A stretch of 64,000 bases of DNA from Myxococcaceae bacterium (GCA_017881265.1 JADGRA010000021.1:1-64000); one strand, 5' to 3'. Positions 1 to 64,000 are shown, numbered from the stretch's first letter. The notes: generated by a model from the sequence alone, not told the origin. Numbers and translations: made by a program.

Positions 1-540
1 AGGCGCCGCCGGGGCGGGCCGGGGCGGCGCGGGGGGCAACGCGCGACGGCCGAGGGGTTCCTTGCGGGACGGCGGGGGCCGGGCCGCGGCGGCGCCCCGC
101 GCCGGCCGCTGGCCGGGAAGGCCACTGGCCAGCCGTTCCAGGGCGTGCAGGTAGCCGTCGGGCCCCTCCCCCACCACGCGCGCGACGCAGACGTCTTGCA
201 ACAGCGAGTGGCGGCGCACCGAGGCCTTGCCGGAGGCGTCCTGCAGGTGCACCTCCACCACTGGCAGCCCCGTAGCGGCCACTGCCTCGTGCAGCACGTG
301 CGAGGTGAGCGCCAGCAGCCCAGGGGACAGCACCACCGCCTCGGCCCACGCCCCCGGGTTGCGGAGGGCGTCGAGGAGGGCGCCCTCGTGGTTGCTGTGC
401 AGGCTGCGCACGCCCAGGCCCAGGCGCCGGGCACGCTCGGCAATCCTCCTGTCCAGGGCAGGCAGGGTGAGCGCGGGGTCATCCCCGGGACGGTGGCCCA
501 GCAAGTCGAGATTCGGTCCGTGGAGCACCAGGACATTCAT
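1..540 (-). CDS. aroQ: AroQ-like type II 3-dehydroquinate dehydratase homolog, partial, catalytic Tyr not seen
   Basis: The start is ATG at 540 and the reading frame is open to base 1, so the 3' end lies outside the window. The N-terminus has the type II dehydroquinase opening VLVLHGPNLDLLG (residues 3-15), then SNHEG (49-53) and VEVH (95-98). This fold dehydrates 3-dehydroquinate in the shikimate pathway. Family members have a catalytic Tyr in a REPxxYG segment soon after the first motif; here the segment reads HRPGDDPALTL with no Tyr. The usual NPGAYTHTS loop is SPGLLALTS. The core of about 145 residues is followed by at least 35 residues of Pro/Ala/Arg-rich tail, which is unusual because AroQ normally stops there. 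An AGGACAGGA ribosome site precedes the ATG, 16 bases after fmt, so the two genes are probably co-transcribed. The family assignment is good; dehydratase activity is doubtful. Confidence 0.75.
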   Translation of the reverse strand, partial: MNVLVLHGPNLDLLGHRPGDDPALTLPALDRRIAERARRLGLGVRSLHSNHEGALLDALRNPGAWAEAVVLSPGLLALTSHVLHEAVAATGLPVVEVHLQDASGKASVRRHSLLQDVCVARVVGEGPDGYLHALERLASGLPGQRPARGAAAARPPPSRKEPLGRRALPPAPPRPAPAAP

Positions 541-556
541 GGGCGTCTTCCTGTCC

Positions 557-1498
557 TCAAGGTGGGCTGTCGTCAAAGGGCCGGGACCCCGGGGCCAGCG
601 CATGGCCCCGGAGGAAGTCGCCGGCCGGCATTCTGCGCTTGCCCTCGGGCTGCAGCTCCAGCAGCACCAGCGAGCCCTCCGCGCAGGCCACCTCCAGCCC
701 CCCGTCGGTGGACAGGACGGTGCCCGGGGCCCCCGCCCCCAAGGCAGCCCGGGCGCGGTGCACTTTCAGCAGGCGGCCGTGCAGGGTGGTGAAGGCGCCG
801 GGCCAGGGGGTGAAGGCGCGCATCCGCCGCTCCAGCACGCGGGCGCTGAGGCGAAAGTCCAGCCAGCCGTCGCGCTTGTCCACCACGCGGGCCAGCGTCA
901 GCCCCGCCTCGGGCTGCGGCACGGCCGTCAGCTGGCCGGCGAGGAAGCGCGGCAATTCCTCGCGCACCAGGGCGCCGCCCAGAGGCCCCAGGCGCGTCGA
1001 GAGGGACTCGGTGGTGTCGTCGGCCAGGATGGCCTCGCGCCGCACGGCCAGCACGGGGCCGGTGTCCAGCCCGGCCTCCATCTGCATGAGGCAGACGCCC
1101 GTCTCGCTGTCCCCCTCGGCGATGGCCCACTGGAGGGGGGCCGCCCCCCGCCAGCGCGGCAGCAGCGAGGCGTGGACGTTGAGGCTTCCGCGGCGCGGCA
1201 CGGCGAGGACGTCCGGGGGGAGAATGCGGCCGTAGGCCGTCACCACCGTCACCTCGGGCCGCAGCGCGGCCAGCGTCTGGGCGAAGTCCGTGCCCTTCAG
1301 CCTCGGCGGCTGCAGCACCGGCAGCCCGGCGGCCTCGGCCGCCACCTTCACCGCCGAGGGCTGCACCAGCTGCCCGCGGTCCTTGGGGCGGTCGGGCTGC
1401 GTCACCACCGCCACCACCTCGCCCACCTCCCGGCAGGCCAACAGGGACGGGACGGCCAGGGCGGGAGTGCCCATGAAGACAATGCGGGGACGGTCCAT
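557..1498 (-). CDS. fmt: Methionyl-tRNA formyltransferase
   Basis: A 313-residue protein of normal Fmt length. It transfers a formyl group from 10-formyl-THF to Met-tRNA(fMet) for translation initiation in the cytoplasm. Visible hallmarks are the Rossmann start RIVFMGTP (5-12), TQPDRPKDRG (33-42), LNVHASLLPRWRGAAP (106-121, with catalytic Asn107 and His109) and MEAGLDTGPV (140-149, with Asp145). The C-terminal OB-like domain follows (DGWLDF...HGRLLKV). The ATG at 1498 was chosen over the long upstream extension because the family begins here and a GGGGGG-rich ribosome site lies just upstream. The aroQ-like gene follows closely on the same strand. Confidence 0.96.
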   Translation of the reverse strand: MDRPRIVFMGTPALAVPSLLACREVGEVVAVVTQPDRPKDRGQLVQPSAVKVAAEAAGLPVLQPPRLKGTDFAQTLAALRPEVTVVTAYGRILPPDVLAVPRRGSLNVHASLLPRWRGAAPLQWAIAEGDSETGVCLMQMEAGLDTGPVLAVRREAILADDTTESLSTRLGPLGGALVREELPRFLAGQLTAVPQPEAGLTLARVVDKRDGWLDFRLSARVLERRMRAFTPWPGAFTTLHGRLLKVHRARAALGAGAPGTVLSTDGGLEVACAEGSLVLLELQPEGKRRMPAGDFLRGHALAPGSRPFDDSPP

Positions 1499-1615
1499 GG
1501 GGTGGCCCCCCTGAGGGGCGCTTTCGGCCGCGCACGGGCGGCCCTCGTCTCTCTCGTAGTGTAGCGGAGGCCGGGAAGGCCAGAGGTCGGGGAACGTCTT
1601 ACCCCGCGACGAGAA

Positions 1616-1644
1616 TTGACCGACGGGGGGGCCTCGTCTATGCC
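1616..1644 (+). promoter_or_regulatory. Putative sigma70-type promoter for the HEAT-repeat lipoprotein gene
   Basis: TTGACC (1616-1621) and TATGCC (1639-1644) are separated by 17 bases. This is a good -35/-10 arrangement about 35 bases before the ATG at 1680. It lies in the divergent spacer between fmt and the lipoprotein gene. Inferred from sequence pattern only. Confidence 0.5.
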
Positions 1645-1679
1645 CACGGTTAACCCCGGGAGGCTCGCTGGAGGGGAAA

Positions 1680-3269
1680 ATGCAACGGCGTACGCTCGTC
1701 TGCTTCCTCTTGGCCCTCTCCGCGCTGCCAGCGTGCAGCAAGGACCCCGCGACGCCTGACTACTGGGCGGCCCAGCTCGACGCCGCCAAGCGCTCCTCGG
1801 AGAAGGTGCGGGTGGTGGACGCGCTGCGCAGCTCCGGGAAACTCAACAAGTCCTTTGTGCCCATGCTGCAGGCCGAGCTGGCCAAGGACAAGAACCCCGA
1901 GGACAAGGGGGCGGTGGCGCGGGCCCTGGGAGACTTGAAGGACCCGGCCTGCGTGCCGGCGCTGGCCGACGCGCTGGACTTGTCGGCGTCGGATGGCGCC
2001 ACCAGCCGGATGAATTCCGCCATCGCCCAGGTGCTGGGCAGCCTGGGGGACCCCCGCGCCGTCCCGGCGCTGCTGAAGCTTCTCAAATCCAAGGACGACT
2101 ACGTCCGCATCGACGCCATCCAGGCCCTGGGGGCCCTCAAGGCCCAGGACGCGGTGGAACCGCTGATGGAACTCGCCCTGGATGATGCCAGCTCGCCCCA
2201 GGTGAACCGCCGGGCGGTGGCGGCGCTGGGCGACATCGGGGATGCGAAGGCCGTCCCGGTGCTGCTGAAGGCGCTCTACAAGCAGCGCGGCAACCAGAAC
2301 TTCGCCAGCGAGGCCAGCTTCTCGCTGTACCAGGTGGGCAAGCCGGCGGTGGACGCGCTGGTGCGCGTCGTCCAGGGCGAGGATGCGGACCTCATCGGCT
2401 GGGCGCGCCGGCGCGACGTGGAGCCGACGGTGCTGCTGGTGCAGGCCACCGAGGTCCTCAAGGACTTCGCCGCGCCGCAAGCCGAGCCGGCACTCCTCAA
2501 GAAACTGTCCTTCCAGAACCCCGACGAGCGCATGCAGTGGTACGGGCGGATGTTCGCCGCCAACGGCCTCGGACGGCTGCGCTCGCAGGCGGCGGTGGCG
2601 CCGCTGATGGCGATGGTGGAGGAGAACGAGCCGCTGCCCCGGGCCGAGTACGCCCGCGCGCTGGTGCTGGTGGGCAACCGCGAGGCCCTGCCGGCGCTGC
2701 TGAAGGCGGCGGCCAAGGGCACCTGGAATGCCCGGCAGTTTGCCGTGGCCAGTGTCAGCATGCTGGGCGATGACCGCGAGCTGCCCGCCTTCGACCGGCT
2801 GGTGCAGGCCGAGCCGGCCCTGGCCGCCTCGGAGTGCAAGCAATACGGGTGCGCCACGCCGGCCAGCGAGGTGGCGCAGCAGCGGGCCAAGGTGTTTGCC
2901 GTATTCCGCGCCCCGCTGGAGGCAGGCGGCGCCTGCAAGCAGGACCTGGCCTGCTGGGTGAAGAAGCTGAAGGACGCCCCGGCGCCGGTGCGGCAGCGCG
3001 CAGCGCTGGCAATCGGTCGCTCCGGGCACGCCGAGTACGCCACCACCCTGGCCGCGCTGGTCGATGAACCGGACGCCGAGACGCGCATGGCCACCTTGCA
3101 GGGGCTGTCCTGGCTGGTGAAGAGCGGCACGGCGGCCGCCCTGGCGCTGAAGGACATGCTGCCCAAGCTCGAGCAGCGGCTGGCCGACGACAAGGGAAGG
3201 CAGGACTACGTCGCCGCCAGCGAGGCGCTGCGACGCTTGCTGGTGGACATCCGCCGGCGCGGGGGCTGA
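1680..3269 (+). CDS. HEAT-repeat lipoprotein
   Basis: A 529-residue predicted lipoprotein. A short signal peptide ends in the lipobox LPAC (lipidated Cys at residue 19). The rest is a run of HEAT/PBS-lyase-type repeats of about 30 residues, seen as recurring phrases such as LGDLKDPACVPAL, LGSLGDPRAVPALLKLL, LGALKAQDAVEPL and LGDIGDAKAVPVLL. The repeats form an alpha-solenoid, usually a protein-binding scaffold. The protein probably sits on the periplasmic side of a membrane. A GGAGGGG ribosome site lies 4 bases before the ATG and a plausible promoter is at 1616-1644. It is convergent with the following LETM1-like gene, 15 bases apart. The specific partner is unknown. Confidence 0.85.
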   Translation: MQRRTLVCFLLALSALPACSKDPATPDYWAAQLDAAKRSSEKVRVVDALRSSGKLNKSFVPMLQAELAKDKNPEDKGAVARALGDLKDPACVPALADALDLSASDGATSRMNSAIAQVLGSLGDPRAVPALLKLLKSKDDYVRIDAIQALGALKAQDAVEPLMELALDDASSPQVNRRAVAALGDIGDAKAVPVLLKALYKQRGNQNFASEASFSLYQVGKPAVDALVRVVQGEDADLIGWARRRDVEPTVLLVQATEVLKDFAAPQAEPALLKKLSFQNPDERMQWYGRMFAANGLGRLRSQAAVAPLMAMVEENEPLPRAEYARALVLVGNREALPALLKAAAKGTWNARQFAVASVSMLGDDRELPAFDRLVQAEPALAASECKQYGCATPASEVAQQRAKVFAVFRAPLEAGGACKQDLACWVKKLKDAPAPVRQRAALAIGRSGHAEYATTLAALVDEPDAETRMATLQGLSWLVKSGTAAALALKDMLPKLEQRLADDKGRQDYVAASEALRRLLVDIRRRGG

Positions 3270-3284
3270 AGGGCCGCTGTCCCG

Positions 3285-4619
3285 TCAGCCCACCCGGTGG
3301 TCGACGTCCGGCGCGCGCTCGCTGGGCTCCTGGAAGGCCGCCGGCAGAAAACTCTGCGGCAGCAGCTTCACCAGCGCGGCCAGCAGCAGCATGCCGCCCG
3401 GCGCGGCGAAGATGGCCACCGCCGGGATGGCCTTGGCCAAGTCCAACAGCTGCTCGCGCATGCGCCGGCGCTCCGGGGCGCTGAGGGTTTGCCCGCGGGC
3501 GAGCCGGCGAAGCAGCGTGGAGAGCTCCCCCATCTGGTGTGCCTCAGCCAAAAGCACGTGGAGGCTCCGGTCGAATGTCCCCAGCATGGACGACACCAAC
3601 TCCTCGCCCAGGCGGGCGGCGTTGTCCTGCACGGTGAAGACGTCCACCACCGAGCGGTGGTGGGCGTAGAATTCGGCCACTTCCGCCTCCACCTCCCGCA
3701 ACAGCTGGGGCGAGAAGCCCAAGGCGGCGGCCAGACTCTGGATGAAGGCCAATTCCTTGGCCGAACCTCGCCCCTCCACCAGGGAGGCCAGCACCGTCTG
3801 CTCCACGACGAAGCGCCGCATTTCCCGGCTGCGCACCGGCGCCACCAGCGCCGGCAAGTCATGGGGGCCGTCGAAGGCACGCCGCAGCCGGCGGCGCAGC
3901 TCCGTCGCCAGGCGCCCTGGCAGGTTGAGGTCCTCCACCTGGCGGAGGATGGCCCGCCGGGTCGCCGCCGCCGGGGGCCGCTCGACCGAGGCTAGGGCAG
4001 TCAGCACTTCCACCAGCAGCGCCTTCTGCCGCGCCGCCACCGCTAGCAGGCGCCGCATGTTGGCGGTGTCCAGCCGGCGGCCGCTCCAAACGTCCAGCAG
4101 CAGGTGCGCAAACAGCTGCGCGTCGACGTAGGTGGCGCCATTGTGCAGCAAGAGCCCGTAGACGGGGTCCCCGGAGATGGAGAGGGAACGGCGGGCCAGC
4201 GCCGTCTCCAGCCGGCCCCACAGGTGCCGGGAGGCCGCTGCGCCCTTCTCCAGCTGTTCGGCAAAGGCGTCTGCCAGCCGCAGTTCCCCCGTCCAGAGGG
4301 CCAACAGGTGCGCCAGCTGCAGGGTGCGCGGCCCCGGCCGTACGTCGAAGAGGACGGCCGTCTCCACACCCAAGCGGGCCAGGGTGCGCAGCACGGCGAG
4401 GAAGAGGGTCTGCGCGGGGGCCGCGTCCGGCCGGGTGCCTTCGGGCAGCTCGGGCGTCCCGTAGACGAGGCCGCTGTCCCGCAGGGCCCGGTGCAGGTAG
4501 GCGCGGGCGCGCGCCGTCGGCCGCGACAGCGGTGGAGGCTCAGGCGGGTGGGCCCGCAGCTGCCGCTCCACGACGTCGTCGAGCAGTCGAAGCAGCCAGC
4601 CCGGTTTTCCGAGGTCCAT
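3285..4619 (-). CDS. LETM1-like/TerB-like helical protein
   Basis: A 444-residue, largely helical protein. The last about 50 residues (AIPAVAIFAAPGGMLLLAAL, then KLLPQSFLPAAF) resemble the LETM1 motif, in which a hydrophobic stretch ends in LP-x-x-F. The middle part (SREMRRFVVEQTVLASLVEG, then a helix with LGFSP) resembles a TerB-type tellurite-resistance domain. Such combinations are known in myxobacteria, but the function is not established; ion homeostasis at the inner membrane is one guess. The ATG at 4619 (MDLGKPGWLL) was chosen over an upstream alternative because a CCGGAG site precedes it. It lies downstream of recA on the same strand, with a 68-base gap. Confidence 0.6.
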   Translation of the reverse strand: MDLGKPGWLLRLLDDVVERQLRAHPPEPPPLSRPTARARAYLHRALRDSGLVYGTPELPEGTRPDAAPAQTLFLAVLRTLARLGVETAVLFDVRPGPRTLQLAHLLALWTGELRLADAFAEQLEKGAAASRHLWGRLETALARRSLSISGDPVYGLLLHNGATYVDAQLFAHLLLDVWSGRRLDTANMRRLLAVAARQKALLVEVLTALASVERPPAAATRRAILRQVEDLNLPGRLATELRRRLRRAFDGPHDLPALVAPVRSREMRRFVVEQTVLASLVEGRGSAKELAFIQSLAAALGFSPQLLREVEAEVAEFYAHHRSVVDVFTVQDNAARLGEELVSSMLGTFDRSLHVLLAEAHQMGELSTLLRRLARGQTLSAPERRRMREQLLDLAKAIPAVAIFAAPGGMLLLAALVKLLPQSFLPAAFQEPSERAPDVDHRVG

Positions 4620-4687
4620 TGCCGTGCTCCGGGGCTCTAACCTTCCGGAGACGGCGACTGCAAGGGAAGGCCCGCGGGCCCGGGGGG

Positions 4688-5764
4688 TCACTTCACGGCT
4701 TTGACGCGAGCCGGACGCCGTTCCTCCTCCGGCTCCTCGGCGACGGCGGCCACCGGCGTCAGACGGATGACCCCGTACTTCTCGAGCACCTTCTGCTCCA
4801 CCGCCCGTGCCACCTCGGGGTGGTCGCGCAGGTAGTCCTTGGCATTCTCCCGGCCCTGGCCGATGCGCTCGCCGTCGTAGGCGTACCAGGCGCCGCTCTT
4901 CTCCACGATGCCGTCCTGGGAGGCCAGGTCGAGCAGGTCTCCCTCCCGGGAGATGCCGCTGCCGTACATGATGTCGAACTCCACCTCCTTGAAGGGTGGA
5001 GCCATTTTGTTCTTCACCACCTTCACCCGGGTGCGGTTGCCGACCACCACATCGCCATTCTTGATGGCCCCCACCCGCCGGATGTCGAGCCGCTGGCTGG
5101 CGTAGAACTTCAGCGCGTTGCCACCGGTGGTGGTTTCCGGGTTGCCGAACATCACCCCAATCTTCATCCGAATCTGGTTGATGAAGATGACGCAGGTCTG
5201 GCTCTTGGAGATGGTGCCGGTGAGCTTGCGCAGCGCCTGGCTCATGAGCCGCGCCTGCAGCCCCATGTGGGCGTCCCCCATCTCCCCTTCGAGTTCCGCC
5301 TTGGGAACCAGCGCCGCCACCGAGTCCACCACCACCACGTCGATGGCCCCGGAGCGCACCAGCATCTCGGTGATTTCCAGCCCCTGCTCACCGGTGTCCG
5401 GCTGCGAGAGCAGCAGGTCGTCGGTGCGCACGCCGAGCTTGCGCGCGTAGCCCACGTCCATGGCGTGCTCGGCGTCGATGTAGCCGCAGATGCCGCCCTT
5501 CTTCTGGGCTTCGGCGACGACGTGCAGCGACAGGGTGGTCTTTCCCGAGGATTCCGGGCCGTAGATTTCGACGATTCGCCCGCGGGGGACGCCCCCCACG
5601 CCGAGCGCGATGTCCAGCGAGAGCGCCCCGGTGGAGATGACCTGGATGTCGCGGATGAAGGGCTCGTCTTTGCCCAGCCGCATGATGGAGCCCTTGCCGA
5701 ACTGCCGCTCCACGGCGCCCATCGCCAGCTCGACCGCCTTCTCCTTCTCCGGATTCAACGACAT
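4688..5764 (-). CDS. recA: Recombinase RecA
   Basis: A full-length 358-residue RecA. It forms filaments on single-stranded DNA, drives homologous strand exchange and triggers LexA self-cleavage. Walker A GPESSGKT is at residues 69-76. The MAW segment KGSIMRLG, the Walker B segment [18 protein letters not shown], loop L2 ([20 protein letters not shown]) and the C-terminal acidic tail (EEPEEE) are all present. The ATG at 5764 is preceded by an AAGGG ribosome site. A GAAC-N4-GTTC element lies about 31 bases upstream, so SOS regulation is likely. It is divergent from the ECF sigma gene. Confidence 0.98.
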
Positions 5765-5795
5765 GTTTGCGCCCTTCTCTCGGATGGACAGACCT

Positions 5796-5807
5796 GAACG
5801 TCTGTTC
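5796..5807. promoter_or_regulatory. Putative SOS (LexA) box upstream of recA
   Basis: GAACGTCTGTTC has the form GAAC-N4-GTTC, the classic Gram-positive-type SOS half-site arrangement. Read on the recA strand it continues as GTTCAGG, which matches the 3' half of the LexA motif reported for Myxococcus xanthus, as I remember it. It lies 31-43 bases upstream of the recA ATG, where a repressor would cover the promoter. Confidence 0.6.
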
Positions 5808-5846
5808 CCGTACCGCACCTTGGAGTCGTAGTCGAGCCCTCTGACA

Positions 5847-5859
5847 GGCCCCAGGGGCC
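5847..5859. repeat. GC-only inverted repeat between recA and the ECF sigma gene
   Basis: GGCCCC-A-GGGGCC is a perfect 6+6 inverted repeat. A second one, GGGCCCC-TT-GGGGGGCCC, lies at 5937-5954. They could form hairpins in either transcript. The second one overlaps the upstream extension of the sigma-factor reading frame, which supports a downstream translation start for that gene. Confidence 0.4.
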
Positions 5860-5995
5860 GTTCCCCCTTGCCACCCCTCGCCTTTGGGGGTGCGCGGCGT
5901 CCAGGACGGGGCATTCTCCCTTGGACGCCCCCCCGTGGGCCCCTTGGGGGGCCCGCAACTGGTGGGGGCCTCAGGGTGTTGGAGAGGACGTGGAC

Positions 5996-6586
5996 GTGGA
6001 TGCAGATGCGGAGCTGATGCTCCTCGTCGCCGGGGGCGACCGCGCTGCCTTCACGGCCCTGTTCGACCGGCACCACCGGGGCGTGGCGCAGTTCGCCTTC
6101 CGCTTCGTCGGGGACCGGGCCAGGGCGGAGGAGCTGACGCAGGACATTTTCGTCAAGCTGTACCGGAACGCCAGTCGCTACCGGCCCAGCGCGAAGTTCA
6201 AGACGTACCTCTACCGGGTGGCGGCCAACCACTGCCTGAATGAGGTTCGCCGCGGGGAGTACCGGGTGAAGCACGTGTCGCGAGGGCTGGAGGAAGGCGA
6301 GCCGCTGGAGACGCCAGCGCCGGAGGCGGAGCGGCCGGACGCGCAGCTGGCCGGACAGCAGCTGGAGTCGGCCGTCGGCCGGGCGCTGGCGGCGCTGTCG
6401 CAGCGAGAACGGACCGCCTTCACCCTCTGCCGCTTCGAGGGGATGACCTACCGCGACATCGCCGAGGTCCTCCAGGCGAGCGAGGCGGCCGTCAAGAGTC
6501 TCATCCATCGCGCGACGCTGTCGGTGGCGCGCCACATCCAAGGTTTTCAAGCGGGGGCCGAGGCGCCCCTCCGGAGTCGAGCATGA
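5996..6586 (+). CDS. ECF (RpoE-type) RNA polymerase sigma factor
   Basis: A sigma factor of about 196 residues for extracytoplasmic stress transcription. The region 2 core ([18 protein letters not shown], then [32 protein letters not shown]) and the region 4 helix-turn-helix ([19 protein letters not shown], then [20 protein letters not shown]) are clear. No extra C-terminal domain is present. The frame is open upstream to a TTG at 5921, but that stretch contains a GC hairpin. GTG at 5996 is preferred because GGAGAGG lies 8 bases before it and the length then fits the family; GTG 5990 is an alternative. The stop overlaps the next gene by ATGA, so it is coupled to its anti-sigma factor. Confidence 0.9.
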
Positions 6587-7068
6587 GCTGCAAGGTCGAG
6601 ACAGAGCTGACGGCGTACGTGGACGCCGAGCTGCCTGAGGCGGACATGGCCGCGGTGCGCTCGCACCTGGCCGGCTGCACGGACTGCCGTTCCACCGAGG
6701 CGCTGCTGCGCGACGCCCTGGAAAACCTCCAGGCGCTTTCTGCCTTCGAGGTCTCGCCCGGCCTACGCCGCCGCGTGCTCCAGCAGCTGGACCAGACGCC
6801 GGCCTCGCTCGGCGAGCGCCTGCGGGCGCTGTTCCGGCCGGCAGTGCTGGTTCCCTCGGCGGCGGCGCTCCTCGCCGCCGGCGTGGTGGCGGGGCTGCTC
6901 GTCTCCCCGGGCGTGCGCCACGGGCTCCCTTCGGAGCTGCAGGAGGGCCGGGCGCTGGACGTGGCGATGAACTACGAATTGCTGCGGGACTACGACGTCC
7001 TCGGGCTGGAGAGCCCGGAGGACGTCGAGGTCGTGGCGCAGCTGGATGAGCTGGAGGGACGGCCATGA
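6583..7068 (+). CDS. Zinc-finger anti-sigma factor, single membrane span
   Basis: A 161-residue protein that starts inside the sigma gene's stop codon. The N-terminal 75 residues form an anti-sigma domain with His28-x3-Cys32-x2-Cys35 (HLAGCTDC), the zinc-binding ZAS signature. One hydrophobic segment (about 85-107, [20 protein letters not shown]) would span the inner membrane, leaving a short periplasmic tail. It would hold the upstream ECF sigma factor inactive until a signal arrives. Its last codon overlaps the next gene by 4 bases (ATGA). Confidence 0.9.
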
Positions 7069-7550
7069 GCAGGCGTCTTTTGGGGCTGACCCTCGGCCTT
7101 CTTCTGCTGTCGCCCCCGGCCCGGGCCCAGAGCGGCGAGGGTGAGGCCACGGCGCGCTTTCAGAGTCTCTCCGAGGAGCAGAAGGAGGTCCTGCGCCAGC
7201 GGCTGCGCGAGTTCAAGGCGCTCCCGGCGGAAGAGCAGTCCCGCATCCGCGAGAACCTGCGGCGCTTCCAGTCCCTGCCCCCGGAGGAGCGCGCCCGGGT
7301 GGTGGGCCACCTGCGCGCCTTCGAGAAGCTCTCCCCGGAGGCGCAAGCGGAGCTCCGCGCGTCGGCACACACCTTTCGTCAGCTTCCCCCCGCCGAGCAG
7401 GCGGAGGTGCGCAAGCGGTTTAGGGAATACTTGCAAGCAAACCCTGACCGCCGCGAGCAGCTGATCAAGAATCTCAAGCGGTGGAGGAGCATGACGCGCG
7501 AGGAGCGAGAGGAGATGCGCGAGCGGCTCCGGGAACGTCACCACAAGTGA
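7065..7550 (+). CDS. Periplasmic DUF3106-family protein
   Basis: A 161-residue protein with a cleavable signal peptide (SPPARAQ, cut near residue 22). The mature part is highly charged and helical, built of repeated elements of the form [40 protein letters not shown] and [17 protein letters not shown]. This is the DUF3106 pattern, a family of unknown function with a look recalling CpxP/Spy-like periplasmic helical proteins. It is third in the sigma/anti-sigma operon, so a role in envelope stress sensing is a reasonable inference. Its stop overlaps the following GTG start. Confidence 0.8.
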
Positions 7551-7816
7551 CGCCATGCCGCCCGTGGGCGGCGTTCAGCTTCCTCCTCGTCGGCCTGACG
7601 GTGGCCGGGGCTTCCTGGGCCCTGCCCCTGCCGGACGCCGGGGCCTCGGGCGACGCCGGCCCGGCGCGCGCGGAGGACGCCGGGCGCCTGGCCGGCTTCG
7701 CGCCGGGCGACGGCGGCACCGAATTGGACCTGGAGGTGGTGGAGAACCTGGACCTCCTCGAGCACCTGGACGAGGCGCAGCTCTTGGAGTTGCTGCTTCC
7801 CGTCCGGGACGAGTAG
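7547..7816 (+). CDS. Small secreted or membrane-anchored acidic protein, last gene of the ECF operon
   Basis: An 89-residue protein. It starts at GTG 7547, which overlaps the previous stop (GTGA) and so suggests translational coupling. An N-terminal hydrophobic segment (AAFSFLLVGLTVAGASWA) is a signal peptide or anchor. The mature part is acidic and ends with a leucine/glutamate-rich helix (DLEVVENLDLLEHLDEAQ, then LLELLLPV). I recognise no domain. The gene context (sigma, anti-sigma, DUF3106) suggests an accessory part of the signalling unit. An upstream ATG at 7481 is in frame but lies within the DUF3106 gene. Confidence 0.65.
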   Translation: MTPCRPWAAFSFLLVGLTVAGASWALPLPDAGASGDAGPARAEDAGRLAGFAPGDGGTELDLEVVENLDLLEHLDEAQLLELLLPVRDE

Positions 7817-7829
7817 TCCCCCGGGGGAC
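7816..7829. terminator. GC-rich perfect palindrome between convergent genes, putative bidirectional terminator
   Basis: GTCCCCCGGGGGAC is a perfect 14-base palindrome. It begins at the last base of the ECF operon stop codon and lies 13 bases from the stop of the convergent kinase gene. There is no T-run, so this is a hairpin-only candidate. Confidence 0.4.
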
Positions 7830-7841
7830 AACCGCCGGGCT

Positions 7842-9020
7842 TCACGAAAGCCGCGGCGGCGGGGGGGCAGTGGCGCTGGGCAGGTGGATGCGGAAGCTCG
7901 CGCCCCCCTGTTCGGTGTGTTCCAGGCGGAGGTTCCCCCCGTGCTGGGCGATGATGGTCTGGACGATGGCCAGCCCCAGCCCCGAGCCCTGCGGCTTGGT
8001 GGTGAAGAAGGGCTGGAAAATCCGCTCGCGCAATTCCGGGTCGACGCCCTCCCCGTCGTCCTCCACGCGGAGCTCGACCTGCTCGCCGCCGGCCGAACGG
8101 GAAGTCACGCGGACCTCGCCGCCGGAAGGGCTCGCGTCCAGGGCATTGAGGACGAGGTTCAGCACCACCTCGCGCAGCCGCGATTCCACGCCGCGGGCCC
8201 GGAGGCCGGTTTCCAGTTGAAGCGAGAGCCGGACGCCCCGGCGCTCGGCGTCGGTGGACAAGAGGTCGGCCACGCGCTGCACCAGCGTCTCAACGACGAC
8301 GGGCTCGCGGGCGAGTTCATGCGGCCGGGCAAACTGCAGGAAGTCCTCGAGGAGGCGGTCGAGCCGGCGGATTTCGTCCCGCACCAGGACCAGCGGCTGG
8401 AGCGAATCGGCCTGGTCCTGTGGCGGCATGCGGCGGATGCGTCGCTCCAGGACGGCCAGCTGCAGCGTGGCCGCGTTGAGCGGGTTGCGAATCTCGTGCG
8501 AGAGGCCCGCGGTCAGCGTGCGCACCGCCTGCAGGCGCTGGACCTCGCGGTCCTCCTCGTAGCTGTGCAGCATGATGCCGAGCTCGACGTCCAGAATCCG
8601 GTCGAGGGCGGCACGCATGCGCCGGCCGCGCTCGGGCGGCTGAAGGCGCGCCTCGTCCAGCACGGTGGCCAGCTCCCTGCGGAGCAAGTCCATGCCGCCA
8701 AACATGTAGTGCTGCGGCAGGGCGATGCGGACGTGGGCCCGGCCGATGCGGGAGCGACGTTCAAAGTAGGCGGTGTCCCAGGGGCCGGCCAGCGTCGACT
8801 CCATCCACTGCACCAGAAGGCCCTTGAGGCGCCCGACGGTGACCTCGCCCCCCTCCAAGGCCTGCCGGGCATCGGCATGCTCGAGGATGCGGGCGTAGAA
8901 GACCTCGGAGATGTGGCCGAAGTGGGGGCGCGCCAGCGGGAGCAGCGCGTGCAGTGCCTCGGCGTCGTCCGGCCCGAAGCCGACGTAGACGAGCAGCTCC
9001 TCGAAGACGGACTGGGCCAT
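7842..9020 (-). CDS. Protoglobin-coupled sensor histidine kinase
   Basis: A protein of about 392 residues. Residues 5-155 match the globin-coupled-sensor (protoglobin) domain; His96 in RIGRAHVRIALP is the likely proximal haem ligand, so the protein probably binds O2, NO or CO. A HisKA domain follows with phospho-acceptor His175 (LSHEIRNPLN). Then comes a HATPase_c domain with the N box NLVLNALDAS, the G1 box DDGEGVDPE and the G2 box GSGLGLAIV. No membrane segment is present, so it is a soluble sensor. The start is uncertain: ATG 9020 fits the domain, ATG 9029 is also possible, and neither has a strong ribosome site. It lies 54 bases downstream of uspA on the same strand. A sigma54 response regulator at 11.7 kb is the obvious candidate partner. 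Confidence 0.88.
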   Translation of the reverse strand: MAQSVFEELLVYVGFGPDDAEALHALLPLARPHFGHISEVFYARILEHADARQALEGGEVTVGRLKGLLVQWMESTLAGPWDTAYFERRSRIGRAHVRIALPQHYMFGGMDLLRRELATVLDEARLQPPERGRRMRAALDRILDVELGIMLHSYEEDREVQRLQAVRTLTAGLSHEIRNPLNAATLQLAVLERRIRRMPPQDQADSLQPLVLVRDEIRRLDRLLEDFLQFARPHELAREPVVVETLVQRVADLLSTDAERRGVRLSLQLETGLRARGVESRLREVVLNLVLNALDASPSGGEVRVTSRSAGGEQVELRVEDDGEGVDPELRERIFQPFFTTKPQGSGLGLAIVQTIIAQHGGNLRLEHTEQGGASFRIHLPSATAPPPPRLS

Positions 9021-9074
9021 GCGCGGCATGCGGGCATATGCGCACCGGGCTCCCGGGCGCAAACCTCTCAGCGG

Positions 9075-9503
9075 CTAGGGCACCACCAGCACCGGCTTGG
9101 GGGAGATGTGGAGCAGCCGCGTGGTGACGCTGCCGAGGAAGACGCGCGCCATGGCCCCCTTGCCGGTGGTGCCGGCCACCACCAGGTCCACGTCGGCCCC
9201 GGTGGCCGCCTCGGCCACCTGCTCGGCCGGTGCACCCACCACCACGCGGGCGACCGCGGTGAGGCCACGTTTCTGCAGACCCTTCACCGCGTCGTCCACC
9301 AGGGCCTCGCCGGCCCGCTCCTCGGCGGCCAGCAGCTCCGCCCATCCGGCCAGGGCCGCCTCGGGCGGCGTCACCGGGATGTGGATGGCGTGCACCAGCG
9401 TGAGGCTGGAATGAAAAGCTGCGGCCAGCTCGGCAGCGAAGGAGAGCGCCCGGCGGGCAGGCGGAGAGGCGTCGTACGCAACCACAATGTGGCGGATGGG
9501 CAT
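9075..9503 (-). CDS. Single-domain universal stress protein (UspA family)
   Basis: A 142-residue protein of standard UspA size. It starts IRHIVVAYDASPPARRAL and ends with the ATP-binding motif G-x2-G-x9-G-S/T (Gly111, Gly114, Gly124-Ser125 in GTTGKGAMARVFLGS). Such proteins bind ATP and are commonly induced by hypoxia or stationary phase. The globin kinase gene follows after 54 bases, and the CoA-transferase/GNAT gene is divergent, 140 bases away. ATG 9503 was chosen because the Usp fold begins there. Confidence 0.92.
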   Translation of the reverse strand: MPIRHIVVAYDASPPARRALSFAAELAAAFHSSLTLVHAIHIPVTPPEAALAGWAELLAAEERAGEALVDDAVKGLQKRGLTAVARVVVGAPAEQVAEAATGADVDLVVAGTTGKGAMARVFLGSVTTRLLHISPKPVLVVP

Positions 9504-9557
9504 GGCAGAGAAGGGGCATTCAAGAGCCAGGCCAGCTGGCGCTTCCGGGGCAGGCTG

Positions 9558-9573
9558 TGGCACGCCGGGCGCA
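9558..9573 (+). promoter_or_regulatory. Putative sigma54 (-24/-12) promoter for the acetyl-CoA hydrolase/GNAT gene
   Basis: TGGCACG-CCGG-GCGCA has a perfect -24 element and the essential GG and GC doublets at the correct spacing. The -12 element is GCGCA rather than TTGCA. The predicted transcription start is near 9584, about 60 bases before the ATG at 9644. A sigma54-type response regulator is the next gene but one, which makes this credible. Confidence 0.6.
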
Positions 9574-9643
9574 AGGCTTGCGCCTTTCGGGCTGGCCGTG
9601 GACGTCGGGGTTCCGGCACACGGCCGTGGTAGGCCCCTCGGCC

Positions 9644-11524
9644 ATGTCGGCGACAATGCAGCGGGAGGCAGCGGCGGTGGATTGGAGGGAGCGCTTCGCA
9701 GAGCGCGTCACGACGGCCGAGGAGGCCATTCGCGCGCTGCGCCCGGGGCGCCGCATCTTCATCGGCTCAGGGGCCGCCGAGCCCCTGTCCCTGGTCGACG
9801 CCATGGTGCGGTTTGGGACGCAGCTGGCGGACAACGAAGTAGTGCACATCCTCACCCTCGGGCCAGCGCCCTACGCGGCGGCGGACTGCGCGGACCGCTT
9901 CCGGCACAACGCCTTCTTCATCGGCGCCAACACCCGGGCGGCCGTCCGGGAGGGCCGGGCGGACTTCACGCCCGTCTTCCTCTCGGAGATTCCGGCCCTG
10001 CTGCGCAGCGGACGCCGCCCGGTGGACGCGGCGCTGGTGCAGGTGAGCCTGCCGGACGCCGACGGCATCGCCAGCCTCGGCGTCAGCGTGGACGTGGTGC
10101 GCGCGGCGGTGGACTCGGCTCGCATCGTCATCGCCGAGGTGAACCCCCGCATGCCGCGCACCCGCGGCGACACCAAGCTCGACCTCCGCCGCTGCACCGC
10201 CCTGGTGCCGGTGGACGCACCGCTTCTGGAGCGGCCGCCGCCCGAGCCGGATGCCGTCAGCCGCGCCATTGGCGAAACCGTGGCGGACCTGGTGCCGCAC
10301 GGCGCCACCCTGCAGGTGGGCATCGGACGGGCCCCCTCGGCCATCCTGGCTGCCCTGCGCGAGCACCGGGACCTCGGGGTGCACACCGAGATGCTCTCCG
10401 ACGGCATCCTGGACCTGGTGAAGGCGGGGGCCATCTCCGGACGACGCAAGACGCTGCTGCCGGGCAAGCTGGTGGCCTCCTTCCTGATGGGCAGCCAGGC
10501 GCTGTACGACTGGGCGGACCAGAACGACTTGCTCCACTTGGCGCCCAGCGACTGGGTGAACGACCCGCAGGTCATCGCCCAGAACGACCGGATGGTCAGC
10601 ATCAACACCGCGCTGGGGGTGGACCTCACCGGCCAGGTGGCCGCAGACACGCTGGAAACCGGCTTCTACTCCGGCATCGGCGGACAGGTGGACTTCGTCC
10701 GCGGGGCCGCCCGCAGCCAGGGGGGCCACTCCCTGATTGTCTTCCCCTCCCTCGCCCGTGACGGCACGGTCAGCCGCATCCAGCCGGTGCTGCCGGAGGG
10801 GGCGGCGGTGGTGACCAGCCGCGGCGACGTGCGCTACGTGGTGACGGAGTACGGGGTCGCCGACTTGTGGGGCAAGTCGGTGCGCGAGCGCGCGCTGGCG
10901 CTGGTGGCCATCGCCCACCCGGACCACCGCGCCGACTTGCTGGCCGCCGCCAAGCAGCGGCGCTGGGTGCTGCCCGACCAGCCGCTGCCCAAGGTGCCCT
11001 TCGAGACGCGGGTCTGGAATGAGACCCTCCCCGACGGCACGCCGGTGCGGGTGCGCGCCGCCCGGCAGACCGACGAGAGCAAGGTGCATGCGCTGCTGTA
11101 TGCGCTGTCGCCGGAAAGCGTCTACCAGCGCTACTTCTCCACCCGGCAAATCCACCCGCGCTCCGAGGTCCTGGCGCTGCTGGACACCGACCCGCGCAGC
11201 AGTTGCGCACTGGTGGCCGAGCAGCTGGAGGATGGGAGCCTGCTCGGGATTGCCCGGTATGACTTGGACCTCACCAGCGGCATGGGGGAGCTGGGCATTG
11301 TGGTGGCCGAGGCCTGGCAGAAGCGGGGGGTGGGCTCGGCCCTGGCGCGGCGGCTGGTGGACGTGGGCAAGCGCCACGGGGTGAAGGGGCTGCGGGCCGA
11401 CGTGCTGGTGAGCAACCCCGGCATGGTGGGCGTTCTGCGCCGGGTCGGCCTCCGGGACGTCCCCCTGCCGGACGCCGGGGTGTACGCCCTCAAGTTCTAT
11501 TTCCCGGCCGACCCGCCTCCCTGA
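9644..11524 (+). CDS. Bifunctional acetyl-CoA hydrolase/CoA-transferase with C-terminal GNAT acetyltransferase
   Basis: A 626-residue fusion. Residues about 10-470 are an acetyl-CoA hydrolase/4-hydroxybutyrate CoA-transferase-type protein: ALRPGRRIFIGSGAAEP, VSLPDADGIASLGVSVD, LQVGIGRAPSAILAAL, LGVHTEMLSDGILDL, FYSGIGGQVDFVRGA and RYVVTEYGVADLWGK are all family landmarks. Residues about 480-620 are a GNAT N-acetyltransferase domain (IVVAEAWQKRGVGSALARRL is the acetyl-CoA-binding motif A). The hydrolase moves CoA between acetate and other acids; the GNAT target is unknown. Neighbours are a Usp/globin-kinase operon and a sigma54 regulator, and a sigma54 promoter candidate lies upstream. The start at ATG 9644 is a choice; ATG 9656 is possible, and no strong ribosome site is visible for either. 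Confidence 0.9.
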   Translation: MSATMQREAAAVDWRERFAERVTTAEEAIRALRPGRRIFIGSGAAEPLSLVDAMVRFGTQLADNEVVHILTLGPAPYAAADCADRFRHNAFFIGANTRAAVREGRADFTPVFLSEIPALLRSGRRPVDAALVQVSLPDADGIASLGVSVDVVRAAVDSARIVIAEVNPRMPRTRGDTKLDLRRCTALVPVDAPLLERPPPEPDAVSRAIGETVADLVPHGATLQVGIGRAPSAILAALREHRDLGVHTEMLSDGILDLVKAGAISGRRKTLLPGKLVASFLMGSQALYDWADQNDLLHLAPSDWVNDPQVIAQNDRMVSINTALGVDLTGQVAADTLETGFYSGIGGQVDFVRGAARSQGGHSLIVFPSLARDGTVSRIQPVLPEGAAVVTSRGDVRYVVTEYGVADLWGKSVRERALALVAIAHPDHRADLLAAAKQRRWVLPDQPLPKVPFETRVWNETLPDGTPVRVRAARQTDESKVHALLYALSPESVYQRYFSTRQIHPRSEVLALLDTDPRSSCALVAEQLEDGSLLGIARYDLDLTSGMGELGIVVAEAWQKRGVGSALARRLVDVGKRHGVKGLRADVLVSNPGMVGVLRRVGLRDVPLPDAGVYALKFYFPADPPP

Positions 11525-11654
11525 CGCAGCCGCTGCGCCTGCGCGGGTTGCCGCCGCAAACCTTGCGGGCCCACCCCCGCTTTCACCCTGTCGGGTGGCC
11601 AGGCGCGCTGTGTGCAATGTCTTCAGGCTTGCCGATGGCCTCACGGACGGACGG

Positions 11655-13129
<1,475 letters not shown>

Positions 13130-13133
<4 letters not shown>

Positions 13134-14407
13134 CGGTGCTGGCGGGCATCCGCTTCGTCGAAGCCGCCCAGGCCGCCGAGGCAGCGGCGGGGCTGGCCCG
13201 GCGACTGGAAGCGCCGCTGCACCTCATCCACGTGCTGCCGGGCGAGGCCGAGCAGGTGCCAGGGCTGGCCGCCCGGGCCTTCGTCCACGGCGCCCTCAGC
13301 ACGCTGGCGCGCCGGGTGGGGACCGGGCTGAACGTAACGGTGGAAGTGGCCAGCGGCGAGACGCACCTAGCGCTTCTGGCCGCCGTCGCGGAGAAGCACG
13401 CCTCCTTTCTGGTGGTGGGCCGTCCCCCGGGGGAGGCCGGACGCGGCGTCGGCGGCACGGTGGAGCGCCTCGCGGCGGCCTGCCCGGTGCCCATGCTGGT
13501 GGTGCCGGACGCACACCCCTTCTCCAGCTGGGGCGAGGGGCAGCCGCTGAAGGTGGTGGTGGGCGTCGACGCCTCCAGGCCCGCGCGCGCCGCCCTTTCC
13601 GTGGTGGAGCGCCTGGCGCGCGCCGGCCCGGTGGAACTGACGGCGGTGCGGATTGTCTACCCGCTGTTCGAATCCCGCCGCCTCGGCCTGCCCCTGCCAG
13701 TGGACTACCGGGAGCTCGGGCCGGAACTGGAAGCGGCGCTCGGCCGGGAGGTGGAGGAGGCCATTGCCGGCGCCCGCGCGGCGGCGCGGACCACCCACGT
13801 GCGCCTGCGCCCCAGTCTGGGGAGCGCGGCGGACCCGCTGTTGGCCGAGGCCGGCGAGGCGGGCGCGGACTTGCTCGCCCTGGGGACACACCACCGGCGC
13901 GCGCTCGCCCGGCTGTGGAGCGTCTCCGGCCCGGCGCTGCGTCACTCGCGCATGGCGGTCCTCACCGTCCCGGCCGGCACGGCGGCGGAGGAGGCGGCGG
14001 GCTTCTCCACGGTGGTGGCGGCGACGGACTTCTCCCCCTTGGGCGACGCGGCGGTGGCGCTGGGACGCGCGGCGCTGCGAGCGGGCGGCACCCTGCATCT
14101 CGTCCACGTGGCCAAAAGCCAGCCGTCGGCAGGGGAGGAGGCGGCCCTCCTCGGTCGGCTGCGCAGTCTGGTGCCGGCCCTGGACGAGGGCATCTCGGTG
14201 GAGGCGGAGGTGCGGGTGCGTCACCAGCCGGCCGGCGCGGACGAGGCGGCCTGCATTCTGCAGTCCGCCGAGCGCGTCGCCGCGAACCTAGTGGTGGTGG
14301 GCGCCAGCGGCCACTCGGTGCTGCGCAGCCGCCTCCTGGGGTCGGTGGCCACCAAGCTTCTGTCCAGCTCGCCGCTGCCCGTGCTGGTGGCCCGTCCGCC
14401 GGAGTAG
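13130..14407 (+). CDS. Triple-domain universal stress protein
   Basis: A 425-residue protein made of three UspA-like units in tandem: about 1-127, 138-283 (KVVVGVDASRPARAALSVV) and 290-423 (TVVAATDFSPLGDAAVAL). The last unit keeps the nucleotide-binding pattern VVGASGHSVLRSRLLGSVA. The first two have diverged at this site, so ATP binding may be limited to the C-terminal unit. Most Usp proteins have one or two units, so three is uncommon. The GTG start overlaps the stop of the sigma54 regulator gene, which implies translational coupling and a shared regulon. Confidence 0.88.
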
Positions 14408-14409
14408 TT

Positions 14410-14431
14410 GGGCCCCCTCCGGGGACGGCCC
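14410..14431. terminator. Putative terminator hairpin between convergent genes
   Basis: GGGCCCCCTCC-GGGGACGGCCC can fold as a GC-rich hairpin. It starts just after the stop of the triple-Usp gene and lies about 10 bases beyond the stop of the convergent cydB. No T-run is present. Confidence 0.4.
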
Positions 14432-14441
14432 GAAGGGGACG

Positions 14442-15488
14442 TCAGGGCGCCGGGGTCTCGGCCGGCACGCGCGTCGGCCCGCGGAAGGTGCGCGCCAGGT
14501 AGACGAAGTACGCGCAGGCGAGCGGGAGCCCGATGGCAGCCCACACCGTCGCGGCCCGCAGCGCGTAGGCGCCCGCCCCGGCGGCCTGCGCGGTGAGGTC
14601 GAAGCGCGGGCTGACGGTGGAGTGCAGCAGCACCGGCCAGCTGGCCGCCGCCGCGCTGGCCAGAAGGCCCACCAGCAAAAGGGCAGAGCTGCCGAAGGCC
14701 AGGGCCGCTGCCCCGCGGGACAGCCCGATGGCCAGGCCGCCCATGGCCACCGCCGTCACTAGCAGCGTCAGCCACACCAGCGGCCGCGCCAGGGCGGCGT
14801 CCACAAGCCCGGGCTGCACGCGCGCCGTCGCCCACGTCACGGCCAGCAGGACCACGGTACTGGCCACGTACAGAAGGCGAGCGGCCCGGGCGCTGCGCTG
14901 CTGGACGGGGCCTTCCGTCTTCCAGGCCAGAAACAGCCCGCCATGGGCGGCGAGGACGAGCAGCGTGAAGACGCCCACCAGGATGGTGTAGGCGTCCAGG
15001 ACGCCGGAGTGCAGCCCGGGCCAAAGGGAGTCGAAGAAGCCCAAGGCGAAGGTGCCGCTCTCGTCCAGGGGGACGCCGCGGATGACGTTTCCCAGGGCCG
15101 CGCCGAGGACGACCGCCAGCAGCGTGCTGCCGAGGGCGAAAACGACGTCCCAGAAGCCGCGCCACAGCGGGTTCTGCACGTGGCTGCGCACCTCGATGGA
15201 GACCCCGCGCAGCACCAGCAGCCACAGCACCAGGATGAGGGGCAAGTAGAAGCCCGAGAAGCCCACCGCGTAGGCGAGCGGGAAGGCCAGCACCAGCGCG
15301 CCGCCGCCCGCCAGAAGCCATACTTCATTGCCGTCCCACACCGGGCCAATGGCGGCTAGGACCGTCCGACGCTCGCGGTCCGAGCGGGCGACGAACAGAT
15401 GCAGTGCGCCCGAGCCCAAGTCGAAGCCGTCGAGCACCACGTAGACGGCGAGCATGACGGACACCACGCCGTACCAGAGCGCTTCCAT
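14442..15488 (-). CDS. cydB: Cytochrome bd ubiquinol oxidase subunit II
   Basis: A 348-residue polytopic membrane protein of the CydB family. The first helix MEALWYGVVSVMLAVYVVLD is followed by GFDLGSGALHLFV, then PVWDGNEVWLL, LVLRGVSIEVRS and FDSLWPGLHSGVLDAYTILVG, all typical. With CydA it forms the high-affinity oxidase that reduces O2 at low oxygen without pumping protons. The ATG overlaps the cydA stop by one base (TGATG), and a GGGGAGGG ribosome site lies inside the cydA end. It is last in the osmC-like/cydA/cydB operon. Confidence 0.95.
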   Translation of the reverse strand: MEALWYGVVSVMLAVYVVLDGFDLGSGALHLFVARSDRERRTVLAAIGPVWDGNEVWLLAGGGALVLAFPLAYAVGFSGFYLPLILVLWLLVLRGVSIEVRSHVQNPLWRGFWDVVFALGSTLLAVVLGAALGNVIRGVPLDESGTFALGFFDSLWPGLHSGVLDAYTILVGVFTLLVLAAHGGLFLAWKTEGPVQQRSARAARLLYVASTVVLLAVTWATARVQPGLVDAALARPLVWLTLLVTAVAMGGLAIGLSRGAAALAFGSSALLLVGLLASAAAASWPVLLHSTVSPRFDLTAQAAGAGAYALRAATVWAAIGLPLACAYFVYLARTFRGPTRVPAETPAP

Positions 15489-16864
15489 CACGCCCTCCCC
15501 TGGGCAGGCTGCGCCACGTCCGTCCGTCCCCCGGGGGACGGCGGCGCCGCCACCGGACCGTGCGCAATCTCCCGGCCCACCAGGTAGAGGAAGAGGAGCC
15601 CCACCACCAGGTACAGGCCGCAGAAGCCGAGGAAGGTGAAGATGGTGTCTCCGGCCTGCACCCGGGGGCTGGACGCCGCTGCGGTACGCATCAGCCCGTG
15701 GATGGCCCAGGGCTGCCGCCCCAGCTCGGCCGTCGTCCACCCGGCGGTGTTGGCGATGTAGGGGAAGGGAATGGCCAGCATCCACGTCCACAGCAGCCAG
15801 CGCGAGGAGAGCAGCTTCCCCTGGACGAGACGCGCCAGGGACACAAGTGCCAGGAGGATGAAGAGCGTCCCGAGGCCGGCCATCACATGGTAGGCGTAGT
15901 AGGTGAGTTCCATGTTGTCCGGCCACTGGTCATGCGGGACGTCGTTGAGGCCGAGCACGGTGCTGCCGAAGGAGCCGTAGGCGAGGAAGCTGAGGAGCCC
16001 CGGGACCTCGATGGGATTCTCCAGCCGCCCGGCGCGCACGTTGGGCTGGCCGATGAGGGCCAGCTTGGCGCCCGGGCCGCTGGTGAAGACGCCCTCCATG
16101 GCGGCCAGCGCCACCGGCTGGTGGTCGGCCACCAGCTTGCCCTGCCGGTCCCCGGTGGGAAACAGCTGCAGCACGGTGGCGATGGCGGCGGTGATGACGC
16201 CCACCCGCAGGCAGCGCACCGCCGCCTCCTGGTGCATTCCCATCAGCAGCCAGAAGGCGGAGATGCCCGAGACGACGAAGGCCGCCGTCACCACCGAGGC
16301 CGTCATGTTGTGCGCGTACTGCCACAGCGCCCAGGGGTTGAGGAGGAAGGCCCAGAAGTCCGACAGGACGAGGCGTCCGTCCAGGGCCCGGGAAAAGCCG
16401 ACCGGGTGCTGCATGAAGGCGTTGGTAGCGATGATGAAGTAGCCGCTTAGCCAGGAGCCGACGAGGAGGGCCACGGCGCTGGCGAAGTGCGCCCTGGGCG
16501 ACAGCCGTTGCTCGCCGTACAGGAAGAGGCCGAGGAAGGTGGATTCGAGGAAGAAGGCGAACATGCCCTCCATGGCCAGGGTGGTGCCGATGACACCGCC
16601 CGAGTACGCCGAGAAGCGGGCCCAGTTGGTGCCGAACTGGAACTCCATGGGGATGCCCGTCACCACGCCCACCGCGAAGTTGAGCGCAAAAATCTTCGCC
16701 CAGAAGCGCGCAGCAGCGTCCCACGCCGCCTCGCCGGTTTGGAGCGCGTACCACTTGAAGAGGACGATGAAGAGCGCGAGCCCCATCGTCAGCTGCGGGA
16801 AAAGGTAGTGGTAGGTGACGGTGAAGCCGAATTGCAGCCGGTGCCAGAAGAGGGGGTCGGTCAT
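15488..16864 (-). CDS. cydA: Cytochrome bd ubiquinol oxidase subunit I
   Basis: A 458-residue membrane protein carrying haems b558, b595 and d. It begins MTDPLFWHRLQFGFTVTYHY (the helix 1 region with the conserved His). It contains MEFQFGTNWARFSAYSGGVI, FLESTFLGLFLYGEQRLSP, NAFMQHPVGF and, after the quinol loop, GWTTAELGRQPWAIHGLMRT. It is shorter than E. coli CydA (about 522) with a short Q-loop, as in cyanide-insensitive (CioA-like) oxidases. The ATG at 16864 overlaps the upstream osmC-like stop by 4 bases (ATGA). A sigma54 promoter candidate at 17403-17418 would drive the operon. Confidence 0.95.
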   Translation of the reverse strand: MTDPLFWHRLQFGFTVTYHYLFPQLTMGLALFIVLFKWYALQTGEAAWDAAARFWAKIFALNFAVGVVTGIPMEFQFGTNWARFSAYSGGVIGTTLAMEGMFAFFLESTFLGLFLYGEQRLSPRAHFASAVALLVGSWLSGYFIIATNAFMQHPVGFSRALDGRLVLSDFWAFLLNPWALWQYAHNMTASVVTAAFVVSGISAFWLLMGMHQEAAVRCLRVGVITAAIATVLQLFPTGDRQGKLVADHQPVALAAMEGVFTSGPGAKLALIGQPNVRAGRLENPIEVPGLLSFLAYGSFGSTVLGLNDVPHDQWPDNMELTYYAYHVMAGLGTLFILLALVSLARLVQGKLLSSRWLLWTWMLAIPFPYIANTAGWTTAELGRQPWAIHGLMRTAAASSPRVQAGDTIFTFLGFCGLYLVVGLLFLYLVGREIAHGPVAAPPSPGGRTDVAQPAQGRA

Positions 16865-17364
16865 GGGCGAACGGAACCTCCAGGACTTGCGGGCCGAACC
16901 GACCAGAGCTCGACGGTGGGCTGCAGGGTGAGGGGGATGCGCAGCGCCCGGGCGGCCAGGCACCCCGCCGTCGCCTCGCCCAAGAGGGAGCGCGCCCGGG
17001 CCACGTCCTGGCAACGGTGCACGCCGACGCGCGGCTGGACGCAGACGTCGAGCAGGTCCGGCCCGGTCGTGCCCTCGCTCCAGCGCGCCTGCGCCGTGCT
17101 TTCATAGAAGGCCAGCTCCAGGCCCGCGCGCTCGGCACGGTAGACGAAGTCGGCGCGGACGCCCGCCTCCACCGCCGCCAGCAGCAGCGCGTCCACCGGC
17201 CAGCACGCCGGCGCGGCCAGCCCATGGGCGGCCACCTGGAGGGATGGCCCGTTGCAGGTGCTCAGCACCGCCGCTCCGGCCTCGGCGCGCAGCCACGTCC
17301 GCAGCACATGCACTGCCGCATGTGGGTGGCTCTCGGACCCAGCGCTTGGACGGAGTGGCTCCAT
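16861..17364 (-). CDS. OsmC/Ohr-family protein, first peroxidatic Cys not seen
   Basis: A 167-residue protein with the OsmC fold pattern: PVDALLLAAVEAGVRADFVY, ERAGLELAFYESTAQARW, then VCVQPRVGVHRCQDVARARS and a C-terminal LRIPLTLQPTV strand. OsmC/Ohr proteins reduce organic peroxides with two cysteines. Here the usual first Cys, after the ALLAAL-type helix (often GGC), aligns with EAGV, so it seems to be missing; Cys in TAGCLAA remains near the second site. It may have a different role. The ATG at 17364 has GGAAGGAAG about 13 bases upstream. It overlaps cydA by 4 bases, so it belongs to the bd-oxidase operon, an uncommon partner. Confidence 0.75.
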   Translation of the reverse strand: MEPLRPSAGSESHPHAAVHVLRTWLRAEAGAAVLSTCNGPSLQVAAHGLAAPACWPVDALLLAAVEAGVRADFVYRAERAGLELAFYESTAQARWSEGTTGPDLLDVCVQPRVGVHRCQDVARARSLLGEATAGCLAARALRIPLTLQPTVELWSVRPASPGGSVRP

Positions 17365-17402
17365 ACGGCGTGTCTGCTTCCTTCCGCGGCGTGCAAGCAC
17401 GC

Positions 17403-17418
17403 TGCACGCAGCGCGCCA
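17403..17418 (-). promoter_or_regulatory. Putative sigma54 (-24/-12) promoter for osmC-like/cydA/cydB
   Basis: On the minus strand the sequence is TGGCGCG-CTGC-GTGCA, against the consensus TGGCACG-N4-TTGCA. The invariant GG and GC are correctly spaced and only two positions differ. The predicted start near 17392 leaves a leader of about 28 bases that contains the ribosome site before the ATG at 17364. The geometry is very good and a sigma54 activator gene lies about 4 kb away. Confidence 0.65.
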
Positions 17419-17575
17419 GGGAGGCTTGCTGAGCAGCACACCGCTTGTTTCGGCTGCGAAGTGTTTACGCCCCGGGTGGGGTCCCGGGCAACCCGTGCGG
17501 CCCCGTGTGTACCGGGCTGTCCCGCGGGCGCTAGGCTTTGTTGCAAGCGTGTCTTCTGCTTGCCTTCAGGCCACC

Positions 17576-19636
17576 GTGCGATTGCCCCTCCGCTGTTCGC
17601 TGCTTGCCGTCGTCCTCTCCTCCATCGCCACCGCCGAGCCGCCGGGTGAAGGCCCGCAGCTACGCGCGGTGCTGGGAAGCCCGGACCTCGCCGCGCCGGC
17701 GCGCATTCTGGAAGTCCTGTTTCTGCAAGGCGGCACCCAGCTGCTGGCGCTGGACGCCACCGGCACCGCACAGCTGTGGGACGTCCAGCGCGGCGAACGC
17801 CGTGGACTCGTCTTCGGCCCGCTGGTGCTGACGCCGGCCGGGCTGCGCTCGGCGCCCCCCGGCCGCGGCTGTCTCCTCGACGGCGCGCAGGTGGCCCTCG
17901 ACGACGGCCGGCTGGCGCGTGCCGGCCACGGCACGTTGCAGCTGTGTGACGTCTCCGGACAGAAGGCCGACACCCAGCTGCCTGTCCCCGCCCTGTCCGA
18001 GGACGGCACCGCGCTGGCCGTCGCCGCGGGCACCACCCGCTTGGCGCAGGGCACCGCCTTCGGCGAAGTCGTCCTGCTGCAAGGGGGCGCCGCGCCCTTG
18101 CACCTGCAGGCGCATGAAGGCCGGGTGCTGGCCCTGCACTTCCTCGAGGGGGGGCAGCTCCTCACCGCCGGCGCCGACGGGGCCATCCGGGCCTACGACG
18201 CCGCGGGCCAGCGGCTGCGCAGCGTGGACGGCATGCCCAGCCGCAAGCGCGCCCACCCGACGGGCTGCGAGGGCGAGACACCGGTGGTGGCCGCCTTTTC
18301 GACGGACGGTTCTGCCGTGGTGCTGGGCACCGTGGCCGGCGACGGGCTGGAAAGCTGCCCGGAGGCCGCCGTGCCCGCCCGCCTCCGCCTTGTGGAACTG
18401 CCCAGGGGCAACGTCCGCTGGGAATTGAAGGGTGTCCAGGCCAGCGCAGCCCGCTTCGCGCCAGACGGGACGCTGGCGGTGGCGGTGGCCCTGCGGCCGG
18501 GGGAAGTGGGGGACGCCAACCCCTCGACGGTGGTGCGCCTGGACGGCGGCACCGGCGCGCCCCTTGGACGGCCCACGGGCCACCAGGCCCCCATCACCGT
18601 CCTGCGCTTCTCCCGGGACGGCGGCGCGCTTTTGTCCGGGGACGCCGCCGGCACCTGGAAGCGCTGGGCCGTGGCGAACGGCCAGGAGACGTCCAGCGCA
18701 ACCCAGGGCCAGGGCGCCATCCTCGACCTCCGCCTCACCCGGGACGACAAGGTTTTGACGCAGCACGAGGACGACACCGTCCGCCAGTGGAGTGCGGGTG
18801 GGACGCTGCTCGGCGTGCTGGTGGCGCCGCCGCACCGCGAGGCGGCCACCCTGTCGGCCGCCTGTCGCAGCGAGGAGGAGAAGACGAAGGCCGCCCTGGC
18901 TGGAATGGGGCCGCGCCCCTCACCGCTTCCGGTGCGGGACCCGGGCCGCTACGCCGGCGTCACGGTGTCCCCGGAGCTGGCGGTTGCCCTGGACGGGGAG
19001 ACGGTGCTGGTCCCGGTGGCGGAGGAGTCCTGCGTCAGTTTCTCCCACGACGGCTGCCCCAGCGGCTGTCACAGAAACTACCACCTGGAGCGCGTCTCGC
19101 TCCGCACCGGGCAACCCCTGCAAGTCCTTCCCGTGGACGAGGAACTGCTGGGCGGGTGCGTGCCGCCGGCCGGGGGCTTCGTCACGCGCGGAGAGCGCGC
19201 CGGGATGAACGTCTGGGGCGCCTCGGGCACCCTGGCCGGGCAGATTGGCGTGGTGTTGGGTAAGGTGACGTCCTGCGAGGCGACGCCGGACGGACGGAAG
19301 ATGCTGGTGGCCACGGCGCGCTCGCTCTCGGTGTGGGACGCGGCCGCCTTTTCCGCCCCAGTGGAGGCCGTCCCGCGGCGGGCGCAGGCACCGGGCCCCG
19401 TCGCCTTCTCCCCGCGCGGGGATTTGAGCGTCGACGTGGACGGGGGGGAGTTGCGGCTGCGCCACTGGCCCAAGGGCACCTTCGTCGCCCGGCTGCTGCT
19501 CGGCCCGCATGACGACGCGCCGACGGCGATGGCCTTCACCCCGGACGCCCAGACGCTGGCGGTGGGCACCGCCCGCGGCGTCATCTACCTGTACGCCCTC
19601 GGCAGCGACGCGCGCAGCGCGCAGCAGCTGCACTAG
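17576..19636 (+). CDS. Exported WD40-type beta-propeller protein
   Basis: A protein of about 686 residues from GTG 17576. A signal peptide (LRCSLLAVVLSSIATA) precedes the mature start EPPGEG. The rest is a run of WD40-like blades: LLALDATGTAQLWDVQRGER, VLALHFLEGGQLLTAGADGA, ITVLRFSRDGGALLSGDAAG and DDKVLTQHEDDTVRQW, with a second set to the end (AMAFTPDAQTLAVGTARGVI). A Cys-containing insert (CVSFSHDGCPSGCHRNYH) lies between the two sets. Two propellers are likely. Such proteins are scaffolds; the partner is unknown. The frame is open further upstream, but the signal peptide fixes the start region. It is divergent from the osmC-cyd operon. Confidence 0.8.
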   Translation: MRLPLRCSLLAVVLSSIATAEPPGEGPQLRAVLGSPDLAAPARILEVLFLQGGTQLLALDATGTAQLWDVQRGERRGLVFGPLVLTPAGLRSAPPGRGCLLDGAQVALDDGRLARAGHGTLQLCDVSGQKADTQLPVPALSEDGTALAVAAGTTRLAQGTAFGEVVLLQGGAAPLHLQAHEGRVLALHFLEGGQLLTAGADGAIRAYDAAGQRLRSVDGMPSRKRAHPTGCEGETPVVAAFSTDGSAVVLGTVAGDGLESCPEAAVPARLRLVELPRGNVRWELKGVQASAARFAPDGTLAVAVALRPGEVGDANPSTVVRLDGGTGAPLGRPTGHQAPITVLRFSRDGGALLSGDAAGTWKRWAVANGQETSSATQGQGAILDLRLTRDDKVLTQHEDDTVRQWSAGGTLLGVLVAPPHREAATLSAACRSEEEKTKAALAGMGPRPSPLPVRDPGRYAGVTVSPELAVALDGETVLVPVAEESCVSFSHDGCPSGCHRNYHLERVSLRTGQPLQVLPVDEELLGGCVPPAGGFVTRGERAGMNVWGASGTLAGQIGVVLGKVTSCEATPDGRKMLVATARSLSVWDAAAFSAPVEAVPRRAQAPGPVAFSPRGDLSVDVDGGELRLRHWPKGTFVARLLLGPHDDAPTAMAFTPDAQTLAVGTARGVIYLYALGSDARSAQQLH

Positions 19637-19637
19637 G

Positions 19638-19680
19638 CCCCGCGGGGGGGGGAACGCCGCCGCCCCGGGGGGGGGCCCCG
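19638..19680. terminator. GC-only palindromes between convergent genes
   Basis: CCCCGCGGGG (19638-19647) begins just after the WD40 gene stop. It is followed by a C4-G9-C4 tract (19663-19679) that can pair in two ways. It lies between two converging genes and is a plausible bidirectional terminator without a T-run. Confidence 0.4.
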
Positions 19681-19711
19681 CGCCCTACACGAGAGCGGTG
19701 GGCGGTGCGTC

Positions 19712-20758
19712 CTAGGAACTCTTCAGCCTGGCCAGGATGCCGCTGATGCGCTTCTGGTCGACGGCGTCCTTACTCAGCGAGAGGGCCTTGCTGTAATTCT
19801 CAATCGCCCCCTTCTTGTCGCCGGTGGCGGCCAGCGCTTCCCCGAGGCTGTCGTAGACGTTCTCGGAGTCCGGGTAGTCCTTCACGTTCTTCCGGAAGAG
19901 GGCCAGCGCATCGTCGTACTTCTTCTCGGCCAGAAGTCCGTAGGCGAGGTTGTTGATGTCGGCCTCGGTGGCCAGCTTCATCGCCCGGGCGCGGAGGTCG
20001 GCCGCCGTCTTGCTGTCCCCCTTCTTCTCCAGGAAGGCCGCCTTGGTGCGGAGGTTCTGGAAGGTGGGCTGGACCGAGATGGAGCGGTCCGCCCAGGCGA
20101 GCCCCTGGTCGAGGGCGTAGTCGTTGCGCAGCGACCACTGGGCCGCCTGGGCCCACGGCTGCCAGAAGAAACGACCAAGGCCCCGGAGCTGCGCGCGGAG
20201 GCTGTCCAGCGTGATGGCCTTGGTGTCGACGCTGACGGGGAAGGCGACCTTCAGCTTCTCCCACTGTAGGACGACGGTGACCGAATCCTCGGTGGGGTCC
20301 TCAAAGCGGTACTCCAGACTCTCCTCGAAGTCTGCTGGTGCCGGGGTGACGCTGAGGCGCACCACATCTTCCTTCTCGTCGTAACTGAAGCTGCCCCAGG
20401 CGGTGGACACCGTGCTCAGGATGACAGTCCAGGCCTTCTCCGTGGGCAGCATATGCAGCCCGTAGGTGCCGGCCGGAATCCGCTTGCCGCCCATGGTGAA
20501 CGCCGTGGAGACGGTGAGGGTGGTGTTCTCATTGGCCCCGGCGCGCCAGACTTCGCCCAAGGGGACGAGGTCCCCCCACACCTTCCGCTTTTTCACCGCG
20601 GGCCGGTGGTAGGCGATGGTGACGTCGGTCAGCCCGACCTGCTGGGTGACGGAGGCGCTCGGGCTGGGCTGGGGCAGGTTGAGCAGGGGGGCTTGCGCCA
20701 GGGCCCCCGGGGCGACGAGAAGCAGCACCGCCAACGCGAGAAGTCGGCCTGGATTCAT
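19712..20758 (-). CDS. Secreted DUF2911 protein with C-terminal TPR repeats
   Basis: A 348-residue protein. A signal peptide (LLALAVLLLVAPGALA) is cut before QAPLLNLP. Residues about 25-190 match DUF2911: LTDVTIAYHRPAVKKRKVWG, then VPLGEVWRAGANENTTLT, IPAGTYGLHMLPTEKAWTVI and a beta-rich segment. The C-terminal part has tetratricopeptide repeats (NNLAYGLLAEKKYDDALALF, then NVYDSLGEALAATGDKKGAI). DUF2911 has no assigned reaction. A perfect AGGAGG ribosome site precedes the ATG, and a strong palindrome (20792-20809) lies 34 bases upstream of the start. Confidence 0.88.
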   Translation of the reverse strand: MNPGRLLALAVLLLVAPGALAQAPLLNLPQPSPSASVTQQVGLTDVTIAYHRPAVKKRKVWGDLVPLGEVWRAGANENTTLTVSTAFTMGGKRIPAGTYGLHMLPTEKAWTVILSTVSTAWGSFSYDEKEDVVRLSVTPAPADFEESLEYRFEDPTEDSVTVVLQWEKLKVAFPVSVDTKAITLDSLRAQLRGLGRFFWQPWAQAAQWSLRNDYALDQGLAWADRSISVQPTFQNLRTKAAFLEKKGDSKTAADLRARAMKLATEADINNLAYGLLAEKKYDDALALFRKNVKDYPDSENVYDSLGEALAATGDKKGAIENYSKALSLSKDAVDQKRISGILARLKSS

Positions 20759-20791
20759 GGAACCTCCTGAGGGACCGGAGTCAGCGCAGTT

Positions 20792-20809
20792 CCCTGCAGG
20801 ACTGCAGGG
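20792..20809. promoter_or_regulatory. Perfect inverted repeat, putative operator or hairpin
   Basis: CCCTGCAG-GA-CTGCAGGG has 8-base arms and a 2-base centre. It sits 34 bases upstream of the DUF2911 gene start, in the 228-base spacer shared with the oligopeptidase gene. A dimeric repressor site or a 5' UTR hairpin are both possible. Confidence 0.5.
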
Positions 20810-20986
20810 CCTTTGCAGCGGACGGTGGGGATTGGGCAGCAAGCGGCAGACTGGCCCCGTCCAAGCCGTCTCGAGGGCGAACGTGGACCTGTCTTCCGCG
20901 GCCGCACTACGGCTGGTGCATTCTTGGGACTTCTGGCCGAATGGTGCCCCGTCTTCCTCAACCACGCCCTGGAAGAAAGGCTGCGG

Positions 20987-23179
20987 ATGCGCACGCGATG
21001 GCTTGCCTGTTGCTGGATGCTGGCCTGCGCCGGGCTCTCGACGGCCGAGGCCTGGTCAGACCCCAGCACCCAGTCCGCCGACGGCGGCCTGCCCGGCCAG
21101 GCTTCACCGAAGACTGCCGGGCCGCCTGTTGCCCAGCGAAAGCCGCACGGTGAGGAACTCTTCGGCGAGGCGCGCAGCGATGACTACTTCTGGTTGCGCG
21201 ACAAGCAAAGCAGCGAGGTTCGGGCCTACCTGGAAGCGGAGAACGCCTACACCGCCGCGATGATGGCGGGGTCGAGCCAATTCCAGGAGGCGTTGTACCG
21301 GGAGCTGGTGAGCCACCTCAAGGAAACGGACCTCAGCGTTCCCTACCGCAAGGGCGACTTCCTCTACTACTACCGGACCGAGCAGGGAAAACAGTACCGC
21401 ATCTACTGCCGCAAGCAGGGCACCCTCTCGGCGCCAGAGGAGGTCCTGCTCGACCTGAACGAAATCGCCAAGACGGAGAAATTCGTCGGGGTGGGAGGCC
21501 TCGAGGTCAGCGACGACGGCTGGCAACTGGCCTACAGGCTGGACACCACCGGGTTCCGCCAATACACGCTGCACGTGAAGGACCTCCGGAGCGGCAAGCT
21601 CGGTCCGGAACGCATTCCGCGCGTGGACTCCGTGGCCTGGGCTCGGGACAACCGGACACTGTTTTACGTCGTGGAGGACGACACCAAGCGGCCCTACCGC
21701 GCCTACCGTCACACCCTCGGCAGCACCGAGGCGGACGTCCCCATCTTCGAGGAGAAGGACGAGCGCTTCACCCTCACCGTCGCCCGGAGCCGAAGTCTCG
21801 ACTACCTCTTCCTTGAGTCGAGCAGCCACACCACGAGCGAGTGGCGCTACCTGCGCGCCACCACCCCCACCGGCTCCTTCCGCCTCATCGCCGCTCGTCA
21901 ACAGGACCACGAATACTCGGTCGACCACCGAGGTGAGCGTTTCTACATCCTCACCAACCGGACCGGCCGCAACTTCGCGCTGGCTTCCGCGCCGGTCTCC
22001 AAGCCCGGACCGGAGCAGTGGAAGACGCTCATCGCTCACTCCGACGCCGTGATGCTCACCGGGCTGGACGTCTTCCAGGATTTCTATGTCCTGAAGCAGC
22101 GCGAGGGGGGTGTCCCGCAGCTCCGCGTCACCGACTTCCGCACCGGCAGCTCAACCCGGGTTCCGTTGCCTGAGCCCGACTACGCACTCTTTCCCGAGGC
22201 CAACGAGGAGTTCCAGACCACTTCGTTTCGTTTTGGCTACACCTCGCTGGTGACGCCAAGGTCGGTCTTCGACTACGACGTCCACGCCCAGCAGCGTCGT
22301 CTGCTCAAGCAGGACGAGGTCCCCGGCTACGACGCGAGCCTGTACCAGGCGGAACGGCTCGAGGCAGTGGCACCCGACGGGACCAAGGTGCCTCTCAGCA
22401 TTGTCTTCCGCAAAGGTCTGCGGCGGGATGGGCAGGCTCCGCTGCTTCTGACGGGCTACGGCTCTTATGGCGCGCCGTTCTGGCCCGCGTTCGAGCCCGG
22501 CCGTCTCGTCTTCCTCGACCGAGGCGTTGCGGTGGCCATCGCTCACATCCGCGGCGGCGGCGAAATGGGAAAGCGCTGGCACGATGACGGGCGGATGCTG
22601 AAGAAGCGAAACACCTTCACCGACTTCATCGCTTCAGCTGAATTCCTCATCGCCGAGAAGTGGACAACCGCGGGCCGGCTGGTCATCCGAGGTGGCAGCG
22701 CGGGAGGGTTGTTGATGGGAGCGGTGACCAATTTGCGGCCCGACCTCTTCAAGGCGGTGGTCGCGTTGGTGCCCTTCGTCGACGTGGTGAACACCATGCT
22801 CGACCCCACGCTGCCGCTCACCGTCGGCGAGTTCGAGGAATGGGGCAATCCCCGCAAGGAGACGGAGTACCGGTACATCCTCAGCTACAGCCCCTACGAC
22901 AATCTCGCGGCCAAGGCGTACCCGGCGATGCTGGTGCTGACCTCCTTCAACGACAGTCAAGTCATGTACTGGGAGCCGGCGAAATACGTCGCCCGCATGC
23001 GGCGGTTGAAGACCGACGCCAACCCGCTCCTCCTCAAAGTCAACCTGGACCCGGCAGGCCACGGCGGAAAGTCTGGCCGGTACGAGCAACTGCGAGAACG
23101 CGCCTTCGAGGACGCGTGGATGCTTCAGCAGCTGGGGGTCGCGCCGGTCGAATCGACAGTGCCTGGCTCGACCAACTGA
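20987..23179 (+). CDS. ptrB: Oligopeptidase B-like prolyl oligopeptidase (S9A), exported
   Basis: A protein of about 730 residues with an N-terminal export signal (RTRWLACCWMLACAGLSTAE), possibly a lipoprotein signal. The seven-bladed propeller domain follows (DDYFWLRDKQSSEVRAYLEA is the S9A opening). The C-terminal alpha/beta-hydrolase has VAIAHIRGGGEMGKRWH and catalytic Ser near 571 (RGGSAGG), Asp near 655 (SFNDSQV) and His near 691 (AGHGGKSG). It cleaves short peptides, typically after Arg/Lys. The ATG at 20987 has AAGAAAGG upstream. By eye its codon use is a little less GC-biased than its neighbours, which may mean a different history. Cell-envelope export is less common for this family. 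Confidence 0.9.
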   Translation: MRTRWLACCWMLACAGLSTAEAWSDPSTQSADGGLPGQASPKTAGPPVAQRKPHGEELFGEARSDDYFWLRDKQSSEVRAYLEAENAYTAAMMAGSSQFQEALYRELVSHLKETDLSVPYRKGDFLYYYRTEQGKQYRIYCRKQGTLSAPEEVLLDLNEIAKTEKFVGVGGLEVSDDGWQLAYRLDTTGFRQYTLHVKDLRSGKLGPERIPRVDSVAWARDNRTLFYVVEDDTKRPYRAYRHTLGSTEADVPIFEEKDERFTLTVARSRSLDYLFLESSSHTTSEWRYLRATTPTGSFRLIAARQQDHEYSVDHRGERFYILTNRTGRNFALASAPVSKPGPEQWKTLIAHSDAVMLTGLDVFQDFYVLKQREGGVPQLRVTDFRTGSSTRVPLPEPDYALFPEANEEFQTTSFRFGYTSLVTPRSVFDYDVHAQQRRLLKQDEVPGYDASLYQAERLEAVAPDGTKVPLSIVFRKGLRRDGQAPLLLTGYGSYGAPFWPAFEPGRLVFLDRGVAVAIAHIRGGGEMGKRWHDDGRMLKKRNTFTDFIASAEFLIAEKWTTAGRLVIRGGSAGGLLMGAVTNLRPDLFKAVVALVPFVDVVNTMLDPTLPLTVGEFEEWGNPRKETEYRYILSYSPYDNLAAKAYPAMLVLTSFNDSQVMYWEPAKYVARMRRLKTDANPLLLKVNLDPAGHGGKSGRYEQLRERAFEDAWMLQQLGVAPVESTVPGSTN

Positions 23180-23235
23180 CGCGCACAAAAATGGCGCCCT
23201 GGAGGCGTCGGCGGACCCTCCGGCGCGGGCCGCCG

Positions 23236-25071
<1,836 letters not shown>

Positions 25072-25147
25072 GGTGCCTCTCTTCTGCCACGGGGGCCGGC
25101 CCTGCGGCAAAGCCCGGGTCCCGGGCCACCCCGCCCGGGGCCTTCCG

Positions 25148-26545
25148 TCACGGCTTGCCCTTCAGCCGTTCCCGGCGCTTGCGCGCCCAGCCTGGCTTCA
25201 CCACCTGGGGCGTCCGGGACAGGGCCAGGGCGTCCGCCGGCACGTCCTCGGTGACGGTGGTGCCGGCGGCGATGAAGGCGCCCTCCCCCACCTTTACCGG
25301 CGCCAGCAGCTGGGTGTCGGAGCCGATGAAGACGCCGTCGCCCACCTCGGTGAGGTGCTTCGCCACGCCGTCGTAGTTGCAGATGATGGTCCCCGCCCCG
25401 ACGTTGACGCCGGCACCCAGCACCGCGTCGCCGAGGTAGCTGAGGTGGTTGGCCTTGCTGCCCTTGCCGATGCGGGCCTTCTTCGTCTCGACGAAGTTGC
25501 CGAGGTGCACGCCCTCCGCCAGCTCGCTGCCCGGGCGCAGCCGGGCGAAGGGCCCCAGCACGCAGCGCGCGCCGACGCGGGACTGTTCCATGACGCAGTA
25601 GGGTCGCACCTCCGTCTGCGCCCCCAGCTCGACGTCCGACAGCACACTTCCCTGGCCGATGCGGGCGCCTTCGGCGACGCGGGTGCGCCCGCGCAAGGTG
25701 ACGAAGGCCTCCAGCACCACGTCCGCGGCCAACTCCACCGGCCCTTCGATGGTGGTGGAGTCCGGGTCCTCCAGCGTCACTCCGGCGCGCATGTGCGCCT
25801 GGTTGATGCGCCGCCGCAGCTCGCGCGCGCAAGCAGCCAGGTCCACCCGGTCATTCACCCCGGCCGTCTCCTCGAAGTCCGCCGCCACCACCGCCACCTC
25901 GCCCTGGGCGGCCGCCAGCGCCACCACGTCCGTCAGGTAGTACTCGCCCTGGGCGTTGGAGGGCTTCAGGGAGGCGAGGGCCTTCCAGAGGAAGTCCGCG
26001 TCCACCGCGTACACCCCGGCATTCACCTCGACGATGCGGCGCTCGGCCTCGCTTGCGTCCCGTTCCTCCACCACCCGCACCACCCGGCCGCCTTCCCGGA
26101 CGAGACGGCCGTAGCCATAGGGGTCCACCGCCACGCAGCTGACCAGGGCGAGCGGCCCCCGCCCACTGCCTTGGGCGTCCAGCAGCCGCCGCAGGGTGGC
26201 CGGGGTGAGGAGCGGCGTGTCGCCGTAGAGGAGGAGGACACTGCCCGAGGCGTCGCGCAGCTCCGCGGCGGCCGCCCGCACCGCGTCCGCGGTGCCCAGC
26301 GGCTGCGCCTGGACGGCAAAGCGCGGCTCGAGGGAGGCAAACTGCGTCTTGATGGCCGCACGGACGTCGTCTGCCTGGTGGCCCAGCACCGCCACCACCG
26401 GGCGGGCGCCAGCCTCCGCGGCGGCGGCAATCGGCCACGCGCACAGGGGGCGGCCCAACAGCGGGTGCAGCACCTTCGCCTGCTCCGACTTCATGCGGGT
26501 GCCCTTGCCCGCGCAGAGCACCACCGCCGCCGGTCCGTGTCCCAT
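25148..26545 (-). CDS. glmU: Bifunctional UDP-GlcNAc pyrophosphorylase/GlcN-1-P acetyltransferase
   Basis: A 465-residue GlmU. The N-terminal uridylyltransferase (about 1-230) has [17 protein letters not shown], with [23 protein letters not shown] and YYLTDVV. The C-terminal left-handed beta-helix acetyltransferase has [48 protein letters not shown] and [11 protein letters not shown]. It makes UDP-GlcNAc in the cytoplasm. The ATG at 26545 matches the family start. It lies directly upstream of glmS with a 76-base gap, and it is divergent from the gamma-glutamyltransferase gene. Confidence 0.97.
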
Positions 26546-26670
26546 TGGCAGCCGAGGATGCAAGCCGTTCGCCAGCCCCGTCAAACTTTGCTCAGCGCCG
26601 GCGGCCTGGGGCGGGGAAGGGCCGTTTCGCGCTTGCGCCAGGACACACAACTGGGAAGAGACTGCAGGCC

Positions 26671-28419
26671 ATGCGCCACGTCCGCCCCGTCCTCCCCGTG
26701 CTGGCCGTGCTGCTTCTGCTGCCGCACCCCCGGGCGTGGGCCGACCGCGTGTACCAGGGCGGCGTGGTGGCCGCGGCCTACCCGGAGGCAAGCCGCGCGG
26801 CGCTGCAGATGCTGGACAAGGGCGGCAACGCCGTCGACGCGGCCGTCGCTGCGGCCTTCGCCGCGGGCGTGGTGGGCCCGTACCACAACGGCCTGGGCGG
26901 CGGCGGCTTCGCCCTCGTCTACCAGGCCGGCCCGCGCACCACGCTGGCACTGGACTTCCGCGAGGTGGCCCCGGCCGGCGCGAGCCGCGACATGTACCTG
27001 CGCGACGGGAAGGTGGTGGCGGAGCTGGCCACCGACGGGGCGCTGGCCGTCGCCGTCCCCAGCGCGGCGCAGGGCTACCTTTCGCTTCTGGCGCGGGCCG
27101 GCACGCTGAAGCCCTCGGTGGTGCTGGCGCCCGCCATCCGCCTGGCCAAGGAGGGCTTCCTGGTGACGCCCAAGTACCAGGCCATGGCGCGGCTGCGGGT
27201 GGCGTGCCTGGCCCAGGACGGCGAGGCGGCCCGCCTGTTCCTGCGGCCCGGGCCGGACGGGGCCCCGGCCGTGCCGGTGCTGGGGACGCGGCTGCGCCAG
27301 CCGGAGCTGGCCCGCACGCTGGAACGGCTTGCCCAGCAGGGGGCCGCGGCCGTCACGGGCGGCAGCATTGCCCGCGCAGTGGCGGAGACGGTGAAGGCAC
27401 AGGGCGGCGTCCTCACCGCCGAGGACCTGGCCCGCTACCGCGTCCGCTGGCGGGAGCCGCTCTGGGGCAGCTACCGCGGGCATGCGCTGGCGGTGTTTCC
27501 GCCGCCCACCGCGGGCGGCGTCACCGTGCTGCAGGTGCTTGGGATGCTGGAAGCGCTGCGCCCCACAGGGCTGGACCGCCGGGGGGTGGAGGACCTGCAC
27601 CTGTACATTGAAGCGCTGCGGCGCGCCTACGTGGACCGCGCCCGCTGGCTGGGGGACCCGGGCTTCTCCGACATCCCGCTCGAGCGGCTGCTGTCCCGGG
27701 CGTACCTTCAGGCGCAGGCCGCCTCCATCGACGCGAAGAAGGCGACGGCCTCCGCCTCCCTGATGGCCCAGGCCCTCCCCGGCAGCCCGCCGGCGCAAGA
27801 GAAACACACCACCCACCTGTCGGTGCTCGACAGGTGGGGCAACGCGGTGGCCCTCACCACCACCCTCAACGGCGCCTTTGGCAGCTGCCTGGTGGCGCGC
27901 GGCACCGGCATCCTCCTCAACAACCAGATGGACGACTTCGCCGCGCAGCCGATGCGCCCCAACATGTACGGCGTCGTCACCGGCGAGGCCAACGCCATTG
28001 CCCCGGGCAAGACGCCGCTGTCCTCCATGTCGCCCACCCTCGTCTTCCAGAAGGCCCACCCGGAGCGCGTGCTGCTGGCGTTGGGCAGTCCCGGGGGCGC
28101 CACCATCCCCACCACCGTCCTGCAGGTGCTGGTGAACGTCCTCGACGCGAAGATGGACCTGGTGCGTGCGGTGGGGGCGGGCCGCGTCCATGAGCAGTGG
28201 CTGCCGGACGCGGTGGTGGTGGATAGGGAATCCCTGGAGCCGGCCACCCGCACCGCGCTGGAGGCGATGGGGCACACCATCCGGGTGGTGGAGGCGCTGG
28301 GCGACGCCGAGGCCGTGATGGAGGATGAGGAGACGGGCCTGCGGACGGCCGCCTCCGACCCGCGCAACGAGGGAGCGGCCCTCGGCCAGGACGAGGGCGG
28401 CCCCCAGCGCGCTCGCTAG
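26671..28419 (+). CDS. ggt: Gamma-glutamyltransferase, exported
   Basis: A 582-residue protein with a signal peptide ([19 protein letters not shown]). It hydrolyses or transfers gamma-glutamyl groups, e.g. from glutathione, in the periplasm. It contains [32 protein letters not shown], then the autoprocessing site [20 protein letters not shown] (the new N-terminal Thr at TTHLSV is the nucleophile), [23 protein letters not shown] and [14 protein letters not shown]. All are family landmarks. GGGAAGAG lies upstream of the ATG. Its stop shares the CTAG tetranucleotide with the stop of the convergent gene, a tail-to-tail overlap of 4 bases. Confidence 0.96.
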
Positions 28420-28967
28420 GGCGCCTTCTTCCGGGTGTAGACGCCCTCGAAGAGGACGCTCCACGTCTTGCCGTCGTCCTGGGAGATGTCCCAGCGCTGC
28501 CGCACCTTGTCGGCCACCAGCTGCCAGCTGATGCGCTGCAGCGCGCTCTTCTGCCGGCCCATGGTTTTCTCCCCCTGCAACACCATCTTCCCGTCCTTGA
28601 ACTCCCCCTCCAGGACCAGCACCTGGCCGGTGTCGTCGACGAAGGTTTGGCGCCAGCGTCGCGTCACCGCGTCGTAGCTGCTGAGCGAGGTGCCCTTGCT
28701 GCCGTCGGAGGCTTCCCAGTGCTCCTGCAGTGCGCATCCTTCGAGGATGCGCTCGACGCGGTTGGTGCCGGCCGGGGCGCCCTGGGGGTTGGCCACTTCC
28801 CAGTCTCCCAGCCAGAAGTCGAACTGCCGGTGCGCCGCGGAGGCGCAGGCGCCAGTCTTCTGCGCGGCCGGCACAACGGGCTTCTTCTTGGACTGGGCCT
28901 CGGCCGCCGGGGCCAGCCCGACAAGGACCCCGCACAGGACTGTCGCGCGCCTGACGCCCACCCGCAT
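28416..28967 (-). CDS. Secreted DUF1579-like protein
   Basis: A 183-residue protein with a signal peptide (ATVLCGVLVGLAPAAEA). The mature part has HRQFDFWLGDWEVANPQG, then EGCALQEHWEASDGSKGTSL, SSYDAVTRRWRQTFVDDTGQ and LEGEFKDGKMVLQGE. This is the pattern of DUF1579-like small beta-barrel proteins of unknown function. It ends inside the CTAG shared with the gamma-glutamyltransferase stop. It is divergent from the TatD-like gene with only 32 bases between the starts. Confidence 0.8.
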   Translation of the reverse strand: MRVGVRRATVLCGVLVGLAPAAEAQSKKKPVVPAAQKTGACASAAHRQFDFWLGDWEVANPQGAPAGTNRVERILEGCALQEHWEASDGSKGTSLSSYDAVTRRWRQTFVDDTGQVLVLEGEFKDGKMVLQGEKTMGRQKSALQRISWQLVADKVRQRWDISQDDGKTWSVLFEGVYTRKKAP

Positions 28968-28999
28968 CGCCTACCATACTACGGGCATCTCCCTTCCCC

Positions 29000-29803
29000 G
29001 TGCTCGCCGCGCCCCGGCTCTTCGACAGTCACCTCCACCCCGAACGCCTGCGGGACGTGGACTTGCAGACACTCCGCTACTTCGGCGTGCAGCGCGTCCT
29101 CGGGCTGGCGCACTACCTGGAGGAGCCGGGCGTGGACGCACTGCGGGCCCAAGTCACCGCGCTGGTGGACGAGGAGTTGCCGCGGCTGCAGCGCGCTGGC
29201 CTGGACGCCCGCGTCGCGCTCGGCGTCCACCCGCGCTCGCTGCCCCGCCGCGGGCTGCAGGCCGTGCTGGACCTGCTGCCAGCGGCCTTCGACGACCGGC
29301 GGGTGGTGGCCGTGGGGGAGATTGGCCTGCACCACGGCGGACCGGCGGAGGAGGAGGCGGTGGTGGAGCAGCTGCGGCTGGCCCGGCGGCTGCGCGTCCC
29401 GGTGCTGGTGCACACCCCGGAGCGGGACAAGGAACGGCACACGCGCCGCCTGCTGGCGCTGCTGCGGGAACACGGGCCGGCGCCCGAGCGCGTGCTGGTG
29501 GACCACGTCAGTGCGCGCACCCTTCCCCTGGTGCTCGGCTGTGGACACTGGGCCGGCCTCACCGTCCAGCTGGGCGCCCTCAAAGCCGAGCGCGCGGTGG
29601 CCCTGGTGGCACGCATGGGCAGCGAGCGGCTGGTGTTCAACTCGGACGCCGGAGACCGGACCGGGGACCTGCTCGCCTTCCCGCGCGCGGCGCACCTGCT
29701 CAGCCGCTCGGGACTCTCGGACAACGTGGTGCGAAGGGTGGCCTGGGCCAACGCCTCCCGCTTCCTCGGCCTACCGCAGAAGCCGGACGAGCGGCGTGGC
29801 TAG
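29000..29803 (+). CDS. TatD-like metal-dependent hydrolase
   Basis: A 267-residue amidohydrolase-fold protein. The metal ligand pattern is complete: FDSHLHPE (HxH), VAVGEIGLHHGG (Glu), LVHTPERDKERH (His), VDHVS and FNSDAGDRTGD (Asp). TatD relatives are Mg-dependent DNases or other phosphoesterases; this branch is divergent and its substrate is unknown. The start is GTG at 29000; other nearby starts are not clearly better. The stop shares CTAG with the convergent small gene, a second case of that arrangement within 1.5 kb. Confidence 0.82.
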   Translation: MLAAPRLFDSHLHPERLRDVDLQTLRYFGVQRVLGLAHYLEEPGVDALRAQVTALVDEELPRLQRAGLDARVALGVHPRSLPRRGLQAVLDLLPAAFDDRRVVAVGEIGLHHGGPAEEEAVVEQLRLARRLRVPVLVHTPERDKERHTRRLLALLREHGPAPERVLVDHVSARTLPLVLGCGHWAGLTVQLGALKAERAVALVARMGSERLVFNSDAGDRTGDLLAFPRAAHLLSRSGLSDNVVRRVAWANASRFLGLPQKPDERRG

Positions 29804-30054
29804 TGCACCGAGGGGCGCTGCTCAAAGCGCACGTTGCCGTCCGCGTCCAGCCGCACGTCCATCTCGAAGCCGCGCAGCCGGTAGGCGTCCAGGGAGACTT
29901 CGGCCGCCTCCAGCAACTCCTGCGTGCGCTGGTCGAGCTCCACTGCGGCAAGCAGGGTGACGGGGCCACGCACCTCGCCGGCGTACACCGGCAGCTGGCG
30001 GAAGCGCGCCCAGCGGCCGTTGCCGAGTTTGACCAGCTCGCCTTCCTGCGCCAT
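29800..30054 (-). CDS. Small conserved-looking hypothetical protein
   Basis: 84 residues, mixed beta/alpha, with no signal peptide: MAQEGELVKLGNGRWARF, then VYAGEVRGPVTLLAAVELDQ and FEMDVRLDADGNVRFEQR. I recognise no domain. GGGGG lies 7 bases before the ATG, codon third positions are strongly G/C, and it abuts the TatD-like gene with a shared CTAG stop, all of which support a real gene. An inverted repeat at 30140-30157 lies about 85 bases upstream. Confidence 0.7.
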   Translation of the reverse strand: MAQEGELVKLGNGRWARFRQLPVYAGEVRGPVTLLAAVELDQRTQELLEAAEVSLDAYRLRGFEMDVRLDADGNVRFEQRPSVH

Positions 30055-30139
30055 TGGCTACCCCCGCCCCAGGTGGTTCACGCGCCGCGTAAACCGGGAA
30101 GGTAGTGCCCTGCAGGCCCGTTGTCTACACGGTCGCGTT

Positions 30140-30157
30140 AATGGCGTTTAACCCATT
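30140..30157. promoter_or_regulatory. Inverted repeat AATGG-N8-CCATT in a less GC-rich intergenic spacer
   Basis: The spacer 30055-30281 is noticeably less GC-rich than its surroundings. It contains AATGGCGTTTAACCCATT, which has 5-base inverted arms. The spacer precedes the 84-residue gene and follows the dehydrogenase gene (both on the minus strand), so an operator or promoter for the small gene is plausible. A GCCGCGGC-centred palindrome near 30261 may terminate the dehydrogenase transcript. Confidence 0.35.
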
Positions 30158-30281
30158 GGGACACTTCACCTTTTCCACCCTTTGCGCGTCCGACGATGGG
30201 TGCTTGGTGAGAGCTGCCAGTGAATCCGTCAACGCCTTCGCCCGCGGGGCTGTAAACCCCCCGCCGCGGCGGGAGGCGCCT

Positions 30282-31190
30282 TCAGGAGGCCGGGCGAATC
30301 TCGGTGCCCAGCAGTTCCTCGAGGACGGTGATGACGGCGCCGATGTCCTGCTCGCCTTTCCCCGCCGCGCGGGCCAGCGCGTACACCTCGCGCACCGCGG
30401 CGGCCAGCGGCGTGGGGACGCGGTGGGCGGCGGCCGCCTCGAGGAACAGCGTGAGGTCCTTGTGCATCAGGTCGATGGCGAAGTGCGTGGAGAAGTCCCG
30501 GCGCAACAGCGCCCCGCCTTTGAATTCGAAGTAGGGCGAGCGGTAGCCCGAGGCCTGCACCACCTCGAGCAGCTTGGCCGGGTCGACGCCGGCCTTCGTG
30601 GCGAGCAGCATGCCCTCGCCCAGGCCCTGCAGCATGGAGGCGATGAGGGCGTTGCCGGCCAGCTTCACCTGGGCCCCGGCGCCGACCGGCCCGCAGTGGA
30701 TGGCCTTCTCGCCCACCGCGGCAAACACCCCGGAACAGCGGGCCACCGCCTCCTTCGTCCCGCCCACCATCAGCAGCAGCGTCCCCTTCTCCGCGCCGTT
30801 CTTGCTGCCGGTCACCGGCGCCTCGACGAAGTCCACGCCCAGTCGGCGCGCCCGCTCCTCCAGCGAGCGTGCCAGGGTGGGGGAGATGGTGGAGAAGTCG
30901 ATGAACAGCTGTCCGGCCCGGGCCTTGCGGAAGAGGCCGTCCGGGCCGTCCACCGCCTCCTCCAACACCGCCGGGGTGGACAGGCAGCTGCAGGCGACGT
31001 CCACCTCGGCCATGACGTCCGCCGGCGTGGCCGCCACCTTGGCCCCGTCGGCCACCAGGGCCTCGGCCCGCGACCGGGTCCGGTTCCATACCGTCACCGG
31101 GAAGCCCTTGCGCAACAGGGTGCGCGCCATTCGGCTTCCCATGAGGCCCATCCCGAGAAAGCCCACCCGCTGCGGCGTCGTCGTGCCCAT
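30282..31190 (-). CDS. NAD(P)-dependent beta-hydroxyacid dehydrogenase (HIBADH/6PGDH family)
   Basis: A 302-residue enzyme. It has Rossmann motif VGFLGMGLMGSRMARTL (residues 9-25), the substrate segment DFVEAPVTGSKNGAEKGTLL (VTGSxxGAxxGxL signature) and catalytic Lys in GPVGAGAQVKLAGN. It ends with the helical domain (YRSPYFEFKGGALLRRDF). The family includes 3-hydroxyisobutyrate, tartronate-semialdehyde and glyoxylate/succinic-semialdehyde reductases; the substrate cannot be fixed from sequence. A perfect AGGAGG precedes the ATG at 31190. Confidence 0.93.
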   Translation of the reverse strand: MGTTTPQRVGFLGMGLMGSRMARTLLRKGFPVTVWNRTRSRAEALVADGAKVAATPADVMAEVDVACSCLSTPAVLEEAVDGPDGLFRKARAGQLFIDFSTISPTLARSLEERARRLGVDFVEAPVTGSKNGAEKGTLLLMVGGTKEAVARCSGVFAAVGEKAIHCGPVGAGAQVKLAGNALIASMLQGLGEGMLLATKAGVDPAKLLEVVQASGYRSPYFEFKGGALLRRDFSTHFAIDLMHKDLTLFLEAAAAHRVPTPLAAAVREVYALARAAGKGEQDIGAVITVLEELLGTEIRPAS

Positions 31191-31215
31191 GTCGCCTCCT
31201 GAAAGCAATTCCCTT

Positions 31216-31461
31216 ATGGTGCTGCCCATGCGGTTGCTACGGCTTTTCCGTGCCGGCAGGGACATACTCCCGGTGGGCCCGGAGGCGCAGGACCAGGTGG
31301 AACGGCTGCTGGCGGAAGCGTTTCGGACGCTGAGCACGGTGTGCACGCGGGCGGCGGAAGTGGTGGAAGCCCAGCGGCTCTCCCGCTCCGGCTACGGCGC
31401 GCAGGGGAAGTTCCTGGAACGGCTGGACCCGCCGCCCCCCGGCACTCCCCCGCGGCCGTGA
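31216..31461 (+). CDS. Small hypothetical protein
   Basis: 81 residues from ATG 31216 (ATG 31228 also in frame). The sequence is mostly one charged helix (EAQDQVERLLAEAFRTLSTV, then CTRAAEVVEAQRLSR) with a Pro-rich end. I recognise no domain. Its codon usage is good, and it fills the gap between two minus-strand genes without overlapping either. No strong ribosome site is visible, so the gene is moderately supported. Confidence 0.5.
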   Translation: MVLPMRLLRLFRAGRDILPVGPEAQDQVERLLAEAFRTLSTVCTRAAEVVEAQRLSRSGYGAQGKFLERLDPPPPGTPPRP

Positions 31462-31470
31462 AGCCCACCC

Positions 31471-32301
31471 CTAGCCCTTCAGGGTGTCGGCCAGAAACTT
31501 CCGCGCAATGGCGTTGGCCTCGGCCGCCGCGCTGGGGTTGTAGCGCCCGCCGGTGGGGTTGGCGAAGGCGTGGTCTGCATCAAAGCTGTGGAAGCTGTGC
31601 TTCACCCCGGCCTCGGTGAGGGCGCGGTCGAAGGCCTCCACCTTGTCCGGCGTAATCCACCCGTCCTTCTTCGCCCAGATGCCGAGCACCGGGCCCCGCA
31701 GCGTCTTCAGCTGCGCGACGTCCAGCACCGGCATGCCGTAGTAGATGATGGTGGCCGCCACGTCGCCCGGGCTACCCAGCGAGGCGAGCAGGCTCTGTCC
31801 GCCTCCGGCACACCAGCCCAGGGTGGCGATTTTCTTCCCATGGCCATTTTCTTTCAGCCACGCCACGCCCGCCTTCTCCGCGGCGGCGGCATGGGCCGCA
31901 TCCAGCCCCTGCATCAGCTTCCCCGCCTCGTCCGCCGTGGTGGCCACCTTGCCCTGGTAGAGGTCCACCGCGAGCACCAGGTAGCCCTGGCCGGCCAGCG
32001 CATCGGCCTGGCCCTTCACATGGTCGTTGAGTCCCCACCACTCGTGCAGCACCAGGACGGCGCCCTGAGGCGCCTGCTTCGGACGCGCCACGTAGGCCAG
32101 GGCGGAGCCACCGTTGGGCAGCGCCAGGGTGATGGACTTCCCGGTGGGGTGCAGAGCCGCCGGGTCCACCGGGTGGGCCTGGTGGGCGGGAACCCCGGCG
32201 TCGGCGTCCGTGCCATGCACGTGCGGCGGGGTCTGGGCGAGGGCGCTCAGACTGGACAGAAGCAGCAGGCCGGCGGGCCCGTACAGAAGTCGATGGGACA
32301 T
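31471..32301 (-). CDS. Exported dienelactone hydrolase-family protein
   Basis: A 276-residue protein with a signal peptide (LLYGPAGLLLLSSLSALA) and a His-rich linker (PPHVHGTDADAGVPAHQAHP). The alpha/beta-hydrolase that follows has VLHEWWGLNDH, nucleophile GWCAGGGQ, Asp in WAKKDGWITP and His in DADHAFANPT: the Cys-Asp-His triad of dienelactone hydrolases. The physiological substrate is unknown. GGAGG precedes the ATG. It lies 82 bases downstream of a small lipoprotein gene on the same strand. Confidence 0.9.
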   Translation of the reverse strand: MSHRLLYGPAGLLLLSSLSALAQTPPHVHGTDADAGVPAHQAHPVDPAALHPTGKSITLALPNGGSALAYVARPKQAPQGAVLVLHEWWGLNDHVKGQADALAGQGYLVLAVDLYQGKVATTADEAGKLMQGLDAAHAAAAEKAGVAWLKENGHGKKIATLGWCAGGGQSLLASLGSPGDVAATIIYYGMPVLDVAQLKTLRGPVLGIWAKKDGWITPDKVEAFDRALTEAGVKHSFHSFDADHAFANPTGGRYNPSAAAEANAIARKFLADTLKG

Positions 32302-32383
32302 GTGTCCTCCCTGGGGGGGGCGGGTTTTTGCGAAAAGTCGTCGCGTCCCCCCGGGGTGCCGCGCGGGCCCGGGGGGGCCGGCC

Positions 32384-32776
32384 CTAGCCGGCGTGGCCGT
32401 GGGCCGCGGGCGCCTCGCCGCCCTCCGGCTCGAGTGCCATGTTGGCTGGCTCCACGGGGAGGTTGGGGCCGCTACTCCAGGCCTGCACCGCGTTGCTCGT
32501 CCGGGGCACCTCCGGGTTGGCCGGTGTGCCGGGCACCAGGGGAGGTGGACGGACGGCGGTGCTGGTGTTGCGGTTGGCCGCGTCGCCGTCCACTCCGGGA
32601 AGGCCCGGCGCCTCGGGGAAGACGCCGTACGCGGTGCTCACCCCACCCGGGCCAAGGCCGCCCGCAACGCCGAGGCTGGTGGTGTCGGGCTTGTCGCTGA
32701 GCGGGCCGTGCTCATGGGAGCAGCCCAGGGCGAGGGTGAGCAGCAGGGCGGAGAGGCTGGTGGGGAGGGCGCGCAT
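32384..32776 (-). CDS. Small Pro/Gly-rich lipoprotein
   Basis: 130 residues. The signal peptide ends with lipobox LALGC (Cys at residue 19), followed by SHEHG. The rest is low-complexity, rich in Pro, Gly and Ala, with a His-containing end (AAHGHAG). I recognise no domain. The His pairs at both ends could bind metal, but that is a guess. It lies just upstream of the dienelactone hydrolase gene on the same strand. A GC palindrome (GGCCCCCCCGGGCC-like, about 32368-32383) separates the two. Confidence 0.75.
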   Translation of the reverse strand: MRALPTSLSALLLTLALGCSHEHGPLSDKPDTTSLGVAGGLGPGGVSTAYGVFPEAPGLPGVDGDAANRNTSTAVRPPPLVPGTPANPEVPRTSNAVQAWSSGPNLPVEPANMALEPEGGEAPAAHGHAG

Positions 32777-32908
32777 TTTCGTCCGCCGGGGCTTACCTCA
32801 AGCAGACTCCGGCATGAAGGGGAAAGGCCGGCCCGCCCCCCGGGCCCCCTCGGGGAGAGGCCCTTCCTTTCGACGGAAAGGAGACACGACAGCGTCACCC
32901 CCTCGGCC

Positions 32909-33811
32909 ATGCGCGTCTTCCACTCGGACAGCCACGTCGTCCCGCTGCCGCCCGGCCACCGCTTTCCCATGGCCAAGTACGCGCTGCTGAGACAGGCCCT
33001 GCTGCAGACGGGGCTGCTCCGGGCCGAGGAACTCATCCCGGCCGAGCTGGTGGAGGTGGCGGAGCTCGCCCGGGCGCACACGCCCGCCTATGTCGGCGCC
33101 GTCCTGGATGGCCGGCTGAGCGAGGCGGAGGTGCGCCGCCTGGGCTTTCCGTGGAGCGAGGCGCTGGTGCGGCGCTCGCGGGCGGCGGTGGGCGGGACGT
33201 GTGCCGCGGCCCGCGTCGCCTTGGAGGAGGGCGTCGCCGGAAACCTCGCCGGGGGCACCCACCATGCCTTCGCCGAGCACGGCGAGGGCTTCTGCGTCTT
33301 CAACGACATTGCCGTCAGCATCCGCGCGCTGCAGTCCGCCGGGCGCATCGCGCGTGCGGCGGTGGTGGACCTGGACGTGCACCAGGGCAATGGCACCGCG
33401 GCGATTTTTTCCGGGGACGCCTCCGTCTTCACCTTCAGCATGCACGGCCAGCACAACTTTCCCTTCCGCAAGCAGCCCTCCTCCCTCGACGTGGGCCTGC
33501 CGGACGGGACGGCGGATGCGGCCTACCTCGACGCCCTCTACCGCCACCTGCCCCAGGTCCTCGAGGCGGCCCGCCCGGACCTGGTCTACTACCAGGCCGG
33601 CGTCGACCCCCTGGCCGAGGACACCCTGGGCCGGCTGGCGCTCAGCCCGGCGGGCCTGCGGGCGCGCGACGCCTTCGTCTTTGAGACTGCGCAGCGGCGC
33701 GGCCTGCCCCTGGTGGTGACGCTCGGCGGCGGCTACGCGCGGCCGCTGCGCTGTAGTGTCGAAGCCCACCTCGGCACCTACCGCGCGGCGCGGGCCGTGT
33801 ACGGCCGCTGA
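32909..33811 (+). CDS. Histone deacetylase-family (AcuC-like) hydrolase
   Basis: A 300-residue zinc hydrolase of the HDAC/acetoin-utilisation fold. The zinc and catalytic motifs are present: GGTHHAFAEHGEGFCVFND (catalytic His pair), VVDLDVHQGNGTA (zinc Asp and His), FSMHG, YYQAGVDPLAEDTLG (zinc Asp) and LGGGYA. Bacterial members remove acetyl groups from acetylpolyamines or acetylated proteins such as acetyl-CoA synthetase. The ATG at 32909 is the family start; the frame is open far upstream but without coding character. No strong ribosome site is visible. Confidence 0.92.
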   Translation: MRVFHSDSHVVPLPPGHRFPMAKYALLRQALLQTGLLRAEELIPAELVEVAELARAHTPAYVGAVLDGRLSEAEVRRLGFPWSEALVRRSRAAVGGTCAAARVALEEGVAGNLAGGTHHAFAEHGEGFCVFNDIAVSIRALQSAGRIARAAVVDLDVHQGNGTAAIFSGDASVFTFSMHGQHNFPFRKQPSSLDVGLPDGTADAAYLDALYRHLPQVLEAARPDLVYYQAGVDPLAEDTLGRLALSPAGLRARDAFVFETAQRRGLPLVVTLGGGYARPLRCSVEAHLGTYRAARAVYGR

Positions 33812-33912
33812 AGGCGCCGGGGGCTGTCTCGGGTGGAGTCAACAGGAGTGGACAGCTCCCCTCGCCCTGTTGCACGGTGCCCCTCCCCCACCGTCGTCGT
33901 AGGAGACGTCTT

Positions 33913-36900
33913 TTGCTCGGCCGCGAACAGCTGGCGGAAGTCTTCGACGCCCGCCCCGAGCCCTTCTGCGCGTTGCGCGCCGTCCGGGGCGAGCAGGGCA
34001 TCCGGGATTTTCGCTTCGCGTACGTCAACCCGGCCGCCCTGCGCCTGTTGCACCGGGCCAAGCTGGACGAGGTGGAGGGCCACCTCCTCTTGGAGGTCGC
34101 GCCCAGCCATGGGCCAACCGGCCTGTTCGAGCGGTATGTCCGGGTGGTGGAGACGGGGGAGGCCGACCGCCATTCCTTCTTCTACGCCGGCGAGCGCATG
34201 TCCGGCTGGTTCTCCAGCGTCGCCGTGCGCTGGGGCGACGGCCTCACCGTCGCCTACCGGGACGCCTCGCAGGACGTCACCGGACGGGAGCTCCTCCGGG
34301 CGGCGCCGGCGGGCCCGCGGGCGTCCTCGCCGGCGCGGGAACTCCTCGAGGCCATGCTGCGCCACCTGCCGGCCCGCGTCGTCCTCCTCAGCCTTCCGGA
34401 CTTCGTCCTCGAGTACGTCAACGACGCCTTCCTCGAGGGAAGCCAGGGCCGGCAACTCATCGGCAAGCGGGCGGCGGAACTGTTTCCGGAGCTGGTTGAC
34501 CATCCGTTGGCGGCCGGCATCCGGCAGTGCCTGGCCACCGGCACGCCGTACGTCAACCTGGAGGTGCCGCTGCGGATGGACTTTGGCCGGGGCCTGGAGG
34601 AGCGCATCTTCAGCGTCGTCTACCAGCCGGTGGCGGACGCCGCGGGCCATCCGGTGGCACTCCTCGGCTTCCACTTCGACATCACCAAACAGGCCGAGGC
34701 GCGCGCCTGCACCGAGGCACTGCTGCGGGAGAAGGAGCAGCTGGCGGCGCAGCTGGAGGAGGAGCGGCGCTGGCAGAAGGCGGTGCTGACGGACGTCTCC
34801 CAGGGCCTGGCGGTGCTGGCCCCCGACGGCAGCCTCCTCTTCTGCAACCCGCGGATGGAGGAACTCCTCGGACGGAGCGCAGACGCCAGCCCGCGCATGG
34901 TGGCGGAGCTGTTGCCGTCCTTCCGGCCCGACGGCCACCTCATTGCCGAGGCGGAGCGCACCTTCCACCGCGCGGTGCGCAGCGGCCTCCCGGTGCGCAA
35001 CGTGCCGGCCCTCTACCCCCACCCGGTGCGGGGGGACATCACCCTGGACGTCAGCGTCGCGCCCATCCTCGACGCCGCCCGGAAGGTGACCGCTGCCATC
35101 GTCACCGTCGATGACGTCACCGAGCGGCACCGCCTGGAGCGCGAGCGCGCGGCCGCCCTGTCCGCCGAGCGCGAGGCGCGGCTTCAGGCCGAGGCCCTCG
35201 CCCGGGACCTCGCCCGCAGCGAGGAGCGCTTCCGCTCGCTGGTGGAGATGTCCAGCCAGGCCATCTGGACCACCGACTGGAGCGGCAACGTCGTTACCCT
35301 GGCGCCGGAGTGGACTGCCCTCACCGGCCAGACGCCCGAACAGACGAAGGGGCGCGGCTGGCTCGACGCCATTCACCCGAGCGACGTGGTCGCCATGACG
35401 CAGATGCTGCGGAACGGTCTGCAGACACACCAGCCGCAGAGCGTCGCGTGCCGGGTGCGGCGCGCGGACGGGGAATGGGCGGAGTGCGTGGCACGGGGCG
35501 TCCCCCTCCTCGACGAGGAGGGGCGGGTGCGGGAGTGGGTGGGGACGGTGCGCGACGTCAGCGTCGAGCGCCGGGAGGAGGCGGCGCTGCGGCTTCTGTC
35601 CAGCACCGGCGCCGAGCTGTCGAGCACCCTGGACGTCGCCGAGACGCTGCAGGCGGTGACGCGCCTTGCGGTCCCGGCGCTGGCCGACTTCTGCATCGTC
35701 GACGCGCTTCGCGCGGACGGGACGCGACAGCGGGTGGCGGTGGGGCATGCGCGGCCGGAGGACGCCGAGCTGGCGGAGCAGGTCCGCCGGGCGGGCCCGG
35801 CCCCCGGAGGGCCGCTCGCCGAAGCGCTCGAGCGCCTCACGCCGGTGCTTCTGCCGGTGATGAATGTCCCGGAGGTGCTCGACGCCACCGCGCGCGACGC
35901 CGGCCACCGCGCGGTGCTGGCCGACATCCAGGGCCGCTCGCTGCTGGCGGTGCCCCTGCTCGCCCGCGGGCGGCCCCTTGGCGTCATCGGCTTCTTCTAC
36001 TCCCACAGTGGCCGACGCTACGGGCCGCTGGACGTGGCCCTCGCCGAGGAGGTGTGTCGCCGGGCGGCGGCGGCCATCGACAACGCGCAGCTGTACCAGC
36101 GGGCGGAGGAGGCCAACCGCGCCAAGGACGACTTCCTGGCCACCGTCTCCCACGAGTTGCGCACCCCGCTGTCGGCCATCCTCGGCTGGACGCGGCTGTT
36201 GCGTGGCGGCGGCCTGCCGCCCGAGAAGCAGGCCCGCGGACTCGAGACCCTGGAGCGCAACGCGCGGGTGCAGGCACGCCTGGTGGAGGATTTGCTGGAT
36301 GTCAGCCGCATCGTCGCTGGGGAGACACGCCTCTCGCTGGCCCCGGTGGAAGTGGCCCGCGTGGTGGACGCGGCGCTGGAGGCGCTCCGGCCCGCCGCGG
36401 AGGCCAAGGAAATACAGCTGCATGTCGCCATGGACCGCGCGCTGGTGGTGGCCGGAGACGCGGACCGGCTGCAACAAGTCACCTGGAATCTCCTCTCCAA
36501 CGCCATCAAGTTCACTCCGGCCAAGGGCAGCATCTCGGTGCGTCTGGAAGCGTCCACCGGGCACGCTGCCCTGTCCGTGACGGATGATGGGCAGGGCATC
36601 ACCGCGGAGTTTCTGCCCCACGTCTTCGAGCGGTTCCGCCAGGCGGACTCCACCGCCACGCGCTCCACCGGCGGTCTCGGCCTCGGGCTGTCCATCGTCC
36701 GGCACCTGGTGGAGTTGCACGGCGGCACCGTCACCGCCTCCAGCGGGGGGCCCGGCCAGGGCGCCACCTTCACTGTGCGCCTGGCCCTGCAGGCCGAGGC
36801 CGACCTCCCGGCGCGCCAGACGCCGGGCGGCGGCGAGCGGGCAGCGCCCGCCTCGCTGGCGGGCGTGCGGGTGCTGGTGGTGGACGACGAAGCAGAGCTG

Positions 36901-37278
36901 CGGGAGCTTCTGTCCGCCGTGCTCGGCCAGCAGCACGCCGTCGTCAGCCGTGCCGGTAGCGCGGCCGAGGGGCTGGACGTCCTCGTCCGCGAGCAGCCGC
37001 ACGTGCTGGTGGCGGATGTGGCCATGCCCGGGGAGAACGGCTACCAGCTGCTGGCGCGCGTCCGCAGCCTGCCAGCGGACCGGGGCGGGCGGACGCCGGC
37101 CGTGGCCCTGAGCGCGCAGTCGGGCCCCGCCGACCGGCAGCGGGCGCTCCGCGCGGGCTTCCAGGTGTACCTCGCCAAGCCGGTGGAGCCGGCCGAGTTG
37201 GTCCGCGTGTTGGCCGAGCTGGTCGCATCCGCCACCACATGGGAGGCGCCGGTGGCGGCGGGCACCACCCCAGCCTGA
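33913..37278 (+). CDS. Hybrid histidine kinase with four PAS domains, GAF and receiver domain
   Basis: A protein of about 1121 residues. Three PAS-like units cover about 1-390, followed by a coiled coil (about 395-435), a fourth PAS (about 435-550, with a PAC end VREWVGTVRDVS) and a GAF domain (about 560-715). HisKA follows with His747 (SHELRTPLSAILGW), then HATPase_c (NLLSNAIKF, DDGQGITAEFLPHVFERF, GLGLGLSIV) and a C-terminal receiver with Asp1035 (VLVADVAMPG). There are no membrane spans, so it is a cytoplasmic sensor. TTG 33913 is chosen because AGGAGA lies 6 bases before it; GTG 33877 is the longer alternative and gives an Arg-run N-terminus. The signal and the output partner are unknown; a diguanylate cyclase gene follows. 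Confidence 0.93.
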   Translation: MLGREQLAEVFDARPEPFCALRAVRGEQGIRDFRFAYVNPAALRLLHRAKLDEVEGHLLLEVAPSHGPTGLFERYVRVVETGEADRHSFFYAGERMSGWFSSVAVRWGDGLTVAYRDASQDVTGRELLRAAPAGPRASSPARELLEAMLRHLPARVVLLSLPDFVLEYVNDAFLEGSQGRQLIGKRAAELFPELVDHPLAAGIRQCLATGTPYVNLEVPLRMDFGRGLEERIFSVVYQPVADAAGHPVALLGFHFDITKQAEARACTEALLREKEQLAAQLEEERRWQKAVLTDVSQGLAVLAPDGSLLFCNPRMEELLGRSADASPRMVAELLPSFRPDGHLIAEAERTFHRAVRSGLPVRNVPALYPHPVRGDITLDVSVAPILDAARKVTAAIVTVDDVTERHRLERERAAALSAEREARLQAEALARDLARSEERFRSLVEMSSQAIWTTDWSGNVVTLAPEWTALTGQTPEQTKGRGWLDAIHPSDVVAMTQMLRNGLQTHQPQSVACRVRRADGEWAECVARGVPLLDEEGRVREWVGTVRDVSVERREEAALRLLSSTGAELSSTLDVAETLQAVTRLAVPALADFCIVDALRADGTRQRVAVGHARPEDAELAEQVRRAGPAPGGPLAEALERLTPVLLPVMNVPEVLDATARDAGHRAVLADIQGRSLLAVPLLARGRPLGVIGFFYSHSGRRYGPLDVALAEEVCRRAAAAIDNAQLYQRAEEANRAKDDFLATVSHELRTPLSAILGWTRLLRGGGLPPEKQARGLETLERNARVQARLVEDLLDVSRIVAGETRLSLAPVEVARVVDAALEALRPAAEAKEIQLHVAMDRALVVAGDADRLQQVTWNLLSNAIKFTPAKGSISVRLEASTGHAALSVTDDGQGITAEFLPHVFERFRQADSTATRSTGGLGLGLSIVRHLVELHGGTVTASSGGPGQGATFTVRLALQAEADLPARQTPGGGERAAPASLAGVRVLVVDDEAELRELLSAVLGQQHAVVSRAGSAAEGLDVLVREQPHVLVADVAMPGENGYQLLARVRSLPADRGGRTPAVALSAQSGPADRQRALRAGFQVYLAKPVEPAELVRVLAELVASATTWEAPVAAGTTPA

Positions 37279-37389
37279 AGTGAGTCGCCCGGCACCGGCG
37301 CCCCGGGCGCCCGACTCCCCAACCTTGCGGTGGCCCACGGGTGTCCCAGGGCGTCAGGCCACCTGCGTACGCTTCTTGCTGTAGGTGAT

Positions 37390-38892
37390 GTGAGGACTTC
37401 TCCTCGACACGCGTTTGTGCCCGTTTCCCTCCCCGCCTTGCGTCCGAAAGCTCCGCCGCCGGTTCCCCCCGGCTCGGGCGCGGAGCGCGCCCCTGTCGTG
37501 ACGGAGACTGTCCGGGAGCCGGCGTTCGACCGCGTGGCCCGTCTGGCCGCCCGGGCCGTCCGGTCGCCGGTGGCCTTCCTCCTCCTCGTGGACGAGGACG
37601 GCACCACCGTCCACGGGGCGGCCCGCCTGGCCGAGGCACACGACAGAGAGTGGGCCGTCCCCCCTGGCGCCGTCGACGCCGTGGTGCGCGCGCAGGGGGC
37701 GGCCATCGGGCCTGCGGTGCAGCCGTCGGCGGCCCCGGACACCGCCCTTTCTGCCCTCGCCTGGGTCGGGGTGCCGCTGCGCGACCGGAGCGGGCGGGTG
37801 CTGGGCGCGCTTTTGGCCGTCGACCGGGCCGGGCGCGCCTTCACGGCGGAGGACGTGCAAGCGCTGCAGGACGCCGCGCTCACCTTGCTGCCGGACTTCG
37901 ACGCACGTGCCGCCGCGGGCGTCCTTGGACCCGACACCGCCGCGCGCCGCCTGCACCCATCGGGCATCCCCGAAGCGCTGGCCCATGCCGTGCGCACCGA
38001 GCGCTCCCACCTCACCACGCTGCTGGACGCCATGGCCGACGGGGTGCTCCTCGTCGGCGAGGATGGCAGCGTCCTGCACTGCAACAAGGCCTTCCTCGGC
38101 CTCTTCGGCCTGCTCACCTCGCATTCGCTTTTGGGGCTGCCCAGCCGGGCCGCCTCCGCCATCTGCCGGGCGCAGTTTCTGGACCCAGAGCGGTTCGAGG
38201 CGCGCGCCCAGGAACTCGAAGAGGCCCGGACTGCCACCTCCCGGGAGATGCTTCCGCTCGCCGACGGGCGCGTCCTGGAACGCGACTACGCCCCGGTGCT
38301 GGCCTCGGGCCAGCCGCTGGGGCACCTGTGGATTTACCGCGACGTCACCGAGCGGGAACGCTCGCGCAGCTCGCTCGGCCAGCAGCGCGACAGCGGCTCG
38401 CTCAGCCATGTCGATGAACTCACCGGCCTGCACAACCGTCGCGGCTTCATCGACCTGGCCCGGGCGCAGCTCGACGAGGCGGTGCGGGCCCAACGCCCGA
38501 TGCTCGTCATCTTCTCGGACCTCGACGGGCTGAAGCAGATTAACGACCGCCTCGGCCACCAGGCCGGCGACCGGGCCCTTTTCGAGTTCGCCACCCTGCT
38601 GCGCGCCACCTTCCGGGAGCGGGACCTGGTGGCGCGGCTGGGCGGGGACGAATTCGTGGTCCTGGTCACCGACGCCTCCAGCGTGGGCGCCAGTGAGTTG
38701 GTGGCGCGCCTCAAAAGCCGCGTCGCGCAGCACAACGGCCAGGGGCGGCTGGACTTCACCATCGCCTTCTCCACCGGCGTCTCCACCTTTGACCCGGCCG
38801 AGCCCGAGCCCCTGGAAGTTCTCCTCAGCCAGGCTGACGCGCGCATGTACGCCGAGAAGCGACGCCGGAAGGACGAGCCCTCGGCCCCGTAG
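37390..38892 (+). CDS. Diguanylate cyclase with GAF and PAS sensor domains
   Basis: A protein of about 500 residues. An N-terminal GAF-like domain (about 40-165, LVDEDGTTVHGAARL to FTAEDVQALQDAAL) is followed by a PAS domain (about 205-330, MADGVLLVGEDGSVLHCNK). The C-terminal GGDEF domain has DELTGLHNRRGF, SDLDGLKQINDRLGHQAGD, and an intact GGDEF (418-422) preceded by the inhibitory I-site RERD (409-412). It should make cyclic di-GMP and be feedback-inhibited. The start is uncertain: GTG 37390 has AGGTGAT upstream, and GTG 37330 is the longer choice. It lies just downstream of the hybrid kinase, so both may act on one process. Confidence 0.93.
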   Translation: MRTSPRHAFVPVSLPALRPKAPPPVPPGSGAERAPVVTETVREPAFDRVARLAARAVRSPVAFLLLVDEDGTTVHGAARLAEAHDREWAVPPGAVDAVVRAQGAAIGPAVQPSAAPDTALSALAWVGVPLRDRSGRVLGALLAVDRAGRAFTAEDVQALQDAALTLLPDFDARAAAGVLGPDTAARRLHPSGIPEALAHAVRTERSHLTTLLDAMADGVLLVGEDGSVLHCNKAFLGLFGLLTSHSLLGLPSRAASAICRAQFLDPERFEARAQELEEARTATSREMLPLADGRVLERDYAPVLASGQPLGHLWIYRDVTERERSRSSLGQQRDSGSLSHVDELTGLHNRRGFIDLARAQLDEAVRAQRPMLVIFSDLDGLKQINDRLGHQAGDRALFEFATLLRATFRERDLVARLGGDEFVVLVTDASSVGASELVARLKSRVAQHNGQGRLDFTIAFSTGVSTFDPAEPEPLEVLLSQADARMYAEKRRRKDEPSAP

Positions 38893-38916
38893 CGGCCCCC
38901 CGGGGGGACGGGGCCG
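38893..38916. terminator. Bidirectional GC-rich terminator candidate
   Basis: A C6-G6 inner palindrome (38896-38907) is nested in an outer inverted pair CGGCCCC/GGGGCCG (38893-38899 and 38910-38916). It fills the 24-base gap between the stops of the convergent cyclase and aconitase genes exactly. Confidence 0.5.
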
Positions 38917-41649
<2,733 letters not shown>

Positions 41650-41754
41650 GGGCTTTTCCCTCGTACGCGTCCCCAGGGTATGCCCTGGCGCCAGCGCCCG
41701 GCGCAACACGCGCCTTTCGCATCACCAGAATGCGTCCCCCGGGGGGGGGGCCGC

Positions 41755-42141
41755 CTACTTCTGCGGGGCCGAGGGGGTGTCGGAGGCCGCCGGCGAGGTG
41801 GGCAGGGGCTTCAGCGAGCCATAGGCCCCTTGGACCTCCTTGACGCTGCCGGTGCCGAGGTCGATGACCAAGTCCACCGGCGGCCCACCCGTCGGGCCCG
41901 GCCCAAACCGCAAGAGCCACAGGTTGCCCGGCATTTCCTGCGCCCCGAGGAAGACGCGGTCCGGCAGCTTGCTGCTGTAGATGTAGTCCGAGCCGAGGTG
42001 CATCGCGTCGTCGAAGCCCGCCACGCTGATGACGTCCTGGGGCGGGGCGGGTGGGATGGCGGGAGGCCGGGTGCTGCGGTCATTGGCCACGCACGCACCG
42101 ACGAGCAGGCTGCACAGAAGCCAACGCCGGCTCGCACCCAT
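41755..42141 (-). CDS. Small hypothetical lipoprotein
   Basis: 128 residues with lipobox VGAC (Cys at residue 17). The mature part starts VANDRSTRPPAIPPAPPQD, continues with ISVAGFDDAMHLGSDYIYSS and LPDRVFLGAQEMPGNLWLL, and ends Pro/Ser-rich. I recognise no domain. It lies upstream of acnA on the same strand; the 105-base gap includes a CTGGCGCCAG palindrome. Myxobacteria carry many such orphan lipoproteins. Confidence 0.75.
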   Translation of the reverse strand: MGASRRWLLCSLLVGACVANDRSTRPPAIPPAPPQDVISVAGFDDAMHLGSDYIYSSKLPDRVFLGAQEMPGNLWLLRFGPGPTGGPPVDLVIDLGTGSVKEVQGAYGSLKPLPTSPAASDTPSAPQK

Positions 42142-42206
42142 GGACGTGCTCCCTCAGTGGCAAATGCTAACACGCCCAGCGGGCGGGCGCTGCGGGCCCC
42201 CGCGCC

Positions 42207-43130
42207 TCACTCCGCGAGGGCCTGCTCGGCGGCGCGCGCCACCGCGGCCCGCGCCCAGGCCGGCTCGACCACCTCGGCCTCACCGCCGAAGGACAGCACC
42301 CACTGCGTCAGCCAGCGCTCGGCGTCCCCGGCCACGCGGACCTCCACGCCCCCGTCGGCCAGCTCCCGGACCTCGGAGCCGAAGCGCTCGCGCAGGTAGG
42401 GAGCGGCCACCGCCGAGAAGCGAACCCGCACCTCGCCACGTTCGGCCGGGTCCGGGACGTGTGACGGCGCGGCCACGCGCGGCGGAAACTTGCGGCCGGT
42501 TACCACCAGGTGGGCCATCCGGTCGATCCGGAAGAGTCGCTGGTCGGTGCGGACCGCGTCCCAGGCGCTGAGGTACCACTGGCCGCGGTGGCTGAAGAGC
42601 TCGAGGGGCTCCACCCGGCGCGCCTCCACGGCGTCTCGCACCTTGCCGGCATAGTCGAAGGTGAGTTCGGAGCGCTCGGCGATGGCGCGCGCAATCTCTC
42701 CGAGGTCCGCCGAGCCGGTGGTGCGCATGTCCACCGTGCGCTCCAGGGCGTGGTAGCGCAGCCGGGCCGTCGCCGGCAGCACCTTCTCCAGCTTGGCTAG
42801 CGCGGTGGCCAGGGCCCCGCCGGCGGCCGGACGCAGCAGCTCGCCGGCCGCGGCGAGCGCCGCCGCCTCCGCCGGGGTGAGGCGCGGGGGCTTGGTGAAG
42901 CGCTGGTCGAGCTCCACCGTCACCTTGTCGTTCTCGACGTGCAGGTCGATGAAGTCGTCCGGCTGGAAGGGCGGACGGCCCACCAGGGTGAGCAGGTCCA
43001 GGTCTCGGAGGAGTTCCTCGCGCGAGAGGCCCAGCGCCCGGGCGAGCGCATCCACCCCGATGCCCGGGTGGCGGGACACGTAGGGCACCACCAAAAGGAG
43101 GCGGCGGAGCCGCTCGTGGACGTCGCTCAC
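42207..43130 (-). CDS. WYL-domain transcriptional regulator (second of a pair)
   Basis: A 307-residue protein with an N-terminal winged helix-turn-helix (RRLLLVVPYVSRHPGIGVDA, then LARALGLSREELLRDLDLLT) and a WYL domain (FDYAGKVRDAVEARRVEPLE, then LFSHRGQWYLSAWDA). A C-terminal WCX extension follows (EVRVRFSAVAAPYLRERFG). The usual WYL triplet reads WYL at GQWYLSAW. The arrangement, with two adjacent WYL proteins, resembles actinobacterial PafB-PafC, an activator pair for DNA-damage genes. The GTG start overlaps the stop of the other member (GTGA), so the two are translationally coupled. Confidence 0.85.
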   Translation of the reverse strand: MSDVHERLRRLLLVVPYVSRHPGIGVDALARALGLSREELLRDLDLLTLVGRPPFQPDDFIDLHVENDKVTVELDQRFTKPPRLTPAEAAALAAAGELLRPAAGGALATALAKLEKVLPATARLRYHALERTVDMRTTGSADLGEIARAIAERSELTFDYAGKVRDAVEARRVEPLELFSHRGQWYLSAWDAVRTDQRLFRIDRMAHLVVTGRKFPPRVAAPSHVPDPAERGEVRVRFSAVAAPYLRERFGSEVRELADGGVEVRVAGDAERWLTQWVLSFGGEAEVVEPAWARAAVARAAEQALAE

Positions 43131-44128
43131 GCTGCTCCCTTGTGCCGGGCACGGACCGCTTGGGCCATTTCCCGAATGCGGGCCACCGCTGCTTCGGGGC
43201 CCAGCACCCGCACGTCGGGCGAGAGCGCCAGCAGGTGGCGCAGCAACGGGTCGAGGTTGGTGACGGTGAGGGTGGCGGTGGTGCGGCCCCCCTCGCGGGT
43301 GACCCGCGCCTCGGGAAAGTGCGCCTCGGCCCGGTCGGCCAGCCCCCCGGACAGCCGCAGCGTCACCTCGGTGGGCCGCTCGATGCGAAACTGCCACGGC
43401 GCGTGTGGGACGTGGTCGTCGAGACGGAAGTCTGCGGGCACCTGGAAGTCGGCGGTGCGGGGCTTGCTCGTGTTCATCTTCAAGTCCCGGATGCGGTGCA
43501 CGTGAAACGTCCGCAGCGCCTGCCTCTCATGGCAGAAACCGACCAGCGACCAGATGCCGCGCCGGAGTGCCAGGCCGTAGGGATCCACCGTCCGCTGCGT
43601 CGGCCGCGGAGAGCGCGGCGAGGCGTAGACCAGCGTCACCGACTTGCGCGTGCTGGCGGCCGTCCACAGGGACTCTAGGTGCTGCGGCACGTGGCGGGCC
43701 TCGCGCACCGCGCCGAGCTCCATCCGGACGCGGGGCGCCGGGAGGTCCGGGTCGGCGAAGAAGGCGATTTTGCGAAGGGCGTGTTGCAAGTCCTGTCGCC
43801 CCGGGAACGCTCCGGAGGCCAGCGCGGCCGACCCGGCCGCGTACAGCACGGCCATCTCCTCGGGGGTGAAGCCGACGTCCGGCAGGTAATAGGCGTCCCG
43901 GTCCAGCAGGTAGCCATCCTTCCGGTCCTCGTCCCCCTGGACGTAGGTGAGGGGAATGCCCAGTTCCAGCAGCTCCGCCTTGTCGCGCTCGAACTTGCGC
44001 TCGGTCGCCTCGTCCGTGCCGGCGCCGTAGTCCTCCGGGAACGCCTCCTTCAGCTCCGCCCAGGAGACCGGCTCCTGCGCGTCGAGCAGCAGGGCCACCA
44101 AGTCGAGGAGTCGTTCGGTGCGGTCCAT
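43127..44128 (-). CDS. WYL-domain transcriptional regulator (first of a pair)
   Basis: A 333-residue protein. It begins with MDRTERLLDLVALLLDAQ and EPVSWAELKEAFP (winged helix). A charged segment (ATERKFERDKAELLELGIPL) and the phrase YLLDRDAYYLPDVGFTPEEM are typical of PafB/YafY relatives. The WYL-type domain (VTLVYASPRSPRPTQRTVDP, then YGLALRRGIWSLVGFCHERQ) has the aromatic pattern altered to WSLVG. A WCX domain ends the protein. It is coupled to the second WYL gene by a 4-base overlap and is divergent from a secreted Cys-rich protein gene. The ligand (ssDNA or a nucleotide in other WYL proteins) is unknown here. Confidence 0.85.
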   Translation of the reverse strand: MDRTERLLDLVALLLDAQEPVSWAELKEAFPEDYGAGTDEATERKFERDKAELLELGIPLTYVQGDEDRKDGYLLDRDAYYLPDVGFTPEEMAVLYAAGSAALASGAFPGRQDLQHALRKIAFFADPDLPAPRVRMELGAVREARHVPQHLESLWTAASTRKSVTLVYASPRSPRPTQRTVDPYGLALRRGIWSLVGFCHERQALRTFHVHRIRDLKMNTSKPRTADFQVPADFRLDDHVPHAPWQFRIERPTEVTLRLSGGLADRAEAHFPEARVTREGGRTTATLTVTNLDPLLRHLLALSPDVRVLGPEAAVARIREMAQAVRARHKGAA

Positions 44129-44236
44129 CGGGGAGCGGCCCGGGAGAATGGAGACCCGCGCGCCGGGCCGTCAAGGCATGCCTCGCGTGCTAGCTTCTTG
44201 TAGGCCCACCCTAAGGCTTCTGCCGCGAGCCCCTCC

Positions 44237-44926
44237 ATGCCCTTGCCCCTGGTGCTGCTGCTGCTCGCCCAAGGCAACCAGAACATCCACGACTGGTTGG
44301 AGGGCGCCGAAATCGGCGACCGCGAGCAGGCAATGACGTTCAGCTCCACCGGGCGCTACCGGGCCGAGCGCAAGGACGCGGCCGGGCAGACGCTGGCCCG
44401 CGGCAGCTGGAAGCTGTCCGGCAGCACCCTCAGCGTGACGGTGAGCAGCTGCAAGGGACCGCACTGCAAGACGTTCGGGACGAGTTTTAGCGCCGAGGTG
44501 GCAGTGGTGGGAGAGCGTGCCCTCACCGTGGACCCGACGCCGGCCGACGTGCCCTTTGCGCGCGGCAGCTACTACTGCCACCACCAGGGCTGCGAGCGGC
44601 GCGTCGGCGTGCGGGTGGTGACACACACCGCGCCCGCAGCGGCCGTGCAGGCGGTGACCGAGCGTCTGATTGAGCGCAACGTCGGCCGCAACACCACCGT
44701 CGTCTGGTCGACGCCAGGGGTGGGCGCGCCGCTCGAGCACTCACGGGTGCAGTACTGCCCGAGCGGGGGGGAGCTGGCCGAGAACGGCGCGCAGGCGACG
44801 GTGATGGACCTCGCCGGGCTGGACTGGCTGGGCCCGCTGCAGCCCACGGCCGCCACCTCTGACTGCGTGTGGGACGTCCAGGTGACGGTGGGGGACGCAG
44901 CCAGCCGTCCGCGGCCGGCGCCGTGA
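44237..44926 (+). CDS. Secreted Cys-rich hypothetical protein
   Basis: 229 residues with a short hydrophobic N-terminus (PLPLVLLLLAQG) that may be a signal peptide. The next part, MTFSSTGRYRAERKDAAGQT, then ARGSWKLSGSTLSVTV, looks like a small lipocalin-like beta sheet. Six or so Cys occur in pairs (SSCKGPHCK, YYCHHQGCERR, QYCPSGG, SDCVWD), which suggests disulfides in the periplasm or metal binding. I recognise no family. Its stop overlaps the aminotransferase GTG start (GTGA), and it is divergent from the WYL pair. Confidence 0.7.
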   Translation: MPLPLVLLLLAQGNQNIHDWLEGAEIGDREQAMTFSSTGRYRAERKDAAGQTLARGSWKLSGSTLSVTVSSCKGPHCKTFGTSFSAEVAVVGERALTVDPTPADVPFARGSYYCHHQGCERRVGVRVVTHTAPAAAVQAVTERLIERNVGRNTTVVWSTPGVGAPLEHSRVQYCPSGGELAENGAQATVMDLAGLDWLGPLQPTAATSDCVWDVQVTVGDAASRPRPAP

Positions 44927-46107
44927 GGCGCCTGGCCGCGCGGGTGCGCGGGCTGCCCCCCACCATCTTCTCCGAGTTCAGTGCGCTGGCGGCCCGCACC
45001 GGCGCCGTCAACCTGGGGCAGGGCTTTCCCGACTTCGACGGCCCCGAGGAGGTGCGCGAGGCGGCGGTGCGCGCCCTGCGCGACGGCATCAACCAGTATG
45101 CCCAAGGCGCCGGAAGCCCCACGCTGCGGCGGGCCATCGCCGAGCATGCCGAGCGCTTCCACCACCACCGCGTGGACCCAGACGCCGACGTCACCGTCAC
45201 CGCCGGCGCCACCGAGGCCCTCTTCGACGCACTGCTGGGGCTGCTCGACCCCGGGGACGAGGCCATCCTCTTTGAGCCTTTCTACGACTCCTACGCCGCG
45301 GCGGTGGGGATGGCCGGCGCCACGGTGCGGCCGGTGCGGCTGCGTCCTCCGGACGCCGCGCATGCCGCGTGGTGGTACGACGCGGCTGAGCTGGACGGTG
45401 CCTTCGGCCCGCGGACGCGCGTGGTGGTGGTGAATTCTCCCCACAACCCGACGGGGAAGGTGTTTTCCCGCCTCGAGTTGGAGGCCATCGCCGCCCTCTG
45501 CCAGCGCCACGACGCGGTGGCCCTCACCGACGAGGTGTATGAGCATTTGGTGTACCCGCCGGCGACCCATCTCCGGCTGGCCACCCTGCCCGGCATGGCC
45601 GAGCGGACACTCACCGTCAGCAGCGGCGGGAAAAGCTTCAGCTACACCGGCTGGAAGGTGGGCTGGGCCATCGGCCCGCCCCCGCTCCGCGCGGCGGTGG
45701 CCCAAGCGCACCAGTACGTCACCTTCGCCGTCGCCGCGCCGCTGCAGGAGGCCATCGCCGTCGCCCTGCGGCTCCCGGACGCGTACTTCCACGGGCTGGG
45801 CCAGGCCTATGCCGCCCGGCGGGACCGGCTGGACGGCAGCTTGCGCGCGGCCGGGCTGCAGCCGTGGCCCACCGAAGGGGCCTACTTCCTGTGCGCGGAG
45901 GTGAGCCGCTTCGGCCACCCCAGCGACGACGCCTTCTGCCGGTGGCTGACCGCCGAGGTGGGGGTGGCCGCCATTCCCCTGTCTGCCTTCTACGCCCGGC
46001 CTGACCTCGCGCCGCAGGTGGCCCGCTTCGCCTTCTGCAAGACAGACCGCGTCCTCGACGAGGCGGCCCACCGACTGGGACGTCTCGTCGTCCCTGCTGC
46101 GCCCTGA
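44923..46107 (+). CDS. PLP-dependent aminotransferase, kynurenine/methionine aminotransferase type
   Basis: A 394-residue fold-type I aminotransferase. It opens with LPPTIFSEFSALAARTGAVN, then LGQGFPDFDGP, as in KAT I/YbdL proteins. It has VTAGATEALFDALLGLLDPG, NSPHNPTGKVFS, ALTDEVYEHLVY and the PLP Lys237 in SSGGKSFSYTGWKVGW. These enzymes transaminate kynurenine, Met, Gln or related amino acids with 2-oxo acids in the cytoplasm. The GTG start overlaps the stop of the preceding secreted-protein gene, so the two are coupled although no common pathway is obvious. Confidence 0.93.
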   Translation: MRRLAARVRGLPPTIFSEFSALAARTGAVNLGQGFPDFDGPEEVREAAVRALRDGINQYAQGAGSPTLRRAIAEHAERFHHHRVDPDADVTVTAGATEALFDALLGLLDPGDEAILFEPFYDSYAAAVGMAGATVRPVRLRPPDAAHAAWWYDAAELDGAFGPRTRVVVVNSPHNPTGKVFSRLELEAIAALCQRHDAVALTDEVYEHLVYPPATHLRLATLPGMAERTLTVSSGGKSFSYTGWKVGWAIGPPPLRAAVAQAHQYVTFAVAAPLQEAIAVALRLPDAYFHGLGQAYAARRDRLDGSLRAAGLQPWPTEGAYFLCAEVSRFGHPSDDAFCRWLTAEVGVAAIPLSAFYARPDLAPQVARFAFCKTDRVLDEAAHRLGRLVVPAAP

Positions 46108-46225
46108 AGAGGCCTCCGGCCCCTTGGGGGGACGCCCGAGCACGGGGTGGGCCGAGGCGCTACAGTACCCCGTCAAGGTCCCGCCCCGTCTTCCTTGGGG
46201 GGGGTGCCAGAGGAGACAGACCCGC

Positions 46226-47938
46226 CTGAACGACATCGCCGGCAATACCCTCGGGCTCAAGCCCAGCGAGCTGCAGCGCCTGCGCAACACCTACCGCCGC
46301 CGCGTCTCCGCCCACGAGATTGTCAGCGCCGAGCTGGCCCGCCACCTCACGGAAATCTCGCGCGACACCCACCGCCAGGTGGGCGTGCTGCTCAACCGCA
46401 AGGGCGAGGTGGAACAGGTGGTGGTGGGGGACGCGCAGAAGCTGGAACTGCCGGACATCGGCCGCGCCCGCGCCGGCCAAGTGCGTCTGCGCGGCCTGCG
46501 CCTCGTCCACACCCACCTCAAGTCTGAGCCACTCACCCGCGACGACCTCACCGACTTGGCGCTGTTGCGCCTGGACCTGGTGGCCGCGGTGGGCGTCCTG
46601 GAGGACGGCCTGCCGGGCGTCCTGCACTGGGCGCACCTTGTTCCCGCCAACGGCGACGGCAGCTACTGGCAGACGGACACCCTCCCCGACGTGCACGGGG
46701 AACAGCCGGACCTGGCCTCCACCCTGACGGCACTGGAGGACGAGCTGGCCCGTGGCGCCCCGGTGCGGGCGGTGGGCGGCCGGGAACGGGCCATCCTCGT
46801 CGCCGTCTGCGTCGACGGAGACCGCTCCGCCGCGGAGGCCTCGCTGCGCGAGCTGGGCGAGCTGGCCCGCACCGCGGGGGTGGAGGTCCTCGACTCCATC
46901 CTCCAGGTCCGCCGGCAGCCGGACCCGCGGTACCTGGTGGGCAAGGGAAAGCTGCAGGAGCTGGTCCTGCGCTCGATGCAGCTGGTGGCGGACGTCATCG
47001 TCCTCGACCGCGACCTCAGCCCCTCGCAGAGCCGGCACATCGCCGAGGAGACCAGCCTGAAGGTGCTCGACCGCACCCAGCTGATTCTGGATATTTTCGC
47101 TCAGCGCGCGCAGAGCGCCGACGGCAAGCTGCAGGTGGAGCTCGCCCAACTGAAGTACCTGCTGCCCCGCCTCAGCCAGCGGGATGACTCGCTGTCGCGA
47201 CTGGCCGGCGGCATCGGCGGACGAGGACCGGGCGAAACCAAGCTGGAAATCGACCGGCGCCGGGTGCGCGACCGCATCGCCCACCTGGACCGCCGCATCA
47301 GCCACCTCTCGAACGAGCGGCAGGTCCGGCGTGGCCGCCGTCAGCGGCGGGAGCTGCCCGTCATCTCCATCGTCGGCTACACCAACGCCGGCAAGTCCAC
47401 CCTCCTCAACGCCCTCACCAACTCCTCGGTCCTGGTGGAGGACAAGCTCTTCGCCACCCTGGACCCCACCAGCCGGCGGCTGCGCTTCCCCGAGGAGCGA
47501 GAGGTCATCATCACCGACACGGTGGGCTTCATCCGAGACCTGCCGAAGGACCTGCTGGCGGCCTTTCGCGCGACGCTGGAGGAACTGGACGAGGCGGACC
47601 TGCTGCTGCACGTGGTGGACGCCGCCGACCCGGCGAGAGATGCCCAGGTGGCCGCAGTGGAGCGCATCCTCGAATCCCTGCAGCTGCAGGACACCCCCCG
47701 CCTGTTGGTGTGGAACAAGGCCGACCGCCTCGCCGCCGAGGACCTCGCCCTGCTGCTGCGCAGCCGGGGCGGTGTGGCGGTCAGCGCCCTGCAGCGCCAG
47801 GGGCTGGACGCCCTGCTCCTGAAGGCAGACCGCACGCTGTTTGCCGAGGGCTCCGCCCACCCGCTGGGGACCGTCCATGGCGAGCCGCTGCCAAGGCCGC
47901 CGCGGGCCGGGCTGGCGCGGCTGCCTCCGGTGGCGTGA
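46226..47938 (+). CDS. hflX: GTPase HflX with N-terminal extension; likely CTG start
   Basis: A protein of about 570 residues. The N-terminal extension (NTLGLKPSELQRLRNTYRRR, then VSAHEIVSAELARHL) is known from HflX of several proteobacteria and acts before the ribosome-binding domain (about 205-375, GKLQELVLRSMQLV, LSPSQSRHIAEE, GGIGGRGPGETKLEIDRRRV). The G domain starts with VGYTNAGKSTLLNALTNSS, then TLDPTSRRL, DTVGFIRDLP and NKAD. HflX splits stalled ribosomes under stress. No ATG or GTG fits the family start. CTG at 46226 has AGGAGA 10 bases upstream, and a TACAGT -10-like box lies at about 46164. TTG 46124 is the only longer in-frame alternative noted. Confidence 0.93.
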   Translation: MNDIAGNTLGLKPSELQRLRNTYRRRVSAHEIVSAELARHLTEISRDTHRQVGVLLNRKGEVEQVVVGDAQKLELPDIGRARAGQVRLRGLRLVHTHLKSEPLTRDDLTDLALLRLDLVAAVGVLEDGLPGVLHWAHLVPANGDGSYWQTDTLPDVHGEQPDLASTLTALEDELARGAPVRAVGGRERAILVAVCVDGDRSAAEASLRELGELARTAGVEVLDSILQVRRQPDPRYLVGKGKLQELVLRSMQLVADVIVLDRDLSPSQSRHIAEETSLKVLDRTQLILDIFAQRAQSADGKLQVELAQLKYLLPRLSQRDDSLSRLAGGIGGRGPGETKLEIDRRRVRDRIAHLDRRISHLSNERQVRRGRRQRRELPVISIVGYTNAGKSTLLNALTNSSVLVEDKLFATLDPTSRRLRFPEEREVIITDTVGFIRDLPKDLLAAFRATLEELDEADLLLHVVDAADPARDAQVAAVERILESLQLQDTPRLLVWNKADRLAAEDLALLLRSRGGVAVSALQRQGLDALLLKADRTLFAEGSAHPLGTVHGEPLPRPPRAGLARLPPVA

Positions 47939-47945
47939 CGCAGCG

Positions 47946-50213
47946 TCAGAAGTAGAGGGTCGCCGACGCGTAGACGCCGATGGGGTTTCCTGGGGTGAAG
48001 GTGATGCCCGTCACGGGAGCCTTCTGGCTGTAGGGGGCCTCGCTCACCTGGTAGGTGGTGGCGAACTGCGCCTCGCGGTAGGCGCTGTCGAGCAGGTTTT
48101 GGATGGAGAGCCCCACCTCGACGAAGCGCCAGCGGTAGGCGCCGTAGAGGTCCATGACGAAGTACCCTTGCGCGTAGAGGGTGCGGTCCGGCGTCGCGGG
48201 CCGGGCCCCCACCCAGCGGGCGCCGAGCCGCGCACGGAAGCCGTCGAAGCCGGCCGGGTGGAAGACGCTGAGCCCCGCCTGCCCGGTGAACGTCGGCGCC
48301 AGGGCCACGGCATTCCCGTTGCCGACGTCCGTCGTATAGACGGCATGGGCCAGGGAGATGTCGAGGTCGGCCCACAGCCAGCTGAGAATCTGGTAGCGCG
48401 CCTCGAAGTCGAAGCCGTAGCGCCGGGTGGAGCCGGCCTCCTGCGTCGTCCCGTCGTCGGGGTTGAAGACGAATTCGGACTGCAGGTAGAGGAACCACAG
48501 CGCGCCGGCCAAGTCGAGGCGGCCGTCCAGCAGCGACAGGCGCGTCCCGACCTCCGCTCCCCAGGCCCGCGGGAGCGCCCCGACGCCGTTGCTGTACACA
48601 ATCGCCCGCGCGTCGTTGCTGTGAAAGCCGCCCCCGGCGTCCAGGTAAAGGTCCCACGCCGGCACGGGCGTGAAGACGGCCTGCAGCTTGGGGTTGACGA
48701 TGGCCTTCTGGACGACGCCGGTGCCCTGGTTGGGGTTGGCGCCGGGGGGCGGGTTGGGGTTGTAGGGGAGCTGGTTGGTGACGTTCCACTCGAAGAGGTC
48801 CGCCCGCACGCCAAGCAGCACCCGGGCCCATCGGGCAAAGCGGACGTCCTCCTGGGCGAAGGCCGCCAGGTCCGACTGGAAAATGTCCGAATTGTCACAG
48901 GCGTTGGTCACGGCTGGCAGGTCCACCCCGTCCACGGTGCCGGCGGGCGTGCAGTCGGCCAGCCGCACCCGCTTCTGGACGTGCCACAGGGCGACGTTTA
49001 TCGAGTCCAGCCGCGCCTGGGCGCCCAGCGTCGTCACCGTGCGCACCTCGCCGGCGTCGATGCGCTTTCGGTACAACGCGTTGAAGCCGGCGTAGACGCG
49101 GCTGTCGTCCTGCTCAATCTCGTCGAAGTGCGCCGGGTCGACCAGCTGAAAGGTGAAGTCGTTGTAGAGGCGCAGCACGTAGCGCACGACGTAGGCCGTC
49201 AGGAGAATCTGGTCCGCCGGGCTGGGGCGACTCTCAAGCGACAGCACCAGCATCTGCCGCTGAGTCTGGCCCCCCTCGGTGGGGTCGATGGAGCCGAAGC
49301 GGTTGAGCTGCCCGGAGTCCACGAAGAGGGCCGGGATTTGCCCGCTCGCGCTCCACTGGGAACCGTAGGCCGTGGCCAGGATGCTGATGCGCGTCGTCGG
49401 CGACACGTTGAACGTCGATTTGAAGAACAGGTTGTAGCGGAGCAACCCCTCCGGGGAGAGGAACGGGCCGTTGGTTCCGTCGACCTCCGCGGCGAACCAC
49501 GTCGGTGAGTCCTTTCCGAAGGGGCTCGCCACGCCGAGGACCCGCCAGGTGTCGAAGGAGCCGTACTCGCCCGTCACCGAGCTCTCGGGGAAGCTGCGCC
49601 TCGTGAGGAGATTCACCGCGCCGGCCGTGTCGAAGTCGCCCGTCTCGACGAAGTAGGGGCCCTTCGTCACCTGCACCCGGTCGATGGTCTCCGGGATGAG
49701 GAAGTGCAGGTCCGCGAAACCCTGCCCGTGCCCGTTGCTCGGAAGGTTGATGGGGACGCCGTCGATGTACAGCGCCACGTCGGTCCCGTGGTCCGCGTCG
49801 AAGCCACGCAGAAACAGCTGGTCGGCCTTTCCGCCCCCCTGGTGCTGGGCGATGACCAGTCCCGGGACGACGCGCAGGATGTCCTCGGGCGTCGGGTAGA
49901 AGCGCAGCTCGAGGTCCCGTTCCCGGATGGTGTCCGCCGAGGCGGCCGTGGTGGGAGCGGGCGCCTCCACCCGCGTCTCGAAGACGGACTTCTGAGACTC
50001 GGGCCGAGGCACGACGGGAGCCCCGGGGACGGACGCACCGGGCGGCGGGAGCGCAGATTCCTGGGGCATCTCCGACGGCAGCGCAGACGGGCCCGCTGCC
50101 GGCACGCCGGAGGAGACGGACGAGGGCTCTTGCGGCGGCAGCGCCTGCGCGCGCGCGCGAACGCCCGCGAGCAGAAGGACGAGCGCAAGGCCCGCCCGGA
50201 CAGACGGAGGCAT
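47946..50213 (-). CDS. TonB-dependent outer-membrane receptor
   Basis: A 755-residue protein. A signal peptide (RAGLALVLLLAGVRARA) is followed by a Pro/Ser/Ala-rich linker of about 55 residues and a TonB-box-like stretch (SVFETRVEAP). The plug domain has YPTPEDILRVVPGLVIAQHQ, then GGGKADQLFLRGFDADHGTD, YIDGVPINLP and IDRVQVTKGPYFVETGDF. The 22-strand barrel ends in the expected aromatic residue (SATLYF). It imports a scarce ligand using TonB energy; the ligand is unknown. The small membrane protein gene upstream on the same strand and the divergent HupE/DUF4331 genes are the likely partners. Confidence 0.93.
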   Translation of the reverse strand: MPPSVRAGLALVLLLAGVRARAQALPPQEPSSVSSGVPAAGPSALPSEMPQESALPPPGASVPGAPVVPRPESQKSVFETRVEAPAPTTAASADTIRERDLELRFYPTPEDILRVVPGLVIAQHQGGGKADQLFLRGFDADHGTDVALYIDGVPINLPSNGHGQGFADLHFLIPETIDRVQVTKGPYFVETGDFDTAGAVNLLTRRSFPESSVTGEYGSFDTWRVLGVASPFGKDSPTWFAAEVDGTNGPFLSPEGLLRYNLFFKSTFNVSPTTRISILATAYGSQWSASGQIPALFVDSGQLNRFGSIDPTEGGQTQRQMLVLSLESRPSPADQILLTAYVVRYVLRLYNDFTFQLVDPAHFDEIEQDDSRVYAGFNALYRKRIDAGEVRTVTTLGAQARLDSINVALWHVQKRVRLADCTPAGTVDGVDLPAVTNACDNSDIFQSDLAAFAQEDVRFARWARVLLGVRADLFEWNVTNQLPYNPNPPPGANPNQGTGVVQKAIVNPKLQAVFTPVPAWDLYLDAGGGFHSNDARAIVYSNGVGALPRAWGAEVGTRLSLLDGRLDLAGALWFLYLQSEFVFNPDDGTTQEAGSTRRYGFDFEARYQILSWLWADLDISLAHAVYTTDVGNGNAVALAPTFTGQAGLSVFHPAGFDGFRARLGARWVGARPATPDRTLYAQGYFVMDLYGAYRWRFVEVGLSIQNLLDSAYREAQFATTYQVSEAPYSQKAPVTGITFTPGNPIGVYASATLYF

Positions 50214-50274
50214 GAAAATCCCAAGGGGGGATGGCGAGGGGAGTGGCGGACGACGCTCGAGACGTCGTCTGCCG

Positions 50275-50655
50275 CTACGGAGCGCCGGCGACGGCCGGCC
50301 GCCACCACCGGGGCAGCAGCGGCGTGCGCCAGGCCGGTGCGGCCAGCGTCCACACGCGCTGCAGGAGGAGCGCCACCGCCAGGCACACCGCCGTCGCCGA
50401 GACGGCCAGCTGCAGGTGCTCGGGCGCACCGGGTGCGTGACGGTGGGTGGGCGCCGCGTCGCCCCGGGTGGGCCGCGCGGGGCGAGCGCTCAGGGCGTGC
50501 CGGAGCCAGCTCTGCTCGGCGCTGTCGCGCACGCGGGGTTCCCCGTGGGCCAGCACCGCGTGGGCAAGCGGCCCGAGCCCCAGGCCCCAGCCTAACAGCA
50601 GAAGTGCAAGGGGGGCTGCCCGCTGGCGACGCTGTCGCTCAGGGGAAGCAAGCAT
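50275..50655 (-). CDS. Small membrane protein upstream of the TonB receptor
   Basis: 126 residues from ATG 50655 (ATG 50679 is also possible). An N-terminal hydrophobic segment (APLALLLLGWGLGLGPLAHA) is a signal peptide or span. A short loop with His residues (THRHAPGAPEH) and a second span (LAVSATAVCLAVALLLQRVW) follow. I recognise no family. It is 61 bases upstream of the TonB receptor gene and divergent from the HupE-like gene. The topology would suit a small accessory to an uptake system. Confidence 0.6.
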   Translation of the reverse strand: MLASPERQRRQRAAPLALLLLGWGLGLGPLAHAVLAHGEPRVRDSAEQSWLRHALSARPARPTRGDAAPTHRHAPGAPEHLQLAVSATAVCLAVALLLQRVWTLAAPAWRTPLLPRWWRPAVAGAP

Positions 50656-50793
50656 GGAGGTTACCCCGGCGCGGCCCATGGTCCCTCAGGCTCCATTACG
50701 CAGACCCCTGCCCGCCGGATGCAAACAAAAAGGGCCCAGCGGTGCTGCACGCTTGCGTCCGGGAGCGCGTCAGCTTGCGTACAGTGCCTTGCC

Positions 50794-51885
50794 ATGGTGC
50801 CCACCGTCCGCGCTCGGCGCGCCGCCCGTCGTACCGGGACGGCCTTGCTGGCCCTGGCCCTGCTGCTGCGCGGGCCGGCAGCCCACGGTCACCTGACGCG
50901 CGTCTCCACGAGTGAGTGGAAGCTCGAGGAGGCCGCCGCCACCGCTGAGCTGCAATTTTTCCAAGGAGACTTCGTCGGGCTGATTCCCCCGGGACTCCCC
51001 GAGGCCGAGGTCGCCGCCCGGGTTCTCTCGCTGGTCACCGACACCGCATCCGTCCGGACGCGCCTGGGCCCGTGTTCGCTCGGGGCCCACGCGGTCGCCC
51101 CGAGCGGGGACGGCTGGACCATCCGGGCGCGCTGGAGCTGCCCCGGCGGCGGCGAGCAGTGGTCGGTGAAACTGGGCGTGCTGGAGCTGTTCCCGGCCGG
51201 GCACACGCACCTGGCCCGGGTGACGACGGCGGACGGCGAGGTGGTGGAGCGCATTGCCCGCAGCTCGCTTCCGGCCTTTGACATCGACGTCCACCCATCC
51301 GTCTGGGCTGCCGCCTGGCGCTTCCTGCGCCTTGGCGTCGAGCACATTTTCACCGGGTATGACCACCTCGCCTTCCTGCTAGCGTTGTTGCTGCTCGGCG
51401 GGAAATTCCTGGACCTGGTGAAGATTGTCACCAGCTTCACCATCGCCCACTCGCTGACGCTGGCGCTCGCGGCACTCGGGATTGTCCATCCGCCCACTCG
51501 CTGGGTGGAGGCGCTCATCGCGGCGAGCATCGTGGCGGTCGCTGGGGAAAACCTCTGGGCCCTGCGCGGCGGACAGGGCGGTAGCGCGCGGGTGGCGAGC
51601 GCCCTCCGGCACCGCTGGCGCGTCACCTTCGTCTTCGGGCTGGTGCACGGGTTTGGCTTCGCCAGCGCGTTGCAGGAACTGGGGCTCCCGCGGTCCGCCC
51701 TGGTGGCGGGGCTGGTGTCCTTCAACCTCGGCGTCGAGTTGGGCCAGCTCACCGTCGTCGCGCTGGCCTTCCCCGTCCTCTCCTGGCTGCGGAGCCTGCG
51801 GCACTTCGTCCCGAAGGGGCCGCGCTTCCTCTCCGCGGCCATCGCCGCCTTCGGCCTGGTGCTGCTGGTCCTCCGGCTGGCCTGA
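50794..51885 (+). CDS. HupE/UreJ_2-family membrane protein with exported N-terminal domain
   Basis: 363 residues. A signal sequence (GTALLALALLLRGPAAHG) leads a beta-rich domain of about 150 residues (VSTSEWKLEEAAATAELQFF to VVERIARSSLPAFDIDVHPS). The C-terminal half has about six membrane helices with the signature LGVEHIFTGYDHLAFLLALL, then VTSFTIAHSLTLALA, VEALIAASIVAVAGENL and FGLVHGFGFASAL. This is the HupE/UreJ_2 branch, often suggested to move Ni, Co or other metals. Conserved His and Asp in the first helix fit metal handling. The ATG at 50794 was chosen; a TACAGT box lies about 15 bases upstream. The DUF4331 genes follow after 196 bases. Confidence 0.85.
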   Translation: MVPTVRARRAARRTGTALLALALLLRGPAAHGHLTRVSTSEWKLEEAAATAELQFFQGDFVGLIPPGLPEAEVAARVLSLVTDTASVRTRLGPCSLGAHAVAPSGDGWTIRARWSCPGGGEQWSVKLGVLELFPAGHTHLARVTTADGEVVERIARSSLPAFDIDVHPSVWAAAWRFLRLGVEHIFTGYDHLAFLLALLLLGGKFLDLVKIVTSFTIAHSLTLALAALGIVHPPTRWVEALIAASIVAVAGENLWALRGGQGGSARVASALRHRWRVTFVFGLVHGFGFASALQELGLPRSALVAGLVSFNLGVELGQLTVVALAFPVLSWLRSLRHFVPKGPRFLSAAIAAFGLVLLVLRLA

Positions 51886-52081
51886 AGCACGGCCAGCGCC
51901 CAAAGCGGCTCACCGCCCGTCTTCGCGGTCCCGCAGCGGCGAGAGGGCCCGGCCCGGCGCCGCCCCATGGTCCCGTCCGGGCCGCTCACCGCAGGGGGTC
52001 CATGCATCCGGCGCTGCGTGGCGACCGTACGAGGGCAGCGCGGTCCAGTTTCCACGCACAGACACCCTTGGGAGGAAGTCC

Positions 52082-52783
52082 ATGACTCTGAAGACAGTCG
52101 GGCGGGCGGCCATGGCCGTCGCCCTGTTCGCAGCGCCGCTGGCGCTGGCAGCCGACCACCAGGACGGGCCTGCTGCCACGGCCGACCCGTCGGCAGACAT
52201 CACCGACGTCTTTGCCTGGATGAGCCCCGATGCATCGAAGGTGAATCTGGTGATGGACGTCTACCCAGCCGCCACCACCGCGTCGCAATTTTCCAACTCG
52301 GTGCAGTACGTCTTCCACACCTCCAGCCATCCCACTTTCGGGGCGGCGGTGGCGTCCTCGGTCAACGTTATCTGCACCTTTGACGCCTCCCAGAAAATCA
52401 GCTGCTGGGCCGGCAGCGAGTACGTGACGGGCGACGCGAGCTCCACCAGCGGAATCTCCAGCGCCAGCGGCAAGCTCAAGGTGTTCGCCGGGCTGCGCGA
52501 CGACCCCTTCTATTTCAACCTCGCCGGCTTCAAGAACACCGTTGCCACGGTCACGTCCGCCAAGGGTTCGCTCGGCTTCGACAGCAACGGCTGTCCGCTG
52601 CTGGACGGGCCGACGTCGGCCTTGCTGGTGAACCAGCTGAAGACCGCCCCCGACGGCGGCGTGGCGGAGGACCATTTCCTTGGCCTGAACGCTCTCTCCA
52701 TCGTCGTCCAACTCGACAAGTCCACCCTCACCGCGGGCGGACCGCTGGTGAGCGTGTGGGCAGCCACCCACGTCGCACCGTGA
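52082..52783 (+). CDS. Secreted DUF4331-family protein (first of two)
   Basis: A 233-residue protein with a signal peptide (GRAAMAVALFAAPLALA). The mature N-terminus ADHQDGPAATADPSADITDV, then FAWMSPDASKVNLVMDVYPA, is the DUF4331 opening. The segment GLRDDPFYFNLAGFK is the other clear landmark. Full-length DUF4331 proteins are about 400-550 residues; this one is short and is followed by a second gene resembling the C-terminal part, as if the family is split in two here. Function is unknown. GGGAGGAAG precedes the ATG. Confidence 0.85.
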   Translation: MTLKTVGRAAMAVALFAAPLALAADHQDGPAATADPSADITDVFAWMSPDASKVNLVMDVYPAATTASQFSNSVQYVFHTSSHPTFGAAVASSVNVICTFDASQKISCWAGSEYVTGDASSTSGISSASGKLKVFAGLRDDPFYFNLAGFKNTVATVTSAKGSLGFDSNGCPLLDGPTSALLVNQLKTAPDGGVAEDHFLGLNALSIVVQLDKSTLTAGGPLVSVWAATHVAP

Positions 52784-52794
52784 GGAATCCCACC

Positions 52795-53397
52795 ATGAAG
52801 AACACTCGCACCACTCTCCTCGGCGTGCTCGTGCTCGCCGCCTGCAGCAGCTCCACCACGCCCACCACGCCCGCTGCACCGACGCTTGGCACGCGAATCG
52901 CCGACCGGATGGGACGGGCCGCGGTGAACACCGCCCTTACCAACCCGTTCGACACCGTCACGGGCAGCTCCCCCAATGCCGTGAAGGACGCCTACAACTC
53001 CGTCGCCGACCCGACGATGTGGAGCTCGATGTTCAAGGCCAACATCAAGTCGAACCTGGCCATTCTCGACGGCCTGGACGCCACCTGTGGCAACCAGCTC
53101 ATCGCCGACGCCACCTCGCCCCGCTACGACACGCTGGCCGGTGTCCTGGTCGACGACCAGCTGTACCTCAACACCGCCAGCGGGACCTGCCAGGTGTACC
53201 TCGGCGTCGAGGCCAACGCCGTCAACGCCATCCACAACTCCGACTGCGGCGGCCGGACGCCGCTGGAGAACACCATCGACGAGACGTACTCGCTGCTGGC
53301 GATTGGCATGGCGAGCGGCGTCACCAACGGCATCATCTCCGACACCGACCACACCGCCAGTCTGTCCGACTTTCCCTTCCTGCAGTCGCCCAACTGA
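52795..53397 (+). CDS. DUF4331-like lipoprotein (second of two)
   Basis: A 200-residue predicted lipoprotein with lipobox VLAAC (Cys at residue 17). It has TRIADRMGRAAVNTALTNPF, then DTVTGSSPNAVKDAYNSVAD and NIKSNLAILDGLDATCGNQL. This resembles the C-terminal portion of DUF4331 proteins, where an xxRMGRPxVN phrase occurs. It starts 11 bases after the first DUF4331 gene with a GAGG ribosome site, and the TPR lipoprotein gene follows 4 bases later, so the three form one transcript. Surface or periplasmic location is likely. Confidence 0.78.
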   Translation: MKNTRTTLLGVLVLAACSSSTTPTTPAAPTLGTRIADRMGRAAVNTALTNPFDTVTGSSPNAVKDAYNSVADPTMWSSMFKANIKSNLAILDGLDATCGNQLIADATSPRYDTLAGVLVDDQLYLNTASGTCQVYLGVEANAVNAIHNSDCGGRTPLENTIDETYSLLAIGMASGVTNGIISDTDHTASLSDFPFLQSPN

Positions 53398-53401
53398 AAA
53401 C

Positions 53402-54628
53402 GTGAAGACGGCCGGTGCCAGTTCGCTCGTGCTGTGCCTGCTGGCCGTGGCCGGCTGCCGGAGCTCCGCTCCGGCGCCGGGGGACCTCGGGGACGCGCTC
53501 CGGACAACGGAGGGCGCCCTCGCTGCGTCCAACCTCGACGCGTTGATTGCCGGACGTGAGGCACTGGTCAGCCGGGACTCCCGCTTCGCCTCGGAGCGAA
53601 TGGTGCTGGTCGATTTGCTCCAGACGCGCGGGCAGCTGTTCGGCCGCCTGGCGGACTATGACCGCGCCGAGGAGGTGGCCGAGGCCGCCGTCGCCCGGGC
53701 CCCACAGTTGCCCGAGTCCTGGCTGGCCCGGGCAAGCAACCGCCTGGCGCTCCACCGCTTCGACGAGGCGTTGCAGGACCTCGAGGAGGCCAATCGCCGG
53801 GGCGCCGAGAAGGACGCGGTCGAGGCCCTGCGGGCCTCAGCGCTTCTGGCCCAAGGGAAGACGGACGAGGCGCTTGCCTTGCGGCGCCACGCCGTCACGC
53901 GCTGGGCGAGCACCTCCAACCTGAGTGCCCTCGCCGTCGCCGAGATGGCGGCCGGCGACCTCGCGCAGGCCAGTGCCCAGCTGGACACGGCGGTGCGCGC
54001 CTACCATGACGTGGCGCCCTTTCCGCTGGCCTTCATCGACTTCCAACGCGGGCTGATTGCCGAGGAGGCGGGAACCCTCGACCGGGCGAGCGCTCGGTAC
54101 CAGGCGGTGCTGCGCCGTCTTCCAGCACACGTCCAGGCGGCAGCCCACCTCGCCGCCCTGGAGCTCGCGCGCGGGCATGCGGATGCCGCCGCCCGGGCGC
54201 TTTCCCCCTTCGCGTCCTCGGACGAGCCGGAGGTGATGGCGCTTCGCGCCGACTTCCTGGAGCGCCAGGCCCAGCCGCAACAGGCGGAGCTGCTGCGCGG
54301 GCGCGTCGAGGCGCGGTACCACTCGCTCGTCGCGCGTCACCCCGAGGCATTCGCCGACCACGCGGCGCGCTTCCTGTTGACGCGGGATGCGCCGCGGGCG
54401 CTCGAGCTCGCCCGGCGTAACCTCGCCATGCGGGCGACGCCGGCGGCCTACGACTTGGCGCTAACGGCGGCGCAGGCCGCAGGCGATGCCATGCTGCGCT
54501 GTCAGCTTGCGCAGCAGGCGCAACGCCTCCCGCACTCCACCGTTCGCCTGAAGGCGCTGGCGAGCAACGCCCTTTCGGCTTGCCCGCCCACGGCGCTTCC
54601 CGTGCTGGCGGGCGTCCCGTCTCGCTGA
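53402..54628 (+). CDS. TPR-repeat lipoprotein
   Basis: A protein of about 408 residues from GTG 53402. A signal peptide with lipobox AVAGC (Cys at residue 19) is followed by helical repeats: YDRAEEVAEAAVARAPQLPE, then RLALHRFDEALQDLEEANRR, VAEMAAGDLAQASAQLD and AEEAGTLDRASARYQAVLRR. These are tetratricopeptide repeats, which bind other proteins. It is the last gene of the HupE/DUF4331 cluster. The frame is open far upstream inside the previous gene, but the signal peptide and the adjacent stop at 53397 favour GTG 53402. Confidence 0.8.
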   Translation: MKTAGASSLVLCLLAVAGCRSSAPAPGDLGDALRTTEGALAASNLDALIAGREALVSRDSRFASERMVLVDLLQTRGQLFGRLADYDRAEEVAEAAVARAPQLPESWLARASNRLALHRFDEALQDLEEANRRGAEKDAVEALRASALLAQGKTDEALALRRHAVTRWASTSNLSALAVAEMAAGDLAQASAQLDTAVRAYHDVAPFPLAFIDFQRGLIAEEAGTLDRASARYQAVLRRLPAHVQAAAHLAALELARGHADAAARALSPFASSDEPEVMALRADFLERQAQPQQAELLRGRVEARYHSLVARHPEAFADHAARFLLTRDAPRALELARRNLAMRATPAAYDLALTAAQAAGDAMLRCQLAQQAQRLPHSTVRLKALASNALSACPPTALPVLAGVPSR

Positions 54629-54950
54629 AGTCCCTGGCGCGGCAGCCTCCCGAGGACAACCGCCCCCGGCGAGACGAGACCGCCCCAGGGCCGCTCTCTA
54701 TTGCAAGGCGGGTGAGGGTGACGTCGGACACCGGGCAGTCCGGTTTGCCGCTACGACGCGCTGCGCTAACCAGTCGCGATGCTTGCGAGTTCTTCCAGCG
54801 CGGGGCTACAAGTCCGCCTCGGTCGAAGTCCCCGCTCACCGGACCTAGGTTCCTCCGCGCGGGTTTGTCTGGTCGTCCCGTTGTCGTCTGCGGTCTTGCG
54901 GGGTTTGCCTCTCGCGCAATGCGCCGGCGGCCTCCCCAAGGAGAGCGAAC
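54629..54950. other. 322-base leader and intergenic region before the glycolate operon
   Basis: No convincing gene is seen. It holds an inverted repeat ACCGG-N5-CCGGT (54730-54744) and an ACCTAGGT palindrome (54843-54850) flanked by GG and TCC, either of which could be an operator. The stretch 54860-54915 is T/G-rich on the plus strand (repeated TTGTC and TTGCGG), with no clear -24/-12 or -35/-10 pair. It ends with AAGGAG before the permease start. Tests for a tRNA fold in 54740-54840 were not convincing. Confidence 0.45.
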
Positions 54951-56582
54951 GTGACTTGGACGCAGGTCTACAACCCCCTCGGCAACCTGTATCTCTCGGC
55001 AATTGTAGCGGCCATTCCCGTCGTCGTTCTGTTAGGGGCCCTCGCCTTCTTCCACGTCAAGGCGCACGTGGCGGCGCTCCTGGGCCTGGCCGCGGCGCTC
55101 GCGGTGGCGCTCTTCGTCTACAGGATGCCGGCTTCGATGGCGTTCTCCGCTGCCTTCAATGGAGCGCTGTTCGGACTGCTGCCCATCGGGTGGATCGTCC
55201 TCAACGCCATCTTCATCTACGACATCACGGTCAAGACCGGAGACTTCGAGACGGTCAAGCACACCATCGCCGGGCTCGCCGGAGACCGGCGCATCCAAAT
55301 TCTTCTCATCGGCTTCTCCTTCGGAGCCTTCATCGAAGGTGCCTCGGGCTTCGGGACCCCGGTGGCCATCTGCGGCGCCATGCTGATTGGCCTCGGATTT
55401 CGCCCGCTGGCGGCTGCAGGCTTGGCGCTCATCGGCAACACCGCCCCGGTCGCCTTTGGAGCCCTCGGCACGCCCATCACCACGCTGGCGACAGTGACGG
55501 CGCTCCCGGTCGGGCTGCTTAGCGCGATGGTGGGACGCCAGCTGCCGTTCTTCTCGCTGATTGTGCCCTTCTGGCTGGTATGGGCAATGGCCGGCGCCGG
55601 AGGGATGGTCGAGGTCTGGCCGGCTTGCCTGGTGGCCGGACTCTTCTTCGCCATTCCGCAGTTCATCGTGAGCAACTACGTAGGGCCCGAACTGGTGGAC
55701 ATCATCGCCGCGGCCGTCAGCATCTTCGCGGTCTACGTCCTGCTCAAGTTCTGGCAGCCCAAGAAGATTTGGCGCTTCGAGGGCGAGGCCGCCGCCCCCA
55801 CCGATGGCCCCAAGCCGTCCGTGGGCGAAGCCTGGAAAGCCTGGATGCCTTGGCTGATTCTGTCGGTCTCCGTCTTCGTCTGGGGCTACTTCAAGCCGTT
55901 AATCAACAAAATCAGCAACCCGGTGTGGGAGAACCCGTGGCTGCACAAGCTGGTCCTCAAGGCTCCTCCGCTGGTTCCCAAGCCCACCGGGGAGGCCGCG
56001 ACCTGGGCGGTCAGCTGGTTGTCGGCCACCGGAACGGCCCTGTTGGTGGCAGGCATCCTCTCGGGCCTGCTTCTCGGCCTGAAGCCAGGCGACTTGGCGT
56101 CCACCTATTTGAAAACGTTGAACCGGGTGAAGTGGTCGCTCCTGACCATCGTCGCGATGCTGGCCCTGGGATTCGTGACTCGTTACTCCGGCTCGGACTC
56201 CACCATGGGCCTCGCCTTCGCCAGCACCGGTCACCTGTTCCCCTTCTTTGCCGCGATGCTCGGCTGGCTCGGCGTCGCGCTGACCGGAAGTGACACCTCT
56301 TCCAACGTCCTCTTCGGCAACCTGCAGAAGGTGACCGCGCAGCAGCTCGGCCTCAGCCCCATCCTGACTGCAGCGGCCAACAGCTCCGGCGGCGTGATGG
56401 GCAAGATGATTGACGCGCAGAGCATCGTTGTCGCCGGCGTGGCGACCGGGCAGCAAGGCGAGGAAGGCACCATCCTGCGCTACGTCTTCTTCCACTCCCT
56501 CGCGTTGGCCGTGTTGGTGGGCATCCTCGTGTACCTCCAAGCTTACACCTTCCCGGGCATGATTCCGCCGTACCACCCCTAG
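54951..56582 (+). CDS. L-lactate/glycolate permease (LctP family)
   Basis: A 543-residue polytopic membrane protein with about 12-14 helices. It begins [20 protein letters not shown], the LctP opening. The conserved segment [20 protein letters not shown] and the C-terminal [27 protein letters not shown] are clear family motifs. These carriers import lactate or glycolate with protons (E. coli LldP and GlcA). With malate synthase and GlcDEF downstream, glycolate (GlcA-like) is the more likely substrate, though lactate cannot be excluded. The GTG at 54951 has AAGGAG 8 bases upstream. The malate synthase gene follows 7 bases later. Confidence 0.93.
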
Positions 56583-56589
56583 GTTCGCC

Positions 56590-58155
56590 ATGTCGCTGCA
56601 GGTGCTGACCGCCGCCCCCGAGGGCACCGAGAAGGTGCTCAGCCGCGAAGCGCTCGCCTTCGTCGAGTCGCTGCACCGGCAGTTCAACCCCACGCGCGAG
56701 CTGCTCCTCGCTCGCCGCACGGAGCGTCAGAAGCTATTCGACGCCGGGACAACGCCGGACTTCCTCCCCGAGACGAAGGCCATTCGCGGCGGGGACTGGA
56801 AGGTGGCGCACGCCCCGGACGACCTGCAGAAGCGCCGCGTCGAAATCACCGGACCGGCTGAACGCAAGATGATGATCAACGCACTCAACTCAGGTGCGTC
56901 GGTCTTCATGGCCGACTTCGAGGATTCGCTGTCCCCCTCCTGGCGCAACATCGTTCAGGGTCAGCAGGCCTGCAGCGACGCCATCCGGCGCACGCTCACC
57001 TTCACCAGCCCGGAGGGCAAGTCCTACGCCCTCGCGGACAAGACGGCGACGCTTCTCGTCCGGCCCCGTGGCTGGCACCTTCCTGAAAAGCACGTCACCG
57101 TCGACGGCAAGCCCATCAGCGCAAGCCTGTTCGACTTCGGGCTGTACTTCTTCCACAACGCCCGTGCCCTGCTCGACCGTCACAGCGGCCCGTACTTTTA
57201 CCTGCCGAAGATGGAGAGCCATCTCGAGGCGCGCCTGTGGAACGACGTCTTCCGCGCCGCCCAGGACGGGTTGAAGATTCCCCAGGGGACGGTTCGCGCG
57301 ACGGTGCTCATCGAGACCCTACCGGCCGCTTTTGAAATGGAGGAAATCCTCTATGAGTTGCGAGAGCACGCCAGTGGCCTAAACGCGGGACGCTGGGACT
57401 ACATGTTCTCCTTCATCAAGAAGTTCCGGAACCGCAAGGACAAGCTGCTCCCCGACCGCGTCCAGGTGGCGATGACGGTCCCGTTCCTGCGTGCCTATAC
57501 GGAGCTGCTGGTCAAGAGCTGCCACACTCACGGCGCGCATGCGATGGGCGGGATGTCCCCCTTCATCCCCAACCGGAAGAATCCCGAGGTCAACGAGAAG
57601 GCGCTGGCCAAGGTCCGAGAGGACAAGCTGCGGGAAGTGAATGACGGCTTCGACGGGACCTGGGTGGCCCACCCGGATCTCGTGCCGGTGGCGATGGAAG
57701 TCTTTGACCAGGTGCTGGGCGACCGGCCGCACCAGAAGGAGAAGAGCCGTGCCGAGGTTCGGGTGACGGCGGCTCAACTCGTGGACCCGGCCGTCCCGGG
57801 CGGGAAAATCACGGAGGCCGGCTTCCGCCTCAACGTGGAGGTGGCGCTGCAGTACCTCAACCAGTGGCTCCTGGAGAATGGCGCGGCGGCCATCCACAAC
57901 CTCATGGAGGACGCGGCCACCGCGGAAATCTCCCGCGCCCAACTCTGGCAGTGGATTCGCCACAGCGCCTCGCTGGCCGATGGCCGGCCAGCGACCCGGG
58001 CCCTGTACCAGACCATTCGCAGCGAGGAGCTGGAGAAGCTGGGCGGGCCGGGAACGGCGCGTTACGGCGATGCGGCAGCGCTGCTGGACGCGATGGTGCT
58101 GTCCGAGGAGTTTCCCGACTTCCTCACCCTCCCGGCCTACGCGCTGCTCGACTAG
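56590..58155 (+). CDS. aceB: Malate synthase A
   Basis: A 521-residue enzyme of the short malate synthase A form. It condenses glyoxylate with acetyl-CoA to malate. Landmarks are [20 protein letters not shown], then [74 protein letters not shown] and [10 protein letters not shown]. The C-terminus lacks a peroxisomal signal, as expected. It lies 7 bases after the permease and 16 bases before glcD, clearly in the same operon, where it would consume the glyoxylate made by GlcDEF. Confidence 0.97.
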
Positions 58156-58171
58156 GCGCGGAGCTCCTTCC

Positions 58172-59671
58172 GTGTCGGCCCCCTCCGCTGTCTCGCCCGC
58201 CATCCCGACGCCCGCACGTCCGGTGAGCGCCTGGGTGCTGGCCCAGCTCGGGTCCATCGTCGGCCCCCAGCACGTGCTGTCCGACCGCGGCGCGCTGCGC
58301 ACCTACGCGAGCGATGCACTGGCCACCTTCGCCGTCGAGCCGGGCGTGGTGGTGCTGCCGGCCTCGACTGCGGAGGTGGCAGAGGTGGTGAAGGTGGCCC
58401 GGTCGGCCGGCCTTCCCGTCGTCCCCCGGGGCTCGGGAACGGGGCTGTCCGGCGGTGCACTTCCCGTCCCGGGCTGCGTCCTGGTCGGCCTGTCACGGAT
58501 GAAGCGGATTCTCGAAGTGGACCTGGCCAATCGCTGGATGCGGGTCGAGCCGGGCGTCATCAACCTCGACGTGAGCAAGCGCATTGCGCCGGACGGCTAC
58601 TACTACGCGCCCGACCCCTCGTCTCAGAGCGTCTGCAGCATCGGCGGCAACCTGGCCGAAAACTCGGGCGGGGCGCATTGCTTGAAGTACGGCTTCACCG
58701 TCAACCACGTGCTGGCGGCACGGCTGGTGACGTACGACGGGACGGTGGTGGACCTCGGCTCGGCGGTGCCAGACACGCCCGGCTTCGACGTCCTGGGCGT
58801 CCTGGTCGGCAGCGAGGGTCTGGTCGGCATCGTCACCGAGGTCACCTTGCGCATCCTGCGCAAGCCCGAGGCCACCCGCACCTTCTTCGCCACCTTCCCC
58901 TCCACTACCGAAGCCGGGCACTGCGTTTCGGAGATTATCGGCTCGGGCATCATCCCGGCGGCCATCGAGATGATGGACCGGCTGGCCATCGAGGCGGCCA
59001 AGGCGGCCACCGGCCTGGACTGGCCCGACGTCGGCGCGGCGCTGCTCATGGACGTGGACGGGCCACTGGCCGAGGCCGAGCACACCTCCCAGAAGGCGGT
59101 CGAGCTGGCGCGTCGGACCGGGGCGCTCGAGGTCCGCGTTCCCAAGGACGAAGACGAGCGGCTCCTTATGTGGAAGGGGCGCAAGAGCGCCTTCGCCGCC
59201 GTCGGCCGTATCAGCCCGAACTATCTCGTCCAGGACGGCGTCATTCCCCGCACCGCCATCGCGGAGGTGCTCGCCGAAATCAGCCGCCTGTCACAGAAGG
59301 ACGGGCTTCGCGTGGCCAACGTCTTTCATGCCGGGGACGGCAACCTTCACCCGCTGGTCCTCTTCGACGCCAAGCGGCCCGGCGAGGAGCAGCGCGCCGA
59401 GGCGCTGGCGGGAGAGATTCTCCGCATCTGCCTGCGCCATGGCGGCTCCATCACCGGCGAGCACGGGGTGGGCGCGGACAAGGCGCCCTACATGGGGGAG
59501 ATGTTCAGCGAGGCCGACCTGGACACCATGGCCCGGGTCCGCTGCGCGTTCGACCCCGAGCAGCGCTTCAATCCGGGAAAAGTCTTCCCGACGCCGAGGC
59601 TGTGTGGGGACCGGCCCGGCATCTACTCCCCGCACCCGGCGGAACTGTCCGGCCTGGCGGAGCGCGTCTGA
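58172..59671 (+). CDS. glcD: Glycolate oxidase FAD subunit
   Basis: A 499-residue FAD-binding PCMH-type oxidoreductase. It has VVPRGSGTGLSGGALPVPGC (FAD pyrophosphate loop), SVCSIGGNLAENSGGAHCLK (FAD contact), VLVGSEGLVGIVTEVTL, then the C-terminal FHAGDGNLHPLVLFD and GSITGEHGVGADKAPYM. These match GlcD/GlcD-like D-lactate dehydrogenases; GlcE and GlcF next door favour glycolate. The GTG at 58172 is preceded by GGAG. Its stop overlaps the glcE ATG by one base (TGATG). Confidence 0.95.
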   Translation: MSAPSAVSPAIPTPARPVSAWVLAQLGSIVGPQHVLSDRGALRTYASDALATFAVEPGVVVLPASTAEVAEVVKVARSAGLPVVPRGSGTGLSGGALPVPGCVLVGLSRMKRILEVDLANRWMRVEPGVINLDVSKRIAPDGYYYAPDPSSQSVCSIGGNLAENSGGAHCLKYGFTVNHVLAARLVTYDGTVVDLGSAVPDTPGFDVLGVLVGSEGLVGIVTEVTLRILRKPEATRTFFATFPSTTEAGHCVSEIIGSGIIPAAIEMMDRLAIEAAKAATGLDWPDVGAALLMDVDGPLAEAEHTSQKAVELARRTGALEVRVPKDEDERLLMWKGRKSAFAAVGRISPNYLVQDGVIPRTAIAEVLAEISRLSQKDGLRVANVFHAGDGNLHPLVLFDAKRPGEEQRAEALAGEILRICLRHGGSITGEHGVGADKAPYMGEMFSEADLDTMARVRCAFDPEQRFNPGKVFPTPRLCGDRPGIYSPHPAELSGLAERV

Positions 59672-60906
59672 TGGCGGTGCTGGCGTTGCCCGCCACTCCG
59701 GCCGACGCCATTCTGGGCGTCCCGCCAACGCGTGTCTTCCGCCCGGCGTCCCTGGACGAGGCCGAGGAGGCGGTCCGCGAGATCGCGCGCGACGGGCTCC
59801 GCCTGGCCTTCGTCGGGGGAGGGACCGAGCTGGACCTCGGCGCACCCCCGTCAGCGCTGGACGCAGTGCTGTACACGACGGGTCTGGGCCGGGTGCTCGA
59901 GTACGCGCCGCTTGACCAGATTGTCACCGTGGAAGCGGGCGTGCCTCTGGCGGCGCTGCAGGCGCGGCTGAGAGGCGAACAGCAGATGCTGGCGCTCGAC
60001 CCGCCCTGGGCTGAGCGCGCCACCGTGGGCGGCGTGGTGGCCACCAATGCCTTCGGCCCGCGCCGGACCCGCTACGGAGCCGTGCGCGACCTCATCATCG
60101 GGGTCACCCTGGTGCGCGCCGACGGGACGCGCGCCAAGGGCGGCGGAAAGGTCGTCAAGAACGTCGCCGGCTTCGACCTCCCCAAGCTGATGGTCGGCTC
60201 GCTTGGCAGCCTGGGTCTCATCGGGACGGTGACGTTTCGCCTTCACCCGCTGGCCGAAACCTCGAGCACCGTCCTGTTTCCCCAAGTGACGCCAGTGGCC
60301 GCCGGCCGCCTCGTCCTGGAGATGTACGCGGCGCAACTGGAAGCGGGTGCGGTGGCGGCGCTGTGGACCGACCGGGGCGTGGAGGTGGGCTGCCGCTTCG
60401 AGGGCTTCGAGGCCGGGGTGCGGCAGCAGCGTGATCGGCTGTCGTCCATCGCCCAGAAGCTGCAGATGCCGGCCGAGGTGCTCGACGGGTCCTCGGCGGA
60501 CGGCTTCTGGAGACGGCACACCGCGGCGCGCGAGGCGCCGGCCAGCCTGCGTGCGAAGATTGCTAGCCAGCCAGCCGAATCGCCCCAGGCAGCTGCAGAG
60601 GCGTGGGCCATCTTGCGCGAAGCGCTGCAGGCGCCGCGGGCCGTCCTCTACCCGACGCTTGGCCTGGGCTTCGTCGCCGGTGACGTGCCGGAGGCGGGCG
60701 CGCTGATCCTGGCCATTGCCCGCGCGCGCGCGGCGCTCGCGCTCCACGGAGGGCACCTCATCCTGCACGCCGCTCCCGCCCAGGTGCGGGGACAGACCGA
60801 TGTGTGGGGACCCGCTCCCGCGGCGACCTTCCTCTTCCGACGGCTGAAGGATGCCCTCGACCCGGAGCACCGCCTGGCGGTCGGGCGGCTGGTGGGAGGG
60901 CTCTAA
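59671..60906 (+). CDS. glcE: Glycolate oxidase FAD-binding subunit GlcE
   Basis: A 411-residue shortened FAD-binding subunit. It opens with VFRPASLDEAEEAVREIARD, then LAFVGGGTELDLGAPPS. The FAD region is ATVGGVVATNAFGPRRTRYG, followed by GGKVVKNVAGFDLPKLMVGS, LGSLGLIGTVTFRL. The C-terminal domain is reduced compared with GlcD, as in E. coli GlcE. It is coupled to glcD through TGATG. GlcE works with GlcD and GlcF in one membrane-associated complex that passes electrons to quinone. Confidence 0.94.
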   Translation: MAVLALPATPADAILGVPPTRVFRPASLDEAEEAVREIARDGLRLAFVGGGTELDLGAPPSALDAVLYTTGLGRVLEYAPLDQIVTVEAGVPLAALQARLRGEQQMLALDPPWAERATVGGVVATNAFGPRRTRYGAVRDLIIGVTLVRADGTRAKGGGKVVKNVAGFDLPKLMVGSLGSLGLIGTVTFRLHPLAETSSTVLFPQVTPVAAGRLVLEMYAAQLEAGAVAALWTDRGVEVGCRFEGFEAGVRQQRDRLSSIAQKLQMPAEVLDGSSADGFWRRHTAAREAPASLRAKIASQPAESPQAAAEAWAILREALQAPRAVLYPTLGLGFVAGDVPEAGALILAIARARAALALHGGHLILHAAPAQVRGQTDVWGPAPAATFLFRRLKDALDPEHRLAVGRLVGGL

Positions 60907-60911
60907 AGGCC

Positions 60912-62189
60912 ATGGCGCGGCGCGAGCTGTTAGATGATTGCGTTCACTGCGGCTTCTGCCTCCCGCATTGCCCCACCTACCAGTCGTGGGCCGAGGAGAT
61001 GGACAGCCCCCGCGGCCGGATTGACCTCATGAAGGGGCTCCGCGACGGGAAGGTGTCCCTGACGGAAGAGGTGGTGGGCTACTTCGACCGCTGTCTCGGC
61101 TGCCTGGCGTGCGTGACGGCCTGCCCCTCGGGCGTGAAGTACGGGACGCTCATCGAACAGACGCGAGCGCGCGTCGAGGCCTCCCACGTCCGGGGCCTGG
61201 CCGACCGGGCCTTCCGGGAGCTGGTCTTCTCCCTCTTCCCGCACCCGGCGCGTCTCCGGGCGATGCTCCTGCCCGTCTGGGTCTACATCGTCACCGGGCT
61301 GCAGAGACTCCTCCGGGCGAGCGGCCTGCTACGGCTGCTCCCGGCGCGCTTGCAGCAGCTGGAGGCAATGCTTCCCGCCGTGCGCTGGTCGCACCTTCGG
61401 GCAAGCCTGCCCACCCTGGTCCCGGCCCAGGGCCCCCAGCGTGCGACGGTGGGGTTGGTGGCCGGCTGCGTGCAGCGGGTCTTCTTTCCTTCTGTGAACG
61501 ACGCTACCCTCCGCGTCCTGAGCGCCGAGGGATGCGAGGTCCGCGTGCCGGCCGGCCAGGGGTGCTGCGGGGCGCTGTCGTTACACACCGGACGCGCCGC
61601 GGAGGGTCTCGGTTTCGCACGCGCCCTCATCGAGCAATTCGAGGGGTCGGGTGTCGACACCATCATCATCAACTCGGCGGGGTGCGGAAGCACGTTGAAG
61701 GAGTACGGCCATCTTCTCGCCGGAGACCCGGCCTGGGCAGAACGAGCGCGGGCCTTCAGCACCAAGGTGCGCGATGTGAACGAGTTTCTGGCGGGCCTTG
61801 CGCCGCGCGCCGTCCGCCACCCCGTCCACGCCCGGGTGGCGTACCACGACGCGTGCCACCTGGCGCACGCCCAGGGCATTCGCGTGCCGCCGCGTGAGTT
61901 GCTTCGTGCCATCCCCGGCGTGCAGCTGGTGGAAATCCCGGATGGCGACACCTGCTGCGGCGGCGCCGGGACGTACAACCTCATGGAGCCCGAGAGTGCG
62001 GCCGAAATCGGCCAGCGCAAGGTGGCCAACGTCCTCAGCACCCGGTGCGACCTTCTGGCGAGCGCCAACCCGGGCTGTACCTTGCAAATCCAGAAGCTGC
62101 TGCGCGACCGGGGAATGCGGCTTCGCGCCGCCCACCCGGTCGAACTCCTCGACATCTCCCTGCGCGGGGGCGGGCTCGACCCGAGCTAG
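60912..62189 (+). CDS. glcF: Glycolate oxidase iron-sulfur subunit GlcF
   Basis: A 425-residue iron-sulfur protein. Two [4Fe-4S] ferredoxin motifs are present, CVHCGFCLPHCP (near residue 10-21) and CLGCLACVTACP (near 63-74). Two CCG domains follow, GQGCCGALSLHTG and DACHLAHAQG with DGDTCCGGAGTYNLMEPES. These are the usual GlcF/heterodisulfide-reductase-type cluster sites that carry electrons from FAD to the membrane. It starts 5 bases after glcE. This completes the permease-aceB-glcDEF operon. A GC palindrome (62196-62211) follows the stop. Confidence 0.95.
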   Translation: MARRELLDDCVHCGFCLPHCPTYQSWAEEMDSPRGRIDLMKGLRDGKVSLTEEVVGYFDRCLGCLACVTACPSGVKYGTLIEQTRARVEASHVRGLADRAFRELVFSLFPHPARLRAMLLPVWVYIVTGLQRLLRASGLLRLLPARLQQLEAMLPAVRWSHLRASLPTLVPAQGPQRATVGLVAGCVQRVFFPSVNDATLRVLSAEGCEVRVPAGQGCCGALSLHTGRAAEGLGFARALIEQFEGSGVDTIIINSAGCGSTLKEYGHLLAGDPAWAERARAFSTKVRDVNEFLAGLAPRAVRHPVHARVAYHDACHLAHAQGIRVPPRELLRAIPGVQLVEIPDGDTCCGGAGTYNLMEPESAAEIGQRKVANVLSTRCDLLASANPGCTLQIQKLLRDRGMRLRAAHPVELLDISLRGGGLDPS

Positions 62190-62195
62190 CGAAGC

Positions 62196-62211
62196 GGGGG
62201 CCCCCGGGGCC
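62196..62211. terminator. GC-only palindrome, putative bidirectional terminator
   Basis: GGGGGCCCCC (62196-62205), followed by GGGGCC, can pair in either direction. It lies in the 26-base gap between the stops of glcF and the convergent lipoprotein gene. There is no T-run. Confidence 0.4.
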
Positions 62212-62215
62212 GGAC

Positions 62216-62821
62216 CTACTGGATGGTGCAGGGGCCGCCGTCTCCAGGTCCGGTGCACGCCGCGCATCCCCCGTCCAGCGCCGGAGCAAGCACGTTCACC
62301 AGGCACGTGGTGAGCTGATTCGTGCCGCTGATTTGGACGCCGCCGTAGACGGCCGAGTAGTTGAGCGTCGAGCTCCCGCCGTCCGACGTGTCGAGCGGCG
62401 CCAGGGTGGCGGTCCCGCTGGTGGCGTTGGCGCCAGCCGCACTGCACGCGCTGTCCGTCTGGACGAGGGCTGAAGTGCCGATCAACGCCGGAGGCGTCGG
62501 CGACGTGGAGGAGTTCGGGTCAAGGATGTTGTACGTCCCGGCCGTCAACGGGGCGAACTGGCCCTGCGCGTTGAGCTGCCCGAGCAGAATCAGCAAGTAG
62601 CTGGTGTTCCCGATTTCAACCGGTTGGATTCCCTTCTGCAACGCGGCACAATTGCCCTTGGCGTTGGAGAGCAAGACGTATCCGGAGGTGGCATCGTCCG
62701 GCTGGAACACGAAGAGGCTCTCGGCGACGGTGAACGTCAGCGCTCCCTGGCTGGTGCCGCTCGAGCAGGCGAACAGGCCTGCGCTGGTGATGGCCAACAG
62801 TGCAAGCTTTCCCGTCCGCAT
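62216..62821 (-). CDS. Lipoprotein of a paralogous pair (201 residues)
   Basis: Lipobox LFAC (Cys at residue 19). The mature region has ALTFTVAESLFVFQPDDATS, then GYVLLSNAKGNCAALQKGI, PLTAGTYNI, SACSAAGANATSG and QLTTCLVNV. The same order of motifs occurs in the adjacent gene at 62963-63550, so the two arose by tandem duplication. Conserved Cys positions suggest two disulfides. I know no function. The leader contains two hairpins: CGGTCG-N5-CGACCG (62835-62851) and TCCCC-N3-GGGGA (62864-62876). GGAAGGACC lies before the ATG. Confidence 0.75.
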   Translation of the reverse strand: MRTGKLALLAITSAGLFACSSGTSQGALTFTVAESLFVFQPDDATSGYVLLSNAKGNCAALQKGIQPVEIGNTSYLLILLGQLNAQGQFAPLTAGTYNILDPNSSTSPTPPALIGTSALVQTDSACSAAGANATSGTATLAPLDTSDGGSSTLNYSAVYGGVQISGTNQLTTCLVNVLAPALDGGCAACTGPGDGGPCTIQ

Positions 62822-62962
62822 ACCTTGGTCCTTCCGGTCGGTTCTCGACCGCCTGTTGCTAGGTCCCCAACGGGGATTGAAAAGCACGCGCCGTCGGCAC
62901 CGCGAGGCCGCTAGCGCAAAAGTGGAGCGTCCGTCAGCGTCACGAAACGCGGGTATTGCCGT

Positions 62963-63550
62963 TCAATGGTAGCCGGGGGGGAGACAAACCCCGGCGTCGA
63001 TGGTGCCACCGTCGACCGGAACAACGCAGGTGGTTAGGGGGTAGGCGCCCCTGAATCGGTTGTAGCCGAAGATCACGGTGAACGTCGCGTTGGAGCCTGC
63101 GCCACCGTCCGTGCTGAACGGTTCGATGGTCAGGTCTCCGCTGTTCGCACCCGTCGCGGAAAGGGTGTCACAGCTCGTGGTCTCGTATTCCGTGGACGCC
63201 GCGTAGAGCCCGGCATCCAGCGGGCCGGTCGCCGAAGGAATTTCAATCGCGTACGTGCCGGCGCTCAACGGAAGAAGCGAAAGGTCCGGCGCGAGCGACT
63301 CCAGTGCGAACGTCAGGAAGTCACTCGGCACGATTTGGCTAAATGCTGCGCCTTCCTGAAAGGCACGGCAGTTGCCCGCGGTGCTCGAGAGGATGACCGT
63401 GCCCACCGTCGGGTCTGCCGCCGAGACCAACAGGAGCCCCTCCGTGACGGTGAAGCCGAGCTGAGCATCGCTGACGGACGGACTGCTGCACGCGACGACT
63501 CCCACCGCCAAAAGCGCAAGCGCTCCCACCGCCCCCAGAGTCCGTCGCAT
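62963..63550 (-). CDS. Lipoprotein of a paralogous pair (195 residues)
   Basis: Lipobox VVAC (Cys at residue 21). The mature region has LGFTVTEGLLLVSAADPTVG, then TVILSSTAGNCRAFQEGAAF, PLSAGTYAIEI, TSCDTLSATGANSG and PLTTCVVPV, a motif-by-motif match to its neighbour. Sequence identity is moderate, so the duplication is not recent. It starts 32 bases downstream of the desaturase stop on the same strand, so the desaturase and both lipoproteins may be co-transcribed. GAGGTG lies upstream of the ATG. Confidence 0.75.
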   Translation of the reverse strand: MRRTLGAVGALALLAVGVVACSSPSVSDAQLGFTVTEGLLLVSAADPTVGTVILSSTAGNCRAFQEGAAFSQIVPSDFLTFALESLAPDLSLLPLSAGTYAIEIPSATGPLDAGLYAASTEYETTSCDTLSATGANSGDLTIEPFSTDGGAGSNATFTVIFGYNRFRGAYPLTTCVVPVDGGTIDAGVCLPPGYH

Positions 63551-63582
63551 TCGTTACACCTCGCCTGTGGAGTGAATCGGAT

Positions 63583-64000
63583 TCAGACGCTTTGTGCTTG
63601 CTCGCACGCGTCCACCGTAATGGCTTCGATGAACGCTCGGTCCGCCGGACGCTCCTCCGAAACCGGAGCCGCAGAACCTCGGACCCGTCGGCTGAAGAGA
63701 CTGAGGCTGGGGTCGAAGATGAAGCGCAGCCACAGCCGGGTCCAGCTCCGGTGCGAGTAGAGCGGCTCGTACAACTCGGGGGCCATCGCCTTGAGCTTCG
63801 GGAGGCGCGACCAGGGGACCATCATCAGGTCGTGGTGCTCGTTGTGGTAGCCGACGTTGAAGGCGATAGCGTTGAGCGGCCCGTAGTACGAGAAGGTCTC
63901 CTGCGGGCCGGGCGCAGTGAGGTAGTGCTCCTGAATCCAGCGCGCGCCCAAGGGGTGGAGCCCGATGGCAAACACGCTCGAGAGGAAGAGGAACAGCAGG
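63583..64000 (-). CDS. Dihydroceramide delta-4-desaturase-like enzyme, partial (C-terminal part)
   Basis: The gene enters from the right edge; about 138 residues are visible. They contain FAIGLHPLGARWIQEHYL, then GPQETFSYYGPLNAIAFNVG, with the third histidine box YHNEHHD, and EPLYSHRSWTRLWLRFIFDP. This is the C-terminal pattern of the DES1/DEGS sphingolipid desaturases, which introduce the 4,5-double bond of ceramides using a di-iron centre. In bacteria this would imply sphingolipid or related lipid modification, which fits a myxobacterium. The two lipoprotein genes follow it. Confidence 0.85.
   Translation of the reverse strand, partial: LLFLFLSSVFAIGLHPLGARWIQEHYLTAPGPQETFSYYGPLNAIAFNVGYHNEHHDLMMVPWSRLPKLKAMAPELYEPLYSHRSWTRLWLRFIFDPSLSLFSRRVRGSAAPVSEERPADRAFIEAITVDACEQAQSV

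Follow-up and report, generated by a model that had tools for sequence, protein, structure and literature searches.

Six genes in the window (the whole 64,000-nucleotide stretch of Myxococcaceae DNA analysed here) may together form an envelope module that captures and relays Cu(II) and/or Ni(II), in which a DUF4331 protein, held to a membrane through its lipoprotein half, would serve as an ATCUN carrier; on the sequence evidence set out below we put the probability of this reading at about 0.5. At its centre is the predicted mature start of DUF4331, NH2-X-X-His, which we report as new, having found no earlier description of it and, in the literature collection searched, no paper on DUF4331. 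With a predicted free X-X-His end that is conserved across five or more phyla, the function of a common family becomes concretely and cheaply testable by biochemistry; if the reading is correct, an ATCUN carrier joins the recently described N-terminal-His permeases, and a copper or nickel route through the envelope becomes testable.

Organisation of the module

The genes comprise a leftward pair (the TonB-dependent receptor, TBDR, and a small two-span protein) and, divergent from it, a rightward run of four (HupE, the two halves of DUF4331 and a TPR lipoprotein):

47946..50213, minus strand: TBDR, 755 aa; Plug domain PF07715 (E=1e-16)
50275..50679, minus strand: small two-span protein, 134 aa; His-containing loop HRHAPGAPEHL; true start perhaps internal
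50794..51885, plus strand: HupE_UreJ_2 permease with a periplasmic N-terminal domain; PF13795 (E=1.5e-48)
52082..52783, plus strand: DUF4331 N-half, secreted, 233 aa; PF14224 (E=1.2e-20)
52795..53397, plus strand: DUF4331 C-half, lipoprotein, 200 aa; lipobox LVLAAC; assigned by hhalign
53402..54628, plus strand: TPR lipoprotein, 408 aa; GTG start; lipobox LLAVAGC; TPR families in Pfam

These six genes, their coordinates and their divergent layout had been given in a preliminary description and were all confirmed on re-analysis; the tight spacing described there for the last three genes was measured as 11 nt between the N-half and C-half and 4 nt between the C-half and the TPR gene, with 196 nt separating HupE from the N-half. 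For HupE, which stops at 51885, the ATG at 50794 is the likelier start, 50719 being open too. The host is probably a member of Myxococcota, its nearest named records being MAGs of Myxococcales and Polyangiaceae. That the three-gene cassette of N-half, C-half and TPR recurs in many genomes argues that the module is more than a chance arrangement. Searches of the region returned no Rfam elements and, for sigma-70 promoters and terminators, nothing above shuffled sequences; no operator common to TBDR and HupE was seen by eye.

In the mechanism that we propose, a metal chelate would pass the outer membrane by way of the TBDR and its small partner, and the secreted DUF4331 N-half would hold the metal at its mature N-terminus, where the free amine, a pair of backbone amides and the His3 imidazole would be the ligands. 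In a complex of the two halves, the lipoprotein C-half would complete the DUF4331 fold and provide a membrane tether, the TPR lipoprotein may act as an assembly or docking partner of DUF4331, and HupE would move the metal through the inner membrane.

A putative metal site at the N-terminus of DUF4331

With signal peptides judged by the -3,-1 rule, the window DUF4331 N-half has a signal-peptidase site (LALA/ADHQDGP, cleavage at the slash) that is predicted to leave a mature protein beginning NH2-Ala-Asp-His. Secreted DUF4331 N-termini with the motif number 85 distinct sequences, and in all 85 a signal-peptidase-type site lies directly before X-X-His. A wider pattern took in 91 sequences (24 clusters when grouped at 60% identity), of which 98% have a fitting site at the X-X-His offset, the next best cleavage offsets reaching 72-75%; about two thirds of sequences have a second small-x-Ala site two residues earlier. 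The two residues before the His vary (SSH, ADH, SDH and ASH occur), their number is constant, and across ten aligned full-length members, drawn from four phyla, no His but that of the motif is invariant. Nearly all DUF4331 proteins have the predicted site at this distance from the His; the motif is absent from a member in genome G030, part of a split DUF4331 pair (L053:9029-10359) that is perhaps degenerate, and near which no TPR partner was detected in the neighbourhood survey.

Four DUF4331 proteins without a signal peptide (L210:3616-6503, L211:3532-6113, L213:3594-6167 and L061:8188-11523) begin Met-(Ser/Ala)-Asp-His; three of these have no other upstream in-frame start codon, and the fourth has only a GTG 216 nt off. 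An initiator Met that precedes Ser or Ala is normally removed, so that these members would gain the same X-X-His end as the secreted ones. The three of them that are included in the tree may form a single clade (support 60/56) and may therefore count as one event. A DyP-like peroxidase gene precedes three of the four genes and a RoxA-like cytochrome c gene the other one; each of the four has a related TPR gene in its vicinity.

An N-terminal NH2-X-X-His is the ATCUN motif, a binder of Cu(II) and Ni(II) (PMC7701195, PMC12509749), and when set against ATCUN sites of the albumin type (PMC7701195) and the ATCUN-like motifs of PcoB (PMC12509749) the NH2-Ala-Asp-His predicted for the window fits, position 2 not being Pro. 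Unlike these known sites, the DUF4331 motif would arise by processing and be kept across a whole bacterial family. To judge by sequence, the predicted mature start of DUF4331 looks like a putative ATCUN site for Cu(II) or Ni(II). The N-terminal His might instead combine with acidic residues in a structural or other metal site (e.g. for Ca or Zn) within the fold, the fixed cleavage distance then reflecting a short N-terminus. Acidic residues after the His are indeed conserved (D65 and D68 in one alignment; D28, D39 and D42 in another), and the model of the N-half (pLDDT 71.8) is uncertain at its N-terminus; however, the residues that precede the His vary whilst their count is fixed, and the forms without a signal peptide reach the same end differently, as would be expected if the free amine matters, and we hold a site of this kind to be improbable. 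A comparison of the N-half model with the PDB gave no match at E<=0.001; a VHH match obtained with phmmer was judged to be due to chance.

Division of DUF4331 into two genes

DUF4331 is divided in the window into successive N-half and C-half genes, as the preliminary description had supposed. The N-half scores 74.6 bits against PF14224 (cut-off 27), the match being confined to positions 2-68 and 157-236 of the 421 in the profile, and the C-half lipoprotein has no direct Pfam match; in profile comparisons with hhalign, the N-half family aligns to columns 25-282 of full-length DUF4331 (probability 99.0, E=5e-18) and the C-half lipoprotein family to columns 300-476 (probability 93.4, E=2.5e-7). 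Because the halves thus map successively onto full-length DUF4331, and because the N- and C-parts share a single open frame in relatives (L057, L063 and L064), we take the split to be real. Both window halves join the DUF4331 family (PF14224) by these profile comparisons, whereas the majority of its members are single chains and the window has two genes, the second encoding a lipoprotein. In the split module of Croceicoccus, the N-half and the C-half each pass Pfam. On a tree built from the N-terminal part of DUF4331 the split state must have changed at least twice, with one split clade that includes the window and another made up of L062, L031/L060 and Croceicoccus. The two halves from L017, modelled as one chain with TAG read as Q, gave a pLDDT of 50.8, too poor to reveal a joint fold.

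The Croceicoccus C-half (L212:5570-6316) is, as judged by eye, apparently circularly permuted, its PNGRR part standing before its VDRMGMPAV part; the order of these parts in L062:5230-5946 is the opposite. An Acidobacteria MAG carries the split cassette twice in tandem (L017:8001-13073).

HupE and the choice of metal

By the -3,-1 rule the mature N-terminus of the window HupE is predicted to be His (cleavage PAA/HGH or AHG/H), and its His33 aligns with His1 of DUF4331-linked HupE. Its periplasmic domain holds conserved C94, C116 and H137 and its membrane part H184-X5-D190-H191; DUF4331-linked HupE proteins have the His in the same place, two conserved Cys, an equivalent of His137 and HX5DH. 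In HupE/UreJ-2 proteins the N-terminal 'anglerase' domains use His1 as a ligand to bind Cu (Kd 74 nM) and, in one case, Ni (220 nM) (PMC12537917). These proteins, like that of the window, are PF13795 permeases with an N-terminal periplasmic domain, which in the window is predicted to start with His as theirs do; the 2025 paper that describes them (Ang-1/Ang-2 with PF13795) makes no mention of DUF4331, a TPR lipoprotein or an ATCUN end (PMC12537917). A profile search of the window-type HupE against the PDB gave no solved-structure match (9GCE, the structure to which the beta-sandwich N-terminal domain of anglerases is related, was perhaps outside the searched set), and we therefore suggest that the window HupE would work like an anglerase, not that it is one: its N-terminal His domain appears to resemble anglerases in mode, and binding of Cu or Ni is predicted by this analogy.

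Both metals are kept as candidates. The anglerase affinities speak for copper, as does ATCUN chemistry; nickel is favoured by the replacement of HupE by NicO in some loci, by the [NiFe]-hydrogenase and urease that the host encodes, and by a DUF4198 neighbour in a relative, DUF4198 being Ni-binding with an N-terminal His (PMC12537917). The suggestion of metal uptake in the preliminary description is strengthened as far as a transition-metal role is concerned, by the anglerase-HupE paper, the exchange for NicO, the ATCUN-type start and the Ni enzymes of the host, whilst the identity of the metal and the direction of its movement, import or export, are points that we infer.

Genomic neighbourhoods of DUF4331

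Partner genes were counted within 6 kb in 83 DUF4331 loci with flanks, a set that is biased (mostly Myxococcota and plasmids), unweighted for relatedness and in part limited by flanks that end at contig ends. A TPR relative was present in 69 of the 83 loci, HupE in 34, NicO in 4, either transporter in 38, and HupE and TPR together in 32; the TPR model, which was trained on DUF4331-linked TPRs, matches one of 16 control loci (TBDR loci). The co-occurrence elsewhere on which the preliminary description had made its module depend is accordingly found for HupE and TPR; its wider view of the whole set, as a module reaching from the outer to the inner membrane, gains from this but loses the TBDR as a regular part, since a TBDR adjoins DUF4331 in only three of the 83 loci (the window, L060 and L133). 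A further TBDR match, in L127, was discarded as an overlapping-frame artefact that sits over HupE in another frame.

DUF4331 accompanied by TPR and by HupE or NicO was seen in Myxococcota, Pseudomonadota and Actinomycetota, and relatives of the module span at least five phyla. Plasmids of Marinobacter, Pseudoalteromonas, Comamonadaceae and Lichenicola combine DUF4331 and HupE with a TPR or hypothetical gene, and an Adhaeribacter plasmid has a TBDR divergent from DUF4331-TPR. Plasmids of Streptomyces and its relatives have DUF4331-TPR-NicO, the NicO nickel transporter (PF03824) occupying the place of HupE, although NicO is a separate transporter family that is absent from the window, where HupE matches PF13795 only. 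The cassette of N-half, lipoprotein half and TPR is also found in L016, L017, L019, L050, L051, L054-L056 and others, and on a plasmid of Croceicoccus (Alphaproteobacteria) the split module comes with HupE, an ECF sigma and an anti-sigma gene. Against a capture module stands the fact that HupE is missing near most split DUF4331 loci (it lies beside just two of about 14, in the window and in Croceicoccus) and a TBDR near nearly all.

The constancy of the TPR partner, far greater than that of HupE, would suit a different reading, in which DUF4331-TPR is a general oxidoreductase helper (a chaperone, or a redox or metal cofactor partner) or an envelope-stress module, HupE and the TBDR being optional and metal import as such no part of it. 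DUF4331-like genes adjoin LodA/LodB-like, RoxA-like cytochrome c and DyP-like genes, and ECF sigma and anti-sigma genes adjoin two modules, as this reading would have it; yet the presence of HupE or NicO near 38 of the 83 loci, in several phyla, is far above expectation for one or two genes per 10-Mb genome, and we consider a helper role unlikely as the whole explanation. The capture and relay of metal that we prefer for the window may, for its part, not hold as import family-wide: cytosolic DUF4331-TPR pairs beside DyP-like peroxidase genes, which are unexplained by metal import, show that DUF4331 has uses beyond serving a permease. Extended to the family, our proposal, which we offer tentatively and at rather less than even odds, is that DUF4331 is a widespread, unrecognised metalloprotein family that would gain an ATCUN site through processing (by signal peptidase outside the cell and Met aminopeptidase inside), would hand over Cu or Ni, aided by TPR proteins, to N-terminal-His permeases, and has been split in at least two lineages, with the lipoprotein half tethering the metal-carrying half.

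Some DUF4331-TPR pairs adjoin peroxidase-like or other oxidoreductase genes. In L063:8840-14334 and L064:8943-14314 a fused DUF4331-like frame lies beside genes for DUF4198, a FAD protein and a LodA-like oxidase (families assigned by a family scan in L063 and via shared clusters in L064); DUF4198, which adjoins the fused gene in L063, is a different family from DUF4331 and is absent from the window module.

The TonB-dependent receptor and the small two-span protein

The barrel part of the window TBDR matches TIGR01783 at residues 497-719, under the cut-off of that model. Relatives of the TBDR were sought in 60 relatives, and the closest (62% identical), in genome G151, is divergent from HupE, with the small protein present as well; in genome G006 it is a partial TBDR that likewise faces HupE. 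Since G151 and G006 carry HupE-DUF4331-TPR, in the gene order of the window, on other contigs (L157 and L068), the window looks like a TBDR-HupE set and a HupE-DUF4331-TPR set that have been joined. Solved relatives were uninformative as to the TBDR ligand, as the best matches (YncD/PqqU and BtuB) cover the plug only.

In the window and in L060 and L133, the presence of a TBDR next to DUF4331 could also be explained if DUF4331 were a secreted metal scavenger or adhesin outside the cell, the TBDR recovering the metal or a metallophore in a haemophore-like manner, and the type II secretion cluster that DUF4331 adjoins on Paracoccus and Sulfitobacter plasmids is in keeping with such export. Nearly all loci, however, are without a TBDR, and the window C-half is a lipoprotein, so that the pair is probably membrane-bound; we regard a scavenger or adhesin as very improbable here. 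In these plasmid stretches (L128 and L129, around 7250-17500), DUF4331 and the type II secretion genes are neighbours, and neither HupE nor TPR is present in the examined flanks.

The small protein of the window matches no Pfam family and has two hydrophobic spans and six His among its residues. Relatives of it lie upstream of related TBDRs, in the same place and with 45% identity in L194, and with weaker likeness in L197, L200, L202 and L203.
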